Positions 1 through 64,000 of a DNA stretch of 64,000 nucleotides are shown here, one piece after another (the stretch's first letter is position 1; the number at the start of each line of letters is the position of its first letter). The notes under the pieces are model-generated. The model saw only the letters and a list, made by a program, of their open reading frames with translations. It did no database searches and was not told the origin of the DNA. Position numbers and translations under genes: made by a program. The stretch comes from Chitinophaga sp. SYP-B3965 (GTDB taxonomy: Bacteria > Bacteroidota > Bacteroidia > Chitinophagales > Chitinophagaceae): positions 496,001-560,000 of the forward strand of contig NZ_WJFD01000001.1 of assembly GCF_009647655.1 (NCBI RefSeq), written 5' to 3'.

Positions 1-1515
1 AGTAAGGTGCCGGACATGGATGATTATGAAAAGGTAAGATGGGCGGCGGAAGTGAAATTCCTGAAAGCCTACTATCATTTCTTCCTGTTCCGCATGTACG
101 GGCCTATTCCTTTGATAGATAAAAACCTGGCTATTACCAGCAGCACTTCGGAAATAAGGGTGAAACAAGCGCCGGTAGATTCCTGCGTGAGCTATATAGC
201 CCGCCTGCTGGATGAAGCAGCAGCAGATCTGCCGCAGCGGATCGATAATGAAGCCACTGAAGCCGGCAGGATAACAAAGTCCATTGCCTTATGCGTAAAG
301 GCCCAACTGCTGGTAACAGCTGCCAGTCCTTTGTTTAACGGGAATAGTGACTATGGTACTTTTAAAGGGAAAGAAGGGGTGAACCTTTTCAATCCGCAAT
401 ATGATGAACAGAAATGGAAAACAGCAGCAGAAGCCTGTAAAGCAGCCATTGAAGAATGCCATGCCGTAGGTAATGAACTGTATGTTTTCAATCCCGCCAA
501 CTATCCCTTTACAATTTCTCCTGAAACAAGAGTGGAATTGAGTGTTCGTAATAGTGTCTGCGAGAGATGGAATAAAGAGGTGGTGTGGACCAGCACGGCC
601 AACCTGATAGGCGCCTTACAGCAAGAGTGTTTACCCCGCCTGTTTTCAGGAGATAAGCAAACCGGTACATTATCCAGTTTTGGTACACCACTCAAAGTAG
701 CAGAACAGTTCTATACAAAAAATGGTGTGCCCATTTCAGAAGATAAAACATGGGACTATGTGAGCCGGTACAATATAAAAACCGCAGTAGCAGGAGATTT
801 TCTCAGGATCAAACCTGCTTATCAAACCGCCGCACTGAATTTCGACAGAGAGGTACGCTTTTATGCCAACCTTGGTTTTGATGGTGGAAGATGGTATGGT
901 CACGGCCGTTTCAGCGATACCAGTAATACCTACCTGGAAGCAAAGCTGGGCCAGATAGCCAATAACCATGCATGGGCATATTCCATCACCGGTTACTGGC
1001 CTAAGAAACTGGTAAATCCTCAAACAGTTTCCAACGCCAATGAGATCACTTTTCAGACGTATCCCTGGCCTGTTATCCGTTTAGCCGATATGTACCTGTT
1101 GTATGCAGAGGCCCTGAATGAATCAGAAGGCCCCACTGCAGAAACCATGAAGTGGATAGATCTGGTAAGGGCACGTGCAGGTCTCAAAACCGTAGCAGAA
1201 TCCTGGACACAGTTCTCTACTAATCCCGGCGCTTATCAGCAAAAGGATGGCATGCGCAAGATCATTCACCAGGAACGACTGATAGAGATGGCTTTTGAAG
1301 GGCCCCGCTTCTGGGACCTCCGGAGATGGAAAGAAGCAGAACGTGTGTTGAACGAACCCATCACCGGCTGGAACTATGGCGGCAAAACCGCAGCAGAATA
1401 TTACACCGTGAAATCATTGTTTAACATGACTTTCCGGAAACGTGATTATCTCTGGCCGATCATGGAAAATGATCTCATTGTGAATAACAACCTGGTACAA
1501 AACCCAGGCTGGTAA
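1..1515 (+). CDS. SusD/RagB-type outer-membrane glycan-binding lipoprotein, 5' truncated
   Basis: This is the C-terminal three quarters of a SusD-family protein, the surface lipoprotein that caps a SusC transporter and delivers glycan to it. The reading frame is open to the window edge. By alignment with the complete paralogue at 11326-13233, about 125 residues are missing, including the signal peptide and lipobox. Family features visible are the helical TPR-like stretch with LKAYYHF and RMYGPIPLI, the segment LVTAASPLFNGN, and the C-terminal FEGPRFWDLRRWK followed by NNNLVQNPGW. The GTG at position 7 is an internal codon and not a credible start. The partner SusC must lie upstream of the window. 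It is followed after 23 bp by a DUF4959/DUF5000 lipoprotein gene, the same order as in the second unit. Confidence 0.93.
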   Translation, partial: SKVPDMDDYEKVRWAAEVKFLKAYYHFFLFRMYGPIPLIDKNLAITSSTSEIRVKQAPVDSCVSYIARLLDEAAADLPQRIDNEATEAGRITKSIALCVKAQLLVTAASPLFNGNSDYGTFKGKEGVNLFNPQYDEQKWKTAAEACKAAIEECHAVGNELYVFNPANYPFTISPETRVELSVRNSVCERWNKEVVWTSTANLIGALQQECLPRLFSGDKQTGTLSSFGTPLKVAEQFYTKNGVPISEDKTWDYVSRYNIKTAVAGDFLRIKPAYQTAALNFDREVRFYANLGFDGGRWYGHGRFSDTSNTYLEAKLGQIANNHAWAYSITGYWPKKLVNPQTVSNANEITFQTYPWPVIRLADMYLLYAEALNESEGPTAETMKWIDLVRARAGLKTVAESWTQFSTNPGAYQQKDGMRKIIHQERLIEMAFEGPRFWDLRRWKEAERVLNEPITGWNYGGKTAAEYYTVKSLFNMTFRKRDYLWPIMENDLIVNNNLVQNPGW

Positions 1516-1538
1516 TCAAAAAACTTAATATAACTACG

Positions 1539-2723
1539 ATGCGTATCATCATAATTTTTCTGGCAGTATTGTTCTTCAGCTGCAAAGAAGAACAACTGAA
1601 ACCACTGGCAGGAGGGGGCAAAGCCCCCGGCCCTGTAAGTAATGTGCAGGTGCAGAACCTCCCCGGTAAAGTAACGCTCACCTATACACTACCCAGCGAT
1701 CCTGAACTCCTGTACATAAAAGCAGAATTCGAGATCCGGCCGGGAAAGAAAATGGAGATGATCTCCACTTTCTACAACACCAATATCACACTGGATGGTT
1801 TTAGTAATACAGATGAAAGAGAAGTGAAACTGTATGCCGTAAGCCGTACAGAAGTAGCCTCCACACCTGTTACCGTGAAAGTGAAACCTTTAACGCCGCC
1901 CATAGAAAAAACATTGGCTTCTCTCAGCTTTGAAGCAGATTTTGGCGGTATCACCACCAATTTTGTCAACAATGATTCTTCCAATATCACAATAGGGGTA
2001 CTCACCAAAGATGAAAGAGGTGCCATCATACCGGCAGATAAGTTTTATACCAGCCAGAAGAGTGGCATGTTCTCCACCCGCGGTTTTGATGATAAGGAAC
2101 GCTGGTTTGGTTTGTATGTGCAGGACAGATGGGGTAATATCTCCGATACCGTAGGTAAATTGCTGACGCCTTTCGCTGAAATACAATTGGATAAGAAACT
2201 GTTCAAGGCCTATAAATTGCCAACGGATGCGCTTTTCTTTAACAACCAGCCCATGGCTAACCTATGGAATAATGTAATAGCTGGTGGTTCCAGCAGCTCC
2301 ACCAGTTGGTTGCGTACAGCGAACGGTTCCGGTGTTCCGCATTGGTTCTCTTTTGATCTGGGTGTAACGGCCAAACTCAGTCGTTTTAACTTTATTCCAA
2401 GAGGCGCCACAGATGAACAGGCGTTGTTATATAGCGCAGGAGATCCGCACCAGTTTGAAATATGGGGAAGCACCGCGCCTTCATCAGATGGCAGTTTTTC
2501 CAGCTGGGTGAAGATCATGGATTGTGAAACCGTAAAACCTTCTGGTTTACCCATCGGCACCAACTCTAACGATGATATCCTGAAAGCAATAGCAGGGCAT
2601 GAGTTCAAATTCCCGCTGGATGCACCGCCTGTAAGATACATTCGTATTAAGATGTTGCAGACATGGGGTAATTCAGATTATTTCTGGATGGCAGAGATGA
2701 CCATATTCGGGCAGCTGCGCTAA
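1539..2723 (+). CDS. DUF4959/DUF5126/DUF5000-type lipoprotein with C-terminal discoidin-like domain
   Basis: A 394-residue lipoprotein with a short hydrophobic leader ending in the lipobox FFSC (Cys15). The architecture matches accessory proteins found behind SusD genes in Bacteroidota: an N-terminal fibronectin-like part (about residues 30-115; APGPVSNVQV, YTLPSDPELLYIKA), a middle beta domain (about 120-220), and a C-terminal F5/8 type C (discoidin-like) sandwich (about 235-394; PHWFSFDLG, FEIWGS, PPVRYIRIKM). Such proteins are thought to bind glycan at the cell surface as extra SusE/F-like modules; no enzymatic motif is seen. Residues are readily aligned with the paralogue at 13258-14439. 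The sugar ligand cannot be told from sequence. Confidence 0.85.
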   Translation: MRIIIIFLAVLFFSCKEEQLKPLAGGGKAPGPVSNVQVQNLPGKVTLTYTLPSDPELLYIKAEFEIRPGKKMEMISTFYNTNITLDGFSNTDEREVKLYAVSRTEVASTPVTVKVKPLTPPIEKTLASLSFEADFGGITTNFVNNDSSNITIGVLTKDERGAIIPADKFYTSQKSGMFSTRGFDDKERWFGLYVQDRWGNISDTVGKLLTPFAEIQLDKKLFKAYKLPTDALFFNNQPMANLWNNVIAGGSSSSTSWLRTANGSGVPHWFSFDLGVTAKLSRFNFIPRGATDEQALLYSAGDPHQFEIWGSTAPSSDGSFSSWVKIMDCETVKPSGLPIGTNSNDDILKAIAGHEFKFPLDAPPVRYIRIKMLQTWGNSDYFWMAEMTIFGQLR

Positions 2724-2751
2724 CCTATTCATCAAAGAAAAAAAACGACCG

Positions 2752-3432
2752 ATGAAACATATTCAAATACTGATCATCACCGCATTTTTAATCATCACCG
2801 CCTGCGGAAAAAGTGATACAGCATATAAAGACTTTGCCCCGGGAGGGGAGATTATGTACCCGGGAAAAGTAGACTCTGTGAAACTGTACCCCGGTAATAA
2901 CCGGATTAAATTAACGTGGTTGTTGAAAATGGATTCCCGCATCACCAAATGCCGCGTGTACTGGAATCAACGGCAGGACTCTGCAGAAGTAGCCGTAACA
3001 CGCACTTCCGGTGTGGATACCATTTCCGTGTTATTAAACAATATAACGGAAGGCGCGTATAGTTTTGATGTATATTCCTATAATGCACAAGGGAATGTAT
3101 CCATTAAAACAAATGCCACCGGGGATGTGTACGGGGATTTTTATAAAAGTAACCTGGTGAACAGGCTCTTTAAAAAAGCCGTATACAGCGCAGGCAAAAC
3201 ACGCATCGAATGGGTAGTGGCAGACCCTCGTACCTTTGGACTGCAATTACGGTATAAAGATCTCGCAGGCGTAACGCAAACCCTGCTGGTGCCCTCTTCG
3301 GAGCTGATCACCAACATCCCGGCCAATGTATTGAACAACGAACTGGAATACCAGACACTTTACTTGCCAGTACCAAATGCAATTGATATATTTATGGCTA
3401 CCACTGTTAAAGTGATCGCTAAACCCGAATAA
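2752..3432 (+). CDS. DUF4998-type lipoprotein, short form
   Basis: A 226-residue lipoprotein; the leader ends in ITAC (Cys18). It carries the DUF4998 signature: GGEIMYPGKVDSV, then PGNNRIKLTW and CRVYWN, followed by a second beta-rich repeat (about 120-220). The paralogue at 14439-15584 has the same two modules plus a further discoidin-like domain of about 150 residues, which is absent here. Whether this copy lost that domain or never had it is unknown; the stop is clean and the next gene starts at the very next base, so there is no sign of recent decay. Probable role: surface glycan binding together with the upstream SusD and DUF5000 proteins. Confidence 0.82.
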   Translation: MKHIQILIITAFLIITACGKSDTAYKDFAPGGEIMYPGKVDSVKLYPGNNRIKLTWLLKMDSRITKCRVYWNQRQDSAEVAVTRTSGVDTISVLLNNITEGAYSFDVYSYNAQGNVSIKTNATGDVYGDFYKSNLVNRLFKKAVYSAGKTRIEWVVADPRTFGLQLRYKDLAGVTQTLLVPSSELITNIPANVLNNELEYQTLYLPVPNAIDIFMATTVKVIAKPE

Positions 3433-4137
3433 ATGCATAGAAGAGTCTTTTTAACCACGTCATTCATGGCCGGGATAGCCATGACCCTTCGGGCTGCAGA
3501 TAATGATCCTTTAGTGATCAATGCCGGTGTAGGCGGCAACAATACAGACGATCTTTTAAAAAGGATCGACAAGGACTGCCTCTCACACAAACCTGCACTC
3601 ACGGTACTCATGGCCGGTACGAACGACATGAACAGCCGTAAATACATTCCGCTGGAACAATACCGGAAGAACATGGGGGTGCTCATAGAAAAGATCCAGG
3701 CATCAAAAAGCAAAGTGCTGCTGATGACGATCTTACCTTTCTATGAACCCTACCTGCTCACCCGCCATGACCCTGCTTTTTATGGAACAGACGGGCCGGC
3801 TAAAAGAAGAGCAGCTGTGAATGAAACCATCAAAAGCCTGGCAGCCCAATACAAAACTGAACTGTTAGACTTAGGCACCATCTTCGAAAAAGTAGGCAAA
3901 GTAGGTTTGGATAAAGACTCGCTGATTCAGAACGAAGCCAACAGTCAGAAAACGGATGGTATCCATCCAACCGCTAATGGTTATCGTTTCATCGGCCTCG
4001 CAGTGTATGAACACATCCTCCTGCAAAAACTACCACAAAAGGGGATCGTTTGTTTTGGGGATAGCATTACTAACGGAGACGGGGGCATTAAGAAAGAAAG
4101 TTACCCGGCTTATCTGAATAAATTATTGCAATCATGA
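3433..4137 (+). CDS. SGNH/GDSL-type esterase with circularly permuted motif order
   Basis: A 234-residue exported hydrolase that probably removes acetyl or other ester groups from a glycan. The N-terminus MHRRVFLTTSFMAG looks like a Tat signal (RRxFL). All SGNH blocks are present but out of order: block II Gly in NAGVGGNNT (about 30-38), block III GTND (62-65, Asn64), block V DGIHP (Asp175, His178), and only then block I with the nucleophile, FGDSIT (Ser211), in the last 30 residues. In canonical relatives the GDS block comes first and its following helix (SYPAYLNKLL) runs directly into the VINAGVGG strand; here that helix is the C-terminus and that strand is the mature N-terminus. The start codon abuts the previous stop (TAA then ATG), so it is translationally coupled. 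It overlaps the next gene by 4 bp. Confidence 0.88.
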   Translation: MHRRVFLTTSFMAGIAMTLRAADNDPLVINAGVGGNNTDDLLKRIDKDCLSHKPALTVLMAGTNDMNSRKYIPLEQYRKNMGVLIEKIQASKSKVLLMTILPFYEPYLLTRHDPAFYGTDGPAKRRAAVNETIKSLAAQYKTELLDLGTIFEKVGKVGLDKDSLIQNEANSQKTDGIHPTANGYRFIGLAVYEHILLQKLPQKGIVCFGDSITNGDGGIKKESYPAYLNKLLQS

Positions 4138-6083
4138 GAGCGTTATTTATTGCTTTATTAGTATTATCTAATACCGTAGCCACAGGAAAAGAGAAAGTAG
4201 ACGTTTGTATCTACGGCGGAACCTCCGCCGGTGTGATAGCAGCGTATACCGCTAAGATGATGGGCCGTTCCGTTTTGCTCCTGGAACCCGGAAAACACCT
4301 CGGCGGTTTAACTTCCGGCGGCCTGGGTTACACAGATATCGGCAACAAATATGCGATCAGGGGATTATCCCTTGATTTCTACCGCCGCATAGGGCAGCAT
4401 TACGGAAAGTTTGAACAGTGGATCTTTGAACCTCATGTAGCAGAAAGTTTATTCCAGGATTACATCAGCAGGGCAAAGGTGAAAGTGATGTACGATCAAC
4501 GCATCACCAATGCTACGAAAGTACAGCAAAAGATCACCAGTATTACACTGGAAGGAGGGCTCGAAGTAGAAGCTAAAATGTACATCGACTGTTCCTACGA
4601 AGGAGACCTGATGGCAAAAGCCGGCGTTTCCTTCACCATAGGAAGAGAAGCTAACAGCCAGTACGGAGAAAAGTATAACGGTGTGCAATTGGCGGATGGC
4701 CATCAATTCCCCGACGGCATAGATCCCTACAAAACCCCCGGCGATCCCAAAAGCGGATTGCTCTGGGGCATCAGTCCTGCTGTACTGGAAGCTACCGGAA
4801 GCGGCGATAAATGTGTACAGGCTTACAATTACCGGATCTGCCTCAGCAATGATCCCGCTAATATGGTGCCCATCACCAAACCGGATAATTATGATCCTGC
4901 GCATTATGAACTCCTCGCACGATTAATAAAAGCGCAGCCGGAGAAATTGACGTTCAGCGATTATTTCATCGTGAGCAGAATGCCCAATAACAAAACAGAC
5001 ATCAATAACAGGAATGGTTTTTCCACAGATATGATAGGCATGAACTATGATTATCCTGCTGCGGATTATGCCACCAGGGCAAAGATCATCAAGGAACATG
5101 AAGACTATACCAAAGGGCTGCTTTATTTTATGGGAAATGATCCCCGTGTACCGGAACAGATCCGCACCAGCATCAGCAAATGGGGTTATCCGAAAGATGA
5201 ATACACAGATAATGGCAACTGGTCTCCCCAATTATACATCCGTGAAGCCCGCCGTTTGGTAGGCCAATACGTGATGACGCAGGCAAACTGTACCGGTAAA
5301 ACGGTTGTTACAGATGGCGTAGGAATGGCTGCTTACACCATGGATTCTCATAACACACAACGCCTCGTGGTGAATGGTATGGTGAAGAATGAAGGGAATG
5401 TGGAAGTAGGTGGTTTTCCGCCTTATCCTGTTGGTTATGCTGCATTGATCCCTAAAACGGAAGATTGCAGTAACCTGCTGGTACCGGTTTGTTTGTCCGC
5501 CACACATATTGCATATGGTTCCATCCGCATGGAACCCGTATTTATGGCATTGGCGCAATCCACCGCCATTGCAGCAGACCTTGCTATCACCAACAAACAA
5601 ACGGTGCAGCAGGTGAACGCAGATAAGATCCGCGAAGTGTTGCAAAAGAATCCTTTAGCCAATGGCGCACAGCCAGACCTGCTGATCGATAACCGGGATT
5701 CTCTCGCAGTCACAAAACAAGGCGTATGGAGAAGAGGCGGTGGCGGAAGTTATGGACCGGATATGCTGAGTATTGATTCCGGCGCTACAGACCTGCGCAC
5801 AGTTCAATTTACAGCACGGGGTCTCAAAGCCGGCAAGTACAATGCTTATATTTATTATCCGCACCTGAAAAAGAATACAGACATCACTACCATAAAAGTG
5901 CAAAATAAGACCGTACTGATAAAAAAAGCAGATGTCACTGTACAGGGGCAAACTTCAGGGGAATGGGTATCCATTGGATCTTATACCATTAAGAAAGGAG
6001 AGAACCCTGTTGTGCAATTTTCCAATGAAAATATAAATGGTACCGTAGTAGCCGATGCAGTGCTCTGGGTACCAGAACGTTAA
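4134..6083 (+). CDS. Secreted FAD-dependent oxidoreductase with C-terminal golvesin-like beta domain
   Basis: A 649-residue protein with an N-terminal signal peptide (about 1-18) and a Rossmann FAD-binding motif, CIYGGTSAGVIAAYTA (about 25-40), ending in the acidic residue of LLLEP. This is the FAD_oxidored family (PF12831), often labelled 'xanthan lyase' in older annotation without proof. From about residue 520 the protein has a beta-rich domain (IDNRDS, GKYNAYIYYP, VVADAVLW) typical of the golvesin C-terminal/xanthan-lyase-like module, which is probably carbohydrate-binding. Substrate and reaction are unknown; an oxidised or dehydrogenated sugar is an inference from PUL context. ATGA overlap with the esterase gene indicates coupled expression. 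A hairpin directly follows the stop. Confidence 0.85.
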   Translation: MRALFIALLVLSNTVATGKEKVDVCIYGGTSAGVIAAYTAKMMGRSVLLLEPGKHLGGLTSGGLGYTDIGNKYAIRGLSLDFYRRIGQHYGKFEQWIFEPHVAESLFQDYISRAKVKVMYDQRITNATKVQQKITSITLEGGLEVEAKMYIDCSYEGDLMAKAGVSFTIGREANSQYGEKYNGVQLADGHQFPDGIDPYKTPGDPKSGLLWGISPAVLEATGSGDKCVQAYNYRICLSNDPANMVPITKPDNYDPAHYELLARLIKAQPEKLTFSDYFIVSRMPNNKTDINNRNGFSTDMIGMNYDYPAADYATRAKIIKEHEDYTKGLLYFMGNDPRVPEQIRTSISKWGYPKDEYTDNGNWSPQLYIREARRLVGQYVMTQANCTGKTVVTDGVGMAAYTMDSHNTQRLVVNGMVKNEGNVEVGGFPPYPVGYAALIPKTEDCSNLLVPVCLSATHIAYGSIRMEPVFMALAQSTAIAADLAITNKQTVQQVNADKIREVLQKNPLANGAQPDLLIDNRDSLAVTKQGVWRRGGGGSYGPDMLSIDSGATDLRTVQFTARGLKAGKYNAYIYYPHLKKNTDITTIKVQNKTVLIKKADVTVQGQTSGEWVSIGSYTIKKGENPVVQFSNENINGTVVADAVLWVPER

Positions 6084-6113
6084 AGGAGTGGTTTTATATA
6101 AAACCACCCCTTT
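6082..6113 (+). terminator. Hairpin terminator after the FAD oxidoreductase gene
   Basis: A 13-bp inverted repeat (AAAGGAGTGGTTT / AAACCACCCCTTT, one mismatch) around a TATATA loop starts at the stop codon of the oxidoreductase gene. The downstream T-run is short (TTT then AACATTT), so termination may be partial. It separates the left PUL unit from the sigma factor gene. Confidence 0.6.
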
Positions 6114-6180
6114 AACATTTAACTAATTCCGCATCCTGTACCTACCTGTTTTAACATTCTTCTCATTTTTAATCCCTAAA

Positions 6181-6212
6181 TTTAGCCGCTTAGCTTTGAC
6201 CAACTATATTTG
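6181..6212 (+). promoter_or_regulatory. Predicted Bacteroidota housekeeping promoter for the ECF sigma/FecR genes
   Basis: TATATTTG at 6205-6212 is an exact match to the Bacteroidota -7 element TAnnTTTG. Twenty bases upstream lies TTTA (6181-6184), three of four bases of the -33 TTTG. Transcription would start near 6219, giving an extremely short leader before the GTG at 6227. Confidence 0.5.
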
Positions 6213-6226
6213 CTAAATTGATCCAT

Positions 6227-6817
6227 GTGGCCAAAAAAACGTCCTACTATAACTTATCGGATCAGGATCTGGCACAACTGCTCGTACAGGGAAAAGAAGA
6301 TGCCTTTACAGAGATCTATCAGCGTTTCTGGGAAAAACTGATGGCTATCGCATTCAATCTTACAAAGGACCAGGTACTGTCTGAAGAGATCACGCAGGAG
6401 GTGTTCATTAGTTTGTGGGACAGGCGCCATATTGTACAGATCGGCTCCCTGGGTGGTTACCTGGCCACTGCCATTAAATTCTCCGTTTTTAAACACCTCG
6501 TGCGCCAGCGGCGTCAGTTACAGATCATTAAAGATAACTTTATCCCTGCCGTAGCTTTTGCAGATGAAGAAGAACGTGTACATGTCCGTTTCCTCACAGA
6601 ATACGTGGGAGGCATCGTAGAACAGCTGCCGGAAAAATGCCGCCTCGTATTCCGGTACAGCCGCTACGAAGGTTTGAGCATTGCAGAAATTGCAGACCGG
6701 CTGGATATTTCCCCAAAAACAGCCGAAGCACATCTCACCAAAGCCCTGAAAACCATCCGCCTGAACCTGAAGGATGCCAGCCCCTTACTATTACTCCTCC
6801 TCGATCACAAACTTTAA
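6227..6817 (+). CDS. ECF-type RNA polymerase sigma factor
   Basis: A roughly 196-residue ECF sigma factor. Region 2 is seen in FTEIYQRFWEKLMAIAFNL followed by SEEITQEVFISLWDRR; region 4 in LPEKCRLVFRYSRYEGLS then IAEIADRLDISPKTAEAHL, a clear helix-turn-helix. It is followed by FecR and an STN-domain SusC, the standard cell-surface signalling trio in which glycan import is sensed by the transporter and relayed through FecR to free the sigma factor. The start is chosen at GTG 6227 because the predicted promoter would start transcription at about 6219; a TTG at 6218 in frame is the alternative. The C-terminus ends in a run of six leucines (LLLLLL) then DHKL, which is odd for a soluble sigma factor. 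Confidence 0.9.
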   Translation: MAKKTSYYNLSDQDLAQLLVQGKEDAFTEIYQRFWEKLMAIAFNLTKDQVLSEEITQEVFISLWDRRHIVQIGSLGGYLATAIKFSVFKHLVRQRRQLQIIKDNFIPAVAFADEEERVHVRFLTEYVGGIVEQLPEKCRLVFRYSRYEGLSIAEIADRLDISPKTAEAHLTKALKTIRLNLKDASPLLLLLLDHKL

Positions 6818-6894
6818 TTTTTTTTAAAAGAGACTAAGGGTAACCACATAGTTGTGGTACTTATATTCAGCTAATTGGTTGCTAAATCGTTTTT

Positions 6895-7833
6895 GTGGAT
6901 CAAAAGACAATATTATCCCTGATAGAAAAGTACCTGGATGGTACCGCTACACCGGAAGAAAGGAACATTTTGCTGGACTGGTACCGGCAGGAGGCAGATC
7001 AGCCTGCTACCTGGGAAACGTCTTCTGCGGAAGATATTACCCGGCTGAAAACCAGGATGCTGGGGCAGCTGCAGTTGCATATGCGCAAAACGCGCAGGCC
7101 TGTATCCATGTTTTCCCGCTGGCGGCTGGCGGCAGCCGTATTGGTATTGGCCGCCGGGGGGCTGGTCATGTCCCTGATCTTCTTGCCCGGTAAACATAAC
7201 GTACCGGAACAAACATGGCTCACCGGCAAGGGGGAGCGCAAAAAGATCCGGCTGCCGGACAGTTCGCTGGTATGGCTCGCGCCATGCAGTGAACTGAAAT
7301 ACCAGGAACGCAAAGTGGTACTCTCCGGAGAAGCCTTCTTTGAAGTAGCAACCAATGCAGAACATCCCTTCATCATCCATACACAATCATTAACCACAAA
7401 AGTATTAGGCACCGCCTTTAATATACATGCCTATCCGGAAGATACCCTTATTACAGTTACCCTGCTGAACGGCTCCGTGTTATTAAAAGAAGGAGAAAAA
7501 GAACAACGCCTGATGCCTATGCAGAAAGGATTTTTTGGAAAGAGGTCCGGATACCTCAGTTACGTGGATGATCCGGATGCTGCCCTCATGCTGCAACGCA
7601 GAGAAGGAGAGATAGAATATAATAATGTAAAGCTGGGCATTATCATAGAGGACATGCAACGTTTATTCAATGTTACGATCGCCATAGAGGAAGAAGCGAA
7701 AGACTGCCTGTTCTATGGGCGCCTGAAAGCCAACGAAGACATAGAGACCTTCCTCGCCAAATTAAGCCGCGTTATAGGTGTTAAAGTAGACACCAAAGGA
7801 CATAAATATTTTATTCTCAAAGGAAAATGTTAA
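6895..7833 (+). CDS. FecR-family anti-sigma factor
   Basis: A 312-residue single-pass inner-membrane protein. The cytoplasmic N-terminus (about 1-75; IEKYLDGTATPEERNILLDW) is the sigma-binding part. One TM helix follows (about 82-102; AAAVLVLAAGGLVMSLIFL). The periplasmic FecR domain covers about 110-205 (RKKIRLPDSSLVWL, VLSGEAFFEVA), and a DUF4974/secretin-like C-terminal domain about 240-310 (VKLGIIIEDMQRLFNVTI) probably contacts the STN domain of the partner SusC. The start is GTG at 6895, giving MDQKTIL. The gap after the sigma gene is 77 bp with no terminator, so the two are likely co-transcribed. The 73 bp between this gene and SusC may hold the promoter recognised by the sigma factor, but I could not identify one. 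Confidence 0.92.
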   Translation: MDQKTILSLIEKYLDGTATPEERNILLDWYRQEADQPATWETSSAEDITRLKTRMLGQLQLHMRKTRRPVSMFSRWRLAAAVLVLAAGGLVMSLIFLPGKHNVPEQTWLTGKGERKKIRLPDSSLVWLAPCSELKYQERKVVLSGEAFFEVATNAEHPFIIHTQSLTTKVLGTAFNIHAYPEDTLITVTLLNGSVLLKEGEKEQRLMPMQKGFFGKRSGYLSYVDDPDAALMLQRREGEIEYNNVKLGIIIEDMQRLFNVTIAIEEEAKDCLFYGRLKANEDIETFLAKLSRVIGVKVDTKGHKYFILKGKC

Positions 7834-7906
7834 AGTAAAAGGAACGTCAGACCGTCAACCAGAATCCGTTCCGCGTTATTCCATCACCATTTAATCATGC
7901 ATTTGT

Positions 7907-10900
7907 ATGAAGAAAACGTATGCCCTGCTACGTAAGGGGAAAGTATTGTGTTTTATTTTTTACCTGCTTTGCCTGAGTACCTTTACACTTGCCCAGGATG
8001 TGCTTAAAAAAGAGATCTCCATCAACCTGAAAGATGAACCGATCGCATCTGCATTACGCAAGCTCACCAACGCCTATGGAATTAAATTCACGTACAACGG
8101 CCAGGTAGCCGGAAGTGATATCCGGGTGAATGTAAATGGAAATGGTACGCCATTGAAAACAGTGCTGGACCAGTCTTTTAAAGGGAAGCCATTACAGTAT
8201 TCCACCCTGAATGAAGAAGTACTGATCTCACTCGATGAACCGCGAAAACCTGCGGAAGTAACACAACAACGCATCCTCACCGGTAAGATCTATGATGTAA
8301 GCAGCGGTTTGCCCGGAGCTACTGTTAAAGTAGAAGGAACCAACCGAGGCGCCGTTACAGATGCAGAAGGAAAATTCACTTTGCAGATCAATAACGATAA
8401 CGAAGTATTGTTGTTCTCCTTCATCGGATACCTCCCGCAACGGATCGTTGTAGGCAAACGTACCACGCTGGACGTAAAGCTGGAACCCAATCCCGCCAAC
8501 GCCCTTACAGAAGTACAGATCGTTGCTTTCGGCACGCAGAAAAAAGAAAGTGTGATCGGCTCCATCACTACCATCAATCCAAAGGAACTAAAAGTTCCAT
8601 CCAGTAACCTGACTACAGCATTAGCCGGAAGATTAGCCGGCGTGATCGCTTACCAGCGGAGTGGCGAACCAGGTGCTGATAATGCAGACTTTTTTGTTCG
8701 CGGTATCACCACCTTCGGAAACAACACCCGCCCCCTCATTCTGATCGATGGTATTGAACTCACCACTACTGACCTCGCGCGCCTTCAGCCAGACGACATT
8801 GCCAGCTTCTCCATCATGAAGGATGCCACCGCCACAGCATTATATGGTGCCCGCGGAGCAAACGGTGTGATCCTTGTTACCACCAAACAAGGGGTAGCAG
8901 GAAAAGCCAAGATCTCCGTGCGCCTGGAGAATTCTATTTCTGCACCCACGCGCAACATAGAACTGGCAGACCCTGTCACTTTCATGAAGCAACATAACGA
9001 AGCGGTACTCACACGTGATCCGCTGGGCCAATTACCTTACACAGAAGAAAAGATCGCCAACACTGCAGAAGGGAAAAACCCTTTGGTGTATCCTGCAAAC
9101 GACTGGCGGGAAATGTTATTCAAAGACTACACCATGAACCAGCGCGTGAACCTGAACGTAAGCGGTGGTGGTAACGTGGCACGTTATTATGTAGCAGGTT
9201 CCTACAGCAAGGATAACGGTATCCTCAAAGTAGATAACCGGAATAACTTCAACAATAATATCGACCTCAAGAATTATTCCCTGCGTGCAAACGTAAACAT
9301 CAATGTTACAAAGACCACGGAATTAATTGTACGCCTCAGCGGAAACTTTGATGATTACACCGGCCCTATTGACGGCGGTGCATGGATGTACCGCAAAGTA
9401 ATGGCATCGAATCCCGTATTATTCCCCGCTTATTTTCCACAGGATGCAGAACACCAGCATGTAAGGCATATCATGTTCGGTAACTATGGAGAAAACGGGG
9501 AATACCTTAATCCCTATGCAGATATGGTGAAGGGATATAAAGATCAGTCCCGCAGCCAGATGCTGGCACAGTTTGAAGTGAAACAAGATCTCAGCGAACT
9601 TGTAAAAGGCCTTTCCTTCCGCACCATGGTAAATACCAACCGCACTTCAAGTTTTGATGTCAGTCGTTTTTATAATCCCTTCTGGTACCGTGTGAGCGGA
9701 TACGACCAGCTCACAGATAGATACGGTGTATCCAAGATCAATGATAATGGAACAGAATACCTGGGATACAATGAAGGTACCAAGGTCCTGAACGCCACTT
9801 TCTATATGGAATCCATGTTGAACTATACACAGGATTTTAAGAAACATGGCATCAGCGGATTGCTGGTTTTCATTACCCGTCAAAGCCTCAACGCCAACGC
9901 AGGTGATCTGCAGCAATCACTTCCTTCCCGCAACGTAGGATTGTCTGGCCGTTTCACGTATGCATATGATAACCGTTATTTCGCAGAGTTCAACTTTGGT
10001 TATAATGGTTCTGAAAGATTTTATAAAACCAACCGCTTCGGGTTCTTTCCTTCCGGCGGTGTAGCATGGGCCATCTCTAATGAACCCTTCTTTGAAGACC
10101 TGAAAAGTACCATCACCAATCTGCGTGTAAGATACTCATATGGTTTAGTAGGGAATGACCAGATCGGTTCTGCACAGGATCGTTTCTTCTATCTCTCCAA
10201 CGTGAATATGAACGATGGTGCCAGAGGCGCCAGGTTTGGACGCGAGCTGGCAGAGTTCAAGAACGGCGTGGGCATCTCCCGTTATTCCAATGAACAGATC
10301 AGCTGGGAACGTGCGCGTAAACAGAACATCGCACTGGAAATAAACCTCTACGGCAAACTCAATGTAGTAGCAGAATATTACAATGAATACCGGGATGATA
10401 TCCTGATGACGCGTGCTTCCATTCCTAACACCATGGGCCTGTCTGCTCCCATCAAAGCTAACCTGGGTGAGGCTTCCGGCAATGGGGTAGACCTTGCGGT
10501 AGATTACCGGGAAAGCTGGTCAAAGGATTTCTGGATGTCGCTGCGCGGTAATTTCACCTATGCTACCAGCAAATACCGCGTATATGAAGAACCACAATAT
10601 GCAGAGCGCTGGCGTTATCGTGTAGGTACGCCTATCAACCAGCAGTTTGGTTTCATCGCAGAGAAATTGTTTACAGACGATAAAGAAGCAGAGAATTCAC
10701 CGCGCCAGGAATTTGGTGCGGAATATGGCGGCGGAGATATCAAATACCTGGATGTGAACGGAGATGGTAAGATTACCAATGCAGACCAGGTGCCGCTTGG
10801 TTTTCCACTCGTTCCTGAAATCGTGTACGGCGCAGGTTTTTCACTCGGTTATAAACAATGGGATATCTCCGCTTTCTTCCAGGGAGCCGGTAACCAATCC

Positions 10901-11317
10901 TTTTGGATAGATCCCGTAGCCACCGCGCCTTTTAAAAGAGATGGAGATGTAGGTGGAAATAATAACACCCAGTTGCTGAAAGCCTATGCAGAAAGTCACT
11001 GGTCCGAAGAGAACAGGAATGTATATGCTATATGGCCAAGGCTCAGCCCTACCACCAATGCAAACAATGTACAACCCAGTACCTGGTTCATGCGGGATGC
11101 TTCTTTTGTACGCCTTAAACAAGTGGAAATAGGATACTCCCTGCCGGCCAGCTTTCAACGGAAACTACACACCAACCAGGTGAGGTTTTATGTGAATGGC
11201 ACCAACCTGCTGTTGTTCAGTAAGTTCAAATTGTGGGATGTGGAAATGGCCGGTAACGGTTTAGGGTATCCTGTGCAAAGGGTATTTAACATTGGAGCGA
11301 ACATTGTTTTTAATTAA
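7907..11317 (+). CDS. SusC/RagA-type TonB-dependent transporter with STN signalling domain
   Basis: A 1136-residue outer-membrane transporter. Domains in order: signal peptide (to about 30, ending in TFTLAQ), STN domain (about 37-90; EISINLKDEPIASALRKL), carboxypeptidase-D-regulatory-like domain (about 122-195; GLPGATVKVEGTNRGAVTD), plug domain (about 210-330) with the SusC hallmark DATATALYGARGANGV, then a 22-strand-type barrel ending in VFNIGANIVFN. The STN domain is what distinguishes it from the other two SusC proteins here and ties it to the adjacent FecR/sigma pair. It imports a glycan oligomer handed over by the SusD encoded 8 bp downstream. The substrate cannot be read from sequence. 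Confidence 0.95.
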   Translation: MKKTYALLRKGKVLCFIFYLLCLSTFTLAQDVLKKEISINLKDEPIASALRKLTNAYGIKFTYNGQVAGSDIRVNVNGNGTPLKTVLDQSFKGKPLQYSTLNEEVLISLDEPRKPAEVTQQRILTGKIYDVSSGLPGATVKVEGTNRGAVTDAEGKFTLQINNDNEVLLFSFIGYLPQRIVVGKRTTLDVKLEPNPANALTEVQIVAFGTQKKESVIGSITTINPKELKVPSSNLTTALAGRLAGVIAYQRSGEPGADNADFFVRGITTFGNNTRPLILIDGIELTTTDLARLQPDDIASFSIMKDATATALYGARGANGVILVTTKQGVAGKAKISVRLENSISAPTRNIELADPVTFMKQHNEAVLTRDPLGQLPYTEEKIANTAEGKNPLVYPANDWREMLFKDYTMNQRVNLNVSGGGNVARYYVAGSYSKDNGILKVDNRNNFNNNIDLKNYSLRANVNINVTKTTELIVRLSGNFDDYTGPIDGGAWMYRKVMASNPVLFPAYFPQDAEHQHVRHIMFGNYGENGEYLNPYADMVKGYKDQSRSQMLAQFEVKQDLSELVKGLSFRTMVNTNRTSSFDVSRFYNPFWYRVSGYDQLTDRYGVSKINDNGTEYLGYNEGTKVLNATFYMESMLNYTQDFKKHGISGLLVFITRQSLNANAGDLQQSLPSRNVGLSGRFTYAYDNRYFAEFNFGYNGSERFYKTNRFGFFPSGGVAWAISNEPFFEDLKSTITNLRVRYSYGLVGNDQIGSAQDRFFYLSNVNMNDGARGARFGRELAEFKNGVGISRYSNEQISWERARKQNIALEINLYGKLNVVAEYYNEYRDDILMTRASIPNTMGLSAPIKANLGEASGNGVDLAVDYRESWSKDFWMSLRGNFTYATSKYRVYEEPQYAERWRYRVGTPINQQFGFIAEKLFTDDKEAENSPRQEFGAEYGGGDIKYLDVNGDGKITNADQVPLGFPLVPEIVYGAGFSLGYKQWDISAFFQGAGNQSFWIDPVATAPFKRDGDVGGNNNTQLLKAYAESHWSEENRNVYAIWPRLSPTTNANNVQPSTWFMRDASFVRLKQVEIGYSLPASFQRKLHTNQVRFYVNGTNLLLFSKFKLWDVEMAGNGLGYPVQRVFNIGANIVFN

Positions 11318-11325
11318 ATGCTGTT

Positions 11326-13233
11326 ATGAAAATGAAGAAGATAAATTATATCATACTGCTGATCGGTGTAATAACTTTCGGTGGATGTGCCAAATACCTG
11401 GATGTGGTGCCGGATAATATCGCCACGCTGGAGAATGCATTTACCATGCGTTCCGAAGCAGAGAAATATTTGTACACCTGTTATTCTTATATGCCGCGGG
11501 AAGGCAGCCTGGTAGAAGATCCTGCTATGCTGGCAGGAGATGAAATGTGGGCCTTAACAAACCCCGGTTTCCCGGAATTTGATCACCAAATGTTCAACAT
11601 CGCCCGTGGTTTGCAGAACACCGTGAACCCTTTTTCTGAAAACTCCTGGGTAAGCCTTTACCGCGGATTGCGGGACTGTGGCATCTTCCTGGATAATGTA
11701 GGAAAAGTACCGGACCTGGAAGAGCAGGAGAGGAAAGAATGGATCGCAGAAGTAACATTCCTGAAAGCGTATTATCATTTTGCACTCGTAAGGATGTATG
11801 GCCCCGTTCCCCTGATAAAGAAAAATCTGCCGATAGATGTAGACCTGAATGCCGTAAAAGTGTACCGCGATCCCGTAGATTCCTGCTTTAATTATATCGT
11901 GCAGCTGCTGGACATTGCAAAAGATGACCTGCCCCTGATCATTATTAATCCCGCTAAAGGCCTGGGTCGTATCACAAGACCTATGGCGTATTCCCTGAAA
12001 GCAAAGGTACTGGTAACAGCTGCCAGCCCTTTGTTTAACGGGAACACAGAACAGTCTTCGCTGAAGAGTCCTAACGGCACAGTTCTTTTTAATCCTGCCG
12101 TAATGCCGGAAAAATGGACCGTTGCAGCTACCGCCTGCAAAGAAGCGATCGATGTCTGCCACTCCGCAGGGATGAAGATCTATACTTATAATCCTGCCTT
12201 CCAGCAATTCCAGTTAAAGGATACCACAAAGATCCAGCTGGGCCTGCGTGGTGTTATTACAGAAAAATGGAACAGCGAAATAATATGGGGCAATACGCAA
12301 AGTAATGCAGACATCATTCAACGCGTGGCCACACCAAACGTTGATCACCGTTACATCGATAATCCCCGCATTGTATCAGAACTGGCGCCTCCTTTAAAGA
12401 TCGTGGAAATGTTCTATTCAGATAAAGGTGTGCCCATCACTGAAGATAAAACATGGAACCTGGGTGGTGCCATTACCCGCGTGGCACAAGATGGCCACAA
12501 ATTGAATATCCGCCAGGGATACACAACAGCTGCACTTAATTTCGACAGAGAGCCCCGCTTCTACGCCAGCCTTGGTTTTGATGGCGGTGTTTGGTATGGG
12601 CAGGGTTCTTATGATGATGGTAGCCCTAATGCGCTCTATTACGTAGCAGGCAGGAAAGGTCAGCCCAACGGAAAAGTGCAACCAGACAAAGGTTCCGTAA
12701 CGGGCTATTTTGTAAAGAAGCTGGTGCATTACCAGAATACGCAGGGATCAGTGGTAGATGATTATACCATTACTTCTTATCCATGGCCTGTGATGCGCCT
12801 TGCACATCTTTACCTGATGTATGCAGAAGCATTGAATGAAGTGAATGGCCCTACACCGGAAGTACACGAGTACATCAACAAGATCCGTGAACGCGCAGGT
12901 TTAAAAACTGTACAGTATTCCTGGGATAACTTTTCCAAAACGCCTGGTAAGTATACCACCAAAGATGGCATGCGCGAGATCATACAGCAGGAAACCATGA
13001 TAGAGCTGGCTTTTGAAGGCCATCGCTTCTGGGACCTGCGTCGTTGGAAACGTGCGCTGATAGAATTCCGCCGTGGCATTGAAGGCTGGGATATTGAACA
13101 GTCTGATCCTAATTTCTTTTACAGGAAGAAAGTATTGTTCAATCTCCAGTTTACGCTAAAGGATTACTTCTGGCCCATTAAGGAAGAAACGCTGATCACC
13201 AACCGTAACCTGGTACAAAACATTGGTTGGTAA
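11326..13233 (+). CDS. SusD/RagB-type glycan-binding lipoprotein
   Basis: A 635-residue complete SusD protein. The lipobox is FGGC (Cys21), followed by AKYLDVVPDN, the typical SusD N-terminus. The body carries LKAYYHFALVRMYGPVPLI, LVTAASPLFNGN and the C-terminal FEGHRFWDLRRWK and NRNLVQNIGW motifs, all shared with the truncated protein at 1-1515. It pairs with the SusC encoded just upstream, and is followed by the DUF4959/DUF5000 lipoprotein after 24 bp. It is longer than many SusD proteins (about 500-550 residues), as is the left paralogue. Confidence 0.95.
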   Translation: MKMKKINYIILLIGVITFGGCAKYLDVVPDNIATLENAFTMRSEAEKYLYTCYSYMPREGSLVEDPAMLAGDEMWALTNPGFPEFDHQMFNIARGLQNTVNPFSENSWVSLYRGLRDCGIFLDNVGKVPDLEEQERKEWIAEVTFLKAYYHFALVRMYGPVPLIKKNLPIDVDLNAVKVYRDPVDSCFNYIVQLLDIAKDDLPLIIINPAKGLGRITRPMAYSLKAKVLVTAASPLFNGNTEQSSLKSPNGTVLFNPAVMPEKWTVAATACKEAIDVCHSAGMKIYTYNPAFQQFQLKDTTKIQLGLRGVITEKWNSEIIWGNTQSNADIIQRVATPNVDHRYIDNPRIVSELAPPLKIVEMFYSDKGVPITEDKTWNLGGAITRVAQDGHKLNIRQGYTTAALNFDREPRFYASLGFDGGVWYGQGSYDDGSPNALYYVAGRKGQPNGKVQPDKGSVTGYFVKKLVHYQNTQGSVVDDYTITSYPWPVMRLAHLYLMYAEALNEVNGPTPEVHEYINKIRERAGLKTVQYSWDNFSKTPGKYTTKDGMREIIQQETMIELAFEGHRFWDLRRWKRALIEFRRGIEGWDIEQSDPNFFYRKKVLFNLQFTLKDYFWPIKEETLITNRNLVQNIGW

Positions 13234-13257
13234 TTTTCATCTTACAAGTAAATTTTT

Positions 13258-14439
13258 ATGAAGAAGATATCACACTTAATCATAGCAGCAGGTTTCCTCC
13301 TTCTTTGCAGTAAATGCAAGGAAGAAGACCGGCTGGACCATTATGCAACAGGCGCTGGTGCTCCACCACCTGTAACAAATGTAAAGATTGCCAATACACC
13401 AGGCGGTGCCATACTCACGTACGATCTTCCCAAAGATCCGAACCTCTCTTATATAAAAGCCGTATATGAAATACAACCCGGTGTTTTTAACGAAGCCAAA
13501 TCATCTTATTATACAGATACCCTGGTACTCGCCGGATACGGAGACACGAGCCTGCATGAAGTAAAGCTCTACAGTGTAGGAAGGAATGAAAAGCCTTCAG
13601 AAGTAGTGACCGTACAAGTGAAACCATTGCTGGCCCCTGTACACGTTGCTTTTGATTCACTGAAGCTGGAAACAGCGTTCGGTGGTATAAAGATCCGTTA
13701 CGAGAATCTGTTAGAAGCAAACCTGGCCATTGTACTGATAGCAGACACCCTCAATAACGGCATATGGGTACCCCTGCAAACCTTTTATACCAGGGCCCCC
13801 GCCGGCATTGTGTCATTCCGCGGATTGCCACCGGCAGAAAAGAAGTTTGCCATTTATTTGCGGGACAGGTGGAATAATAAATCGGATACCCTCACGAGAA
13901 CGCTCACCCCTTTATTCGAAGAAAAGGTACCTAAACCTTTTAAAGCGTTGATACTACCAACAGATGAAACGATTCCGGTAGAGCCGCCTTATACTTTAGA
14001 ACAAATGTGGGACGATAAAGTAGACCAGGGCATCTTCGCATCCCGCCATAGTTCCGCTACACCACAATGGTTTACGATAGACCTTGGAAAACGGGTAGTG
14101 ATCAGCCGTATGAAAATGCATCAGCGCGCACCTAACTATACCTACACCGGTGCTAATGTAAAATCCTTTGAATTATGGGGAAGTAATAACCCGGATACAA
14201 ACGGAGGCTGGAATAACTGGACGATGATCGGCAGTTTCCAGTCATACAAGCCATCAGGATTACCTTCCGGAAAAGTAAGTGCAGAGGATATCGCCTATGC
14301 ACATACGAACGGAGAAGATTTTGATGTACAGGAGATCCCACCTGCTTTCCGCTATGTCCGCTTTAAAACGACGGCTACTTATGGTGGTGGCGCGCAGGTC
14401 ACCATTGCAGAACTTTCATTCTGGGGGCAGATTCAATAA
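13258..14439 (+). CDS. DUF4959/DUF5126/DUF5000-type lipoprotein with C-terminal discoidin-like domain
   Basis: A 393-residue paralogue of the protein at 1539-2723. The leader ends in LCSKC (Cys20) followed by KEEDR, an acidic stretch of the kind associated with surface export of Bacteroidota lipoproteins. The N-terminal part has PPPVTNVKIANTPGGAIL and LPKDPNLSYIKA; a middle beta domain follows; the C-terminal discoidin-like domain has PQWFTIDLGKRVVISRMKM, FELWGSNN and AFRYVRFKT. Probable role: surface binding of the glycan imported by the neighbouring SusC/SusD pair. The stop overlaps the start of the next gene by one base (TAATG), indicating translational coupling. Confidence 0.86.
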   Translation: MKKISHLIIAAGFLLLCSKCKEEDRLDHYATGAGAPPPVTNVKIANTPGGAILTYDLPKDPNLSYIKAVYEIQPGVFNEAKSSYYTDTLVLAGYGDTSLHEVKLYSVGRNEKPSEVVTVQVKPLLAPVHVAFDSLKLETAFGGIKIRYENLLEANLAIVLIADTLNNGIWVPLQTFYTRAPAGIVSFRGLPPAEKKFAIYLRDRWNNKSDTLTRTLTPLFEEKVPKPFKALILPTDETIPVEPPYTLEQMWDDKVDQGIFASRHSSATPQWFTIDLGKRVVISRMKMHQRAPNYTYTGANVKSFELWGSNNPDTNGGWNNWTMIGSFQSYKPSGLPSGKVSAEDIAYAHTNGEDFDVQEIPPAFRYVRFKTTATYGGGAQVTIAELSFWGQIQ

Positions 14440-15584
14440 TGGTTAAACAGCTAAATATGAGAACAGTAATATTTGTCGCTGCCATGGCTTTATTAGTAGT
14501 GGCCGCCTGCAAAAAAATGGACGATAGCTATAAACAATATATCATACCCGGTGGTATAGTATATCCCGGCAAACCCATCCAGGCAAAATTTCATCCGGGT
14601 AAGAACCGCGCCATGGTTTCCTGGAAAAGAGGCACAGATCCCAAGATCGTTAAAGCACGTATCTACTGGAATAACTTTACCGATTCAGTAGAAGTACAGA
14701 TTGCACCCAAACAGGATTCCATTTCCCATATTTTCACGAGTCTCCAGGAAACCATTTATTCCTACACCATCAGGACCATCGATGAGAATGGAAATAAATC
14801 CGTTCCCGTAGAACTCACCGGCTCAGTATTTGGAGACCGTTACCAGGCATCTTTACTAAACCGTGCTATTGCCAGCGCCACTATCGGAGAGGATGATCAG
14901 CTCACCATTATATGGGGAGCAGCAGATACCACCAATGGCGCACGTGCAACAGAAGTACGTTACACAACAGTAACCGGCCAAACCGCCATCGCTTCTTTCT
15001 CCGCAAAGAAAGATACCAGTTATGTTACAGGTGTACAGGGCAGTGCAGGTTTTGAATACCGTACTGTATTCACACCGGATACATTAGCGATAGACACTTT
15101 CTATACAGACTATCAGCAAATGCCCGCCAACTTCATGCAAATAGCCCGCAGCACCTGGACGGCCACAGCAGATACCTATGAGCTGAATGGCCAGTTACCC
15201 AACGGTGCACCCAATAAAGTACTGGATGGAGACATAGGAAGTTACTGGCACACCAATCACAGCAGATCACCGGTAACAGGTTATCCGCACTGGCTGGCGT
15301 TCAACATGAACCGCCGCGTAAAAGTAGACCGTGTAGTACTAACATCCAGAAGTGATTATGTAAGAGAAGATTTTACAGACTTCATTGTACAGGGCAGTGA
15401 TGATGGCAACACCTGGCAGAACTATGGCAATTTCACGCTCGCTGAAATAACAGGCCCTCAATCTTTCACCATCACAGGAGCCCCAGTCATGAAATATCTA
15501 AGGATCTGGCAGGTAAGGAATGCCACCGGCTCACCGCATTCCCATCTGGCAGAATTCTCCGTATACGGAAGCTTTGCACAATAA
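14439..15584 (+). CDS. DUF4998-type lipoprotein with C-terminal F5/8 type C (discoidin) domain
   Basis: A 381-residue lipoprotein. The hydrophobic leader runs to VVAAC (Cys24 from the first Met); the Met at codon 7 (14457) gives a more usual signal peptide, but the 1-bp overlap with the upstream stop favours coupling at 14439. The DUF4998 core (GGIVYPGKPIQAKFHPGKN, ARIYWN) spans about 35-225 and matches the short protein at 2752-3432. Residues about 230-381 add a discoidin-like domain (NKVLDGDIGSYWHTNH, HWLAFNMNRRVKVDRVVL, KYLRIWQV), a fold that often binds sugars. This is the last gene of the right-hand PUL unit; a strong terminator follows. Confidence 0.86.
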   Translation: MVKQLNMRTVIFVAAMALLVVAACKKMDDSYKQYIIPGGIVYPGKPIQAKFHPGKNRAMVSWKRGTDPKIVKARIYWNNFTDSVEVQIAPKQDSISHIFTSLQETIYSYTIRTIDENGNKSVPVELTGSVFGDRYQASLLNRAIASATIGEDDQLTIIWGAADTTNGARATEVRYTTVTGQTAIASFSAKKDTSYVTGVQGSAGFEYRTVFTPDTLAIDTFYTDYQQMPANFMQIARSTWTATADTYELNGQLPNGAPNKVLDGDIGSYWHTNHSRSPVTGYPHWLAFNMNRRVKVDRVVLTSRSDYVREDFTDFIVQGSDDGNTWQNYGNFTLAEITGPQSFTITGAPVMKYLRIWQVRNATGSPHSHLAEFSVYGSFAQ

Positions 15585-15597
15585 TTTGGTAAGGAAA

Positions 15598-15625
15598 GGC
15601 TGCCCAGGGATGGGCAGCCTTTTTT
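15598..15625 (+). terminator. Rho-independent terminator closing the right PUL unit
   Basis: A perfect 8-bp stem GGCTGCCC / GGGCAGCC with loop AGGGAT is followed by six T residues (15620-15625), 14 bp after the DUF4998/discoidin stop. Confidence 0.9.
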
Positions 15626-15653
15626 GTCGCATTTACTCCTATAAATGTCGCAT
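15625..15653 (+). promoter_or_regulatory. Direct repeat TGTCGCAT x2, 21 bp apart
   Basis: Two identical octamers TGTCGCAT lie at 15625-15632 and 15646-15653. Their 21-bp start-to-start distance is two helical turns, the usual layout of AraC/XylS-family activator half-sites. They sit 64-92 bp upstream of the alpha/beta-hydrolase start. The first copy touches the T-run of the preceding terminator. No regulator gene of the AraC type is in the window. Confidence 0.4.
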
Positions 15654-15716
15654 CCACACACCCCATGACATAAGTATTGTGCCGAGATTTGTTGTGTAAA
15701 TAAAACGACATAACAC

Positions 15717-16649
15717 ATGAACAGGCACATTCTAACCAGTCTCTCTATCGCTCTTGTAATGATGGTAATGGCATCCTGCCAATCCAGTCCAAAAGAAAGT
15801 CAAAACGATTCAACGGTTACTGCACCAAAAGATACGACTGTAAAACCCGCTGAAAGTGGCTACGCAGATGTGAATGGATTAAAAATGTACTACGAGGTGT
15901 ACGGCAGTGGTAAACCCATTGTGCTGCTGCATGGCTCTTTTATGAATATACCCTTGAACTGGGGGCATATTATCCCCCTGTTATCAAAGAACAGGAAAGT
16001 AATAGTAGCTGAAATGCAAGGCCACGGAAGAACAAAAGATATATCCCGTGAATTTAGTTACGAAGGCATGGCAGACGATGTATCTGGTTTGCTGAAACAT
16101 CTCAAAACAGATAGTGCAGATATATTGGGATATAGCATGGGAGGAGGAATTGCTTTCCAGGTAGCAGTACGTCATCCTGAACAGGTGCGCAGGCTTGTGA
16201 TATTATCAGGTACCTATACGCACGACGGATGGTGGCCCGATGTAGAAGCCATGTACTCAAGTATAAATGCAGATATGTTTAAAGGCAGTCCCATACAAAA
16301 ACAATACGACAGCCTTGGAAACGATCCCGCCAAATTCCCTGAGTTTGTGAAAAAAGTAATGAGCATAGACTTAAAACCTTATAATTGGTCCAAAGATGTA
16401 AAGAACATCAAAGCGCCGATATTCATGGCCATTGGCGATGCGGACGGTGTAAGATATGAACATGCACTGGAATTATTCCGGGCCAAAGGCGGCGGAAAAA
16501 TGGGAGATATACATGGCATGCCACAATCCCGTCTGGCTATCATACCAGGCACCACCCATATAGGTATGATGCAGCGAACAGATTGGCTGATCCCCATGAT
16601 CACCGACTTCCTGGATGCAGATCTTAATGCGCCACCTCCCACATTTTAA
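15717..16649 (+). CDS. Alpha/beta-hydrolase lipoprotein
   Basis: A 310-residue alpha/beta-hydrolase fold protein. The leader ends in the lipobox MASC (Cys21), followed by a Ser/Thr/Lys-rich linker to about residue 48. The catalytic set is visible: oxyanion HG at 72-73 (LLHGS), nucleophile elbow GYSMGG with Ser140, an acid in IGDADG (Asp241 or Asp243), and His281 in PGTTHIG. It resembles the broad group of esterases/hydrolases related to proline iminopeptidase and haloperoxidase-like enzymes; the substrate is unknown. It stands alone between two terminators, with direct repeats upstream that may be activator sites. Confidence 0.85.
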   Translation: MNRHILTSLSIALVMMVMASCQSSPKESQNDSTVTAPKDTTVKPAESGYADVNGLKMYYEVYGSGKPIVLLHGSFMNIPLNWGHIIPLLSKNRKVIVAEMQGHGRTKDISREFSYEGMADDVSGLLKHLKTDSADILGYSMGGGIAFQVAVRHPEQVRRLVILSGTYTHDGWWPDVEAMYSSINADMFKGSPIQKQYDSLGNDPAKFPEFVKKVMSIDLKPYNWSKDVKNIKAPIFMAIGDADGVRYEHALELFRAKGGGKMGDIHGMPQSRLAIIPGTTHIGMMQRTDWLIPMITDFLDADLNAPPPTF

Positions 16650-16656
16650 GGAAAAA

Positions 16657-16685
16657 GGCTGTTCTGAAAAGAGCAGCCTTTTTTT
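16657..16685 (+). terminator. Rho-independent terminator after the alpha/beta-hydrolase gene
   Basis: An 8-bp stem GGCTGTTC / GAGCAGCC (one G-U pair in RNA) with loop TGAAAA is followed by a seven-T run, 8 bp after the stop codon. Confidence 0.9.
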
Positions 16686-16746
16686 CGTATATTAGAGTAG
16701 ATTCACCCTGACTCTGATACTTTTTTAACATTCCTTCACATAGGGT

Positions 16747-16790
16747 ACTCCTGTATCATTCCTGTATCACTCCTATAGCCATCCTAAGCC
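16747..16790 (+). repeat. Four degenerate 11-bp tandem direct repeats upstream of an unknown two-gene unit
   Basis: Units begin at 16747, 16758, 16769 and 16780: ACTCCTGTATC, ATTCCTGTATC, ACTCCTATAGC, CATCCTAAGCC. The shared core is TCCT. The 11-bp period puts each copy on nearly the same face of the helix, which suggests a cooperative protein-binding site. The array ends about 94 bp before the start codon at 16884. No clean -33/-7 promoter was recognised nearby. Confidence 0.5.
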
Positions 16791-16883
16791 ACTCACTTTG
16801 GTTAAGATAATATCACTTGCATAAATCATAAAGATTTACGAATTTCATCGCATTATTAACCATGCACCTAACCCAGTCCCCAC

Positions 16884-17375
16884 ATGAGCTTGTTCGGGAA
16901 ACTCAAATCAGCCTTCCAGGCCTCTCCGGAAGAGGACGCTACAGTACGCCTGAAAATGGCCGCTTTGTTTATGCGTTCCTTAGAGATAACAGATCTAAAC
17001 GGTTACCAACTGGCATATGGAAAACATATGACCACAGGTCCCGACTTTGGTAATGGCCGGCATACTTATTACAATTATGTAGTAGGCTTCAGGCCTGATC
17101 CTATTAATATAGACCTGGTACTGGTACCTATAGATGCTGGATTATATGATTATGGTGCACCCATAAAGATCAATTCTAAAACTTTTAAAAAAGCCGGCAA
17201 AACATGGCTGCGCCGCTTATATAAATTCAAAACCATCTACGGCAATTCCTTCATTTTTCAGGTGCCCCCGGTGAACGGCAAGGCAGCCAATATGTTTGGC
17301 AGTAATGAGATCGCCATTAACCAGGAAGCCGAAGCAGCAGCATTCTCAGCATTTTTCCAGAACCTAAACAAATAA
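16884..17375 (+). CDS. Conserved-looking protein of unknown function
   Basis: A 163-residue soluble protein that I do not recognise. It begins MSLFGKLKSAFQASPEED, has no signal peptide or TM segment, and continues with a mixed alpha/beta sequence (LVLVPIDAGLYDYG, FKTIYGNSFIFQVPP) and an Ala/Glu-rich C-terminal helix. Codon use and composition resemble the neighbours. It lies 5 bp before a second unknown gene, with which it almost certainly forms an operon. The start at ATG 16884 is supported by typical coding composition from that point; the ATG at 16862 is in another frame. Confidence 0.7.
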   Translation: MSLFGKLKSAFQASPEEDATVRLKMAALFMRSLEITDLNGYQLAYGKHMTTGPDFGNGRHTYYNYVVGFRPDPINIDLVLVPIDAGLYDYGAPIKINSKTFKKAGKTWLRRLYKFKTIYGNSFIFQVPPVNGKAANMFGSNEIAINQEAEAAAFSAFFQNLNK

Positions 17376-17380
17376 AAACC

Positions 17381-17794
17381 ATGCTACAATCAAAAGAAAT
17401 AGAGAATGGCGAATACCATGATCTCTACACATTTCTGATGAAAGATCTGCAACTGTTCAAACGCAAGTTCATCTTCTCTTTAAAACACGTTGAAACCGGC
17501 GAATCCCAAAAATGTTTCTTCCGGTATTTTGAAAGGCCCTATCAACAGGAACTGATCCGTCTCTTCAACGAAGACGATTTTGCAGGAATACTGGCCCTGC
17601 CCACAGGCGAAGAAGGAAAATGCGCCACGCAGCTGGAAGGCCGATATGTAAAATCCGGAAAGCTGGTAGGCCTGCAGGTAATAGAAGCAAGGCCGCATGA
17701 AGGTGGACGATATGTAGGGCTTACACCCGCCAAGGTGTTCGTGGATCAGGAAGGAGAGAAGATAGTAGGAGTGGTATCCAAATTACATAAATAA
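17381..17794 (+). CDS. Protein of unknown function, co-transcribed with the gene upstream
   Basis: A 137-residue soluble protein with no family I can name. It is rich in charged and aromatic residues (LFKRKFIFSLKHVE, CFFRYFERPYQQELI), followed by a stretch EEGKCATQLEGRYVKSGKL and a beta-rich C-terminus (GLTPAKVFVD). No signal peptide or membrane helix. The 5-bp spacing from the previous gene and the shared terminator show a two-gene operon. Confidence 0.7.
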   Translation: MLQSKEIENGEYHDLYTFLMKDLQLFKRKFIFSLKHVETGESQKCFFRYFERPYQQELIRLFNEDDFAGILALPTGEEGKCATQLEGRYVKSGKLVGLQVIEARPHEGGRYVGLTPAKVFVDQEGEKIVGVVSKLHK

Positions 17795-17796
17795 CA

Positions 17797-17828
17797 AAAC
17801 GCCGCCTCTGTAAAAAGAGGCGGCGTTT
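17797..17828. terminator. Bidirectional terminator between convergent operons
   Basis: A perfect 13-bp stem AAACGCCGCCTCT / AGAGGCGGCGTTT with a 6-base loop (GTAAAA) sits between the rightward unknown operon (stop at 17794) and the leftward SDR gene (stop at 17834). A/T-rich flanks on both sides let it serve both strands. Confidence 0.88.
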
Positions 17829-17833
17829 AAATT

Positions 17834-18547
17834 TTACACCAGCACTGCCCCACCGTCAATGATGATCTGCTGCCCTGTACCAAAAGATTGTTTCATCAGG
17901 TAGAGGAATGCCATAGCAATATCTTCTGCTTCTCCCACACGTTTAACCAGCATAGAATCCCCAACTGATCTGTAAAGAGCATCCCGGTCAGCCAATGCCA
18001 TACTGTTCCATAAATTGGTCCTTACTACGCCGGGAACAACACAGTTCACACGCAGGGGAGCTAACTCAACCGCCATCGCTCTTACAAAACCTTCCATAGC
18101 ACCGCAGATACTGGATGCTACAGACCATCCTTTCCCCGGACGTGTACTGGCAATGCCACTTGTTAATCCAATTGATCCGCCAGGGTTGATATGAGGGGAA
18201 GCATATTTCACGGCCGCAAAGGCACCCCAAAAACGAATATTGAAGAAACTGCGGGCTTCCTCCAGAACAGTATCGCTGATATTGGCAAGGTTAAGATTTT
18301 CACCCGCTGTATAAATGAGATGATCAAAAGCACCAGCCTGTTCAAAGAAACGCTGAATGTTTTCTTCCTTGCTAAGATCAACAGCATAACCGGAACAATT
18401 CCCTGGCAGTTCTTTTAAAGCCTCATCTATCCGTTGCTGGTTGCCGGAAACAATGATCACCTGTGCGCCTTCTGCAGCGGCAGCTTTTGCCGTAGCCAGT
18501 CCGAGGCCGGAACTGCCTCCAAGTATGATTACCTTTTTGTTTTTCAT
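17834..18547 (-). CDS. Short-chain dehydrogenase/reductase-fold protein lacking the YxxxK dyad
   Basis: A 237-residue SDR-fold protein. The cofactor-binding glycine motif is intact (GGSSGLG, residues 10-16), as are the TAG motif (80-82; usually NAG), the structural PG after strand six (about 172-173; VVPGVVRT) and the C-terminal IDGG. The region where the catalytic Tyr and Lys normally lie reads KGWSVASSICGAMEGF (139-154): it aligns with the usual YxASKxAxEG stretch but has no Tyr, and the Lys position is occupied by Cys/Ile. It may be a non-catalytic or mechanistically different SDR. It is the last gene of a leftward cluster behind a Crp/Fnr-type regulator, with a palindromic site in between. 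Confidence 0.85.
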   Translation of the reverse strand: MKNKKVIILGGSSGLGLATAKAAAAEGAQVIIVSGNQQRIDEALKELPGNCSGYAVDLSKEENIQRFFEQAGAFDHLIYTAGENLNLANISDTVLEEARSFFNIRFWGAFAAVKYASPHINPGGSIGLTSGIASTRPGKGWSVASSICGAMEGFVRAMAVELAPLRVNCVVPGVVRTNLWNSMALADRDALYRSVGDSMLVKRVGEAEDIAMAFLYLMKQSFGTGQQIIIDGGAVLV

Positions 18548-18581
18548 ACCGCAAATTTCCGTCAGCGGGATCTGATCAGAC

Positions 18582-18600
18582 TTACCATATGGTAATTACC
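18582..18600. promoter_or_regulatory. Overlapping palindromes upstream of the SDR gene
   Basis: TTACCATATGGTAA (18582-18595) is a perfect 14-bp palindrome, and GGTAATTACC (18591-18600) is a second perfect palindrome sharing the GGTAA arm. The pair covers the stop codon of the Crp/Fnr-type gene and lies 35-53 bp upstream of the SDR start, a position expected for an operator. Binding by a winged-helix repressor such as an HxlR-type protein is possible, but this is inference. Confidence 0.45.
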
Positions 18601-19168
18601 GATTGTTTTTTCGGATGCGGCTGAGGGATTGGGGAGTGATCCCGAGATAGGAGGCAATATCTTTCACAGGTACCCGCAAGGCAATATCCCCTTGTTGTTG
18701 CAGGAATAACCTGTAGCGGCTCACAGAGTCCTCTCCCTGGTAGCTGTTCCTTAACAGTACTTTATCTATTAACCTTTGCTGTGTGATCTCGTCAATGAGG
18801 CCTTTCAACCAGGGAAGCTGCTGGTATAATTCCAACAGGGCAGTTTTTGTAATAGCTAATACTTCCGCATCGCAGGCAGCGATGATACTTTCCGCAGCAG
18901 GTACTTCATTATTAAAACTATGAAGGATGGTGCAGAACTGTTCTTCTTTCAGAAAGAAATAGGTCACATCAATTCCCTTATCATTCGTCATCACGATCTT
19001 TAATACACCGGAACAAATGAAGAATAAAGTATGACAGATCTTCCCGGCAGGGGAGAGCACTTCTCCTTCTTTCACTGTTCTGGGGGAAAAGGAAGAAATA
19101 AGTAATGTCCTGTCTGAAGACGACAGGGTTGTTAAAGTTTCTAAATACTTAATAAGGGGATGGCTCAT
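18596..19168 (-). CDS. Crp/Fnr-family transcriptional regulator
   Basis: A 190-residue protein with an N-terminal cyclic-nucleotide-binding-like beta roll (about 20-110; LSPAGKICHTLFFICSGVLK, DVTYFFLKEEQFC) and a C-terminal helix-turn-helix (about 160-188; RVPVKDIASYLGITPQSLSR). This is the common Bacteroidota Crp/Fnr subgroup. There is no Cys cluster for an iron-sulfur centre, so it is not an Fnr-type oxygen sensor; the ligand is unknown. It overlaps the upstream esterase gene by 4 bp (ATGA). Possible targets are the palindromes at 19948-19970 and 18582-18600, which flank its operon. Confidence 0.9.
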   Translation of the reverse strand: MSHPLIKYLETLTTLSSSDRTLLISSFSPRTVKEGEVLSPAGKICHTLFFICSGVLKIVMTNDKGIDVTYFFLKEEQFCTILHSFNNEVPAAESIIAACDAEVLAITKTALLELYQQLPWLKGLIDEITQQRLIDKVLLRNSYQGEDSVSRYRLFLQQQGDIALRVPVKDIASYLGITPQSLSRIRKNNR

Positions 19169-19911
19169 CGGTTAAGCGCTTTATACACCGCATTGTGCAA
19201 TATAGTAAGATGATCCTCTTCCGGCATAGGAACAAAGGTCACCTGTCCCAGCAACTCCGCCAGCTTCTTCGCATCCTCTTCCATTTGTTTTCCTTCCGTA
19301 CCCACTGCAATAAAAACCTTTTCCCCACTGATCTTTTTTGCTTGTAATAACAGGGATTCATTATCCCACCACAAACTGGGGCTCACAATAATGTAATGTG
19401 AAAACAACGCCGGTTTCTTCAGTAATACTTCCGTTGCCAGCAATCCGCCCAATGATTGCCCGATGACCGTTTTCTCCGGTTTCGTTTTATATTTCTTTTC
19501 TATGAACGGCTGCAACTCTTTCTCAAGGAATGTAATAAACCTGGCAGACCCACCGGTAGTAGGAAAATCTTTCTTATCCTTTTCAACAGTAGTAGGGAAA
19601 GTAAAATCCCTTTTCCTGTCCACATTAGCAATACCCACAACAATAGAAGCCGGCATTTTTCCTGTCATGGTTAGAAATTGCACAACTCCACTGATATGCA
19701 CAAAATCCTCTCCCGCAGAACCATCTAAAAGATAGATAACAGGATAAGCAGAATCCGCTGCATATCCATCCGGCAGGTAAATATTCAGTGTACGTGTTTC
19801 ATTCAGGGTAACGGAACGAAGTTCTTCCACATTACCAATAGTGAATTGCTTCTGCCCGAAAGCAGTGAGGGATAGGATGCAAAAGGTTAGAATTGATAGG
19901 GAATATCGCAT
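19165..19911 (-). CDS. Secreted esterase of the alpha/beta-hydrolase (PF00756-like) family
   Basis: A 248-residue exported protein; the signal peptide ends around SLTAFGQ (residue 20). The esterase D/siderophore-esterase-like fold is indicated by RTLNIYLPDGY, YPVIYLLDG, the nucleophile elbow GQSLGG (Ser153) and a C-terminal His in EEDHLTILH (about 234). Relatives include Fes/IroE-type siderophore esterases and feruloyl/acetyl-xylan esterases; the sequence alone does not decide. It is the first gene of the leftward esterase-Crp/Fnr-SDR cluster, and a perfect 10-bp inverted repeat lies 37-59 bp upstream of its start. Confidence 0.85.
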   Translation of the reverse strand: MRYSLSILTFCILSLTAFGQKQFTIGNVEELRSVTLNETRTLNIYLPDGYAADSAYPVIYLLDGSAGEDFVHISGVVQFLTMTGKMPASIVVGIANVDRKRDFTFPTTVEKDKKDFPTTGGSARFITFLEKELQPFIEKKYKTKPEKTVIGQSLGGLLATEVLLKKPALFSHYIIVSPSLWWDNESLLLQAKKISGEKVFIAVGTEGKQMEEDAKKLAELLGQVTFVPMPEEDHLTILHNAVYKALNR

Positions 19912-19947
19912 GGTAGCAATATACTATATCCGTCAATAAAAAGCTCC

Positions 19948-19970
19948 GGTGGTCGCAAAATGCGACCACC
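19948..19970. promoter_or_regulatory. Perfect inverted repeat in the divergent esterase/Wzi promoter region
   Basis: GGTGGTCGCA / TGCGACCACC with a 3-base AAA spacer lies between the leftward esterase (start 19911) and the rightward Wzi-like gene (start 20067). There is no T-run, and both flanking genes point away, so it is more likely an operator than a terminator. The GTCGCA core also occurs in the direct repeats at 15625-15653. Confidence 0.5.
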
Positions 19971-20066
19971 CCCCTTCCTTCCATAAGTACCCTTTCCCGG
20001 CCATCCGCCTCATATTCTACTCGTTTAAGTAACCCCCATGCACAAATATCCTCCTACCTTGCAGCC

Positions 20067-21494
20067 ATGCAGGGTACTAAACTTCTAATAATCTTCATAC
20101 TACTCAGTGTTTCCGGTGCGCAGGCTCAGTTTGCAGACTCGCTGGAAGTGAAAGCAGGTACCACCGGTACGATCGCCTCCAAAGATTACCAGCCGCTCTG
20201 GCTGGTCTCCAACCGCTTTGGTGTGATCAGCGACCGGAAAGGAGATCTCTCTACCCATGCCATGTTCAGCAACAAACATGTATTAAACGAAAATTTCTAC
20301 ATCCGTTACGGCCTGAGCCTTTACAACAACAATCAATTCAAAGACGTATTCATACAGGAAGGTTTCCTCAAGGCAGGTTATAAGAAACTCGAGTTCAGAG
20401 CAGGCCGTTACGAAGAGATGATCGGCGAACTGGATAAAGACCTTTCTTCAGGATCATGGGGCATCAGCGGTAACGCACGCCCCATTCCTAAAATAGGTTT
20501 TGCGCTAACGGATTATGTAGATATCCCTTTTACAAACGGCTGGTTGCAATTCAAAGGACAGATAAGCCACGGCTGGATGGGGAAAGATCAATACATCCCC
20601 AACGCTTTCCTGCATGAAAAAACCTTCTACGTAAGGATCGGAAAGAAACAGCTGAAGGTATACGGCGGCCTGCAACATTATGCACTCTGGGGAGGCAACC
20701 GTGCAGACCTGCCAAAGATCAACAGTTCATTTAAGGACTTCTGGAATGTGTTCATCGGAAAAGAAGGAAATGATGGCACCGTGGTTAGCCCGGAGTTCAG
20801 GCCTAACCGTCCTGGTGATCATCGTGGTGTACTGGAAGGAGGGATCACCTGGGAGAATGATAACATGCTGCTGCATGTATACAATCAATCCATGTTCGAA
20901 ACAGGGCAGGGGATCACCTTGAAGAATAAAGACCGCTTGCTGGGTTTCAGTTATAGCAACAAGAATAAATTACTGAAACTCACAGCAGAATACATCACCA
21001 CAAAACAGATGAATGATTTCTTTCCACTCAACGTAAGGGAAAGTTATTACAACAATGGCATCTACCTTACTGGCTGGGAATATAAAGACCGTATTATCGG
21101 AACACCATTGTTCATCAACAAGCAAAGAGGTCAGCATTACTTTGATGATATAAAACCTTTCGACTGGTCGCAGCGATGGGATTCTATCAGTGGCAAAGGG
21201 TGGAATATTATTAACAATAGAATAACCGGTATACATCTTGGTGCCATGTATGCACTGGGCAGTACCCTGAAAGCCAGAACACTGCTCACTTATACAAAGA
21301 ATTACGGTAATTACCTGGAACCTCGTTTTGAACCTGCGCTGAAGCAATGGTACACTTTGCAGGAAGTGACCTGGCAAACGCCACTGGAGCCACTTACGCT
21401 CACTGCCGGCGCAGCAGTGGATTGGGGAGATATATACAGTAATGCCGGGTTTATGTTAGGGGTGCAATGGAAATTTAATAAATTAAACCAATAA
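20067..21494 (+). CDS. Wzi-like capsule-assembly outer-membrane protein
   Basis: A 475-residue predicted beta-barrel with a signal peptide (to about residue 20, SGAQAQ). It matches the 'capsule assembly Wzi family' seen in Bacteroidota: QPLWLVSNRFGVIS near the N-terminus, GRYEEMIGELDKDLSSGSWG (about 113-132), PIPKIGFALTDYV, and a long series of amphipathic strands ending in FMLGVQWKFNKLN. In enterobacteria Wzi is a lectin that holds group 1 capsule on the cell surface. Here it opens the exopolysaccharide region and likely plays the same anchoring or assembly role. Its 3' end overlaps the convergent receiver gene by 12 bp. A TACCTTGC sequence just before the start may be a degenerate -7 element. 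Confidence 0.85.
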   Translation: MQGTKLLIIFILLSVSGAQAQFADSLEVKAGTTGTIASKDYQPLWLVSNRFGVISDRKGDLSTHAMFSNKHVLNENFYIRYGLSLYNNNQFKDVFIQEGFLKAGYKKLEFRAGRYEEMIGELDKDLSSGSWGISGNARPIPKIGFALTDYVDIPFTNGWLQFKGQISHGWMGKDQYIPNAFLHEKTFYVRIGKKQLKVYGGLQHYALWGGNRADLPKINSSFKDFWNVFIGKEGNDGTVVSPEFRPNRPGDHRGVLEGGITWENDNMLLHVYNQSMFETGQGITLKNKDRLLGFSYSNKNKLLKLTAEYITTKQMNDFFPLNVRESYYNNGIYLTGWEYKDRIIGTPLFINKQRGQHYFDDIKPFDWSQRWDSISGKGWNIINNRITGIHLGAMYALGSTLKARTLLTYTKNYGNYLEPRFEPALKQWYTLQEVTWQTPLEPLTLTAGAAVDWGDIYSNAGFMLGVQWKFNKLNQ

Positions 21495-21875
21495 CACCTT
21501 CTTAATAGTAGCATGTAAATTCTTAAACAGGAACGGTTTAGTAACATATCCCGCAGCACCTTTCTTAAACGCCAGGTTGATCTCCTCAATTTCTGTTTTA
21601 GCCGTGAGCATAATAACAGGAATATTGCTCAAATCACTATCCTGTTTAAAAGACTCCAGCAATTCATACCCGTTGATCACCGGCATGTACACATCACTGA
21701 TCACCAGGTCCGGCTGACGCTGCCTGGCCAGCTTAATCCCATCCTCGCCATTCCCGGCCAGGATCACCTTAAACTGGTGCATCTCCAGCAACGTCTTGAG
21801 CGTTTCTGATAAACTGGTTTTGTCCTCGATTAGAAGTATGGTTCTGTTCATATAGTTAGTTAGCTTAGGGTTCAT
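21483..21875 (-). CDS. Single-domain response regulator
   Basis: A 130-residue CheY-like receiver with no output domain. The acidic pocket (Glu17, Asp18), phospho-acceptor Asp61 (VISDVYMPV), Thr91 and Lys113 (TKPF) are all present. A second Met at codon 9 (21851; MNRTILLIED) would also give a good start and would remove the 11-bp overlap with the histidine kinase gene. It is the likely direct phospho-partner of that kinase. With no DNA-binding domain it must act by protein contact or pass phosphate on in a relay. Confidence 0.93.
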   Translation of the reverse strand: MNPKLTNYMNRTILLIEDKTSLSETLKTLLEMHQFKVILAGNGEDGIKLARQRQPDLVISDVYMPVINGYELLESFKQDSDLSNIPVIMLTAKTEIEEINLAFKKGAAGYVTKPFLFKNLHATIKKVLLV

Positions 21876-22938
21876 ACCTGAATGAAAGGGTGAAAGTCGT
21901 CCCTTTATTCTCTTCGCTTGTTACATCAATTGTGCCGTTATTCATTTCTGTAAAAGTTTTTACAATCGCAAGACCCAGTCCTGTTCCTTCGATGTGATCT
22001 ACATTACTTCCACGGTAAAAAGAATTGAACAAATGCGGAATGTCTTTAGCCGGAATCCCAATGCCATAGTCGAAAACCTTGATCACGAGCTTATGTTTAT
22101 GATATGATAACTGGATGGATGGGTTCTTTTTTACAGAGTACTTAAATGCATTACTGATGAGGTTGGTGAGTATCTTTGATAGTTGATTTTTATCTACAGA
22201 TATTTTGCGCGGTTCCCCGGAAATCTTCAAGTTGAGTATTCGTTCATCTTTCCTTTCGGAGAAGTATTGGAACTTAAGATAATTTAATACTTGCATAACA
22301 TCCACCGGCGCCTTCTTCACTTCGTAGTTGTTGGACATGATCTTGCTAAGCGTTAAGATCTCATCCAGCATACTGTTCAGGTTAAAAACCTCCGTGGATA
22401 CTTTGGAAACATTATGCTGATAAAAGCTATTCATCATGCCGTCCATTTGCAGTCGTGCTTCCAGCAGGTCCACTGCGGAAGCAATAGCTGTTAAAGGCGT
22501 CCTGAATTCATGAGAGGTCATGGACATGAAGTTGGCCTTCATCTCATGCAGGGCTTTCTCCTTCTCCAGGTGCTGCAACTGCAGTTTTAAGGTTTGCTTT
22601 TTCTCGATGAGTTTACCAATGGCCAGCAGAAAAGGTTTACGGTTGATGTTGATCCTGTTCGCTTTGAAATCTATTAAGATCTTGCTACCTGTGAGCGTAG
22701 TAGTAATAATAAAGGAGTCTCCCGGTGAAGGCAGTATCATGTCCTGCAGCTGCTGACCATTGCCGTAATGCATTTGCAGCGGTTTACCTGTAATGGCTTT
22801 GCGTTTACCGCCGCCCAGCAGTTCCACCGCAGTATCATTCGCTTTTAGTACGGTCAGTTCGGAAGGATCTATGAGTAATACGGGTTCCTTTATACCATTC
22901 ATTAAATGGCTCACTTTGATATATTGCTGAGACTTCAT
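21865..22938 (-). CDS. Soluble PAS-type sensor histidine kinase
   Basis: A 357-residue kinase with no signal peptide or TM helix. An N-terminal PAS-like domain (about 8-105; EPVLLIDPSELTVLKAND) leads through a coiled coil (112-138) to the HisKA domain with His143 (TSHEFRTPL). The HATPase_c domain has the N-box Asn263 (LISNAFKYS), the DxGxG box (290-294) and GTGLGL (318-323). It is therefore a complete cytosolic kinase sensing an internal signal. It overlaps the receiver gene by 11 bp and is divergent from a NarL-type regulator gene, placing two receivers beside one kinase at the head of the exopolysaccharide locus. The degenerate paralogue at 42402-43106 aligns over the kinase core. Confidence 0.93.
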   Translation of the reverse strand: MKSQQYIKVSHLMNGIKEPVLLIDPSELTVLKANDTAVELLGGGKRKAITGKPLQMHYGNGQQLQDMILPSPGDSFIITTTLTGSKILIDFKANRININRKPFLLAIGKLIEKKQTLKLQLQHLEKEKALHEMKANFMSMTSHEFRTPLTAIASAVDLLEARLQMDGMMNSFYQHNVSKVSTEVFNLNSMLDEILTLSKIMSNNYEVKKAPVDVMQVLNYLKFQYFSERKDERILNLKISGEPRKISVDKNQLSKILTNLISNAFKYSVKKNPSIQLSYHKHKLVIKVFDYGIGIPAKDIPHLFNSFYRGSNVDHIEGTGLGLAIVKTFTEMNNGTIDVTSEENKGTTFTLSFRYEP

Positions 22939-23291
22939 CGCAGTATTAACGGTTTTTCAATATAGCCGGGGCTAATTGCAGGATTGGTCTTAAGTCTTTG
23001 CATTACGAGGATATGTATAAAGGCAGAGGTAAGATAAGGATTGTATCCCGCACTTTTTATGGAATATTTTTTTTTACGCTACAGTCCTCCACAATACTGG
23101 TATATATTTCTACATTGAATATGTTTTTCGTATATTTATTACTAGGATAAGTAAAATTTGCCCCTATGTAATTAGTCAATTCTCAATAAATTAAAATGAC
23201 CTTTCGTTTTTTTGCAAGATTTGGACTTAAATTTGATAACTGTTAAGACAAAACATATCGGCAGGAAAACCACTTTAACGTTAACCGTTAT
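22939..23291. other. AT-rich divergent intergenic region
   Basis: This 353-bp gene-free stretch separates the leftward kinase gene from the rightward NarL-type regulator gene. It holds several poly-T/A tracts (for example 23067-23075), one predicted rightward promoter (23228-23235), and an imperfect inverted pair TAACG/CGTTA at 23276-23290 directly before the regulator start. I found no small open reading frame with coding character and no convincing RNA structure. Confidence 0.6.
23228..23235 (+). promoter_or_regulatory. Predicted -7 element for the NarL-type regulator gene
   Basis: TAAATTTG matches TAnnTTTG exactly. The nearest TTTG upstream (23211-23214) is only 13 bases away, short of the usual 19-21, so the -33 element is uncertain. 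Transcription would begin about 50 bp before the ATG at 23292. Confidence 0.4.
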
Positions 23292-23966
23292 ATGATCACC
23301 ATTGGCATAATAGAAGACAATCATTTTCAACTTAATAATTACAAGGAGTTCTTAGAAGATTTCCAGGAGTGTAAAGTCGTTTTTGCATGTCGCTCTATGG
23401 AAGAGTTCAAAGCCTTGCCCTACAAGGATCCTGATGTAAAAGCGATCTTGCTGGACATCTCACTGCCCGGCGAATCCGGCATCAGCGGCATGGAAGAATT
23501 GAAACGCATCTATCCTGATGCAAAGATCATTGTGCTCTCCGGGCATGATGGAAAAGAATACGTCATCGAATCCATCCGCAAAGGTGCGAGTGGATATATT
23601 ATAAAAACAAGTAGATTGATGGAGATCTATCATAGTATATTAGATGCCATCAACCAGGGAGGCACCTTATCTCCCAAAGCTGCACATATGCTGATAGATC
23701 ATGTGAGTAAAGATCCCCTTGAAAGTGTAAAGGACCGTTTAACTAAAAGAGAATACGAATTATTACAACTATTAAAAGATGGCCATTCTTACAAAGAGAT
23801 GGCGGAAAAATTATATGTGACTGTATTCACCATTAATCAGCACTTAAAGAAAATATACCAGAAGCTCAATGTAGCCAGCAAGTCTGAATTGATCTCCAGG
23901 ATCTGGTCCAACAGCCTGTTTTGTTCCCTTCTCCTGATATCCTGTTTACACTACAAATGCGCGTAG
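23292..23966 (+). CDS. NarL/LuxR-type response regulator
   Basis: A 224-residue regulator: receiver domain (1-120) with phospho-acceptor Asp55 (AILLDISLPG) and Lys in IIKTSR, followed by a LuxR-type helix-turn-helix (about 149-205; LTKREYELLQLLKDGHSYKE, TVFTINQHLKKIYQKL). The C-terminus ends with an unusual hydrophobic, Cys-containing tail (LFCSLLLISCLHYKCA), possibly extra sequence read beyond the normal family end. It sits 144 bp upstream of the export lipoprotein gene that opens the exopolysaccharide operon, so it is the best candidate regulator of that operon. Confidence 0.92.
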   Translation: MITIGIIEDNHFQLNNYKEFLEDFQECKVVFACRSMEEFKALPYKDPDVKAILLDISLPGESGISGMEELKRIYPDAKIIVLSGHDGKEYVIESIRKGASGYIIKTSRLMEIYHSILDAINQGGTLSPKAAHMLIDHVSKDPLESVKDRLTKREYELLQLLKDGHSYKEMAEKLYVTVFTINQHLKKIYQKLNVASKSELISRIWSNSLFCSLLLISCLHYKCA

Positions 23967-24015
23967 TATTACGATACTACTTTAATGAGTAGTAACAAAC
24001 GCTGATATCCTCTTA

Positions 24016-24045
24016 TTTGTACTGTTCTGAGTAAGTTTAATTTTT
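24016..24045 (+). promoter_or_regulatory. Possible promoter of the exopolysaccharide operon
   Basis: TTTG at 24016-24019, an 18-base spacer, and TAATTTTT at 24038-24045 (seven of eight matches to TAnnTTTG). An alternative -7-like element TAATATTG lies at 24057-24064. The start codon follows at 24111. Confidence 0.4.
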
Positions 24046-24110
24046 TTATGTTGGTTTAATATTGCACTGTGATCATAACCATATGCAAGTGCTAATATTA
24101 AATTGATGTA

Positions 24111-24935
24111 ATGCGAGCGAAACGAGAACCATTCTTTATTATTAAAACCTCATTATTACTTAGTCTCAGCTGTTTGTTGTTCTCCTGTGTCAGTACAAAG
24201 AAAGCCGCTTACTTCAATAATGTGAATGATACCACATTGGCAAGCGTGAAAGGAGATTTTGAACCTGTTATTCAAAAGAACGACATCCTGCAGATCAATG
24301 TAAGCGCCATGAACCCACAGGAGGCCATATTATATAATCTGCCCAATACGTATTCACCTGGTGCGTCCGCATCCGCAGCAGGAGCACACAGCGCTCCGGT
24401 TGCAGTGTCCAACCCCGTAGCAGGTTACCTCGTGAGTCAGCAGGGATATATTCAGTTCCCGGTATTGGGAGCATTGAAAGCAGAAGGGCTTACAAAGAAA
24501 GCACTGACAGATACTATCCAGAACCAGCTCACGGAACGCAAACTGCTGGTAGATCCTGTTGTCAGCATCCGCTTCCTCAACTACAGGGTTACCATATTGG
24601 GAGAAGTAGCGCAGCCTGCAGTAGTAAATGTAACCAGTGAAAAGATCTCCATCATGGAGGCCCTGGGCATGGTAGGCGACATCACCATCTATGGCAAGAA
24701 GGACAATGTGCTCCTGATCCGTGAAACAGAAGGTGAGCGCATTACAAAACGGCTTAACCTCAACGATGCCGCGATGCTTACTTCGCCCTACTACTTCCTC
24801 AAACCCAATGATGTCATTTACGTGGAACCTAATAAGTCCAAAGTAGCAAATGCCAGCAAGTCAAACACCGTTATACCAGTGGTACTGGGTGGTTTGTCTT
24901 TACTGGTGATTATTCTCGACCGGATCGTGAAATAG
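24111..24935 (+). CDS. Wza-like polysaccharide export outer-membrane lipoprotein
   Basis: A 274-residue lipoprotein (lipobox LLFSC, Cys26) of the polysaccharide export family. The poly_export domain spans about 50-150 (VIQKNDILQINVSAMNPQEA, YLVSQQGYIQFPVLG), followed by an SLBB-type domain (about 155-235; VTILGEVAQPAVVNV) and a C-terminal hydrophobic helix (about 252-270; VVLGGLSLLVIILDRIV) that may span the outer membrane as in Wza. It forms the outer-membrane exit of the Wzx/Wzy-dependent exopolysaccharide machine, working with the Wzc-like kinase encoded 7 bp downstream. Confidence 0.93.
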   Translation: MRAKREPFFIIKTSLLLSLSCLLFSCVSTKKAAYFNNVNDTTLASVKGDFEPVIQKNDILQINVSAMNPQEAILYNLPNTYSPGASASAAGAHSAPVAVSNPVAGYLVSQQGYIQFPVLGALKAEGLTKKALTDTIQNQLTERKLLVDPVVSIRFLNYRVTILGEVAQPAVVNVTSEKISIMEALGMVGDITIYGKKDNVLLIRETEGERITKRLNLNDAAMLTSPYYFLKPNDVIYVEPNKSKVANASKSNTVIPVVLGGLSLLVIILDRIVK

Positions 24936-24942
24936 AAAAATT

Positions 24943-27291
24943 ATGCAACAGTTCAGCAATAACAACAGACGTAAGCAGCCGCAGGAGCAGATAGATCTGC
25001 TGGCGCTGATCAGGTATCGTTATCTGTCGTACTGGCCGCTCTTCATATTGGCCGCTGCGTTGAGCGTAGGGCTTGCCATGGTGTACCTGCGTTATGCTAC
25101 AGCTACCTACAAAGTATCCGCCACCTTACTGGTAAAAGAAGAATCAAAGAAACTGGGAGAAAAAGATCTGCTGGCCTCCCTGGACCTTTTTGGTTCTGAT
25201 AAGAATATAGAGAACGAAATGCAGATCCTTTATTCACGTACACTGGCTACCGAGGTAGCCAGAAACCTGCAATTATATGGTGAAGTATTTCAAAAGGGGA
25301 AAGTGCATGATCTGCTGGCCTATGAAAACGCCCCCCTCCAGTTCCGCTTCCTGGAACCGGAAAAGATCAAACCCGGAAAACCGGAAATGGTGCCATTCGT
25401 TTATAATGCGGCCAATGCTTCCGTTTCCTTATACAACAAAACGTACCGGCTGAATGATACCGTAGCCAGCCCCTGGGGTAAAATGCTCATTAAAGCACAA
25501 CCCGGCGTTGCGCCAGACGATAAAACATATTACCTCCAGATCACAGACGAAAAGCAACTGACGCAGGTACTGCTCAGCAGGCTTGCCGTATCACCCGTTT
25601 CCAAAATGGGTACCGTGATCAAACTGGAATACAGTGACGTTGCACCTGCAAGAGGAGAAGACATCCTGAATGAACTGATCAGGGTATACAACGCTGCAGC
25701 GATTGAAGATAAGAACAGGGTAGCAGCCAGCACCATGTCTTTTGTAGATGATCGTTTGCGGATCGTTTCGCAGGAATTGAACCAGGTGGAAGGTAAAGTA
25801 GAAAGCTTTAAAAAGAGGGAAGGTATTGTAGATATCGGTGAACAAAGCAAACTGTTCCTGGAAAGTGTGCAGGAGAATGATTCCAAAATGAGTGAAGCCA
25901 ACATGCAGTTATCTGTGCTGGAGTCCATTGAAAAATATGTAAGCGGAAAAGGAGAGGGTGAAAATATTGTACCGGCCACTTTAGGCCTCAGCGATCCTGT
26001 ATTGATGGAACTCGTAGCAAAACTGTACGAGACGGATATGGAACGCGAGCGCCTGAAGAAAACAACCGGAGAGAACAGTCCGGTGATCGGCGCCCTGAAC
26101 CGCCAGATCGCTAAACTTACTCCCAGTATCATGGAGAACATCAACAGTCTCCGTAATAACCTGAACGCAGGTAAAGAGAGGCTGGAAGCATCCAATAACC
26201 GCTTTACCAGTATCCTGAGAAGTGTACCCGGAAAAGAAAGGGCTTTGGTAGAAGTGAGCCGGGAAAGGGAGATCAAGAATAACATCTACACTTTCCTCTT
26301 ACAAAAAAGAGAAGAGACCGCGCTGGCTTATGCAGCTGCTATTTCAGACAGCCGTATTGTAGATGCTGCAGAAGCATCCTCCATCCCCTTCAGTCCTAAA
26401 AAGACCACCGTACTGGCCATGGCCATCATAGCCGGCATTGTAGTAGTAGCCGCTGTGATCACCATCAAGGATATGATGAACAGGGAAATAGTGGAACGTG
26501 CCGAGATAGAAAAAGCAACCGCAGCACCGATCGTGGCAGAGATCATGTACGATGATAACAAAGAATCCATCGTGATCGCTGATGGTAAACGTAGCCTGGT
26601 AGCAGAGCAGTTCCGTTCACTGAGAACATCACTTTCTTATATAGGCCTGAATGGAGATAATAAAACCCTGCTGATCACCTCTTCTATTTCAGGGGAAGGT
26701 AAAAGCTTTGTATCCATCAACCTGGCCGCCAGTATTTCACTGATCCGTAAAAAAGTGGTGCTGCTGGAATTTGACCTCCGCAAACCCATGATCAGCAAAA
26801 TGCTGGGTATTGAAAGAGAACCGGGGATCACCAATTACCTCGTAGGCCGCGGCAACTTATCTGATATGCTGCGCCCTGTGCCGGGAAATGATTTCCTCTT
26901 TGTATTACCAGCCGGTGTGATCCCGCCTAACCCAACAGAACTGATCCTGAACGGCAGGCTGGAAGAAATGCTCACACACCTGAAAACAATGTTCGATTAT
27001 GTGATCATCGATACCGCGCCGGTAGGCATTGTAACAGATGCACGTTTGCTGGCGCCTTTTGCAGATGCCTGTCTTTATGTACTGCGTCAGCAGGTTACAC
27101 CTAAGCTGCATCTTAAGTTAATAGACGAATTATATCGTAATAAAGAAGTGGGTAAACTGAACCTGGTGTTTAATGGTGTACGTCCTCGTGGCGTATCTGC
27201 ACAAGGTTATGGTTACGGATATGGTTATGTGGATGAACCTAAAAAGAACGGTAAACGTAAACGGTTCATCAAGAATATTTTCAATATTTAA
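24943..27291 (+). CDS. Wzc-like polysaccharide co-polymerase and tyrosine autokinase
   Basis: A 782-residue inner-membrane protein. The Wzz/GumC-like chain-length domain runs from TM1 (about 28-48) through a long periplasmic coiled-coil region to TM2 (about 486-506). The cytoplasmic BY-kinase domain has Walker A (ISGEGKSF, about 585), Walker A' (LLEFDLRKP, about 607) and Walker B (VIIDTAP, about 685). Near the C-terminus a tyrosine cluster GYGYGYGYVDE (about 753-763) is the likely autophosphorylation site, followed by a basic tail. It controls export and chain length together with the Wza-like protein. The CpsB-type phosphatase at 41613-42314 is the probable counter-enzyme. Confidence 0.95.
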   Translation: MQQFSNNNRRKQPQEQIDLLALIRYRYLSYWPLFILAAALSVGLAMVYLRYATATYKVSATLLVKEESKKLGEKDLLASLDLFGSDKNIENEMQILYSRTLATEVARNLQLYGEVFQKGKVHDLLAYENAPLQFRFLEPEKIKPGKPEMVPFVYNAANASVSLYNKTYRLNDTVASPWGKMLIKAQPGVAPDDKTYYLQITDEKQLTQVLLSRLAVSPVSKMGTVIKLEYSDVAPARGEDILNELIRVYNAAAIEDKNRVAASTMSFVDDRLRIVSQELNQVEGKVESFKKREGIVDIGEQSKLFLESVQENDSKMSEANMQLSVLESIEKYVSGKGEGENIVPATLGLSDPVLMELVAKLYETDMERERLKKTTGENSPVIGALNRQIAKLTPSIMENINSLRNNLNAGKERLEASNNRFTSILRSVPGKERALVEVSREREIKNNIYTFLLQKREETALAYAAAISDSRIVDAAEASSIPFSPKKTTVLAMAIIAGIVVVAAVITIKDMMNREIVERAEIEKATAAPIVAEIMYDDNKESIVIADGKRSLVAEQFRSLRTSLSYIGLNGDNKTLLITSSISGEGKSFVSINLAASISLIRKKVVLLEFDLRKPMISKMLGIEREPGITNYLVGRGNLSDMLRPVPGNDFLFVLPAGVIPPNPTELILNGRLEEMLTHLKTMFDYVIIDTAPVGIVTDARLLAPFADACLYVLRQQVTPKLHLKLIDELYRNKEVGKLNLVFNGVRPRGVSAQGYGYGYGYVDEPKKNGKRKRFIKNIFNI

Positions 27292-27424
27292 ACGGCTGCC
27301 GTATAGCTGTGGAATCCATACTCATGTGACTGAGGAGGCGAAGCTGTGCCTGCAATTTGGTTACTGTCCTTGTAACGTCCGCGTTAAGAAAACCAACTAT
27401 TCGTTAACCAAAAATGAAACCTTT
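27292..27424 (+). promoter_or_regulatory. Leader region of the NusG-like gene with alternative hairpins
   Basis: The 133 bp between the Wzc-like and UpxY-like genes hold an 8-bp inverted repeat TTTGGTTA (27356-27363) / TAACCAAA (27405-27412). Inside it, GTTAC/GTAAC (about 27360-27376) forms a smaller competing hairpin. UpxY-type antiterminators act on leader RNA or DNA at the start of capsule operons, so this may be a control point. No T-run terminator is evident, and the pairing is my reading only. Confidence 0.3.
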
Positions 27425-27952
27425 ATGCAACAAGAAATGCATGCCTGGTACGCATTGTACACCAGGTCAAGAGCGGAGAAAAAAGTAGCGGAAATTCTAA
27501 CGCGCAAGCAAATAGAAAGCTACTGCCCGTTAAATCAGGTGGAAAAACGTTGGAGCGACCGGCGGAAGATCGTGGCAGAACCTTTGTTCTCTTCTTACGT
27601 ATTCGTACGTATTCCGGAACGCATGAAACAGGTAGTAAGAGAAGTGGAAGGTGTGGTGAATTTTGTATACTGGCTCGGCAAACCTGCCGTGATCCAGGAT
27701 GCAGAAATTGACCTCATCCAACGTTTCCTGCGCGAACACAAAAATGTGACCCTGGAAAAAGTGCCCATCCGGCAGAACGACCTGGTGGAGATCACTGCAG
27801 GGCCTTTCATTCATCACCGTGGCAGGATCATTGAAGTGAGCAGGAATAAAGTGAAAGCCGTACTGTCCAGCCTCGGTTATGCGATGATAGCCACCATTGC
27901 CATGGAAGAAGTAGTAACCGTGGATGAGGCGTTGGAACAACCTTACATATAA
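27425..27952 (+). CDS. UpxY/NusG-like transcription antiterminator
   Basis: A 175-residue NusG paralogue. The NGN domain is recognised by HAWYALYTRSRAEKKVAE near the N-terminus, SYCPLNQVEKRWSDRRK and FSSYVFVRI; a KOW-like segment follows (about 120-165; DLVEITAGPFIHHRGRIIEV). In Bacteroides, UpxY proteins keep RNA polymerase from terminating early within their own capsule operon. Here it stands just before the sugar-nucleotide and glycosyltransferase genes, about 15 kb of + strand DNA that would benefit from processive transcription. The Met at 27425 is chosen because homology begins there; the frame is open further upstream into the Wzc-like gene but without family resemblance. Confidence 0.9.
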   Translation: MQQEMHAWYALYTRSRAEKKVAEILTRKQIESYCPLNQVEKRWSDRRKIVAEPLFSSYVFVRIPERMKQVVREVEGVVNFVYWLGKPAVIQDAEIDLIQRFLREHKNVTLEKVPIRQNDLVEITAGPFIHHRGRIIEVSRNKVKAVLSSLGYAMIATIAMEEVVTVDEALEQPYI

Positions 27953-27960
27953 TTTAACCC

Positions 27961-28980
27961 ATGCATCATATCTTACTTTGTGGCGGGTCCGGCACCCGGC
28001 TATGGCCACTGTCTAACCAGCAAACGCCTAAACAGCTGTTGCCTTTGTTTGAAGACCGTAGTTTATTGCAACTCACTTACCAGCGAAATAAAATTGCCTG
28101 TACCCATATAATGGCCATCATGAATGCCCAACAGCAAAACATGATCGCCACGCAATTACAGGAAGCCGGTGCAGAGAACCCTGTGCTGCTGGCAGAACCG
28201 GTTGGCCGTAACACCGCTGCCGCCATTGCTTTGGCCGCATTTGTTTCAGCTTCTGAAACGGTTTTACTCATCACACCCGCTGATCATCTCATAGGTACAC
28301 CAGACCTCTATGCACAAACAATTGCTACTGCCCGTGAACTGGCAGAAGCAGATAACGTGGTGACCATTGGCTTACAACCTAACTATCCGGAAACGGGTTA
28401 CGGCTACATACAATACAAAGGGTACGATGTATTACGCTTCGTGGAAAAACCTGATCTACCCACTGCCACATTGTTATTGCAAAGCGGAGATCATCTCTGG
28501 AACAGTGGCATCTTCTGTTGCAAAGCAGGGGTGATGCTGGAAGAACTGCAACAATATGCACCAGCCATTTATAAAGCTGCTGCCATTGCTGCAGAAGAAT
28601 GGCTGCAGACCGGCAAACTTTCTCAAAGCACCATGGAAGCCATTCCATCTGATAGCATAGACTACGCCGTGATGGAAAAAAGTAAACGTGTGAAAGTAGT
28701 GCCGAGTTATATGCAATGGAGCGATGTAGGCAGCTACGAAGCCCTGTCTGATGCTTTAACGAATCATTACCAGTACAGCAATCACCAGGCAGTTTTCATC
28801 AACAGTAATCCGCAGAACAGTATGGTGATCGGAAAAGAAAAACTGGTAGCGCTGGTAGGGGTAGAGAACATGGTAGTAGTAGATACACCAGGCGTTTTGC
28901 TCATCATGCAGAAAGGAAAAGGCCAGGAGATAAAACAATTACATCAATGGGTGAAAGAGAACCGCCCGGAATTATTATAA
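27961..28980 (+). CDS. manC: Mannose-1-phosphate guanylyltransferase
   Basis: A 339-residue nucleotidyltransferase that makes GDP-mannose from mannose 1-phosphate and GTP. The pyrophosphorylase signature is [11 protein letters not shown] (8-18) followed by TPKQLLPLF; further family motifs are [28 protein letters not shown] and WNSGIF. It lacks the C-terminal phosphomannose isomerase domain of bifunctional enzymes, so mannose 6-phosphate must come from another locus. It is followed within 2 bp by fcl and then gmd, which turn its product into GDP-L-fucose. Confidence 0.93.
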
Positions 28981-28982
28981 AA

Positions 28983-29933
28983 ATGAAACTGACAGATAAA
29001 ATTTACATAGCTGGGCACCGTGGAATGGTAGGCGGCGCCATTAAAAGAAAGTTAATAGCACTGGGGTATCAGAACATTGTACTGCGTACTTCAGGAGAAC
29101 TGGACCTCCGCTCACAGGCAGAGGTGGAGGCTTTCTTTGCAGAGGAGCAGCCGGATTATGTATTCCTGGCTGCAGCCAAAGTAGGGGGTATTCACGCTAA
29201 CAATACTTACAGGGCAGAATTCCTCTACGATAACCTCATGATCGCTTCCAATATCATTCATGCCGCATGGAAACACAAGGTAGCCAAACTGATGTTCCTC
29301 GGCAGTTCCTGTATCTACCCGCGGATGGCGCCACAACCTTTGGAAGAAAGCAGCCTGCTCACCGGACCGCTGGAAGCCACCAATGAACCTTATGCGATTG
29401 CCAAAATTGCGGGCATTAAATTATGTGAAGCATACCGGGATCAGTATGGTTGCAACTTTATCAGTGTGATGCCAACCAATCTCTACGGCATCGGCGATAA
29501 TTACCATCCTGAAAATTCTCATGTATTACCTGCCCTGATCCGCAGGTTCTACGAAGCCCACACGAATAATAAAGAAACCGTAACCGTGTGGGGCAGTGGT
29601 ACACCCAAACGCGAATTCCTTTTTGCAGACGATCTCGCAGATGCCTGTGTATTCCTCATGGAGGAATATGATGGCAGGGAGCTGGTGAACATCGGAACAG
29701 GAGAAGACCTCAGCATCCGGGAACTGGCAGAAGCAGTAAAAGAAGTAACCAGCTACGAAGGGGAGATCGTATTTGATGCCTCCAAACCAGATGGCACCCC
29801 ACGTAAGCTCATGGATGTTTCCAAACTGCACCAGCTGGGCTGGCAGCATAAAACAGACCTGAAAACAGGACTCGCCCTCGCTTACAGCGATTTTGTAAAG
29901 AAACAATTTTCCGTCTTGAACGCGATCGGATAA
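28983..29933 (+). CDS. fcl: GDP-L-fucose synthase
   Basis: A 316-residue extended SDR that epimerises and reduces GDP-4-keto-6-deoxy-mannose to GDP-L-fucose with NADPH. The N-terminal Rossmann motif is [11 protein letters not shown] (residues 9-19), followed by [20 protein letters not shown] and the catalytic Tyr-Lys in PYAIAKIAG, all hallmarks of the family. Start at ATG 28983 is set by the conserved N-terminus; an in-frame ATG at 28947 lies inside manC and adds 12 unrelated residues. Sits between manC and gmd, completing the GDP-fucose pathway. Confidence 0.94.
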
Positions 29934-29962
29934 TACTTATAACACTTCTAAAAAACAATCAA

Positions 29963-31060
29963 ATGAAAGTTGCTTTAATTACTGGCGTGAATGGACAGGA
30001 TGGTGCTTACCTGGCGGAATTACTGTTAGAAAAAGGATATATGGTACATGGCGTAAAACGCCGCGCGTCCCTGATCAACACAGAACGGATAGATCACCTG
30101 TATCAAGACCCCCACAGCGAGGATGTCCGCTTCCGTTTACACTACGGAGATATGACAGACAGTACCAACATTATCCGCATCATTCAGGAAACACAACCGG
30201 ATGAAATATATAACCTGGCCGCGATGAGTCATGTGAAGGTGAGCTTTGATACACCAGAGTATACGGCCAATGCAGATGGCATTGGTACCCTCCGCATCCT
30301 GGAAGCCCTGCGCATCCTGAAGCTGGAAAATAAAACAAGGGTATACCAGGCCAGCACCTCAGAACTTTACGGCCTGGTACAGGAAGTACCACAAAAAGAA
30401 AGCACACCTTTCTATCCAAGAAGCCCTTATGCCGTAGCAAAACTCTATGCGTACTGGATCACCGTTAACTACCGGGAAGCTTATAATATGTTTGCCTGCA
30501 ACGGTATCCTCTTCAACCACGAAAGCCCTTTACGCGGTGAAACTTTCGTAACCCGTAAGATCACACGTGCTGCAGCGGCTATCGTGCTGGACCTCCAGGA
30601 TAAATTATACCTCGGTAACCTCGATGCACGCAGGGACTGGGGCCATGCAAAAGATTACGTAGAAGCCATGTGGCGCATCCTGCAACAGGATAAAGCAGAT
30701 GATTATGTAATTGCTACCGGCGTAACCACCACCGTACGTGATTTTGTACGTATGGCATTTGATGAACTGGGTATTGAACTGGAATTCATAGGAGAAGGTG
30801 TGGAAGAAGTAGGTGTTGTTTCCGCCTGTCGCAATAAAGAATACATCCTCCCTGTAGGAAAAGAAGTAGTAGCAGTAGACGCTGCTTATTTCCGTCCTAC
30901 AGAAGTAGAATTGCTGATAGGTGATCCTACCAAATCAAAAACAGTGCTGGGCTGGGAACCTAAATACGATCTGCCTGCCCTCGTAAAAGAAATGGTAGCA
31001 GCAGATATAGAAGTGTTCCGTAAAAAAGGCGTAGCGCAGTTTGAACATATGATCGGGTAA
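29963..31060 (+). CDS. gmd: GDP-mannose 4,6-dehydratase
   Basis: A 365-residue extended SDR that makes GDP-4-keto-6-deoxy-D-mannose, the substrate of the neighbouring fcl product. Motifs: [20 protein letters not shown] at the N-terminus (NADP-binding GxxGxxG), [16 protein letters not shown], the active-site Ser/Thr in QASTSELYG, the Tyr-Lys dyad in [12 protein letters not shown], and [16 protein letters not shown], a diagnostic Gmd stretch. Length is typical of the family. The order fcl-gmd is the reverse of that in E. coli (gmd-fcl). Confidence 0.95.
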
Positions 31061-31065
31061 ATTTT

Positions 31066-32616
31066 ATGCAGGCAGCCAACAGGGTAGTTTTAAACACAGG
31101 GTTCCTATACGGGAAGATGCTGATCTCCATGTTCATTGCATTGTATGCAACGCGCCTGGTGCTGAACGCATTGGGTGTGGAAGACTACGGCATCTTTAAC
31201 CTGGTGAGTGGTATCGTGGCCATGTTGTCCTTTTTGAACAGCTCCATGACCCTGAGCACCCAGCGTTATATGTCTTTCTTCCTGGGAGCAGGAGATGAGG
31301 GGAAACTGAAAACTGCCTTTAACTCAAGCGTATGGCTGCACCTGGTGATCGGCATTGTGGTAGTAGGCCTGCTGGAAATAGCAGGCATTTACCTGTTTAA
31401 TAACGTGCTGAACATCCCCGTAGAAAGATTACCCGCTGCTAAGATCATTTTTCATTTCATGACACTGAGCGCTTTCTTCGTCATTATATCTGTTCCTTAT
31501 GATGCCATTATTAATACCCATGAGAACATGTTCTTCGTGGCCATATTAGGCATCCTGGAATCTGTGGTGAGGCTGAGTATTGCCATCTGCCTGCAATATG
31601 CAGCAGCTGATAAGCTCATCCTCTATTGTGGAGTACTCGTATTGCTCACAGTAGTGCTGTTAATAGCAAAGAGAGTGTATTGCGCACTGCACTATAAAGA
31701 AAGTAAAATAAACATCCGGGATTTTGACGGCAAACTGTTGAAAGAAATGTTTGCCTATTCTGGCTGGGGCATGGTAGGTGCTTCCGGTGTGATCGCTAAA
31801 ACACAGGGGGTGGCCATGATCCTGAATGTATTCTTTGGCACAGTGATCAATGCCGCTTTTGGGATTGCCAACCAGGTAAATGCACAGCTGAGTTTTTTTG
31901 CAGTCACCATGTTGCAGTCCCTTAATCCGCAGTTGGTGAAAAGTGAAGGGAGCGGTAACCGGGAAAGGATGATCATGTTGTCCCTGATGGCTTGCAAATT
32001 CTCTTTTTACCTGATGGCTTTTTTTGCCATCCCCGCACTCATAGAAATGCCTTTTGTATTAAAACTCTGGTTGAACACCATCCCGGAACATACGGTCATC
32101 TTTTGCCGGCTGATCATTATTGCATCGCTGGCTTACCAGCTGTCTGCCGGTTTGCAGATGGCAGTACATGCTGTTGGCAGGATAGGAACCTACCAGGTGA
32201 TCATGAGCATTTTGCTTTTGCTGAACCTGCCGGGTGCCTACTTATTGCTGAAAGCAGGATGGCCACCAGCTTCCGTATTAGTGCTGAGCATTTTCCTTGA
32301 ATGTGTGATCACTGCTTACAGGATCTTCGCGGCAAAACGGCATACAGGTATGTCCGTTGGTGTTTTCCTGCAAAGAGTAGTATGGAGTGCGATGGTGCCT
32401 GTAGGATTCTCCGCACTGGCAGCATTGATCCCTTACTACTTTATGGAAGAAGGATTTGCCCGCCTGTTATGTACCGGCATGATCACAGTAGCCACCCTCA
32501 CATTGTTCATCCGCCTCATGGGTTTAACACCTTATGAAAAGGAAAAACTGGAAGGGATCATTTTTAAAGTAATAGCTAAACTACATCCGCGGCTGGTTAT
32601 ACCCAAAGCAAATTAA
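31066..32616 (+). CDS. Wzx-like oligosaccharide flippase
   Basis: A 516-residue polytopic membrane protein with about 12-14 hydrophobic helices, of the polysaccharide-transporter branch of the MOP superfamily. The N-terminal ALYATRLVLNALGVEDYGIF and FNLVSGIVAMLSFLNSSM stretches are typical. It should flip the undecaprenyl-linked repeat unit to the periplasm, where the Wzy-like polymerase encoded at 33751-34983 joins units. It starts 5 bp after gmd. Confidence 0.9.
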   Translation: MQAANRVVLNTGFLYGKMLISMFIALYATRLVLNALGVEDYGIFNLVSGIVAMLSFLNSSMTLSTQRYMSFFLGAGDEGKLKTAFNSSVWLHLVIGIVVVGLLEIAGIYLFNNVLNIPVERLPAAKIIFHFMTLSAFFVIISVPYDAIINTHENMFFVAILGILESVVRLSIAICLQYAAADKLILYCGVLVLLTVVLLIAKRVYCALHYKESKINIRDFDGKLLKEMFAYSGWGMVGASGVIAKTQGVAMILNVFFGTVINAAFGIANQVNAQLSFFAVTMLQSLNPQLVKSEGSGNRERMIMLSLMACKFSFYLMAFFAIPALIEMPFVLKLWLNTIPEHTVIFCRLIIIASLAYQLSAGLQMAVHAVGRIGTYQVIMSILLLLNLPGAYLLLKAGWPPASVLVLSIFLECVITAYRIFAAKRHTGMSVGVFLQRVVWSAMVPVGFSALAALIPYYFMEEGFARLLCTGMITVATLTLFIRLMGLTPYEKEKLEGIIFKVIAKLHPRLVIPKAN

Positions 32617-32620
32617 ACAG

Positions 32621-33754
32621 ATGAACATCCTATTCTTTACACATGTTTCTCCATTCCCGCAAAACGGCGGGGAGAGGATCCGCAGCTATTACCTGATGAA
32701 GGTACTGGCGGATCTGGGACATCGTGTATTTGCGATCATCTGTAATGTGGAAAAGGTAAAGCTGAAGGATTATCAGATAGAAGGCGTGGAATATTTTATC
32801 CACCAGGTAAAAGTGGGTATGGCTGATCGCTTAACAGGCCGGCATCATTTTAAAGCCAATCCCTCCGTACTGCAAATATTTGAAAACATCTGCAACAGCA
32901 CAAAGATAGACCTCGCTTTCCTGGACTATGGCCACTTAGGGCAATACATCAGGTATTTCAGGGACCGGTGTATCCCCGTGATCCTGGGTACGCACAATGC
33001 ACAGGCATTACATACACAGCAAATACCTGCAAAAGGATTGGTGAGAAAACTGAGAAGATCGCAGCAGGTAGCGATAGAGAAAATGCACGAAAGGAAATAT
33101 TTCAACCAGGCAGCAGCTGTATTGGTGGTAAGTGAAGTGGATAAAGCGTATCACAAAAAATTCATAGATTCCTCCAAACTTTTTGTGATCCCCAACTTCC
33201 TGGATGAAAGAGAATATGAAACGGAAATTGTAAGTGATCCGCATGTATTGGTGATGACAGCCAATTTTTCCATGTTCATGAATTATGAAGGATTGAAATG
33301 GTTTGTAGAGAATGTATGGAACGATGAAATAGCTGCAAAGTACCAGTTGCTGCTGGTAGGCAGGAATTCAAAAGAAGCATTAAGGCAGCTCAAAGGCAGT
33401 GATGAATGGAATAATATTAAAGCAGTAGGGACGGTAGCCGATGTGAAACCGTTCATTGGCATGGCCAGCGGCGTGATCATTCCCTTACTGCATGGCAGCG
33501 GCACCCGCTTAAAATGCCTCGAAGCTATGGCTCTCAGAACACCGGTGATCAGTACCGCGAAAGGAGTGGAAGGTGTAAGGAGTGATAATTTCATTATCGC
33601 CAACACGCCGGATAGTTTTAAGCAAGCACTGCTCAACTTTAACGGCAAGGGCCTGGGTACTTTACTCCGCCAGGACTTTATGCAGGAATACAGCACAACA
33701 GTGAACCGCAGAAGGATAGCAGCAATAATTAACGCACAATTGACACCGCAATGA
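32621..33754 (+). CDS. Glycosyltransferase, GT4-like
   Basis: A 377-residue GT-B enzyme. The N-terminal half begins MNILFFTHVSPFPQNGGERI, typical of glycosyltransferase family 4 acceptor domains; the C-terminal half has LLVGRN, GTVADVKPFI and the nucleotide-sugar motif GSGTRLKCLEAMALRTPV with the conserved Glu. Donor and acceptor are unknown. It ends in an ATGA overlap with the polymerase gene and starts 4 bp after the flippase gene. Confidence 0.88.
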   Translation: MNILFFTHVSPFPQNGGERIRSYYLMKVLADLGHRVFAIICNVEKVKLKDYQIEGVEYFIHQVKVGMADRLTGRHHFKANPSVLQIFENICNSTKIDLAFLDYGHLGQYIRYFRDRCIPVILGTHNAQALHTQQIPAKGLVRKLRRSQQVAIEKMHERKYFNQAAAVLVVSEVDKAYHKKFIDSSKLFVIPNFLDEREYETEIVSDPHVLVMTANFSMFMNYEGLKWFVENVWNDEIAAKYQLLLVGRNSKEALRQLKGSDEWNNIKAVGTVADVKPFIGMASGVIIPLLHGSGTRLKCLEAMALRTPVISTAKGVEGVRSDNFIIANTPDSFKQALLNFNGKGLGTLLRQDFMQEYSTTVNRRRIAAIINAQLTPQ

Positions 33755-34983
33755 ACCTGAAGAAGACGGGCGTTTTTTTATATACTATGCTAAGTACTTT
33801 AAAAGTAAACTTAGTAGGACAACTATGGCTGAATGAGCTGATGGTGATCCTGGCCATGCCCTTCACCTACCAACCCAGCGACCTGAAAGAATACCCTTAC
33901 CTGAAGAAAATGCTGGCAGCCCTACTGCTGCTCCTGATGTTCCAGGTGATCACGGACCTCCTGGTAGTACACAGCACACCGCAGAATTATCTCCGTGGCT
34001 GGGCAGGTACCATCCTCGCCATGTTGTCCTTTATCTTTTTATTCAAAACATTGAATGAACCCTCAGCGATATTATTCTTCATTTTCATGACCATGATCAA
34101 GAACATCATTTACACAGATGATGTGGTGGATTCTGACATGAGTTATTTTAAGTTCAAAATAGCTCCGATCTTAACCAATGCCATGTACCTCCTGATATAC
34201 TACCTTTATCAGCGCGGAGAAACGAAACTGGCATTGTCTTCCATGATAGGTTTCGCCCTGTTGTGTTTTGCCATGGATTCCCGTTCCACCGGTGTGATCT
34301 TTTTTATTGGCGCGGCTATCATTTATTTCCTGAATAACGACATCTCCATTTCCCGCCAGAAGATCATCCTCTTTTCTGTGCTCGCCGCTATCCTTTTCCA
34401 GATCTGTTACTTCTTTTATGTAAAGGCAGTACTGGATGGGGAAATAGGAGGAGACCATTCCCGGGAACAATTACAACGGTTAGATAATCCATACAACCCA
34501 CTCGGCTTGCTGATGACGGGCCGTGCGGAAACTTTTGCTGCAGGCGCTGCTATTGCAGACCAGCCCATTTTTGGCCACGGCTCCTGGGCACCGGATAAAA
34601 CATTGAAGTATTATGTGATCCTGCTGGCTTATCACGATGAAGATATGAACCTGCAGAACGCTAAGGAGATAGATCACCTCGTACCCAGCCATTCCATATT
34701 GATGGGGGCCTGGGTGAACTGGGGGATCGGGGGATTCATTGCCACCTGTTACCTCTTCTGGCTGCTGATGAAAATGGGATTTTTTATCATCCGCAACGGA
34801 CAGGAAATGGCATTATACCCCGTGCTGGTACTAATGACCATAGGGCTTATATGGACCTTCCTGTTCTCACCTTTCCAGCACCTGCGGTTGTATGTACCGG
34901 GCATTGCAGCCATACTGCTCACTTCTTATTATGAACTAACAGAAACGTCAGCACCACCAGAATGGGCGCTTTCCAATAACTAA
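33751..34983 (+). CDS. Wzy-like O-antigen/exopolysaccharide polymerase
   Basis: A 410-residue membrane protein with about ten to twelve TM helices and a larger periplasmic loop (about 225-320) containing RAETFAAGAAIADQPIFGHG and LVPSHSILMGAWVNWGIGGF. This arrangement and the SHSxxxxxxxxxG motif are typical of Wzy/WaaL-type enzymes. Sequence conservation in this family is low, so the call rests on topology and position beside a Wzx-like flippase. It overlaps the upstream glycosyltransferase gene by 4 bp. Confidence 0.8.
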   Translation: MNLKKTGVFLYTMLSTLKVNLVGQLWLNELMVILAMPFTYQPSDLKEYPYLKKMLAALLLLLMFQVITDLLVVHSTPQNYLRGWAGTILAMLSFIFLFKTLNEPSAILFFIFMTMIKNIIYTDDVVDSDMSYFKFKIAPILTNAMYLLIYYLYQRGETKLALSSMIGFALLCFAMDSRSTGVIFFIGAAIIYFLNNDISISRQKIILFSVLAAILFQICYFFYVKAVLDGEIGGDHSREQLQRLDNPYNPLGLLMTGRAETFAAGAAIADQPIFGHGSWAPDKTLKYYVILLAYHDEDMNLQNAKEIDHLVPSHSILMGAWVNWGIGGFIATCYLFWLLMKMGFFIIRNGQEMALYPVLVLMTIGLIWTFLFSPFQHLRLYVPGIAAILLTSYYELTETSAPPEWALSNN

Positions 34984-34986
34984 TTT

Positions 34987-35613
34987 ATGGGAACACAACA
35001 ATTATTCCAGGAGAAAACAGATGCCAGAACAGGCAAGGTGAAAATGTACAAGGATAATCCCCTTTACTTTTTACGCAGGTCTAATATTTCCCTGTATAAA
35101 AGTTTCTTACTCTATCTCTACTACAGCATCGCCATTTGGCTGCCGGACCCTCCAAGGCCCATCGGCAGCTTATGTGTTTCTTTCCGCACCTTCCTGGCTT
35201 CCCGCATTATCCTCCGCGCAGGCAAACATATCAAGATCGGTAAGAATGTACATTTCGGCAGTGGTAAAAACGTAGAGATAGGTGACTACACCGGCCTTAA
35301 TACCAACTGCTGGATAGGCAATGATACTATCATCGGCAGCGATGTGATGTTTGGCCCTGATGTAAGCATCCTCTCCGGTGGCCATAATTTTGAACGCATT
35401 GATATTCCTATGCGGGAACAGGGAGCAACTCCCCGCCGGCCGGTAGTGATAGGAGATGATGTGTGGATAGGTACAAGAGTGATCATCCTGCCTGGTGTAC
35501 ATGTGGGTTCACATTCCATTATAGGAGCAGGTTCCGTAGTCACGAAAGATGTACCGGAATATGCGATTGTGGCAGGCAATCCGGCCACCATTAAAAAATT
35601 CAGAAACCAATAA
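34987..35613 (+). CDS. WcaF-like hexapeptide acetyltransferase
   Basis: A 208-residue acyltransferase with a left-handed beta-helix. Hexapeptide repeats run from about residue 75 ([32 protein letters not shown]) through the catalytic-His region SGGHNF to [19 protein letters not shown] and [17 protein letters not shown]. It probably adds an acetyl group from acetyl-CoA to the repeat unit. The N-terminal about 70 residues include a weak hydrophobic helix ([14 protein letters not shown]) that may associate with the membrane. One of two such enzymes in this locus. Confidence 0.88.
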
Positions 35614-35620
35614 GCGCCGT

Positions 35621-36406
35621 ATGTCAAAATTAGTGTCAATCGTTATTCCCGTTTACAACGGGCAGGAATACATCCAGGAAACGCTGGATAGCATACTGGG
35701 CCAGACTTACTCAAATTATGAAGTGATCGTGGTGGATGGGGCTTCCTCAGACAACACCATGGAAATACTCGAAAAGAAAAGAGGGCTGATAGATGTGCTG
35801 ATCTCTGAAAAAGATGAAGGCATGTATGATGCCCTGAGAAAAGGATTTAACAAAGCCAATGGCGATTACCTCTGTTATATCAATGCAGACGATCGCCTGC
35901 TGCCCTATGCGCTGGAAAAGGTAGTAAAGAAGTTTGAAGAAGAACAATGTGATATCGTGTTCGGAGATGTGAACTACATCAATGAAACCGGCAATATCAT
36001 CTTCTCCTACAAAGGTGTGAACTTTAACCATAAAGCCATCCGTAGTATCAAGCGGGTGCCATTTGCACAGCAAAGCTCCTTCTGGACAAGAGAGATCTAT
36101 GACCGCAACGGCGGATTTGATAAATCCCTCAAGTATGTGGCAGACTCCAAGTTCCTCTTGTCTGTTTGCCTGGACCCCGGTGTGATCAAAGGATATGTTC
36201 CTTTCCCATTGGGCGAATACCGTTTGCATGGTAATTCCTTCTCTGTATCCGTAACAGATAAAATGGTAACAGAACATCACCGCATGATGGAGGAATTTAA
36301 CCTGGGCAGCGCTTCTGTTGCTACGTATTTCTATGAACTGGTGGCCAAGGTAGTGAACGTGAAAGGCATTTATAAAAAGCTCACGTACAAAGGCACAAAA
36401 TTTTAA
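35621..36406 (+). CDS. Glycosyltransferase family 2 protein
   Basis: A 261-residue GT-A enzyme: MSKLVSIVIPVYNGQEYIQE at the N-terminus, YEVIVVDGASSDNTMEIL with the donor-binding Asp, and the metal-binding NADDR stretch (about 90). QQSSFWTREIYDRNGGFD is typical of WcaA/Rv1520-like family 2 transferases. The start at 35621 is set by the family N-terminus; an upstream in-frame ATG at 35549 lies within the acetyltransferase gene. Confidence 0.9.
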   Translation: MSKLVSIVIPVYNGQEYIQETLDSILGQTYSNYEVIVVDGASSDNTMEILEKKRGLIDVLISEKDEGMYDALRKGFNKANGDYLCYINADDRLLPYALEKVVKKFEEEQCDIVFGDVNYINETGNIIFSYKGVNFNHKAIRSIKRVPFAQQSSFWTREIYDRNGGFDKSLKYVADSKFLLSVCLDPGVIKGYVPFPLGEYRLHGNSFSVSVTDKMVTEHHRMMEEFNLGSASVATYFYELVAKVVNVKGIYKKLTYKGTKF

Positions 36407-36411
36407 ACCCG

Positions 36412-37542
36412 ATGAAGATCCTTTTTATAGTTCCCTCTTACAAACCGGCATACATCTATGGCGGTCCTATTGTAACCATCGCCAGGTTAGCTGAGCGCCT
36501 GGTAACCATAGGGCATGAGGTAACGGTATATACCACCACGGCAAATGGTAAAACAGAACTGGGCGTGCCGCTGGACAAACCGGTGATGATGGATGGCGTG
36601 AAAGTATGTTACTTTAAAAGGATCACGAAAGATCATACGCATGTTTCTCCGGCACTCTGGTGCAAAACCTGGCTCACCGTAAAGAAATTCGATGCCGTAC
36701 ATATCCATTCCTGGTGGAACTTCCTGGTAATGGGGGCTTCCCTGATCTGTACCATGAGAGGTGTGAAGCCCGTATTGAGCCCTCACGGCATGATGTGTGA
36801 TTACGTTTTCAACAGCAGGAACCAGTTGAAGAAAAAGATCATGCACCAAGTATTTGGTAAATACCTCTTATCTAAAACCCACCTGCATGTTTCTTCTCCT
36901 ATGGAATGGAAGGAATGTTTGCAGGTGAATAAAAAGTGGAAGGGCGATCTCATTTTTAACCTGGTAGACCTACCTGCAGGTAACTTTTTAAGAAAAGAAA
37001 ACACCGACTTTACCATCAGTTTTCTCTCGCGCATAGATCCAAAGAAAGGACTGGACATCTTATTACATGCCCTCTCTAAAGTGCCTTTCTCCTACAAGCT
37101 GCAGATAGGCGGATCAGGAGAAGAAGCTTATCTGAGAGAACTCTCCCAGATAGTGGCAGACCTTGAAATGGAAGATAAAGTAGAATGGGCCGGCTGGAAG
37201 AACAACGAGGATAAATTTTCCTTCCTGGCCGAGTCTGATCTCTTTGCCCTCACTTCTCACAATGAAAACTTTGCGCTGGTAGTAGTGGAATCACTGGCAG
37301 TAGGTACACCGGTATTACTGAGTGAACATGTGGGTTTATCAAAGTATGTGAATGAGAACCGCCTGGGATGGATCACCGGCATTGACGATGTGGAAGAGGT
37401 GAGAGCACAGTTAACAACTGCTTACAGCAGCTGGGAAGAACGCAAACGCATCCGCAAAGATGCAGGCCCTATCATCTATCATGATTTTAATGAAACAAAA
37501 CTGGCTACAGATTACGTAACCATGTACAAGCAATTAAGCTAA
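36412..37542 (+). CDS. Glycosyltransferase, GT4-like
   Basis: A 376-residue GT-B enzyme. The acceptor half begins MKILFIVPSYKPAYIYGGPI and has HIHSWWNFLVMG and LSPHGMM; the donor half carries FLSRIDPKKGLDILLHAL and the E-x7-E motif in ENFALVVVESLAVGTPVLLS. It resembles WcaI/PimB-type enzymes in capsule loci. Donor unknown. Starts 5 bp after the family 2 enzyme and overlaps the next gene by one base. Confidence 0.9.
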   Translation: MKILFIVPSYKPAYIYGGPIVTIARLAERLVTIGHEVTVYTTTANGKTELGVPLDKPVMMDGVKVCYFKRITKDHTHVSPALWCKTWLTVKKFDAVHIHSWWNFLVMGASLICTMRGVKPVLSPHGMMCDYVFNSRNQLKKKIMHQVFGKYLLSKTHLHVSSPMEWKECLQVNKKWKGDLIFNLVDLPAGNFLRKENTDFTISFLSRIDPKKGLDILLHALSKVPFSYKLQIGGSGEEAYLRELSQIVADLEMEDKVEWAGWKNNEDKFSFLAESDLFALTSHNENFALVVVESLAVGTPVLLSEHVGLSKYVNENRLGWITGIDDVEEVRAQLTTAYSSWEERKRIRKDAGPIIYHDFNETKLATDYVTMYKQLS

Positions 37543-38441
37543 TGAAGATCGCAGTCGTTATCCTTACTTATAATGAATCAAAACACATCGGCCGCTGTCT
37601 GGACAGTATGCGGCAGGTGTCAGACGATATCTATATCATAGACGCATTTTCTACAGACGATACCGTAGCGATCGCAGAACAATATGGGGCAAAGGTCTTT
37701 ACCCGTAAATGGCTGAACTACGCAGATCAGTTCCAGTGGGCATTGGAGAATTGTGGTATCACCACTCCCTGGGTGATGCGCATGGATGCAGATGAATACC
37801 TGGAACCTGCATTGATCAAAGAAATTGAAAACGCTACCATACCGGATACCGTAACAGGTATTTATATCCGCAGAAAAGTGTTCTTCAAAGATAAATGGAT
37901 CCGCTACGGCGGTTTCTACCCGCATACTTTATTACGCATCTGGCGTAATGCACAGGGGAGTATTGAACAACGCTGGATGGATGAACATATTGTATTATCC
38001 GGCGGAGATACGATGTTATTTAAAGAACACATTGTAGACCATAACCTGAATTCTATTCACTGGTGGGTGAACAAACATAACAATTACGCGATCCGTGAAA
38101 TGGTAGACCTGCTGAACATCAAATACGGCTTCCTGGAAACAGATGCACGGCTGCTCACCAGCGAAAGTTCACAGGCTAAGCGCAAGCGCTTTCTAAAAGA
38201 GAAAGTATATGCCGCACTTTCTCCCGGCGCAAGGGCTTCCATGTATTTCTTCTTTCGTTACTTCCTGCGTTTTGGTTTCATGGATGGATACAAGGGTTTT
38301 ATTTTCCATTTCATGCAGGGTTACTGGTACCGTTTACTGGTAGATGTGAACATGAAGGAGTTTGAGGATAAACTGAACGGGGATACCAGCAAGGAAAGAC
38401 TAAAAGCATTACTAAGATCAGATTATAACATTTCCCTTTAA
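37542..38441 (+). CDS. Glycosyltransferase family 2 protein, WaaE/KdtX-like
   Basis: A 299-residue GT-A enzyme. MKIAVVILTYNESKHIGRCL, IIDAFSTDDT and the metal-binding MRMDADEYL are clear. The overall layout, with YADQFQWALENC, GGFYPHTLLRIWRN and a C-terminal hydrophobic segment, resembles the WaaE/KdtX-like beta-1,4-glucosyltransferase group. The product linkage cannot be assigned. One-base overlap (TAATG) with the upstream gene implies coupling. Confidence 0.9.
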   Translation: MKIAVVILTYNESKHIGRCLDSMRQVSDDIYIIDAFSTDDTVAIAEQYGAKVFTRKWLNYADQFQWALENCGITTPWVMRMDADEYLEPALIKEIENATIPDTVTGIYIRRKVFFKDKWIRYGGFYPHTLLRIWRNAQGSIEQRWMDEHIVLSGGDTMLFKEHIVDHNLNSIHWWVNKHNNYAIREMVDLLNIKYGFLETDARLLTSESSQAKRKRFLKEKVYAALSPGARASMYFFFRYFLRFGFMDGYKGFIFHFMQGYWYRLLVDVNMKEFEDKLNGDTSKERLKALLRSDYNISL

Positions 38442-38444
38442 GCC

Positions 38445-38990
38445 ATGAGAACAGACCTGTCAACATTCACCGTAGGCAATTATAACGCAGGGCCGAAATG
38501 GAAAGTACTCACCTGGTATTTTGTAAACTATTACATTTTCAACAGTGCGCTGCCATGGCCCTACGGCTTTAAAAGAAAGCTGCTGCAGCTGTTCGGTGCC
38601 AAAGTAGGCAAAGGCCTGGTGATCAAAACAAAAGTGCGGATCAAGAATCCCTGGCGGCTGGAAATAGGAGCGCATTGCTGGATCGGGGAATCGGTATGGA
38701 TAGATAACCTGGAAGATGTAACCATAGGAGATCATGTATGCCTTTCACAAGGGGTGTTATTACTCACCGGCAACCATGATTACACGCTGCCAGATTTTCC
38801 TTACCGCCTCGGTAAGATCAGGATAGAAGATGGGGCCTGGATAGGAGCAGAATCTGTGGTATGCCCCGGTGTTACCTGTAGCTCCCATGCTATCCTCACG
38901 GTTAATTCTGTAGCCACAAAGAACATGGATGCCTGGCAGATCTATTCAGGGAATCCTGCCGCTTTTGTACGTAAAAGAAACATGAAATGA
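38445..38990 (+). CDS. WcaF-type colanic-acid acetyltransferase homologue
   Basis: A 181-residue left-handed beta-helix acyltransferase close to WcaF: YNAGPKWKVLTWYFVNYYIF near the N-terminus, WPYGFKRKLLQLFGAKVGKG, IGAHCWIGESVWIDNL, the His-containing TGNHDY, and WIGAESVVCPGV. It most likely O-acetylates a sugar of the repeat unit. It overlaps the WcaI-like gene by 4 bp; the WcaF-WcaI-WcaJ neighbourhood recalls the colanic acid cluster. Confidence 0.92.
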   Translation: MRTDLSTFTVGNYNAGPKWKVLTWYFVNYYIFNSALPWPYGFKRKLLQLFGAKVGKGLVIKTKVRIKNPWRLEIGAHCWIGESVWIDNLEDVTIGDHVCLSQGVLLLTGNHDYTLPDFPYRLGKIRIEDGAWIGAESVVCPGVTCSSHAILTVNSVATKNMDAWQIYSGNPAAFVRKRNMK

Positions 38991-40231
38991 GTAAACGGTT
39001 ATTATTAATAGGCGGGAATTTTGCACCGGAGCCAACCGGCATCGGGAAGTATAACGGGGAGATGATCAACTGGCTCGTGGATAACGGGTATGAATGTACC
39101 GTCATCACTTCCTACCCTTATTATCCGCAATGGGAAGTACAGCAACCATACCACCGCAACAGGTCCTGGTATAAGAAGGAAATCCAAAGGGATGGCAAGT
39201 TGAAGATCTACCGTTGTCCTCAATATATTCCGGCAAAACCATCCGGCAAAAAACGCATCCTGCTGGACCTTTCTTTTTGCGTATCTGCTTTCTTCAAACT
39301 CCTGCAACTGATCCCCGCCAAAAAATATGATGTGGTGATCACCGTAGTGCCCTCTTTTCAATTAGGCCTGCTGGCAGTATTATATAAAAAACTCCGCGGA
39401 GCAAAATTCCTCTATCACATCCAGGACATGCAGATAGAAGCAGCGAGGGACCTGCAGATGATCCGTTCTCCACGCGCCATCAATATGCTGTTGGGGGTAG
39501 AAAAGTATATTTTAAAACAAGCGGACATCGTCAGCAGTATTTCAGACGGCATGATGCAGAAGATAGGAGAGAAGGCACAGAAAGATATTTTCTTTTTCCC
39601 CAACTGGGTAGACACTGCTCTGTTCCATCCGCTGGAAGATAAGGCCGCATTGAAACTGGAATATGGTTTCGCTGCTACGGATAAGGTATTGTTATACTCT
39701 GGCGCAATCGGAGAAAAACAAGGGTTGGAATCCATCCTGTATGCCGCACAGGCCATGCAGGACCGGAAAGACCTGAAGTTCCTGATCTGCGGCTCCGGAC
39801 CTTACAAAGTACAATTACAGGAACAGGCAGAAAAGATGGGCTTACAGCAGGTGATCTTTCTACCCCTGCAATCATTTGAAACCTTCAACCGCTTCCTGAA
39901 TATGGCAGATGTACACCTCGTGATCCAGAAAGCCAGCGCCAGCGATCTGGTGATGCCTTCCAAACTCACTACAATATTGGCGGTAGGCGGCATGGCTTTG
40001 ATCACGGCTAATCCCGGATCTGGTTTGCACACCTTGGTGCAGCAACACAGGATAGGGCTGGTAGTGAATGCAGAAGACCAGGAAGCATTGAATGAAGGTA
40101 TCCGTTTGGCTGTAGGTAAAGAAGCCGTGGAAGAAGTGACACAGCAGGCACGTGCTTATGCGGCAGAACATTTGTCCATTGGCAGAGTGATGCGCAGGTT
40201 TGAAGAGTATGTAGTTATCCGCAATTATTAA
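38987..40231 (+). CDS. WcaI-like glycosyltransferase
   Basis: A 414-residue GT4-type enzyme with the WcaI hallmark N-terminus: NFAPEPTGIGKYNGEMINWL followed by VITSYPYYPQW. The C-terminal half contains LLYSGAIGEKQGLESIL, CGSGPYK and LVMPSKLTTILAVGGMAL. In colanic acid synthesis WcaI is thought to be a fucosyltransferase, which fits the GDP-fucose genes upstream, but this specificity is transferred by analogy only. Confidence 0.92.
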   Translation: MSKRLLLIGGNFAPEPTGIGKYNGEMINWLVDNGYECTVITSYPYYPQWEVQQPYHRNRSWYKKEIQRDGKLKIYRCPQYIPAKPSGKKRILLDLSFCVSAFFKLLQLIPAKKYDVVITVVPSFQLGLLAVLYKKLRGAKFLYHIQDMQIEAARDLQMIRSPRAINMLLGVEKYILKQADIVSSISDGMMQKIGEKAQKDIFFFPNWVDTALFHPLEDKAALKLEYGFAATDKVLLYSGAIGEKQGLESILYAAQAMQDRKDLKFLICGSGPYKVQLQEQAEKMGLQQVIFLPLQSFETFNRFLNMADVHLVIQKASASDLVMPSKLTTILAVGGMALITANPGSGLHTLVQQHRIGLVVNAEDQEALNEGIRLAVGKEAVEEVTQQARAYAAEHLSIGRVMRRFEEYVVIRNY

Positions 40232-40237
40232 ACTATT

Positions 40238-41623
40238 ATGTTAAACCGATATTTAAAAATATTCCTGATCCAGATCATTGTGGTGGACTTCATCTTCCTC
40301 AATGCGATCTTCTTCATTGCAGGTTTCAACTGGCGGCAGTATGATCTGCAGGAACATTCCGGCGCAGATGCCTTTCTGCTGATCTCTAATGTGGCATGGG
40401 CCATTGCCTTGTACACTACAGGTATCTACGCAGTAAGCCAGCAATTGTCCTATGAGCGGATGGCCAGGAAAACTGTCCATGGACTGCTGATGTATTTCGT
40501 GATGGTGCTGCTGTTCCTCTTTTTATACGGGCACTTGTACTCCCGCTTTTTTGTGATCATGTACTGTTTGTTGTTTGTGGCAGCAGTAGTAGTGAACCGC
40601 CTGATCTTTTACTGGGTAACGAACTCTATCCTTAAGAGTAAGGACATCGAACGCAAGATGGTGATATTGGGATACAATGAAACATCCAAGAAACTGGCAG
40701 ATAATTTACTCGCAGAAAAAAGCAACCTGAAATTTGAAGGTTATTTTGAAGAGTACAACAAAGTGCAGGAGCTGTCCTACTACCCTGTGATAGGAGATTT
40801 GAAAGATTGTGTGCCGTATGCCAAATCCAATAATATCCGGGAGATCTATTCCACTTTATCACCTGAACAGTTTCCGTATCTGTACACGCTGGCATATGAA
40901 GCAGAGCAGCACTTCATCCACTTCCGGTTTGTGCCGGATTTCAAGATGTTTGTGAACCGGCAGATCTATGTGGACTATTTCCACAACATGCCCATCATCT
41001 CTCTGCGTTCTGAACCACTGGACGATATTGCCAACCGCATCCGGAAACGCCTCTTCGACCTGTTATTCAGTTCGATAGTAGTAGTGTTCATCTTAAGCTG
41101 GCTGATCCCCCTGCTGGCTTTATTGATCCGCCTGGAATCAAAAGGCCCGGTGTTCTTTATCCAGCACCGTACCGGCAGGAATAATAAAACTTTCCGCTGC
41201 CTGAAATTACGGAGCATGTATGTGAACAAAGATGCGAATGCCAAACAGGCCACGCGGAACGACAGCCGATTTACAAGGATAGGCCGCATATTAAGGAAAA
41301 CCAACCTGGACGAGATGCCTCAGTTCCTGAATGTGCTCCTGGGTGATATGTCTATCATCGGCCCAAGACCACATATGTTGAAACACACAGAAGAATATTC
41401 ACGTATCATTCAGCAATACATGATCCGCCACTTCCTGAAACCGGGCATCAGCGGATGGGCCCAGGTAAATGGTTTCCGTGGTGAGATCACAGAAGACCTG
41501 CAATTACGCAGGCGCGTGGAATACGACATCTGGTACATGGAAAACTGGTCTGTATACCTGGATCTGCGTATCATATTTTTAACCGTAGCGAATACGATAA
41601 GAGGAGAGAAAAATGCGTTCTGA
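40238..41623 (+). CDS. WcaJ-like undecaprenyl-phosphate sugar phosphotransferase
   Basis: A 461-residue initiating enzyme that loads the first sugar phosphate (typically glucose 1-phosphate) onto undecaprenyl phosphate. Four N-terminal TM helices (within about 1-130), a CoA-binding-like central domain (about 140-260; VILGYNETSKKLADNLLAEK), a fifth hydrophobic helix (about 282-305) and the C-terminal catalytic domain with KGPVFFIQHRTGRNNKTF, KLRSMYV, LRKTNLDEMPQFLNVLLGDM and SIIGPRPHM are all present. It starts the assembly of the lipid-linked repeat unit. It overlaps the phosphatase gene by 11 bp. Confidence 0.95.
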   Translation: MLNRYLKIFLIQIIVVDFIFLNAIFFIAGFNWRQYDLQEHSGADAFLLISNVAWAIALYTTGIYAVSQQLSYERMARKTVHGLLMYFVMVLLFLFLYGHLYSRFFVIMYCLLFVAAVVVNRLIFYWVTNSILKSKDIERKMVILGYNETSKKLADNLLAEKSNLKFEGYFEEYNKVQELSYYPVIGDLKDCVPYAKSNNIREIYSTLSPEQFPYLYTLAYEAEQHFIHFRFVPDFKMFVNRQIYVDYFHNMPIISLRSEPLDDIANRIRKRLFDLLFSSIVVVFILSWLIPLLALLIRLESKGPVFFIQHRTGRNNKTFRCLKLRSMYVNKDANAKQATRNDSRFTRIGRILRKTNLDEMPQFLNVLLGDMSIIGPRPHMLKHTEEYSRIIQQYMIRHFLKPGISGWAQVNGFRGEITEDLQLRRRVEYDIWYMENWSVYLDLRIIFLTVANTIRGEKNAF

Positions 41624-42314
41624 TCTATTAATGCATGATATGCATTCACACCTGCTGCCTGCGCTGGACGATGGGGCAAAACACCTGGAAGATTCCATTT
41701 CGCTGATCCGTCAGCTCTCTGCGTTGGGTTATAAGAAGCTGATCACCACACCACATGTGATCTCCGGCCTCTATTATAATAGTGCGGAAACCATTTTCCC
41801 TGCACTGGAAGTACTGAGGGCTGCTGTAGAAAAAGCCGGCATTCCCGTAGAACTGGATGCTGCCGCGGAATACATGATGGATGATTATTTTGAATCATTG
41901 CTGGCAGACAAAACACCACTGCTCACCATCAATGGAAAATATATCCTCGTGGAATTTTCCTACATAGCACATCCTCCCAATTACAAGACCATCTTTTTTG
42001 ACCTGAAAATGGCAGGGTACGAGCCTATCCTGGCACATCCGGAACGATATATGTACCTGCATCAGCAGTTTGATGTGTACAGGGAACTCTTTGAAACGGG
42101 CATCCTGTTGCAGGTGAACCTGTTGTCATTAATGGGTTATTATGGAAGCAGGGTGCAGAAAGTGGCGATGCAGTTACTGGAAGAAGGGCTTGTTCATTTT
42201 ATCGGTTCAGATGTACATCATCAGAAACACGTAGATACAATTTCTGGATTTGAAATGAACCGTTCGCTGGAAAAATTGTTGGATAAGGGGTTGATCAGAA
42301 ATGAACAATTATGA
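41613..42314 (+). CDS. CpsB/CapC-type PHP tyrosine-protein phosphatase
   Basis: A 233-residue PHP-fold metallophosphatase. Metal ligands are seen in HDMHSHLLPALDDG (8-21), TTPHV, the Glu of the AAEYMM stretch, AHPERY and SDVHH near the C-terminus. Enzymes of this type remove phosphate from BY-kinases and so cycle exopolysaccharide synthesis. The natural substrate here is the tyrosine cluster of the Wzc-like kinase encoded at 24943-27291. The gene overlaps the WcaJ-like gene by 11 bp and so belongs to the same transcript. Confidence 0.92.
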   Translation: MRSDLLMHDMHSHLLPALDDGAKHLEDSISLIRQLSALGYKKLITTPHVISGLYYNSAETIFPALEVLRAAVEKAGIPVELDAAAEYMMDDYFESLLADKTPLLTINGKYILVEFSYIAHPPNYKTIFFDLKMAGYEPILAHPERYMYLHQQFDVYRELFETGILLQVNLLSLMGYYGSRVQKVAMQLLEEGLVHFIGSDVHHQKHVDTISGFEMNRSLEKLLDKGLIRNEQL

Positions 42315-42401
42315 AGAAATAACGTAATTTTAATAAGCACGTTAACCTGCCAGGGGAAGGGCAGTATTTAGAAACTGAATACATAAACCAAGGGTTGCAT
42401 A

Positions 42402-43106
42402 ATGAAAGCCTCCACCGGAGCCAATAGTTTTCCTGATACCAAGGGATTAATAGAAGATGTTTTCCATGAGATAAGGTCTATTCTTTCAAGCATTTTATCC
42501 AGCGTTGAATTAATTGAACTTTATGGGGAAAGAGCTGTTGCAGGCGATAAGATCGGCCGACAGACAGGGTCTATCAAGTTACAGGTGATAGAGCTGGAAT
42601 TCCTGTTGCAGAATGTACGGATCATCCAGCACATCTTAAACAAAACGATCACCGTTAAAAGATTGCCTGTCAACGTTTCACACCTGTTCAGGAACCTGCT
42701 CAGGGACGACCGGTATGCACCGTTATTTGCACCGTGGGCCAAATTCAACGTGCATAATAACAGGGAGGTAGCGTACGTGGATGAAAACCTGCTGAAACAG
42801 CTGGTACTCAACCTGCTGTTCCGTATGCGGAGAAATTCACTGGACAAAACAACTCCCTCCCTGGTATTCAATTTTGAAGCAGATCACATTGTGATCACCG
42901 GCACCTATACCGCCAATGCCGGCGACCAGTCCTTTTCCTCCTCCATCAAAACCTTTGAGCCGGGTAACCTGCAAGCCTTTCTGGATCAGCGTATCTGCAG
43001 CCTCATCAATTATGTGGCAGAGCTGCATGAAGGCACCTTTGATATCAGTGGCATAGGAGAAGGACAGATAGAAATGCTGGTAAGGATTCCTTATGATGTA
43101 GCTTGA
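42402..43106 (+). CDS. Degenerate histidine kinase, possible ChpT-like phosphotransferase
   Basis: A 234-residue cytosolic protein with the layout of a kinase core but no working ATP site. An H-box-like helix FHEIRSILSS holds His22; a second long helix forms the usual dimerisation hairpin. The remainder aligns with the ATPase domain of the kinase at 21865-22938: VDENLLKQLVLNLL matches its VDKNQLSKILTNLI, but the N-box Asn is replaced (LLFRMRRNS against LISNAFKYS), DxGxG is lost and GTGLGL is lost (RICSLINYVAELHEGTFDI remains as the closing element). This is the design of ChpT-type histidine phosphotransferases. It lies 87 bp after the phosphatase gene, and its end overlaps the convergent Tat-protein gene by 16 bp. 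Confidence 0.75.
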   Translation: MKASTGANSFPDTKGLIEDVFHEIRSILSSILSSVELIELYGERAVAGDKIGRQTGSIKLQVIELEFLLQNVRIIQHILNKTITVKRLPVNVSHLFRNLLRDDRYAPLFAPWAKFNVHNNREVAYVDENLLKQLVLNLLFRMRRNSLDKTTPSLVFNFEADHIVITGTYTANAGDQSFSSSIKTFEPGNLQAFLDQRICSLINYVAELHEGTFDISGIGEGQIEMLVRIPYDVA

Positions 43107-44926
43107 ACAACCGTGATCTTTATCTGAACATCCCTTGCCGAAAATTGTAAAGGAAGTGCTTCCATACCTGGCACGAAATTAAAGACCCGCTCTAAGACCT
43201 TCATCGGGGCATTCGCTTCGATCCTCACAATTCCTCCTTTTTTACGGATCTCTATCTTATTGTCAGACAGGATGCTGACCTTTTCGTCGTTGGTACTAAC
43301 CACCGGGAGGAAATACGATGCCTGCTCATTTTTAGTGGTAGCATGGATCAGTACGGTATCCTTACTAAATGTATAACTGGTTTCACAGGCCGCAACAGGT
43401 GCCGGTGACTGATTTTCATCCACCAGGGAAGAGAGGGTATTAAAAACGATCTGCTCACTTGTTTGTGTTACTGTCACTGTGGCCTTCAGGTCATTCACAT
43501 TGCGGAAGTTATCTACCTCAAACCTGGGCGTAATGCTCATACTGCGTGGATCTTTATCCGGCTGCATGTTAATGGCTTCCTGCAGCTGGTACCTGTTCAT
43601 ACTGGCCACCAGGATGGTCCCTGCATTTTCATGCCATAAAAGGGACAAAGCGCCGCCACTGGCGTGCCCGCCTTTCATTACATACTCCTGGTCATACCCC
43701 GTAACCGTACCACGCCATTTGTTTTTCGCGACCAGCCAGGTATAGATATCCGGAAATGCTTTTACGCCATAAGCGCTTTCCCTGGGTAATCTGGCTGTAG
43801 AGGATTTTACCTCTTTGGCAGACATCAGCAGGGTGACCAATGCTTTACTATGCGCCATGGAATGATTCACACAAGGCAGAATGCCATGCTGCACATAATG
43901 TGGCCCGCCATGCAGCAGGTCATTATGTGTGCATTGTGCCAGTAACCGGGTATTTCGCAGGGCCACTGTGTAAAAAGCCGGATCCCTGTCCGCCATCAGC
44001 CCATAAGCGGGCTGGCAGCCATCGCTGGTTCTGCTGCCCCACCAGGTCCATTTGAAATTCCGGGTGCCCCAGCTATTATCCCATCCGCCGTCCGGCAGCA
44101 TGAATTCCATGTGCGTTTTCATGGATTGTATCGCTTTGTTCAATACCTCCGTATCATTCATCAGCTTCGCATATAATATCATGGAAGGAAGGGACTCTTC
44201 CACATTATACCCAAGATCTACTGCATAACATCCTTTTGCACTGACCATGGGTACTGGTTTTCCTTCTCCGAAGAGGAAATGGTCTTTCGGTGTAAAAGAA
44301 GCCATCGCTTCATGCGCCAGTGTTTTTCCTTTTTCTATAAAGTGCGGCTGGTTCAGGTATTTGCCCAGCAGGCACAAAGCATAACTCGCAGAAACAGGGT
44401 AATTGATATTGCCGAAGTTGATGCTGAAGGTGTTGTAAACGTATTCCCCTGCTTTCAGCAAACGGACCTTCCATTTTTCGATGGTTTGCTTATCCAGCAG
44501 GTGCCCGAAATGAATAAGGGACTCCACCAGCGTAACGGAGGTGAAAACAGTAATGCCTTTCCAGTTGTTCACCTTCGCCTCGTTGATCCAGGAGCCATCC
44601 GACTGACTCACCATTTCTTCCATCCAGTCGTACAGGCGGTGTACAGCATCAACGTATTTCTTGTCCCCGGTTTTATCTGCCATGTAGAGCAGGGGATAGA
44701 TAGCATCCCCGCATCTGCCATGTACAGTATCGCAGGCAGGACACTTAATACCACCATTGTTTTCCTGTAAGGCCAGTAATTTGGCACCCCACTGGCGTAC
44801 CAGCTTGTCGCTTAAGGTGAGTAATTCATTGTCTGCAGGCATGGCAAATGCCGGTAAATGGGGCAGGAGTAAGCCGGTGCTGCCCAAAGCACTCAATTTG
44901 AGAAAGCCTCTTCTGGATGTTGACAT
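43091..44926 (-). CDS. Tat-exported protein, probably an alpha/alpha-toroid carbohydrate-active enzyme
   Basis: A 611-residue protein with a Tat signal (SRRGFLKLSALG, cleaved near FAMPA, residue 30). The first about 380 residues are helical with repeating Trp/Gly/His-rich turns (GRCGDAIYPLLYMADKTGD, LPDGGWDNSWGTRNFKWTW, HGGPHYVQHG), suggesting an (alpha/alpha)-toroid of the kind found in lyases and hydrolases; the C-terminal about 200 residues are beta-rich. I cannot name the family, and no catalytic residues can be assigned. CPACDTVHGRC near residue 62 is a possible metal or disulfide site. It follows the terminator of the GH71/99-like operon and so probably has its own promoter in the short gap upstream (a TACATTTA on the minus strand is the best -7 candidate). 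Confidence 0.75.
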   Translation of the reverse strand: MSTSRRGFLKLSALGSTGLLLPHLPAFAMPADNELLTLSDKLVRQWGAKLLALQENNGGIKCPACDTVHGRCGDAIYPLLYMADKTGDKKYVDAVHRLYDWMEEMVSQSDGSWINEAKVNNWKGITVFTSVTLVESLIHFGHLLDKQTIEKWKVRLLKAGEYVYNTFSINFGNINYPVSASYALCLLGKYLNQPHFIEKGKTLAHEAMASFTPKDHFLFGEGKPVPMVSAKGCYAVDLGYNVEESLPSMILYAKLMNDTEVLNKAIQSMKTHMEFMLPDGGWDNSWGTRNFKWTWWGSRTSDGCQPAYGLMADRDPAFYTVALRNTRLLAQCTHNDLLHGGPHYVQHGILPCVNHSMAHSKALVTLLMSAKEVKSSTARLPRESAYGVKAFPDIYTWLVAKNKWRGTVTGYDQEYVMKGGHASGGALSLLWHENAGTILVASMNRYQLQEAINMQPDKDPRSMSITPRFEVDNFRNVNDLKATVTVTQTSEQIVFNTLSSLVDENQSPAPVAACETSYTFSKDTVLIHATTKNEQASYFLPVVSTNDEKVSILSDNKIEIRKKGGIVRIEANAPMKVLERVFNFVPGMEALPLQFSARDVQIKITVVQATS

Positions 44927-44971
44927 GTAATGAAAAGTTTATCGTGGAATGTGGAATGGCTGTAAATGTAT

Positions 44972-45009
44972 AAAAAAAAGGGGCTGTATCAAAAGTATGA
45001 TACAGCCCC
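44972..45009 (-). terminator. Strong Rho-independent terminator of the alpha-mannan operon
   Basis: A perfect 12-bp stem GGGGCTGTATCA / TGATACAGCCCC (44980-44991 and 44998-45009) with a 6-base loop. On the minus strand it is followed by eight T residues (plus-strand A run at 44972-44979). It lies 66 bp after the stop of the soluble GH71/99-like gene. Confidence 0.93.
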
Positions 45010-45074
45010 CCAGGGTATTATAAAATTTAAAAAAAAGACACACCCTCTCTTGGGATACAGGGATGCAGGCCAGC

Positions 45075-46331
45075 TTATTTCCTCTCTGGTATCTTCAAGG
45101 TCAGCGGTTTTTCACTCCGCAGCATTTTAGCTGCTTCCCCTGTTAACCAGAGATAATGATCTGATGGCATGCCATCCATATCAATAAAAGCAGTTTTCGT
45201 ACTCACAGGCGGGTTATTACTGCCTTTGAAGATCGCCGTAGCTTCGTTCACCTCATCAAACATGGCCACGTACAACATGGATGCACCTGCTGTTAAAGAG
45301 GTAGCTATCTGTTGCCAGTAGAAACGGCCACCCTGGCGCGGAATAGAACCCACCGGTTTCACATCATCCGGAAACTCATAACGGCTCAGGTTATGCCAGC
45401 TAAAACCCGGACAGATACAAGGCACATAATCTACTTTATTATCCCTGCACCAGGCCAGATCATCTATCAGGTTATCCCGGTAGCGATCCATATCATTATG
45501 CAGTAAAGGAGAATAACGTTGCACCGTCCATGGCAACACAATGTCACATTTCCTGATCAGCTGATGCAGGTAGGGATCGTTGATGCAATCTGCATTCAGG
45601 GTACGCCATGCAGTGGGTACACCCAGCATGATGGAACATCCGCCATACACGGGATCATTCTGCAGGAAATCCATCAGCCTTTCCAAACCAATGTTGCGGA
45701 TATTATACGGGCGGTCAGGAAAACCAATGCCCCATATCGTTACCAGCGGTTTCCCGTTATGATGCAGATAGGTAGGCTGGTTTGTGGCCTTCAGCTGATC
45801 TACCATGTACTTCCAGTCTTCTATCAAAGCAGAACAATCTTCACCGGAACCTTTCAGGCCGGAAAGATCATACATCACGGCAATCGCTCTTTTGTATCTG
45901 GTGGCAGCAGCAAAGGCATTCTTCATAATAACACCGGAAATAGAATCCCGGTTTTTGGCATTGTTGAAGAACCGTTGCATGAACACACCATCCACACCAT
46001 ATTCCTGCATCCATTTAAAATGAAGGTCTACCGAACTTTTATCATAAGAGCTGAAGAACTTTGCCGGCTCTCCGTTCTTTAGTTTCCAGGGCGTGTTATA
46101 TGTTTTCTCATACTCCGTTACGTCCGGCCACATGTCTATGCCGCTGCGGTCTTCATTGCCATAAGCAAAACGCCGGGCATTGGAACCATCTCCTTCCGCA
46201 CGGAACCATCCCTGGTAGCCTGCCATCACCAGTCCTTTGTAAGTAGGATAACTGGTTTGTTTGCTGTGTTTCAGCTGCGCAAAGAGAACAGTGGATGCAA
46301 ATAATAATAACGCGGTGAATGTTAGTCTCAT
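45075..46331 (-). CDS. GH71/99-like glycoside hydrolase, soluble exported form
   Basis: A 418-residue protein with a type I signal peptide (to about residue 19, STVLFAQ). The fold is a TIM barrel of the GH71/99-like group: GLVMAGYQGWF, DLHFKWMQEYGVDGVFMQRF, RAIAVMYDLSG, PLVTIWGIGF and CPGFSWHNL. The C-terminal FDEVNEATAIF holds Glu360 and Glu363 and aligns with the NEWHEGT motif that contains the two catalytic glutamates of GH99 endo-alpha-mannosidases/mannanases. With a GH92 exo-alpha-mannosidase in the same locus, an endo-acting alpha-mannan role is the best guess. It is a tandem paralogue of the next gene (46346-47677). Confidence 0.85.
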   Translation of the reverse strand: MRLTFTALLLFASTVLFAQLKHSKQTSYPTYKGLVMAGYQGWFRAEGDGSNARRFAYGNEDRSGIDMWPDVTEYEKTYNTPWKLKNGEPAKFFSSYDKSSVDLHFKWMQEYGVDGVFMQRFFNNAKNRDSISGVIMKNAFAAATRYKRAIAVMYDLSGLKGSGEDCSALIEDWKYMVDQLKATNQPTYLHHNGKPLVTIWGIGFPDRPYNIRNIGLERLMDFLQNDPVYGGCSIMLGVPTAWRTLNADCINDPYLHQLIRKCDIVLPWTVQRYSPLLHNDMDRYRDNLIDDLAWCRDNKVDYVPCICPGFSWHNLSRYEFPDDVKPVGSIPRQGGRFYWQQIATSLTAGASMLYVAMFDEVNEATAIFKGSNNPPVSTKTAFIDMDGMPSDHYLWLTGEAAKMLRSEKPLTLKIPERK

Positions 46332-46345
46332 ATTGATCTGTCTTT

Positions 46346-47677
46346 TTATCTTACGGGTCTTGTGCTGTTATAAGTACCTTCTCCATGGAACCATTTCACT
46401 GCCTGGCCGGTAAGCCACAGGTAATGGTCAGAAGGAAGGTCTGCATCAATGCCAACGAAACGTTTATCAGCATGCAAAGGCAATTCTCCTTCCCGTGCGC
46501 ATTTATAAATGGCCGTGCCTTCATCTATCTCATCAAACATGGCAACGTACAATGATTTTGCACCGGACAGTTTTGCTCCTGCTACCTGCTTCCAGAGGAA
46601 ATCTCCTTTCAGGCGGGGGATAGAATTATAGAGGGAAGGATCGTTCCGCAGATTGCCCCAGCTGAAACCGGGAAATACCAGCGGTACATAATCCACTTTA
46701 TTAGTGGCGCACCATTGAATATCACCTGCCAGTTCTGCGCCCGCTACATTCGTGTAATTATCATTACTGTAACGGCCTACAGCCCATGGCATGATCACGT
46801 CTGTTTTTTTAATGAGCGTGTGCAGCGTAGTGGAATTCTCCGTATCATTTTTTAAGGTCCTCCAGAAATAAGGCACGCCTAACATCACAGATACTTTTTT
46901 GGTGGGGCCTTTTATCTTATCTACCAGTTTATCTACATCTGAAATAGTATACTTCCGGTTATCATTAAAACCTACGCCCCAGATAACTACCAGCGGTTTT
47001 TTATTATGACGCAGGTAAGTGGGGTTCTGCACATTGTCAAACAATTTGAACAGGGTCTGTAATTCATTCCAGTCCTGTTCAAGGTATGCTACATCCTCAG
47101 GGGAGCAGCCGCTCAGGTCATACATCACACAAATAGCGCGGGAATATTTCTTCGCCGCTTTCAGTGCATTTTCCAGCACTTTATTAAAATGTCTTTTACC
47201 TTTTGGATTAGTGTTTTTGATCTCGCCTACAAAACGTTGCATGAACACACCATCCAGGCCATATTGCTGCATCCATTTGAAATGCAGGTCAATGGTTTCT
47301 TCATCATAAGGGCTGTAGAGTTTAGCGTTAGTGCCGTTGGCAAACTGGAAGGGTGAAGGATAGGTCTTTGTATACTCCGTCATGTCCGGCCAGAAATCAA
47401 TAGTAGAACAGCCGGGTTTGAATCCGCCGCAGCTACCATTCTGAAAATGATACCAGCCTCTTTCGGAAGCATCTCCTTCCGCAGCAAACCATCCCTGGTA
47501 TCCTGCCATCACTAATCCGTTATAAGATTTGAACAGGCAGCCGGTTTCATCATATACTACTTCCTGCACAGGTGGCGGATCTGGTGGTTCCGGCGGATTG
47601 GGCGGACCGCTGGAGGTTTTCTTGGAACAGCTGAGGGTTAAAAAAACAGCTGCTAATATCAGAGCGTACTTTTTCAT
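46346..47677 (-). CDS. GH71/99-like glycoside hydrolase, lipoprotein form
   Basis: A 443-residue lipoprotein (TLSC, Cys17) with a proline-rich linker (24-37; PPNPPEPPDPPP) holding the enzyme off the membrane. The catalytic domain is paralogous to the protein at 45075-46331: NGLVMAGYQGWFAAEGDA, DLHFKWMQQYGLDGVFMQRF, PGFSWGNL and the pair Glu383/Glu386 in FDEIDEGTAIY. A lipid anchor plus a spacer suits a surface endo-enzyme that cuts the polymer before import, with the soluble paralogue acting in the periplasm. The Cys is followed by SKKTSS rather than an acidic cluster, so surface export is not certain. 14 bp separate the two genes. Confidence 0.85.
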   Translation of the reverse strand: MKKYALILAAVFLTLSCSKKTSSGPPNPPEPPDPPPVQEVVYDETGCLFKSYNGLVMAGYQGWFAAEGDASERGWYHFQNGSCGGFKPGCSTIDFWPDMTEYTKTYPSPFQFANGTNAKLYSPYDEETIDLHFKWMQQYGLDGVFMQRFVGEIKNTNPKGKRHFNKVLENALKAAKKYSRAICVMYDLSGCSPEDVAYLEQDWNELQTLFKLFDNVQNPTYLRHNKKPLVVIWGVGFNDNRKYTISDVDKLVDKIKGPTKKVSVMLGVPYFWRTLKNDTENSTTLHTLIKKTDVIMPWAVGRYSNDNYTNVAGAELAGDIQWCATNKVDYVPLVFPGFSWGNLRNDPSLYNSIPRLKGDFLWKQVAGAKLSGAKSLYVAMFDEIDEGTAIYKCAREGELPLHADKRFVGIDADLPSDHYLWLTGQAVKWFHGEGTYNSTRPVR

Positions 47678-47693
47678 GAGGGAAATTTAAAAT

Positions 47694-47751
47694 GGGGGCT
47701 GATACAACACACAACCAGAACAGTGAAAACGGGTTGTGGTGATCAGCCCCC
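47694..47751 (-). other. Long intra-operon hairpin between the DUF3823 and GH71/99-like genes
   Basis: A 10-bp perfect inverted repeat GGGGGCTGAT (47694-47703) / ATCAGCCCCC (47742-47751) encloses a second stem CACAACC (47710-47716) / GGTTGTG (47732-47738). It nearly fills the 80-bp gap. On the minus strand the stem is followed by ATTTTAAATTT, a weak T-rich tail, so partial termination or mRNA stabilisation is possible. This could set a high SusC/SusD to enzyme ratio. Confidence 0.6.
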
Positions 47752-47757
47752 AATATT

Positions 47758-48432
47758 TTACAAGTCTATTTTAACCGTCGGTGCATAATTGAACCGCGCT
47801 TCTCCAATATCTATCCTGGCGCCTATACGGAAGTAATAGGACTTGCCGGTTTTTAACTGGTCTTTGGTAGGAATATCCATTTCCAGTGTATACGTAGCAT
47901 TTGGATCCGATACCGCATTGAGATCTCTTTCCGTTTCTGCCTGGCGCATGGGTTCTCCTACACGGAAATCTTCATGTGCATACAGGCCTATTTTATTAAC
48001 GTTATTGATCACGTTTTGCTGCAGTTTGAAAGTAGCGATCACTTTGGTGCCACTTTTAACAATAGAAGCATTCGTTACACGGATGTACGGTGTTACGTTA
48101 AAATCCAGTGTGGTTTGGCCATTGAGCGTTACTTCCTGTGCTTCCAAAGCAATGAAATTTGTCCTTATCGGTTTCACCGTATAAGTAGCGGCAAATAACA
48201 GCGTGTTGGAATAAGTACCATCGTTTTTAACGATGAGGTATTGTGGCACTACATAACCTTTCTCCTGGATCTCTATCTGGGTACCCCGGATGATATCCTG
48301 TTCCACCAGTGCTTTAGTGGCCACATCAAAGAAGTTGCCTGATAATCCTGCCGTTGGGCCATCGTAATTATCCTTCTTACAGGAAGAGGCCGCCAGTGCA
48401 GAGATCAGAAGTATATAACTTAGTTTTTTCAT
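47758..48432 (-). CDS. DUF3823-type lipoprotein
   Basis: A 224-residue lipoprotein (AASSC, Cys18, followed by KKDNYDG). The DUF3823 family is recognised by GNFFDVATKALVEQDIIRGT, the QYLIVKNDGTYSNTLLFAATY segment and TLDFNVTPYIRV. Members are two beta-sandwich modules, found directly after SusD and thought to be SusE/F-like glycan binders on the cell surface. Here it lies 17 bp after SusD, as expected. Confidence 0.9.
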   Translation of the reverse strand: MKKLSYILLISALAASSCKKDNYDGPTAGLSGNFFDVATKALVEQDIIRGTQIEIQEKGYVVPQYLIVKNDGTYSNTLLFAATYTVKPIRTNFIALEAQEVTLNGQTTLDFNVTPYIRVTNASIVKSGTKVIATFKLQQNVINNVNKIGLYAHEDFRVGEPMRQAETERDLNAVSDPNATYTLEMDIPTKDQLKTGKSYYFRIGARIDIGEARFNYAPTVKIDL

Positions 48433-48449
48433 GACGATCAGTTTTACGA

Positions 48450-50345
48450 TTAATACAGCGGGTTTTGAACAAGACCATTTGCACCAATGCCCGGAATAGA
48501 ACGGTAGTAGGCTTTGGTATCAAATGTCCTGGTGTTGGAGTTTGGTGTATTTACCCGTACAAAGATGTATTTGGCGGGTAAGGTCCTCAGATCCACCAGC
48601 GGCAGGAGGCTATGCATAAACCTGTTGTTGAAGGCAGTATGGAATTCCCTTCTGCGCATCAGGTCCCAGAAACGTTTGTTCTCAAAAGCAAGTTCCACCC
48701 TTCTTTCCCTTTGTACATTGTCCACAGTTAAAGGAATATCCACTGTATGGCCTGCACGTTTGCGGATATCATTGATAGCTTTGGCTGCATTGGCAGCATT
48801 GCCCGTACCACTTTCCACCACTGCTTCCGCATAGTTCAGCAATACTTCTGCATACCTGAATTCTATCCAGTCTGATGTGCTCTGGTTCCATCCGGGAACA
48901 ATAGGCGTGTTTTGATTCATGAACTTCTTGAACCCGAAGCCTGTGCGGGTATTATTACCGCCATAGGTATCAAAACCGGAATACATGGTAGTGCTGGGCG
49001 CGCCGTAAGTATAGTAAGTAGTACCACCTACATCTATCTGATCCTTGGTGCGGATCACAGATGATCCATCTGGTTTGATATAACCAGCCTGTATAATAAT
49101 GGGTGCTGATTTCCAAACAGTGCCCGGCAGGATAGCAGTACCCCAGAGGCGTGCATCTTTATTTTTAAAGATATCATTAGGTGAATCGAAACGGATGTAA
49201 TTCAGTGCAGGATTGAAGCCATTATAATCTGTTACGCTGCCTTCCACAGTAGTAACGATGGGCGCATCATGGCCTGGGTTAGTGTAGCTTTCATAAGCAT
49301 CCACGAGGTCCAGCGTTGGGTTCATCCTGCCCGGGTGAGGCCATCCGTTGGCAACCTGTGCAGGTTGGTACCAGATGTCATAATTATGCCCCTGGTTATT
49401 ACCAGGTAATGTAAATCCTTTCACCAGGATCGCTTCATTTTCAGCAGCTACTTCAGGGTTCTGGAACAACGCACGGTAGTTTTCTGCAGCAACAGCAGGA
49501 CTGGCCGGGTTAGGCATATACAGTGAATGTTGGCCGGATGTCATAATCGCTTCAGAAGCAGCGATGCAGGCAGCATAATAACCAGCCGCATCAGCAGCAT
49601 CTATTCCTACCAGCTTTTGTGTAACTGCATTGCCTGACATGGGCGCCCTGCTGCCAAATTTGGCAATAGAAGCAGCATGTAAAGCAGCACGGGATTTTAA
49701 AGCATACGCGGCCCATTTGGAAGCGCGACGGCCTTTTACCGGACCAAGGTTGGCAATCGCCTGATCACATAGCTCCATTACATAATCCCATGTTTCTTTT
49801 TCTGTGCTCCGGGGCACCTTCAGATCTTCTACATTACCTGTATATTTCTGGGTGGCTTTAATGAGGGAAACACCACCATATCTTTTCGCCAGACCGAAAT
49901 AAGCAAATGCTTTAATGAAAGAAGCTTCACCGGTGAGTACTGCTTTTTCATCGTCACGGATAGCCAGGTTGGGAATAGCATCAAACAGGAGGTTCACATC
50001 CCGGATCAGCTTATAGCCAGGTTCCCAGTAATGATAATCCCCATCGCCGATAAAATCGCCGAACTCAGAATGCATGGCTTCATCTGCAGACATTGCAGGA
50101 GCCCAGCCACCGTTATTAGGATCGCCGCCATTCTGATTGAAGCCTGCACGGAAATAGGCAAAGTCTTCAATAGGCAGCTGATAATACAGGTTAGCCATAT
50201 ACAGCTTAACACCCTGTGGATCTCCGAAGAGGTCTTCTGCTCTGATCTTATCTGTTGGTTGAAGCTCCAGCACGCTGTTGCAGCTGAAGAGCATCATACC
50301 CGTAAGGATCAGTAATATTTTTGATTTATAGATTTTCATGACCAT
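48450..50345 (-). CDS. SusD/RagB-type glycan-binding lipoprotein
   Basis: A 631-residue lipoprotein (LFSC, Cys22; then NSVLELQPTD). It shows the SusD helical core (LTGEASFIKAFAYFGLAKRY, GRRASKWAAYALKSRAALHA) and the C-terminal RRVELAFENKRFWDLMRRRE and GANGLVQNPLY. It partners the SusC encoded 4 bp upstream and delivers the alpha-mannan-type glycan suggested by the enzymes of this operon. Two closely spaced start codons exist (50345 and 50339). Confidence 0.95.
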   Translation of the reverse strand: MVMKIYKSKILLILTGMMLFSCNSVLELQPTDKIRAEDLFGDPQGVKLYMANLYYQLPIEDFAYFRAGFNQNGGDPNNGGWAPAMSADEAMHSEFGDFIGDGDYHYWEPGYKLIRDVNLLFDAIPNLAIRDDEKAVLTGEASFIKAFAYFGLAKRYGGVSLIKATQKYTGNVEDLKVPRSTEKETWDYVMELCDQAIANLGPVKGRRASKWAAYALKSRAALHAASIAKFGSRAPMSGNAVTQKLVGIDAADAAGYYAACIAASEAIMTSGQHSLYMPNPASPAVAAENYRALFQNPEVAAENEAILVKGFTLPGNNQGHNYDIWYQPAQVANGWPHPGRMNPTLDLVDAYESYTNPGHDAPIVTTVEGSVTDYNGFNPALNYIRFDSPNDIFKNKDARLWGTAILPGTVWKSAPIIIQAGYIKPDGSSVIRTKDQIDVGGTTYYTYGAPSTTMYSGFDTYGGNNTRTGFGFKKFMNQNTPIVPGWNQSTSDWIEFRYAEVLLNYAEAVVESGTGNAANAAKAINDIRKRAGHTVDIPLTVDNVQRERRVELAFENKRFWDLMRRREFHTAFNNRFMHSLLPLVDLRTLPAKYIFVRVNTPNSNTRTFDTKAYYRSIPGIGANGLVQNPLY

Positions 50346-50349
50346 GGCT

Positions 50350-53300
50350 TTAGAAGTTAAGGTTTACACCAACATTATAGTTCTTGGTGAGCGGGTAGTT
50401 GAACCCTGCATTGAACAATCCTTCCAGTCTTTCCGGATCAAATGCTTTCACAAAAGAATCTGCCCAGGTGAACAGGTTGAAACCGTTGGCGAAAATGCGG
50501 ATGCGTTGAATACCGGCAGCCTTGTAGATCCTTGGGCTGATAGTATAACCCAGTTCCACACTTTTCAGCCGCACATAGGAAGCATCTTTTCTCCATACAG
50601 AACTTTCTTTATACATACCACCTACATCACCATTAAACCTGCTGGCCGGCCATTTGCCTGCTACCCATGCACTGTTTGGATCATAAGGATCTGCTTTATG
50701 CCACCTGTCAAAGAAGTAAGCAGGGGTGTTGCCTCTGAAGGCCAGTACTTCTGCATACACTTCACTAAAGCGAACAGTATACATTGCACTACCCTGGAAC
50801 AGGAGGTTCACATCCAGCCCTTTCCAGGAACCGCTCAGTGAAAGACCATAGTTGATCTTGGGGTTTTTGCCCTGAGGGTTCAGGTCATTGTTGTTACCAT
50901 TAGCACCTATCCATAATGGCAATTCATCATTACCATCTATCACGCCATCATTATTCACATCCTTGTATTTGAAATCACCAGGCAGTTCGCGGATGTTAGC
51001 AGCTTCCCCGTTTTGCATAGGGTATTTGCTTATTTCTTCCATGGACTGGAACTGGCCCAGGTAGGTATAACCCCACAACACATCATTGTAACGGTTTTCT
51101 CTTCCGCTTTTCCACCTGGAGTAGCTGTTAGCCCAGGGGCCCCTTTCTACATACAGCATCATGGTGCGGGAGTAGTTGAAGTTGCCGGAAATATTGTAGG
51201 AGAAATCTCCGATCTTGTTATTATGCGTGATCGTGAATTCCAAACCCTGTACACGATCAGAGTTTAAGTTCTCCTGTGGTAAAGTACCGCCGAAGGTATT
51301 GGGTAAAGATACATTCCTGTACTCCAGCAAGCCTTCACGGTCTCTGCGGTACACATCAAATTCAATGTTCAGTTTACCGCGGAACAAACCGAGATCGATA
51401 CCTATATCTGTTACCGTGGAAGTATTCCATTGCAATTGCTCATTTACGATAGCAGGAGAGGCGGCGCCATTGGTTAAGGAACCGTTCTCAAATTCATACC
51501 TGCCACCACCACCTGTGGAGAAACCGGCAATGTACTGGAATGGATTTCCTGCATCATTTCCTACCAGACCATAAGAAGCCCTTATTTTAAGGTTGGAAAC
51601 AACTGGTAATTTTTCTTTCATGAAAGCCTCTTCTGAAATCCTCCAGCCACCCGTCACCACAGGGAAGAAACTCCATCTTTTGCTGGGATGATAACGATAG
51701 GAACCATCCTGGCGGAAGGCAAAATCTATCAGGTATTTCCTGTTATAGTCATAACTGAAACGCCCTACATAAGAAAGGTTAGCGCTTTGACCTTCACCAC
51801 CGTTATTCTCCTGGCCGGTAGTGCTTGCATTACCGATCTGATCGCCAGTGTAGAATTCATAGAGTCTCTTCAGGTAAGCATCCCTGCTCCAGTTCTGCAT
51901 TTGCTCAAATACGAGGAGGCCGGTAACATTGTGTTTACCAAACGACCTGATGTAGTTGGCCTGCGCCTGCAAAGTGAGCTGGTTATAGTTGCCGTAGTTA
52001 TTCGTGATAGCAGCGGTACCTCCCCGTTGCGGACTCACCACATACTCATTATTCACATAGGTAAAGAGCTTATAAGGTCTGGACACATCCTTGGCCTGGT
52101 AGCTGGTCATATCATACGCACCAGTGGCACGGAGGCTGAGGCCCTCTACAAAAGGCACTGTATAAGTGAGCGCCAGTGTAGATTGTACATTCCTTGTTAC
52201 CTGCTGGCCATAACCCGTGATATCCTTGTTGGATAAAGTAAGCGGATTCTGATTGGAAGGTGTTACTACCGCAGGGTACTCCGGATTATTATTAGCATAC
52301 GGTTTTTCTGTAGGCAGCGTTACACGGGTTCCTTTAAAGATGTTAAAGAAGTTCTCACCCGGCACTACTTTTTTATCATACCGTCCTGCAACAAATAATT
52401 CTGCTTTCAGGTTCTTGTGGAGTTCCGTGGTAACGTTGCTGCGCAGGTTAAACCTTTTGTAGTTCATGTCATTACTCCTCAGTAAACTACCTTCATCTGC
52501 ATACGCAAGGCTCATAAAGTATTGCGTTTTTTCTGATCCGCCTGAAGCAGAAAGGTTATGCTGTTGCTGTGTAGCATGGTCCTTCATCGTTACATCGTAC
52601 CAGTCTGTGCTTTCATAGCCAGGCACGCCGTCTATCCATTTTTGCAGTTCATCTTTAGTAACGGAAGGAGCACCATTCAGCTTGAAGATGTCCGCATCAT
52701 TACGCATTTGCATGAACTGAGCGGCATTCGCCATTTTAGGCACATCCGTAGGACGCATGAAACCTACCACACCGGTATAGTTGAAACTGGCTTTGCCGGC
52801 AGCACCCTTTTTAGTGGTTACGATCACTACCCCGTTGGCAGCGCGTAAACCATAAATAGCGGCAGAGGCATCTTTCAGGAAAGACACACTTTCAATATCA
52901 TCCGGATTCAGTCTCTGAAATTCACTTCCTCCGTCGCGGGCAATCCCGTCAATAACAAAGAGCGGTGTACCAAAACCACGGATGTTGATCATGTTATCGA
53001 AAGTACCGGGCTCACCGCCTAACTGGCGGATCTGCAAACCGGCAACCTTTCCCTGTAATTTTTGTGCTAAGCTGATATTCGTGGTGGTCTGGATGTCTTT
53101 AGCCGTGATATTACTTACCGCGCCGGTAAGTGTTTCTTTTCTCCGGGTACCATAACCTACTACCACTACCTGTTCCAATTGTGCATCGGAAGCAGTGAGA
53201 GTTACATTAATAGTGGTTCTGCCATCGATCCTTTCGGTGACAGTGTTCATGCCCAGGTAAACAAAAAATACTTCATTGATCGCGGCCGGAACATTCAAAG

Positions 53301-53490
53301 AATATTCTCCGCGTGTATTGGTGGTAACCCCTGTTCTTTTGCCAGCGGCATCTGTAGTGAATACACTTACACCAGGTAAGGCAGTGCCGTCCTTGGCGTC
53401 AGTCACTTTCCCACTGATGGTTTTCTGTTGTGCCAGGGCACAGAGCGGAAAAATGCTGAGCAGCATCAATAGGTAATAGATTTTTTTCAT
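50350..53490 (-). CDS. SusC/RagA-type TonB-dependent transporter
   Basis: A 1046-residue outer-membrane transporter: signal peptide (to about 20, CALAQQ), carboxypeptidase-D-regulatory-like domain (about 22-100; ISGKVTDAKDGTALPGVSV), TonB-box-like EQVVVVGYGTRRKE, plug domain with SFLKDASAAIYGLRAANGVV, and a large beta-barrel ending in NYNVGVNLNF. It has no STN domain, so it does not signal through FecR; regulation must come from elsewhere, possibly the membrane-tethered regulator at 56134-58626. Together with SusD it imports oligosaccharides from the GH71/99-like step. Confidence 0.95.
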   Translation of the reverse strand: MKKIYYLLMLLSIFPLCALAQQKTISGKVTDAKDGTALPGVSVFTTDAAGKRTGVTTNTRGEYSLNVPAAINEVFFVYLGMNTVTERIDGRTTINVTLTASDAQLEQVVVVGYGTRRKETLTGAVSNITAKDIQTTTNISLAQKLQGKVAGLQIRQLGGEPGTFDNMINIRGFGTPLFVIDGIARDGGSEFQRLNPDDIESVSFLKDASAAIYGLRAANGVVIVTTKKGAAGKASFNYTGVVGFMRPTDVPKMANAAQFMQMRNDADIFKLNGAPSVTKDELQKWIDGVPGYESTDWYDVTMKDHATQQQHNLSASGGSEKTQYFMSLAYADEGSLLRSNDMNYKRFNLRSNVTTELHKNLKAELFVAGRYDKKVVPGENFFNIFKGTRVTLPTEKPYANNNPEYPAVVTPSNQNPLTLSNKDITGYGQQVTRNVQSTLALTYTVPFVEGLSLRATGAYDMTSYQAKDVSRPYKLFTYVNNEYVVSPQRGGTAAITNNYGNYNQLTLQAQANYIRSFGKHNVTGLLVFEQMQNWSRDAYLKRLYEFYTGDQIGNASTTGQENNGGEGQSANLSYVGRFSYDYNRKYLIDFAFRQDGSYRYHPSKRWSFFPVVTGGWRISEEAFMKEKLPVVSNLKIRASYGLVGNDAGNPFQYIAGFSTGGGGRYEFENGSLTNGAASPAIVNEQLQWNTSTVTDIGIDLGLFRGKLNIEFDVYRRDREGLLEYRNVSLPNTFGGTLPQENLNSDRVQGLEFTITHNNKIGDFSYNISGNFNYSRTMMLYVERGPWANSYSRWKSGRENRYNDVLWGYTYLGQFQSMEEISKYPMQNGEAANIRELPGDFKYKDVNNDGVIDGNDELPLWIGANGNNNDLNPQGKNPKINYGLSLSGSWKGLDVNLLFQGSAMYTVRFSEVYAEVLAFRGNTPAYFFDRWHKADPYDPNSAWVAGKWPASRFNGDVGGMYKESSVWRKDASYVRLKSVELGYTISPRIYKAAGIQRIRIFANGFNLFTWADSFVKAFDPERLEGLFNAGFNYPLTKNYNVGVNLNF

Positions 53491-53612
53491 AACGTTAGTG
53501 TTTGGTTGAATTATGGTTATTTCACTGTTCTTGGTTACAGTCGCACATACTATGGCGGTAAAAAATGAGAGAAAGGCATAAGTCGTAATTGTAAATTATG
53601 ATGGATTAATAA

Positions 53613-55778
53613 TTATTTCGCTGACAGTACTTTCGGATCATAGCTCGCATCGGTACCCCATTGCTTATTGGGTTTGGGCCCCATTTCCAGTTCAAGGTGG
53701 CCGCCGTTCACCAGTTGTTCGTGGGTGAAGAAAGGCGTGTTCAGTTCCTTGCCGTTCATCTTTGCACTTTGAATATATTTATTGATCACAGATGATCCCT
53801 TTGCCGTGATGCGGAATTGTTTACCGTTGGGCAGATCAATGCTCACTTTACTGAACACAGGACTGCTGATGGTGTACACCGGCAAACCGGGTGTAATAGG
53901 GTAGAAGCCCATGGCCGTGAACACCACAAAAGCCGTCATGCCACCACCATCTTCATCACCGGGGATACCAAAGATGTTGTCCTTAAACCATACATCTAAA
54001 AGAAAACGTGTGCGCTTTTGTGTTTTCCAGGGCGCATCTGTAAAATTGTAGAGATAAGGGATATGAAAACTTGGTTCATTACCCATAGAGAATTGTCCCA
54101 CTAAACCCGTAGCATCCGGGAAAGTTCCCTGGAAAGCATATTTGGAACGGCCCAGGTCTTCCCGGTACAGTTGATCCAGCTGTGCTTCAAAACCTTTCTT
54201 GCCACCCATTAAACTGATGAGGCCCGGAATATCCTGCTGCACCTGCCATTTATAGGTGTACCCGTTATTCTCATCATAGAATTCCCTGCCGCCCATACCG
54301 CCGTCAAACTTTGGATCTATATTGATCCAGTTGCCCTGTATATCCTTTGGCATGAACAGTTGTTTTTGCGGATGCCAGAGTGTTTTGTAATTCTGTCCTC
54401 TTGGTGCAAACAACTTTGCATCTTCTTTTTTATCCAGGTCAAGGGCCAGTTGGGAAAGTGCCCAGTCGTCGTAACTATTGCCAAGTGTCACCGCTACGGC
54501 TTGTCTCTTTTCAAAAGAATGCACCTGCGGAATGGTTTCTTTTTCACCGGGTTTTAAAGAAGGGAAGTATCCTTTGGCATGGTAATGATCATCCAGTGCT
54601 GTTTTGGGTCCGTTGGCCCAGGGCAGCATGGTAGCGTCTGTAGCATTCTTACGCATGCCTTCATATGCTTTGGATACATCAAAGTTCTTTATGCCTTTCC
54701 GGTAAGCATCCAGGAACACCACAGAAGAATGGAATCCGTTCATGCAGGCATGATCGCCAAACAATACCGGGAAAGTAGGCATCCAGCCGCTTTGCTCGTA
54801 CATGTGTACATAAGATTGCAGCATGTCTGCTTCCTGCGCCGGGTTCAGGATCATCCGCAGCGGGTGATGGGCCAGGTAAGTATCCCAGGACCAGTCATCT
54901 ACATAGAACGGGCGGGTGTCTGTATTGATGCGTTTATTATAACCACTGTAATAGCTGCCATCTTCTGAAATATCCACCATCCTTTCATAACATCTGTAGA
55001 GGGCAGTATAGAAAGAACGTTTCTGTGCTTCAGTACCGCCTTCTACTTTGATCTGGGAGATCACACCATCCCAGGTCTTCTTACCATCGTCAGACACCTG
55101 CTGGAAAGACCGGCCCTTTAATTCTTCAAAGTTCTTCTTTGCCTGTGCGGCACTCACATAGCTGATAGCATACCTGAACTCAATGTTCTTTGTGGAGGAA
55201 GGGAAAGTGATGGTTGCCTTCTTGCCCTGGATGCTGTGAGAAGCAGATGCATTGAACACACCATACATATACACCTTAATATCTCCATGATAAGTTTCCA
55301 GTCCGGTTATTTCCGTGGCGGAAGGAAATGTATAGGCTGCCTGCCCATTATTATATACATCCAGCAGCAACGTTTGGGTACCGGTAAAACGGAAGATGCC
55401 TGCTTTTTTTGCCGGAGTGAACTCCACCGTTATATCATTATCTACGAGATAAGTACTGTAATACCAGGGCTTCAGCACTTCCAGGTCATGATCGTACGTC
55501 ATTTTACCTGCAGTGGCAATTGGCTTTAAAGCAAACACCTGGCCTAAACGATGTGATACGATCGTCAACGGAAAACTGGCGATCTGATCATCCAGGTAGT
55601 CTTTTCGCTGAGGCGCCATCCGGATCACCTGGTTGGGCAACTGGATCGTAGGCCGGGTAGGTTCCAGTAACTGGCCTACATTGCCAATTGTTGGATCTAC
55701 ATAATCTAGTGGTTGTTGTGCAAGCCCAGCCATCGATAAATGGCACGATGCCAGCAGAAGGAATACAGTTTTCTTCAT
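53613..55778 (-). CDS. GH92 alpha-mannosidase
   Basis: A 721-residue exported glycoside hydrolase of family 92, calcium-dependent exo-alpha-mannosidases that act on alpha-1,2/1,3/1,4/1,6 linkages. Family motifs: DYVDPTIGNVG near the mature N-terminus, the beta-sandwich N-domain, then in the (alpha/alpha)6 barrel YCGYNKRINTDT-like SGYNKRINTDTRPFYVDDWS, GNEPSFHIPYLYNF and the catalytic-acid region IPGDEDGGGMTAFVVFTAMG, with GFYPITPGLPVY close behind. A signal peptide is cleaved near MAGLAQ (about 21); LLASC at residue 12 is too early for a convincing lipobox. It lies 122 bp upstream of the SusC gene on the same strand and divergent from the regulator gene. Confidence 0.94.
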   Translation of the reverse strand: MKKTVFLLLASCHLSMAGLAQQPLDYVDPTIGNVGQLLEPTRPTIQLPNQVIRMAPQRKDYLDDQIASFPLTIVSHRLGQVFALKPIATAGKMTYDHDLEVLKPWYYSTYLVDNDITVEFTPAKKAGIFRFTGTQTLLLDVYNNGQAAYTFPSATEITGLETYHGDIKVYMYGVFNASASHSIQGKKATITFPSSTKNIEFRYAISYVSAAQAKKNFEELKGRSFQQVSDDGKKTWDGVISQIKVEGGTEAQKRSFYTALYRCYERMVDISEDGSYYSGYNKRINTDTRPFYVDDWSWDTYLAHHPLRMILNPAQEADMLQSYVHMYEQSGWMPTFPVLFGDHACMNGFHSSVVFLDAYRKGIKNFDVSKAYEGMRKNATDATMLPWANGPKTALDDHYHAKGYFPSLKPGEKETIPQVHSFEKRQAVAVTLGNSYDDWALSQLALDLDKKEDAKLFAPRGQNYKTLWHPQKQLFMPKDIQGNWINIDPKFDGGMGGREFYDENNGYTYKWQVQQDIPGLISLMGGKKGFEAQLDQLYREDLGRSKYAFQGTFPDATGLVGQFSMGNEPSFHIPYLYNFTDAPWKTQKRTRFLLDVWFKDNIFGIPGDEDGGGMTAFVVFTAMGFYPITPGLPVYTISSPVFSKVSIDLPNGKQFRITAKGSSVINKYIQSAKMNGKELNTPFFTHEQLVNGGHLELEMGPKPNKQWGTDASYDPKVLSAK

Positions 55779-56133
55779 AACCTGGGAATCATTTCTTTTA
55801 ATAAGTGGAATCTGTATGCAAGAAACTTAGCATGCACTAACAAAACGGTTAATGAAGTAACTAATAGGGAAATTAATTTTCAAAAAGGTTAGATGGCATT
55901 GTAATTCAGTTAGTTGTAGAAGATGGATTTTTCACTTACCTGGGAAATTAGTGCATTAATTAATTGAATATAGTTAAGTGTAGCCACTACACCAATGCGT
56001 AAAATCTCAAAATATCTTTATCTTGAACCTTCCCGTTATAGAATTAATGTAGATTGGCCGTATGATCAGGAATCGTCGCGTTTCGACCGAGAAAAATGAG
56101 TATTTTGTATGCAAAGAAGCTTTTTGGTCTCCC
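55779..56133. other. Divergent intergenic region between GH92 and the tethered regulator
   Basis: AT-rich region that must hold the leftward promoter of the GH92/SusCD operon and the rightward promoter of the regulator. A perfect inverted repeat GTGTAG-CCA-CTACAC lies at 55978-55992. A TATCTTTA at 56013-56020 is a one-mismatch -7 element for the + strand, without a clear -33 element. On the minus strand TAAGTTTC (around 55824-55831) is a one-mismatch -7 element. The first 72 bp of the longer reading of the regulator gene (ATG 56062) fall in this region. Confidence 0.5.
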
Positions 56134-58626
56134 ATGTGGAAAATAATTTGTTGTTTAAGCGCTATCCTCCTCGTCTGCCATGCCGGTTTCAGCCAATCGC
56201 ATGGCTTAGGCTTTTCAAGTCATGAAGTAGTACCTGAAAAAAGAACCTCCCTTCACCTGACACCTGCAGAAGAGATCTGTTTACATAATGGCACCGAAAT
56301 TTCGTTCGACCTGCAATTCAGGCCGAACATGGAGACCTATTTCGGTTATATCATGCGCGTGATCACCGGCAACCGCCAGAATATCGACGTGGTGTACAAT
56401 CAAAGACTGGCCACCTTCAACTTTATCATCGGCGAAACATTTGCCGGCAGCGTGACCATAGACACCCTCCATTTATATGGCGGCTGGAGCAAGTTCAGCG
56501 TACGGTTTGATGAACCGCAACAGGAAGCCTCCTTCTATCTCAACGATAAATTCATCTGCAAAGGCAAGGTGAACCTCTATAAAAGCCCCTGCTGCCAGAT
56601 TTTCTTTGGCACCAATAATTATGAAGGTTACCAGACACTGGACACACCACCCATGAGTGTTAAAGATATCCGCATCCTGGAAGACGGTAAGGTGAAGCAT
56701 TACTTCCCCTTATCTGAAGTGAGAGGAACAGAGGCGGGAGACAGTGTAGGGAAAAGGATTGCCGTGATCAGGAACCCGGACTGGGTAAAACCACGGCACC
56801 AGAACTGGGTATCTGTTAAAACCGCTACTATCAGCGGAAGTCCCAGTGTAGCATTTGATAAACAACAGGAGGTATTATATATCGTATCCAAAGATTCCCT
56901 CTTCCGTTTTAGTTTCAAGGACCTTCGTTTTACCGGTGTATCGCTGGCCAAAGACCGCGGGGTTTTACCAGCAGGTAATCAATCTGTTTTTGACAAACGG
57001 CTGTATAACTTCTATATAGATCAGCAGAAAGTAAGTACTTATGATACGGCTACACGCACCTGGGACCAGAACTTTGCGACAGGAGAACTCACGGAATACT
57101 GGCAGGCCAATAAATTCTATTCTGCTGTAGACACCGCTATTTATATAATAGGCGGATATGGCCAGTTGCAATACAAGAAAAAAGTACAGCGTTATCATAT
57201 CCCAACCCGGCAATGGGATACCATCGCCGTACAGGGAGATACCTTCATGCCCCGTTACCTGGCAGCTGTAGGTACAAACGCCGCCACAGATACTGCTTAC
57301 ATTATGGGCGGATATGGCAGCAATACCGGAGACCAGGCCATTAACCCAAAGTATAATTACGACCTGATGGCTTACAGCATCCGCAACAGGTCCTTTACAC
57401 ATATCTATCATTTGCCGGAACCTGCCAGCCAGTTCTGCTTTGCCAATAGCCTGATCATTGATCCGGGCAGCCGTGATTTTTATACATTGATCTATCCTAC
57501 AGATAAATTCAATTCCAAATTGCAGCTTATCAAAGGATCGCTGGAAACGCCTTCCTACCAGTTGATGGGAGATACCATTCCTTATTCTTTTTACGATATC
57601 CGTTCTTATGCAGATCTGTATTATTGCCCCATGAGCAAAAAGCTGGTGACAGTAACACTTTATCATGAGAAAGATGACATCACCAGTGTAAAGATCTATA
57701 CGCTGGACTTCCCGCCAAACCCGGTGGTGGCAGAACCTGCGCCTGCCGGCAAACGGCGTTTTGGTTTCTGGATGTACATTGCCGGCGGCATGGTGATCCT
57801 CCTGGTGGCCTTCAGTTTCCGCCGTAAAAAGAAAACAGCCGCGCCTGCTGAACGGGCAGTACTATTGCCCGATGAAGAAGCGCCGGAAGCAGAACCGGAG
57901 TTGTCCACCATTTATCTTTTCGGGCAGTTTGAAGTATTTGATAAAAGCGGGAACGACATCACGAAACAGTTCACGCCTTTATTAAAGGAACTGTTCCTGC
58001 TGCTGCTCATCTATACTTATAAAGATGGCAAGGGTATTTCTTCAGAAGAACTATACGAAGCCCTGTGGAGTGATAAGTCCGCGAAAGATGCGCGGAACAA
58101 CTACTCTGTGAACATTGTGAAACTAAAAGCGATCCTGGAAAAGATAGGCGACTGCCACATCGGGCGCGAGTCCGGCAAATGGAAGTTCGAGATCCTCCGG
58201 GATTCCATGAAGATAGATTACCAGCGTTATACAGAATGGATGGCGCATAAACCCGCGCTGCAGAAACCTGCCGTGAATGATCTTTTGCAGATCGTACATC
58301 GTGGTTCCTTCCTGAAAACCGTTCATTATGAATGGCTGGATGATATCAAAGCAGACATCTCCGGTCAGGTCACAGACCTGCTTCTGCAATACATCACCGT
58401 TACAGATCTGCAAAGCGAAGCAGAGTTCATCGTAAAGGTCACCAATGCCATCCTTCATTTTGATAATCTCAATGAAGAAGCCCTGGGGTATAAATGCCGC
58501 TGCCTCATTATCTCCGGCCGGCATAAAATGGCGAAGGATACCTATCTCAAATTCGCCAAAGAATACAAGGAAAGTTATGGCCAGGAGTTTGGCCGCAGTT
58601 TCACAGAAATAACTTTAGAAGCCTAA
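56134..58626 (+). CDS. Membrane-tethered sensor-regulator: LamG/Kelch-like periplasmic part, TM helix, winged-helix and BTAD-like part
   Basis: An 830-residue one-component regulator that appears to sense outside the cytoplasm and bind DNA inside. MWKIICCLSAILLVCHAGFS is a signal peptide; ATG 56062 would add 24 charged residues and is less likely. Next comes a LamG/concanavalin-like domain (about 30-195; GTEISFDLQFRPNMETYFGY, FSVRFDEPQQEASFYLNDKF) and a Kelch-like propeller (about 215-540; TAIYIIGGYGQLQYKKKVQR, DTAYIMGGYGSN). A TM helix (about 547-567; FWMYIAGGMVILLVAFSF) is followed by RRKKK, placing the rest in the cytoplasm. There STIYLFGQFEVFDKSGNDIT starts an OmpR/SARP-like winged helix (about 595-690) followed by a BTAD-like helical domain to the end. 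It sits between the alpha-mannan operon and a third SusCD pair. Confidence 0.82.
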   Translation: MWKIICCLSAILLVCHAGFSQSHGLGFSSHEVVPEKRTSLHLTPAEEICLHNGTEISFDLQFRPNMETYFGYIMRVITGNRQNIDVVYNQRLATFNFIIGETFAGSVTIDTLHLYGGWSKFSVRFDEPQQEASFYLNDKFICKGKVNLYKSPCCQIFFGTNNYEGYQTLDTPPMSVKDIRILEDGKVKHYFPLSEVRGTEAGDSVGKRIAVIRNPDWVKPRHQNWVSVKTATISGSPSVAFDKQQEVLYIVSKDSLFRFSFKDLRFTGVSLAKDRGVLPAGNQSVFDKRLYNFYIDQQKVSTYDTATRTWDQNFATGELTEYWQANKFYSAVDTAIYIIGGYGQLQYKKKVQRYHIPTRQWDTIAVQGDTFMPRYLAAVGTNAATDTAYIMGGYGSNTGDQAINPKYNYDLMAYSIRNRSFTHIYHLPEPASQFCFANSLIIDPGSRDFYTLIYPTDKFNSKLQLIKGSLETPSYQLMGDTIPYSFYDIRSYADLYYCPMSKKLVTVTLYHEKDDITSVKIYTLDFPPNPVVAEPAPAGKRRFGFWMYIAGGMVILLVAFSFRRKKKTAAPAERAVLLPDEEAPEAEPELSTIYLFGQFEVFDKSGNDITKQFTPLLKELFLLLLIYTYKDGKGISSEELYEALWSDKSAKDARNNYSVNIVKLKAILEKIGDCHIGRESGKWKFEILRDSMKIDYQRYTEWMAHKPALQKPAVNDLLQIVHRGSFLKTVHYEWLDDIKADISGQVTDLLLQYITVTDLQSEAEFIVKVTNAILHFDNLNEEALGYKCRCLIISGRHKMAKDTYLKFAKEYKESYGQEFGRSFTEITLEA

Positions 58627-58694
58627 ACCGCAGATCCCTCTTCATTTACAGCCCTTTTTTGCTAAAATGTTTACCTCACTGAGGCAAAAAATAA

Positions 58695-58726
58695 TTTGCT
58701 TTGTTTGAACATTGTATATATGTTTG
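58695..58726 (+). promoter_or_regulatory. Predicted Bacteroidota promoter of the third SusC/SusD operon
   Basis: TTTG (58695-58698), a 20-base spacer, then TATGTTTG (58719-58726): exact matches to both the -33 and -7 consensus with ideal spacing. Transcription would start near 58733, leaving a leader of about 155 nt before the SusC ATG at 58889. A weak hairpin with TTTTTTGC/GCAAAAAA arms just upstream (about 58655-58692) may terminate the regulator transcript. Confidence 0.7.
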
Positions 58727-58888
58727 TACATAGTAGCAATAACTTAACACAACAAAACCTTAGAGTATCAACTGAAATCGCTACAATTCAACTATTTGAT
58801 CATAGTTTAATTGTATGTACATGACTAGAAGCAATCCACGGAGGAAATCAATCATTTTATCTACACAACTAATCAAAATCAGTCACTT

Positions 58889-61828
58889 ATGAAAAGTGCT
58901 TTACTCAGACGACTGCTCTGCATGCTATGTTTGCTGTTTGCCCTGGAAGGGTATGCACAGGATGTAGTGAAGGGAGTCGTTACGGACGCCGTTACGCAAA
59001 CAAAGATCCCGGGCGTAGCGATCAGGGTTAAGAACAAGACCCTTGGCACTGTATCTGGTGCAAACGGAGAATTTACACTATCCTTAAATGCTGCCACAGA
59101 TACCATCGTGACCAGCAGCATTGGTTACCTCACACAGGAAATTGCCGTAGCCGGCAGGAATGTGATCAACATCTCCATCCAGGCAGATCCCCATAAACTG
59201 GGAGAGCTGGTGGTGATAGGGTATACCACCGTTCGCCGGAAAGACCTCACCGGCGCCGTAGCTTCTATGGGCCCGGAACAATTGACCCGTATGCAAAGTA
59301 ACAACGTGGTGAGCAGCCTCGTTGGGTTGGCCGGGGTAAGGGCTACAGGTTCTGATGCCGGCAGTATCCGCATCCGCGGTAACCGTTCTGTTGCAGCCAG
59401 CAACACACCACTGCTGATCGTAGACGGGATGCCTTATTATGGTTCCCTCAACACCATCGATCAAAATGATATTGCTTCCCTGGATGTACTCAAGGATGCT
59501 TCCTCTGCAGCCTTGTACGGATCAAGAGGTGCCAACGGTATCATCGTGATCACCACTAAAAAAGGCATCAAAGGAAAGAGCCGCATCTCTGTAGATTCTT
59601 ATGCAGGGGTAGGCAAATATTACTGGGGTAATCTCCGCAATATGAATGCGGCAGAATACATCCAGTTTAAAAGAGATGCCAACAGGGCTGCAGGTATCTG
59701 GAACTCCACTGCAGATGATTCCAAGATCTTCTCTTCCGTGGAACTGGATAAACTGGGCGAGGTGGATAATAACTTTGCCAAAGATTATTACAACAAACTC
59801 GGCTTCCAGACCAATACTACGGTCACCTTTACTTCCGGAAGTGAAAGAGGCTCACAGAAGATCGCCTTCAACTACCTGAATAATAAAGCGCGGGGAGATA
59901 ACATGTCTAAATACGACCGGTTCATTCTTTCCACAGATCATGATATGCAGATCCGCAGGAATATCCGCATCGGTTTATCCAGCCGCCTTTCTTATGAAAA
60001 GCAACAGCAGGAACCGGGCAGCTTTGGATACCGCCTGTTCCGTTTCATTCCTACAGTAGACCTGTATGATGAGAACGGTGAACTGATCGCTTTCCCTATC
60101 GGGGATTCATTGCTCAAAAATCCTTTCCTGGATGAGAACAGGGATGCATGGGATTCTCAATCTTCTGCCTACCAGGCTTTCATAAAAGCTTTCATTAGCA
60201 TCGACCTGATGCCCGGCCTGAATTTCAGAACCAATGTTTCCATGGACCAGGTGTTCACAGATGCAGGATCTTATGTAGATAACCGTTCTGCTGTATTCGC
60301 AGAGGCATTGAACCAGGCTTCGGTGAGCAATGGTAAAAGCTCCCGTTATGCCATGAACAGTATCCTGAACTATAAGAAAACATTCGGTGATCATTCCATC
60401 GATGCATTTGGTGTGTTTGAATTACAGGAGAGCAGAAGTTTGAGTAACAGCGCTTCCGGCAGCGATCAGGCACTGGCGCAATACAAATGGTTTAACATCG
60501 ATGCGTTAACGCAGAATAAAACGATGGCCAGTGAGTTTGTGCGTTCTCAGCAACTGTCTTATGTAGGCCGTGTACAGTATGGTTATAAAGACCGCTACAT
60601 TCTTACCGGAACCATGCGTTATGATGGTGCATCACAACTGGCACCACGCAATCGCTGGGATTATTTTCCCTCCATTGCTGCTGCATGGAATATCAGTGAA
60701 GAACCTTTCTTCAACGTAAAACCAGTTTCCAATCTTAAAGTAAGGGCGAGTTATGGTTTAACTGGTAATAATGCTATCAGTCCGTATGCCACTTATGGCG
60801 CGGTATTGAGCCGTTACGTAGTCTTTGGCGGATCAACGGGAGATGTACCTTATCCTACATTGGAACCTGATCAGTTAGGGGTGGAAACCCTGAAATGGGA
60901 GAAAACAAAAATGCTGAACGTGGGTGTTGATTTCGGATTGTTCGAAGATCGTATCACCGGTAGTGTTGACTTCTATAAATCCAAAACATCAGACCTGCTG
61001 AACAGGCGTAAACTGCCCTATACCACAGGTTTTAATAACGTATGGGCCAACATAGGCAAATCACAGAACACCGGTATTGAGATCACCCTGAATGCAGTGG
61101 CCATAGATCAGAAAGATCTGCGCTGGAGCCTGGGCCTTAACTTCTATCATAACAAAGAAGAACTCACGGAACTCTATGATCCCCGTTTAACGAAAGATAT
61201 CCAGAACGGCTGGTGGGTAGGTTACCCGGTGAATGGTGTTACGTTCGATTATGTAGCCGCGGGTATCTGGCAAACCAATGAAGCACATATTGCTGCTATC
61301 TACGGTCGGAAACCAGGTGAGATCAAAATAACAGACCTGGATGGCGATGGCGCTATTACAGGAAATGACCGTAAGATCATTGGTACAGAACGCCCTACAT
61401 TGGGATCTTCCCTCACTACCACCCTCAACTTCCACAACTTTGACCTCATGCTGGATGTGTATTCTGAAATAGGCGCTTTAACACGCGATGACTGGAGTAC
61501 TACCCGCTGGGCAGGGGACATGGGCCGTTTCAATGCTGCGAAGATAGATTACTGGACACCGGATAATCCTTCCAATAAATATCCGCAACCACTGGCCGGC
61601 AGAAGCTCGCTCGATTATATCTCTGCTATCGGTTATTACAAGAATGATTTTGTGCGCCTGCGTAACGTAACGCTGGGATACACTTTCACTAAACTGATCC
61701 CCACAGCAGAACGTGCCCGGATCTATGTATCTGCGGCAGAACCTTTACGCTACTGGCGTTATACGGCAGAGGGCGGACTGGCCGATAAGGAAGTGATTTA
61801 TAATGTAGGTTTTAACCTGACTTTTTAA
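58889..61828 (+). CDS. SusC/RagA-type TonB-dependent transporter
   Basis: A 979-residue outer-membrane transporter: signal peptide (to about 24, ALEGYAQ), carboxypeptidase-D-regulatory-like domain (about 26-100; VKGVVTDAVTQTKIPGVAI), a plug with TonB-box-like LGELVVIGYTTVRRKDLTG and the hallmark DASSAALYGSRGANGIIVI, then a barrel ending in VIYNVGFNLTF. No STN domain, so no FecR coupling. Preceded by an exact consensus promoter and followed 10 bp later by its SusD. The substrate is unknown; enzymes of this locus would lie beyond the window. Confidence 0.95.
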   Translation: MKSALLRRLLCMLCLLFALEGYAQDVVKGVVTDAVTQTKIPGVAIRVKNKTLGTVSGANGEFTLSLNAATDTIVTSSIGYLTQEIAVAGRNVINISIQADPHKLGELVVIGYTTVRRKDLTGAVASMGPEQLTRMQSNNVVSSLVGLAGVRATGSDAGSIRIRGNRSVAASNTPLLIVDGMPYYGSLNTIDQNDIASLDVLKDASSAALYGSRGANGIIVITTKKGIKGKSRISVDSYAGVGKYYWGNLRNMNAAEYIQFKRDANRAAGIWNSTADDSKIFSSVELDKLGEVDNNFAKDYYNKLGFQTNTTVTFTSGSERGSQKIAFNYLNNKARGDNMSKYDRFILSTDHDMQIRRNIRIGLSSRLSYEKQQQEPGSFGYRLFRFIPTVDLYDENGELIAFPIGDSLLKNPFLDENRDAWDSQSSAYQAFIKAFISIDLMPGLNFRTNVSMDQVFTDAGSYVDNRSAVFAEALNQASVSNGKSSRYAMNSILNYKKTFGDHSIDAFGVFELQESRSLSNSASGSDQALAQYKWFNIDALTQNKTMASEFVRSQQLSYVGRVQYGYKDRYILTGTMRYDGASQLAPRNRWDYFPSIAAAWNISEEPFFNVKPVSNLKVRASYGLTGNNAISPYATYGAVLSRYVVFGGSTGDVPYPTLEPDQLGVETLKWEKTKMLNVGVDFGLFEDRITGSVDFYKSKTSDLLNRRKLPYTTGFNNVWANIGKSQNTGIEITLNAVAIDQKDLRWSLGLNFYHNKEELTELYDPRLTKDIQNGWWVGYPVNGVTFDYVAAGIWQTNEAHIAAIYGRKPGEIKITDLDGDGAITGNDRKIIGTERPTLGSSLTTTLNFHNFDLMLDVYSEIGALTRDDWSTTRWAGDMGRFNAAKIDYWTPDNPSNKYPQPLAGRSSLDYISAIGYYKNDFVRLRNVTLGYTFTKLIPTAERARIYVSAAEPLRYWRYTAEGGLADKEVIYNVGFNLTF

Positions 61829-61838
61829 AACAGGAAGC

Positions 61839-63467
61839 ATGAAAAAGTTATCACTATTATATGCATGTTTGTTTTTGTTATCATTTTCAGCATGCAAGAA
61901 ATACCTGGATGAAGAATCTTATGGCGCTACAACGCAGGTATTCAAAACAGAAGAAGGCGCCATTACTTTGCTGAACTCTTTATATGACCGTTTGCGGTTG
62001 ATGGGATATGGCAGTGGTAACCTGGGTTACATGACGGAGAGCGGAACAGACATCTGGTTACGCGGCGGCGGTAACGGCAACGTGCAGTTAACAGAATACC
62101 GTACGCTGGATGCACAATTCGGCCTGAACGGTAATATGTGGAACCACTATTACAAAGGTGTGTGGAATGCCAATTATTTCCTGGAGCAGGGGCAGAAGAT
62201 CACCTGGAAATCAGAAGCTACAAAGAACCAAAAGATGGGAGAGGCCTTAACGTTAAAAGCGTATTTCCTTTTCTTCATCGTGAATACCTGGGGTGGTGTA
62301 CACTTACCTAAAACAACAGATTATAACGAAGGTTTAATAGCTGCACGCAGTACAGAAGAAGAATTCTATACAGAAATACTGAAGTGCCTCAATGATGCAG
62401 TGACCATGGTAGCGCCAACCGCTACAGAAACCGGTCGTATTACCAAACCGGTAGTGGAAGCATTCCTTGCGCGTGTGCATTTATACCACAAGGATTGGGA
62501 TAAGGTGATAGAATACAGCACCAATGTGATCAAGAATTATAACTACGCCCTCATCCCTCAATGGAAAGACCTTTGGAATGCAGGTCTGGACCGCAGCAAG
62601 GAATTCATATGGCAGGTGAACTGGGGGAAAGATAAAAGCTTTAACCAGGCAGGCGCTAACTTCTGGTTCCAGGCTTTTTCTCCTTTCATTGACCAGTTCC
62701 CCGGCATACAAACAGAATTGATCTGGACGGGTTATGGTGGTGTGCAAATGGTAGCATCCAAATTCTACCTGGGCCTTTTTAACCAGCAGGCAGATGCGCG
62801 CTGGAAAGATGGTTTCCAGACAGTATGGTATTATAACAAACCCACTAATAAACTGCCTTTGCAGGTAACACCTTATGTGGATACAGCCTTGTTCTTTGTG
62901 CCTTATGTATTCTCGGCAGCAGACAGGGCAAGGGCGGTGAACCGTTATACCGCGAAGGATGTGAATGATCTTTACAGTGCAAATGGCATCCCTAAAGACC
63001 CTAAAGTATTCATCGGTTTTAAAAAGTTTGATGATCATACCCGGCCGGGTGCGTTATCTACAGAGAACAGCGCGGAAGATTATTCCGTGATCCGCCTCGC
63101 AGATATTTACCTGATGCGGGCTGAAGCTTATATCATGAAAGGGCAGACAGGCCTTGCTGCAGACGATGTGAATGTGATCCGTGACCGTGCTACGATACCC
63201 GGTCATGAAATAGAAATGGATGTAGATGCTTCCATGATGACGGTGGATTTTATCCTCGATGAACGTGCCCGTGAACTGGGTGGTGAAATGATGCGCTGGT
63301 TTGACCTCAAGCGTACCAATACACTGATCACCAGGGTAAGGTCTTACAATCCGGAAGCCAGCGCTTACATCCAGCCATTCCATATGCTGCGCCCTGTGCC
63401 GCAGAGCCAGTTTGATGGTATGCCTGATCCTTCCACACTCGGCCAGAATGCGGGGTATGGTTTCTAA
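61839..63467 (+). CDS. SusD/RagB-type glycan-binding lipoprotein
   Basis: A 542-residue lipoprotein (FSAC, Cys19; then KKYLDEESYG). Characteristic features are SLYDRLRLMGYGSGN, the helical LTLKAYFLFFIVNTWGGVHL, VIRLADIYLMRAEAYI and the C-terminal DERARELGGEMMRWFDLKRT. Length is typical for SusD. It partners the SusC encoded just upstream. Confidence 0.95.
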   Translation: MKKLSLLYACLFLLSFSACKKYLDEESYGATTQVFKTEEGAITLLNSLYDRLRLMGYGSGNLGYMTESGTDIWLRGGGNGNVQLTEYRTLDAQFGLNGNMWNHYYKGVWNANYFLEQGQKITWKSEATKNQKMGEALTLKAYFLFFIVNTWGGVHLPKTTDYNEGLIAARSTEEEFYTEILKCLNDAVTMVAPTATETGRITKPVVEAFLARVHLYHKDWDKVIEYSTNVIKNYNYALIPQWKDLWNAGLDRSKEFIWQVNWGKDKSFNQAGANFWFQAFSPFIDQFPGIQTELIWTGYGGVQMVASKFYLGLFNQQADARWKDGFQTVWYYNKPTNKLPLQVTPYVDTALFFVPYVFSAADRARAVNRYTAKDVNDLYSANGIPKDPKVFIGFKKFDDHTRPGALSTENSAEDYSVIRLADIYLMRAEAYIMKGQTGLAADDVNVIRDRATIPGHEIEMDVDASMMTVDFILDERARELGGEMMRWFDLKRTNTLITRVRSYNPEASAYIQPFHMLRPVPQSQFDGMPDPSTLGQNAGYGF

Positions 63468-63484
63468 TATCAAAACTTTCCAAC

Positions 63485-64000
63485 ATGAAAAAGATACTAT
63501 TTATACTGCTTGTACTTTTCACCGCCTGTAAAAAGGATGAAACTCCTTCCGCCCTCAAGAATGACCTGGTGAGTATCATCGCGTCTACAAAAGAACTGAT
63601 CGAAAAAACAGTAGAGGGAACGGAGTTGGGAATGACGGCCCCCGGCTCTAAAGTTACCCTGCAAACGCAGGTGGACTGGGCCAACTTCATCCTGCAAAAC
63701 TCGGGTACAGATACAGCTTATTCCAATGCAAAGAAGAAACTGGAACTGGCTATTACTGCATTCAACAATAACAAAGTAAAAGCCGGTGTGCCTAAATTTG
63801 CGAACGGCGCTTACTTTGACCTGGGCACATTGAAAACGCTGGTGCCGGATGTGAAGTCCTTCACCATTGAATGTAAGGTGAAACTCACAGACCTCAATAC
63901 AGACGGTACCGCCAGCCTGGGCAGTTTTATTACCTGTGATGATGGAACAACAGGCATCCTGATGCGCTATACCAAAGCAGGTAAAGTAGAATGTTACGTG
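63485..64000 (+). CDS. LamG-type lipoprotein, 3' truncated by window end
   Basis: An open frame of 172 codons from ATG 63485 that runs off the window, 17 bp after the SusD stop. The leader MKKILFILLVLFTAC is a short lipoprotein signal (Cys15, then KKDETPS). A helical segment (about 22-100; NDLVSIIASTKELIEKTVEG, WANFILQNSG) precedes the start of a LamG/concanavalin-like beta domain (from about 112; FANGAYFDLGTLK, SFTIECKVKLTD, ILMRYTKAG). By position and composition it is an accessory surface glycan-binding protein of the third SusCD pair. Confidence 0.8.
   Translation, partial: MKKILFILLVLFTACKKDETPSALKNDLVSIIASTKELIEKTVEGTELGMTAPGSKVTLQTQVDWANFILQNSGTDTAYSNAKKKLELAITAFNNNKVKAGVPKFANGAYFDLGTLKTLVPDVKSFTIECKVKLTDLNTDGTASLGSFITCDDGTTGILMRYTKAGKVECYV

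Follow-up and report, generated by a model that had tools for sequence, protein, structure and literature searches.

The window analysed here, a 64,000-nucleotide stretch of DNA from Chitinophaga sp. SYP-B3965, opens inside a SusC/SusD cassette that carries a gene for an SGNH hydrolase with circularly permuted sequence blocks. The gene order is SusD, DUF4959-DUF5126-DUF5000, DUF4998, esterase, FAD_oxidored-Golvesin_C, sigma, FecR, SusC and SusD, where the gene following FecR is presumed, from its position, to be SusC. Coordinates are collected in Table 1. The start codon of the esterase follows immediately on the end of the DUF4998 frame at 3432, and the frame of the FAD oxidoreductase overlaps the esterase stop by an ATGA at 4134. 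The pair formed by the DUF4959-DUF5126-DUF5000 and DUF4998 genes occurs twice in the window, at 1539-3432 and at 13258-15584; the first copy is followed by the permuted SGNH gene and the second by an alpha/beta hydrolase (15717-16649).

Table 1. Features of the permuted SGNH gene and of its neighbours, in window positions.
Feature	Position	Strand	Evidence
SusD-like gene, same cassette, runs off the window start	1..1515	+	ORF and Pfam
DUF4959-DUF5126-DUF5000 gene, same cassette	1539..2723	+	Pfam
DUF4998 gene directly upstream, probably same operon	2752..3432	+	Pfam; operon inferred from spacing
Circularly permuted SGNH hydrolase gene, 234 aa	3433..4137	+	ORF, motifs, profile and family evidence
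Export signal, residues 1-23, RRVFL Tat-like motif	3433..3501	+	Sequence; pLDDT <50; 38/41 relatives; cleavage point inferred
Block II strand and oxyanion Gly, VINAGVGGNNT, residues 28-38	3514..3546	+	Family conservation; model strand 28-30
Block III GTND, residues 62-65, N64	3616..3627	+	N64 in 56/56
Block V DGIH, D175 and H178	3955..3966	+	D175 and H178 in 57/57
Block I strand and nucleophile elbow IVCFGDSIT, residues 205-213, S211, moved to the C-terminus	4045..4071	+	Profile, conservation, PDB matches; model strand 205-209
Helix after block I, residues 224-233; leads to block II in canonical enzymes	4102..4131	+	Model; Y224 in 56/57, P225 in 57/57
Partner gene, FAD_oxidored PF12831 and Golvesin_C	4134..6083	+	Pfam; ATGA overlap with the esterase stop

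The protein has the defining residues of the SGNH superfamily, namely the serine of a GDS(L/I) motif, a block II glycine, the asparagine of GxND and a DxxH pair, in the chain order G-N-H-S and not the canonical S-G-N-H. Along the reading frame the blocks run II (G35), III (N64), V (D175, H178) and I (S211). An earlier note on this DNA had read the gene in this way, with the GDS block last, and the motifs it quoted are all present: VINAGVGGNN at residues 28-37, GTND at 62-65, DGIHP at 175-179, FGDSIT at 208-213 and SYPAYLNKLL at 223-232. We take G35 to be the oxyanion glycine, an equivalence that follows from an alignment by motif. An overlooked GDS motif further upstream, which the same note had named as evidence that would speak against a permutation, is absent: inspection of the sequence finds no second GDS elsewhere in the 234 residues, and none of 57 reading frames with the same arrangement carries a GDS-like motif before the body of the domain.

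The assignment of the C-terminal tail as a displaced block I can be followed at the level of sequence profiles. In the native protein, residues 18-185 align to Pfam Lipase_GDSL_2 from profile position 26 on, together with a second stretch. Taken by themselves, the 36 C-terminal residues hit positions 1-28 of this profile (18.6 bits, E 0.0027) and also positions 1-30 of Lipase_GDSL. When the tail is rotated to a place before the body, the Lipase_GDSL_2 score rises from 89.3 bits for the native order to 99.7, and the rotated sequence gives one match over positions 1-177 of 178. A shuffled tail yields 73.2 bits and the body alone 73.4; since shuffling abolishes the gain and the tail by itself finds the start of the profile, its match is not due to chance. 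Similarly, a profile of the permuted family aligns to canonical chains in the PDB with its body positions after their block I, and its positions ~196-240 match the N-terminal residues 2-50 of 4tx1, 4rw0, 2q0q and 7bxd. None of the PDB matches listed (60 of 73) has a best stretch that continues from the body into the tail. Profile scores, PDB N-termini, conservation within the family and the structural model thus all support the proposal of the earlier note, that a canonical enzyme has been cut after the helix of block I and ahead of the strand of block II.

Homologues with the same motif order, whose search the earlier note had recommended, were found in the form of 57 distinct Bacteroidota reading frames, including one fragment that stems from a broken gene. 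Membership was defined by rule, as a match to a model of the tail located after the body. Among 86 distinct SGNH frames of the collected loci this model matched after the body in the 57, before it in 10 and not at all in 19; for 30 frames from a search of the phylum the corresponding numbers are 4 (those above 290 bits), 12 and 14. Residues S211, D210, G209, D175, H178 and P225 are invariant in the 57 permuted frames, N64 is kept in 56 of 56, and G35 in 54 of 56 with D or N in the other two. The II-III-V-I order lies within a single reading frame, is conserved across a family and retains the Ser, Asn, Asp and His residues. As permuted orders are rare, an assembly error or annotation artefact that fuses two genes is the first thing to exclude. 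This reading is refuted by independent genomes that share the order, with 57 distinct frames from many assemblies, among them full-length copies at 13 loci of named genome records, and we give it practically no weight.

A scan of contigs with a peptide pattern returned 16 loci, 14 permuted (the broken L018 among them) and two canonical (L020, L021), the permuted ones belonging to Chitinophaga, Pedobacter, Mucilaginibacter, Niabella, Parapedobacter and Persicitalea. In the genus sample, 34 of 79 genomes hold 36 places scoring at least 207 bits, four of which were assigned by score and coverage alone, and the other matches listed reach at most 60.6 bits. Matches occur in 17 of 294 genomes of the family sample at E 1e-20 (one being a 79-residue fragment), in 4 of 395 of the class sample, and in 5 of 395 of the phylum sample at E 1e-15, where one of the five (L055) is canonical; with a broader profile the remaining four reach at least 293.7 bits, and the next match 93.0. 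Permuted and ordinary SGNH genes are thus separated by a gap in score in both the genus and the phylum sample. These samples overlap, and in the larger ones 6 to 9 candidates per genome were scored. Taxa beyond Bacteroidota were covered by the peptide-pattern scan, which reaches close relatives, and by plasmid and phage collections. A mobile or phage origin was considered and rejected, as 80% of the query was not covered at any one place in the records with a match (0 of 4 plasmid and 0 of 26 phage records). At the margin of the family, the tail of its most distant member (L071) scores 11.0 bits. The broken gene mentioned above lies in Niabella defluvii (L018, 5857-6593) and is split over two frames.

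Alternatively, the protein might be a truncated relic that has lost block I and binds a ligand without cutting it, its C-terminal GDSIT being a coincidence or an unrelated addition. The frame does lack an N-terminal block I, and the tail has changed faster than the body: when the gene in the window is compared with those of two near relatives, which have the same length, the numbers of synonymous to replacement codon changes are 10:5 and 10:4 for the tail, 55:7 and 51:8 for the body, and 8:5 and 8:7 for the signal, so that the ratio of the tail is closer to that of the signal than to that of the body. These counts indicate that over a short distance the tail is less constrained than the body, although its motif residues remain invariant in the family. 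Against a relic, synonymous changes still exceed replacements in the tail, GDS and P225 are found in 57 of 57 frames, and the tail aligns to block I of two Pfam families and to the N-termini of PDB chains. We consider a relic very improbable, and read the tail as a retained block I.

The N-terminus ahead of block II appears to have been taken over by an export signal. A Tat-type signal on the new N-terminus was part of the original reading of the gene, and an RRVFL motif is indeed present. A Tat-like R[RK]x[FMA][LIV] N-terminus occurs in 38 of 41 frames whose body scores above 200 bits and in none of the 16 lower-scoring ones, one of which is a fragment that lacks its N-terminus. Nine of these 16 have instead a lipobox-like N-terminus, whose cysteine precedes the block II match by 6 to 17 residues. 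These patterns suggest that the protein is exported, by a Tat-like signal here and, in some of the distant relatives, probably as a lipoprotein. In some PDB alignments, which begin at residue 3, RRVFLTTSFMAG is matched to the block I of canonical chains. A hidden N-terminal block I can be ruled out, since this part of the protein is the signal and position S10 varies (S in 11 of 57 frames), and it is also contradicted by the position of the lipobox-like cysteines.

AlphaFold, run on an input alignment of 14 sequences, models the full chain with a pLDDT of 80.5 and a pTM of 0.80, and the tail as a strand, a nucleophile loop and a helix. Values of pLDDT fall below 50 at residues 1-23, at 169-171 before block V and at 214-220 next to the nucleophile. 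The body folded without its tail reaches 84.4 and 0.84, means above those of the full chain, which includes the signal; AlphaFold thus predicts a fold for the rest of the chain even when the tail is missing. Without the tail, residues 184-198 have a pLDDT of about 85, compared with 87 (181-190) and 97 (191-200) when it is present, and the model loses the block II strand at 28-30. The strand of block I is generally the sole pairing partner of the block II strand in canonical SGNH sheets, and the loss of the block II strand in the control therefore fits a tail strand in its canonical place. The model supports a placement of strand 205-209 in the position of the first strand beside that of block II, with S211 following as in canonical enzymes, and places D175 and H178 before the last helix of the body. 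Judged by their titles, most of the Foldseek matches listed (50 of 1602) are lipases, esterases and thioesterases of the GDSL/SGNH type; the listing also has the designed scaffolds 9hi4-9hi6, which match the protein described here by sequence too, and one entry with an alpha/beta hydrolase title, 5jd3. The best among them is 1yzf, with a TM of 0.58 by query length and 0.69 by target length; by query length the listed matches span 0.39-0.58, and Foldseek itself does not show the placement of the tail.

How does this arrangement relate to known SGNH systems? No match to DHHW or to ALGX, which we take to be the Pfam family of AlgX and AlgJ, is listed for the protein in Pfam at E 10, a search in which the HMMER filters drop most matches above E 0.1. 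Compared with canonical SGNH/GDSL_2 hydrolases (PF13472; for example 1yzf, 3p94, 4iyj, TesA and the acetylxylan esterase Axe2), the protein has the same four blocks and canonical residues and covers nearly the full profile once the tail is moved to the front; it differs in having block I and its helix at the C-terminus. Sequence matches to CAZy-related proteins are distant for Axe2 chains, and AxeA1 stays far below its cut-off.

Permuted families are counted within the SGNH superfamily in the available text of PMC9487903. Rearranged SGNH folds had been called rare in the earlier note; this needs qualifying, because AlgX, AlgJ, PatB1 and WssI were already known as permuted, but their cut point is a different one. 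Where the accessible portions of the sources give an order, it is H-S-G-x with block V first (PMC9487903, PMC4148444, PMC5697884, PMC10302187). AlgX and AlgJ, which act in alginate O-acetylation, share a permuted SGNH core and the same cyclic block order, but are cut between blocks III and V, with H-S-G-Y/N, GTSYS, DxH and Tyr in place of Asn, as far as the available text goes (PMC9487903, PMC4148444); the protein described here keeps Asn, GDSIT and DxxH. PatB1 of Bacillus cereus, from the DHHW family, likewise has a permuted core, but follows the order H-S-G-N, with KDS, DXRY and TDHHW motifs and another cut, and the cellulose O-acetyltransferase WssI has the order H-S-G-D and another cut (again from parts of PMC9487903 and PMC10302187, respectively). 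Membership in AlgX or DHHW is ruled out by block order and motifs together with the Pfam result. We found no earlier description of a G-N-H-S SGNH protein in the open-licence literature, and one may exist elsewhere; the available parts of PMC3779223, PMC13276840, PMC6385246, PMC5408684 and PMC12419801 describe no such case.

These comparisons bear on the activity. The named SGNH permutants are described, in the portions available, as O-acetyltransferases (PMC9487903, PMC10302187), and by analogy the protein could be an O-acyltransferase and not a hydrolase. Several observations make this improbable. The block III Asn, GDSIT and DxxH are retained, which AlgX/AlgJ and PatB1 lack or alter according to the same partial sources. 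No MBOAT partner occurs among 30 neighbouring proteins scanned with Pfam, a part of the neighbours with 10 taken from each of three sets. The setting, moreover, looks catabolic, with SusC/D genes and, beside some relatives, glycosidases of GH92 (L106), GH2 and GH130 (L107) or GH116 (L100). The gene most probably encodes an active, exported, circularly permuted SGNH carbohydrate O-acylesterase, where activity and substrate are deduced from sequence and setting. As in a normal SGNH esterase, H178 and D175 would activate S211, the oxyanion hole would be formed by the NH groups of S211 and G35 and the side chain of N64, and an acyl group, most likely acetyl, would be cleaved off a glycan, or a fragment of one, that the neighbouring SusC/D cassette handles. 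If this holds, the SGNH fold has been cut in nature at a second point, one that brings the nucleophile close to the C-terminus. The active site could then form only after the whole protein has been made, which would turn the family into a natural test case for the effect of permutation on folding and export. The arrangement is easily overlooked, because profile searches report a GDSL hydrolase with a late start.

The evolutionary path can be approached with phylogeny and with the SGNH genes of the source genome. The main tree comprises 50 permuted (rotated) and 23 canonical rows; short rows (L018, L020, L021), rows without the motif pattern used (L119, L128, L096) and near-copies above 92% identity were left out. 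It needs two changes of label, a single change being found in 32% of bootstrap trees, and the free tree sets one canonical group among the permuted rows. A single clade of permuted rows is not rejected (p-AU 0.486), and a reduced tree, in which three long rows (L071, L055, L069) are omitted as well, needs one change at a branch support of 38. From these values a single origin of the permutation is possible but weakly resolved. Side-by-side and fused SGNH genes occur in the source genome (L003, L075), which makes tandem duplication and truncation a plausible route. It is probable, from this inferred path, that the permutation arose by tandem duplication and fusion of an SGNH gene, after which the outer parts were lost. 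An intermediate carrying block I at either end of the protein was sought among the collected loci and not recovered: the one protein with two tail-like matches (L005, L075, L079) has two SGNH domains. In L075 this is a 722-residue protein with two SGNH domain matches (source genome C9, ~398850-400832); the segment that separates the two matches resembles a hydrolase, on visual inspection only. The source genome has 17 Lipase_GDSL_2 stretches, two of which, besides the permuted gene, start late in the profile, at position 39 (L082, C13:133387-133839) and at position 52 (L086, C1:2323543-2323938); in L082 a long insert comes after an N-terminal GDS.

A second recurring feature, observed here for the first time, is the FAD oxidoreductase next to the esterase. 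A homologue of the enzyme in the window lies within 6 kb of the esterase, on either side of it, in 20 of 22 close-relative loci, which are non-independent as several come from near-related Chitinophaga (13 of 14 loci, with L015 as exception and a partial gene in L018, and 7 of 8, with L105 as exception). At greater distance, 7 of 12 loci have a PF12831 gene up to ~11 kb away (L089, L090, L091, L092, L093, L098 and L100; six confirmed by Pfam, L091 by our own model only). Our model, built from close relatives and liable to miss others, found none in L094-L097 and L099, where ~6 kb on each side were searched for L095 and L096 and more for L094, L097 and L099. Because the source genome has only 10 PF12831 matches for 129 SusD matches, chance or membership in a PUL alone explains the pairing poorly. 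Proteins of 710 residues (L093, 8042-10174) and 713 residues (L100, 6949-9090), both free of Pfam matches at E 1e-5, are also encoded near distant permuted genes.

The esterase and the FAD oxidoreductase encoded with it probably share a substrate. A more far-reaching proposal, which we advance tentatively and hold to be somewhat less than an even prospect, combines these strands: the proteins would form an undescribed topological class of SGNH enzymes, with the order G-N-H-S and a C-terminal nucleophile elbow, that arose once in Bacteroidota and forms a conserved pair with an FAD oxidoreductase of PF12831, in which the esterase would uncover a sugar hydroxyl for oxidation by the flavoenzyme. 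In the open-licence literature we found no publication on an FAD oxidoreductase with a GDSL protein in a PUL and almost nothing in print on the PF12831 flavoenzymes, and the recurring neighbourhood offers a testable lead on a substrate for this family.
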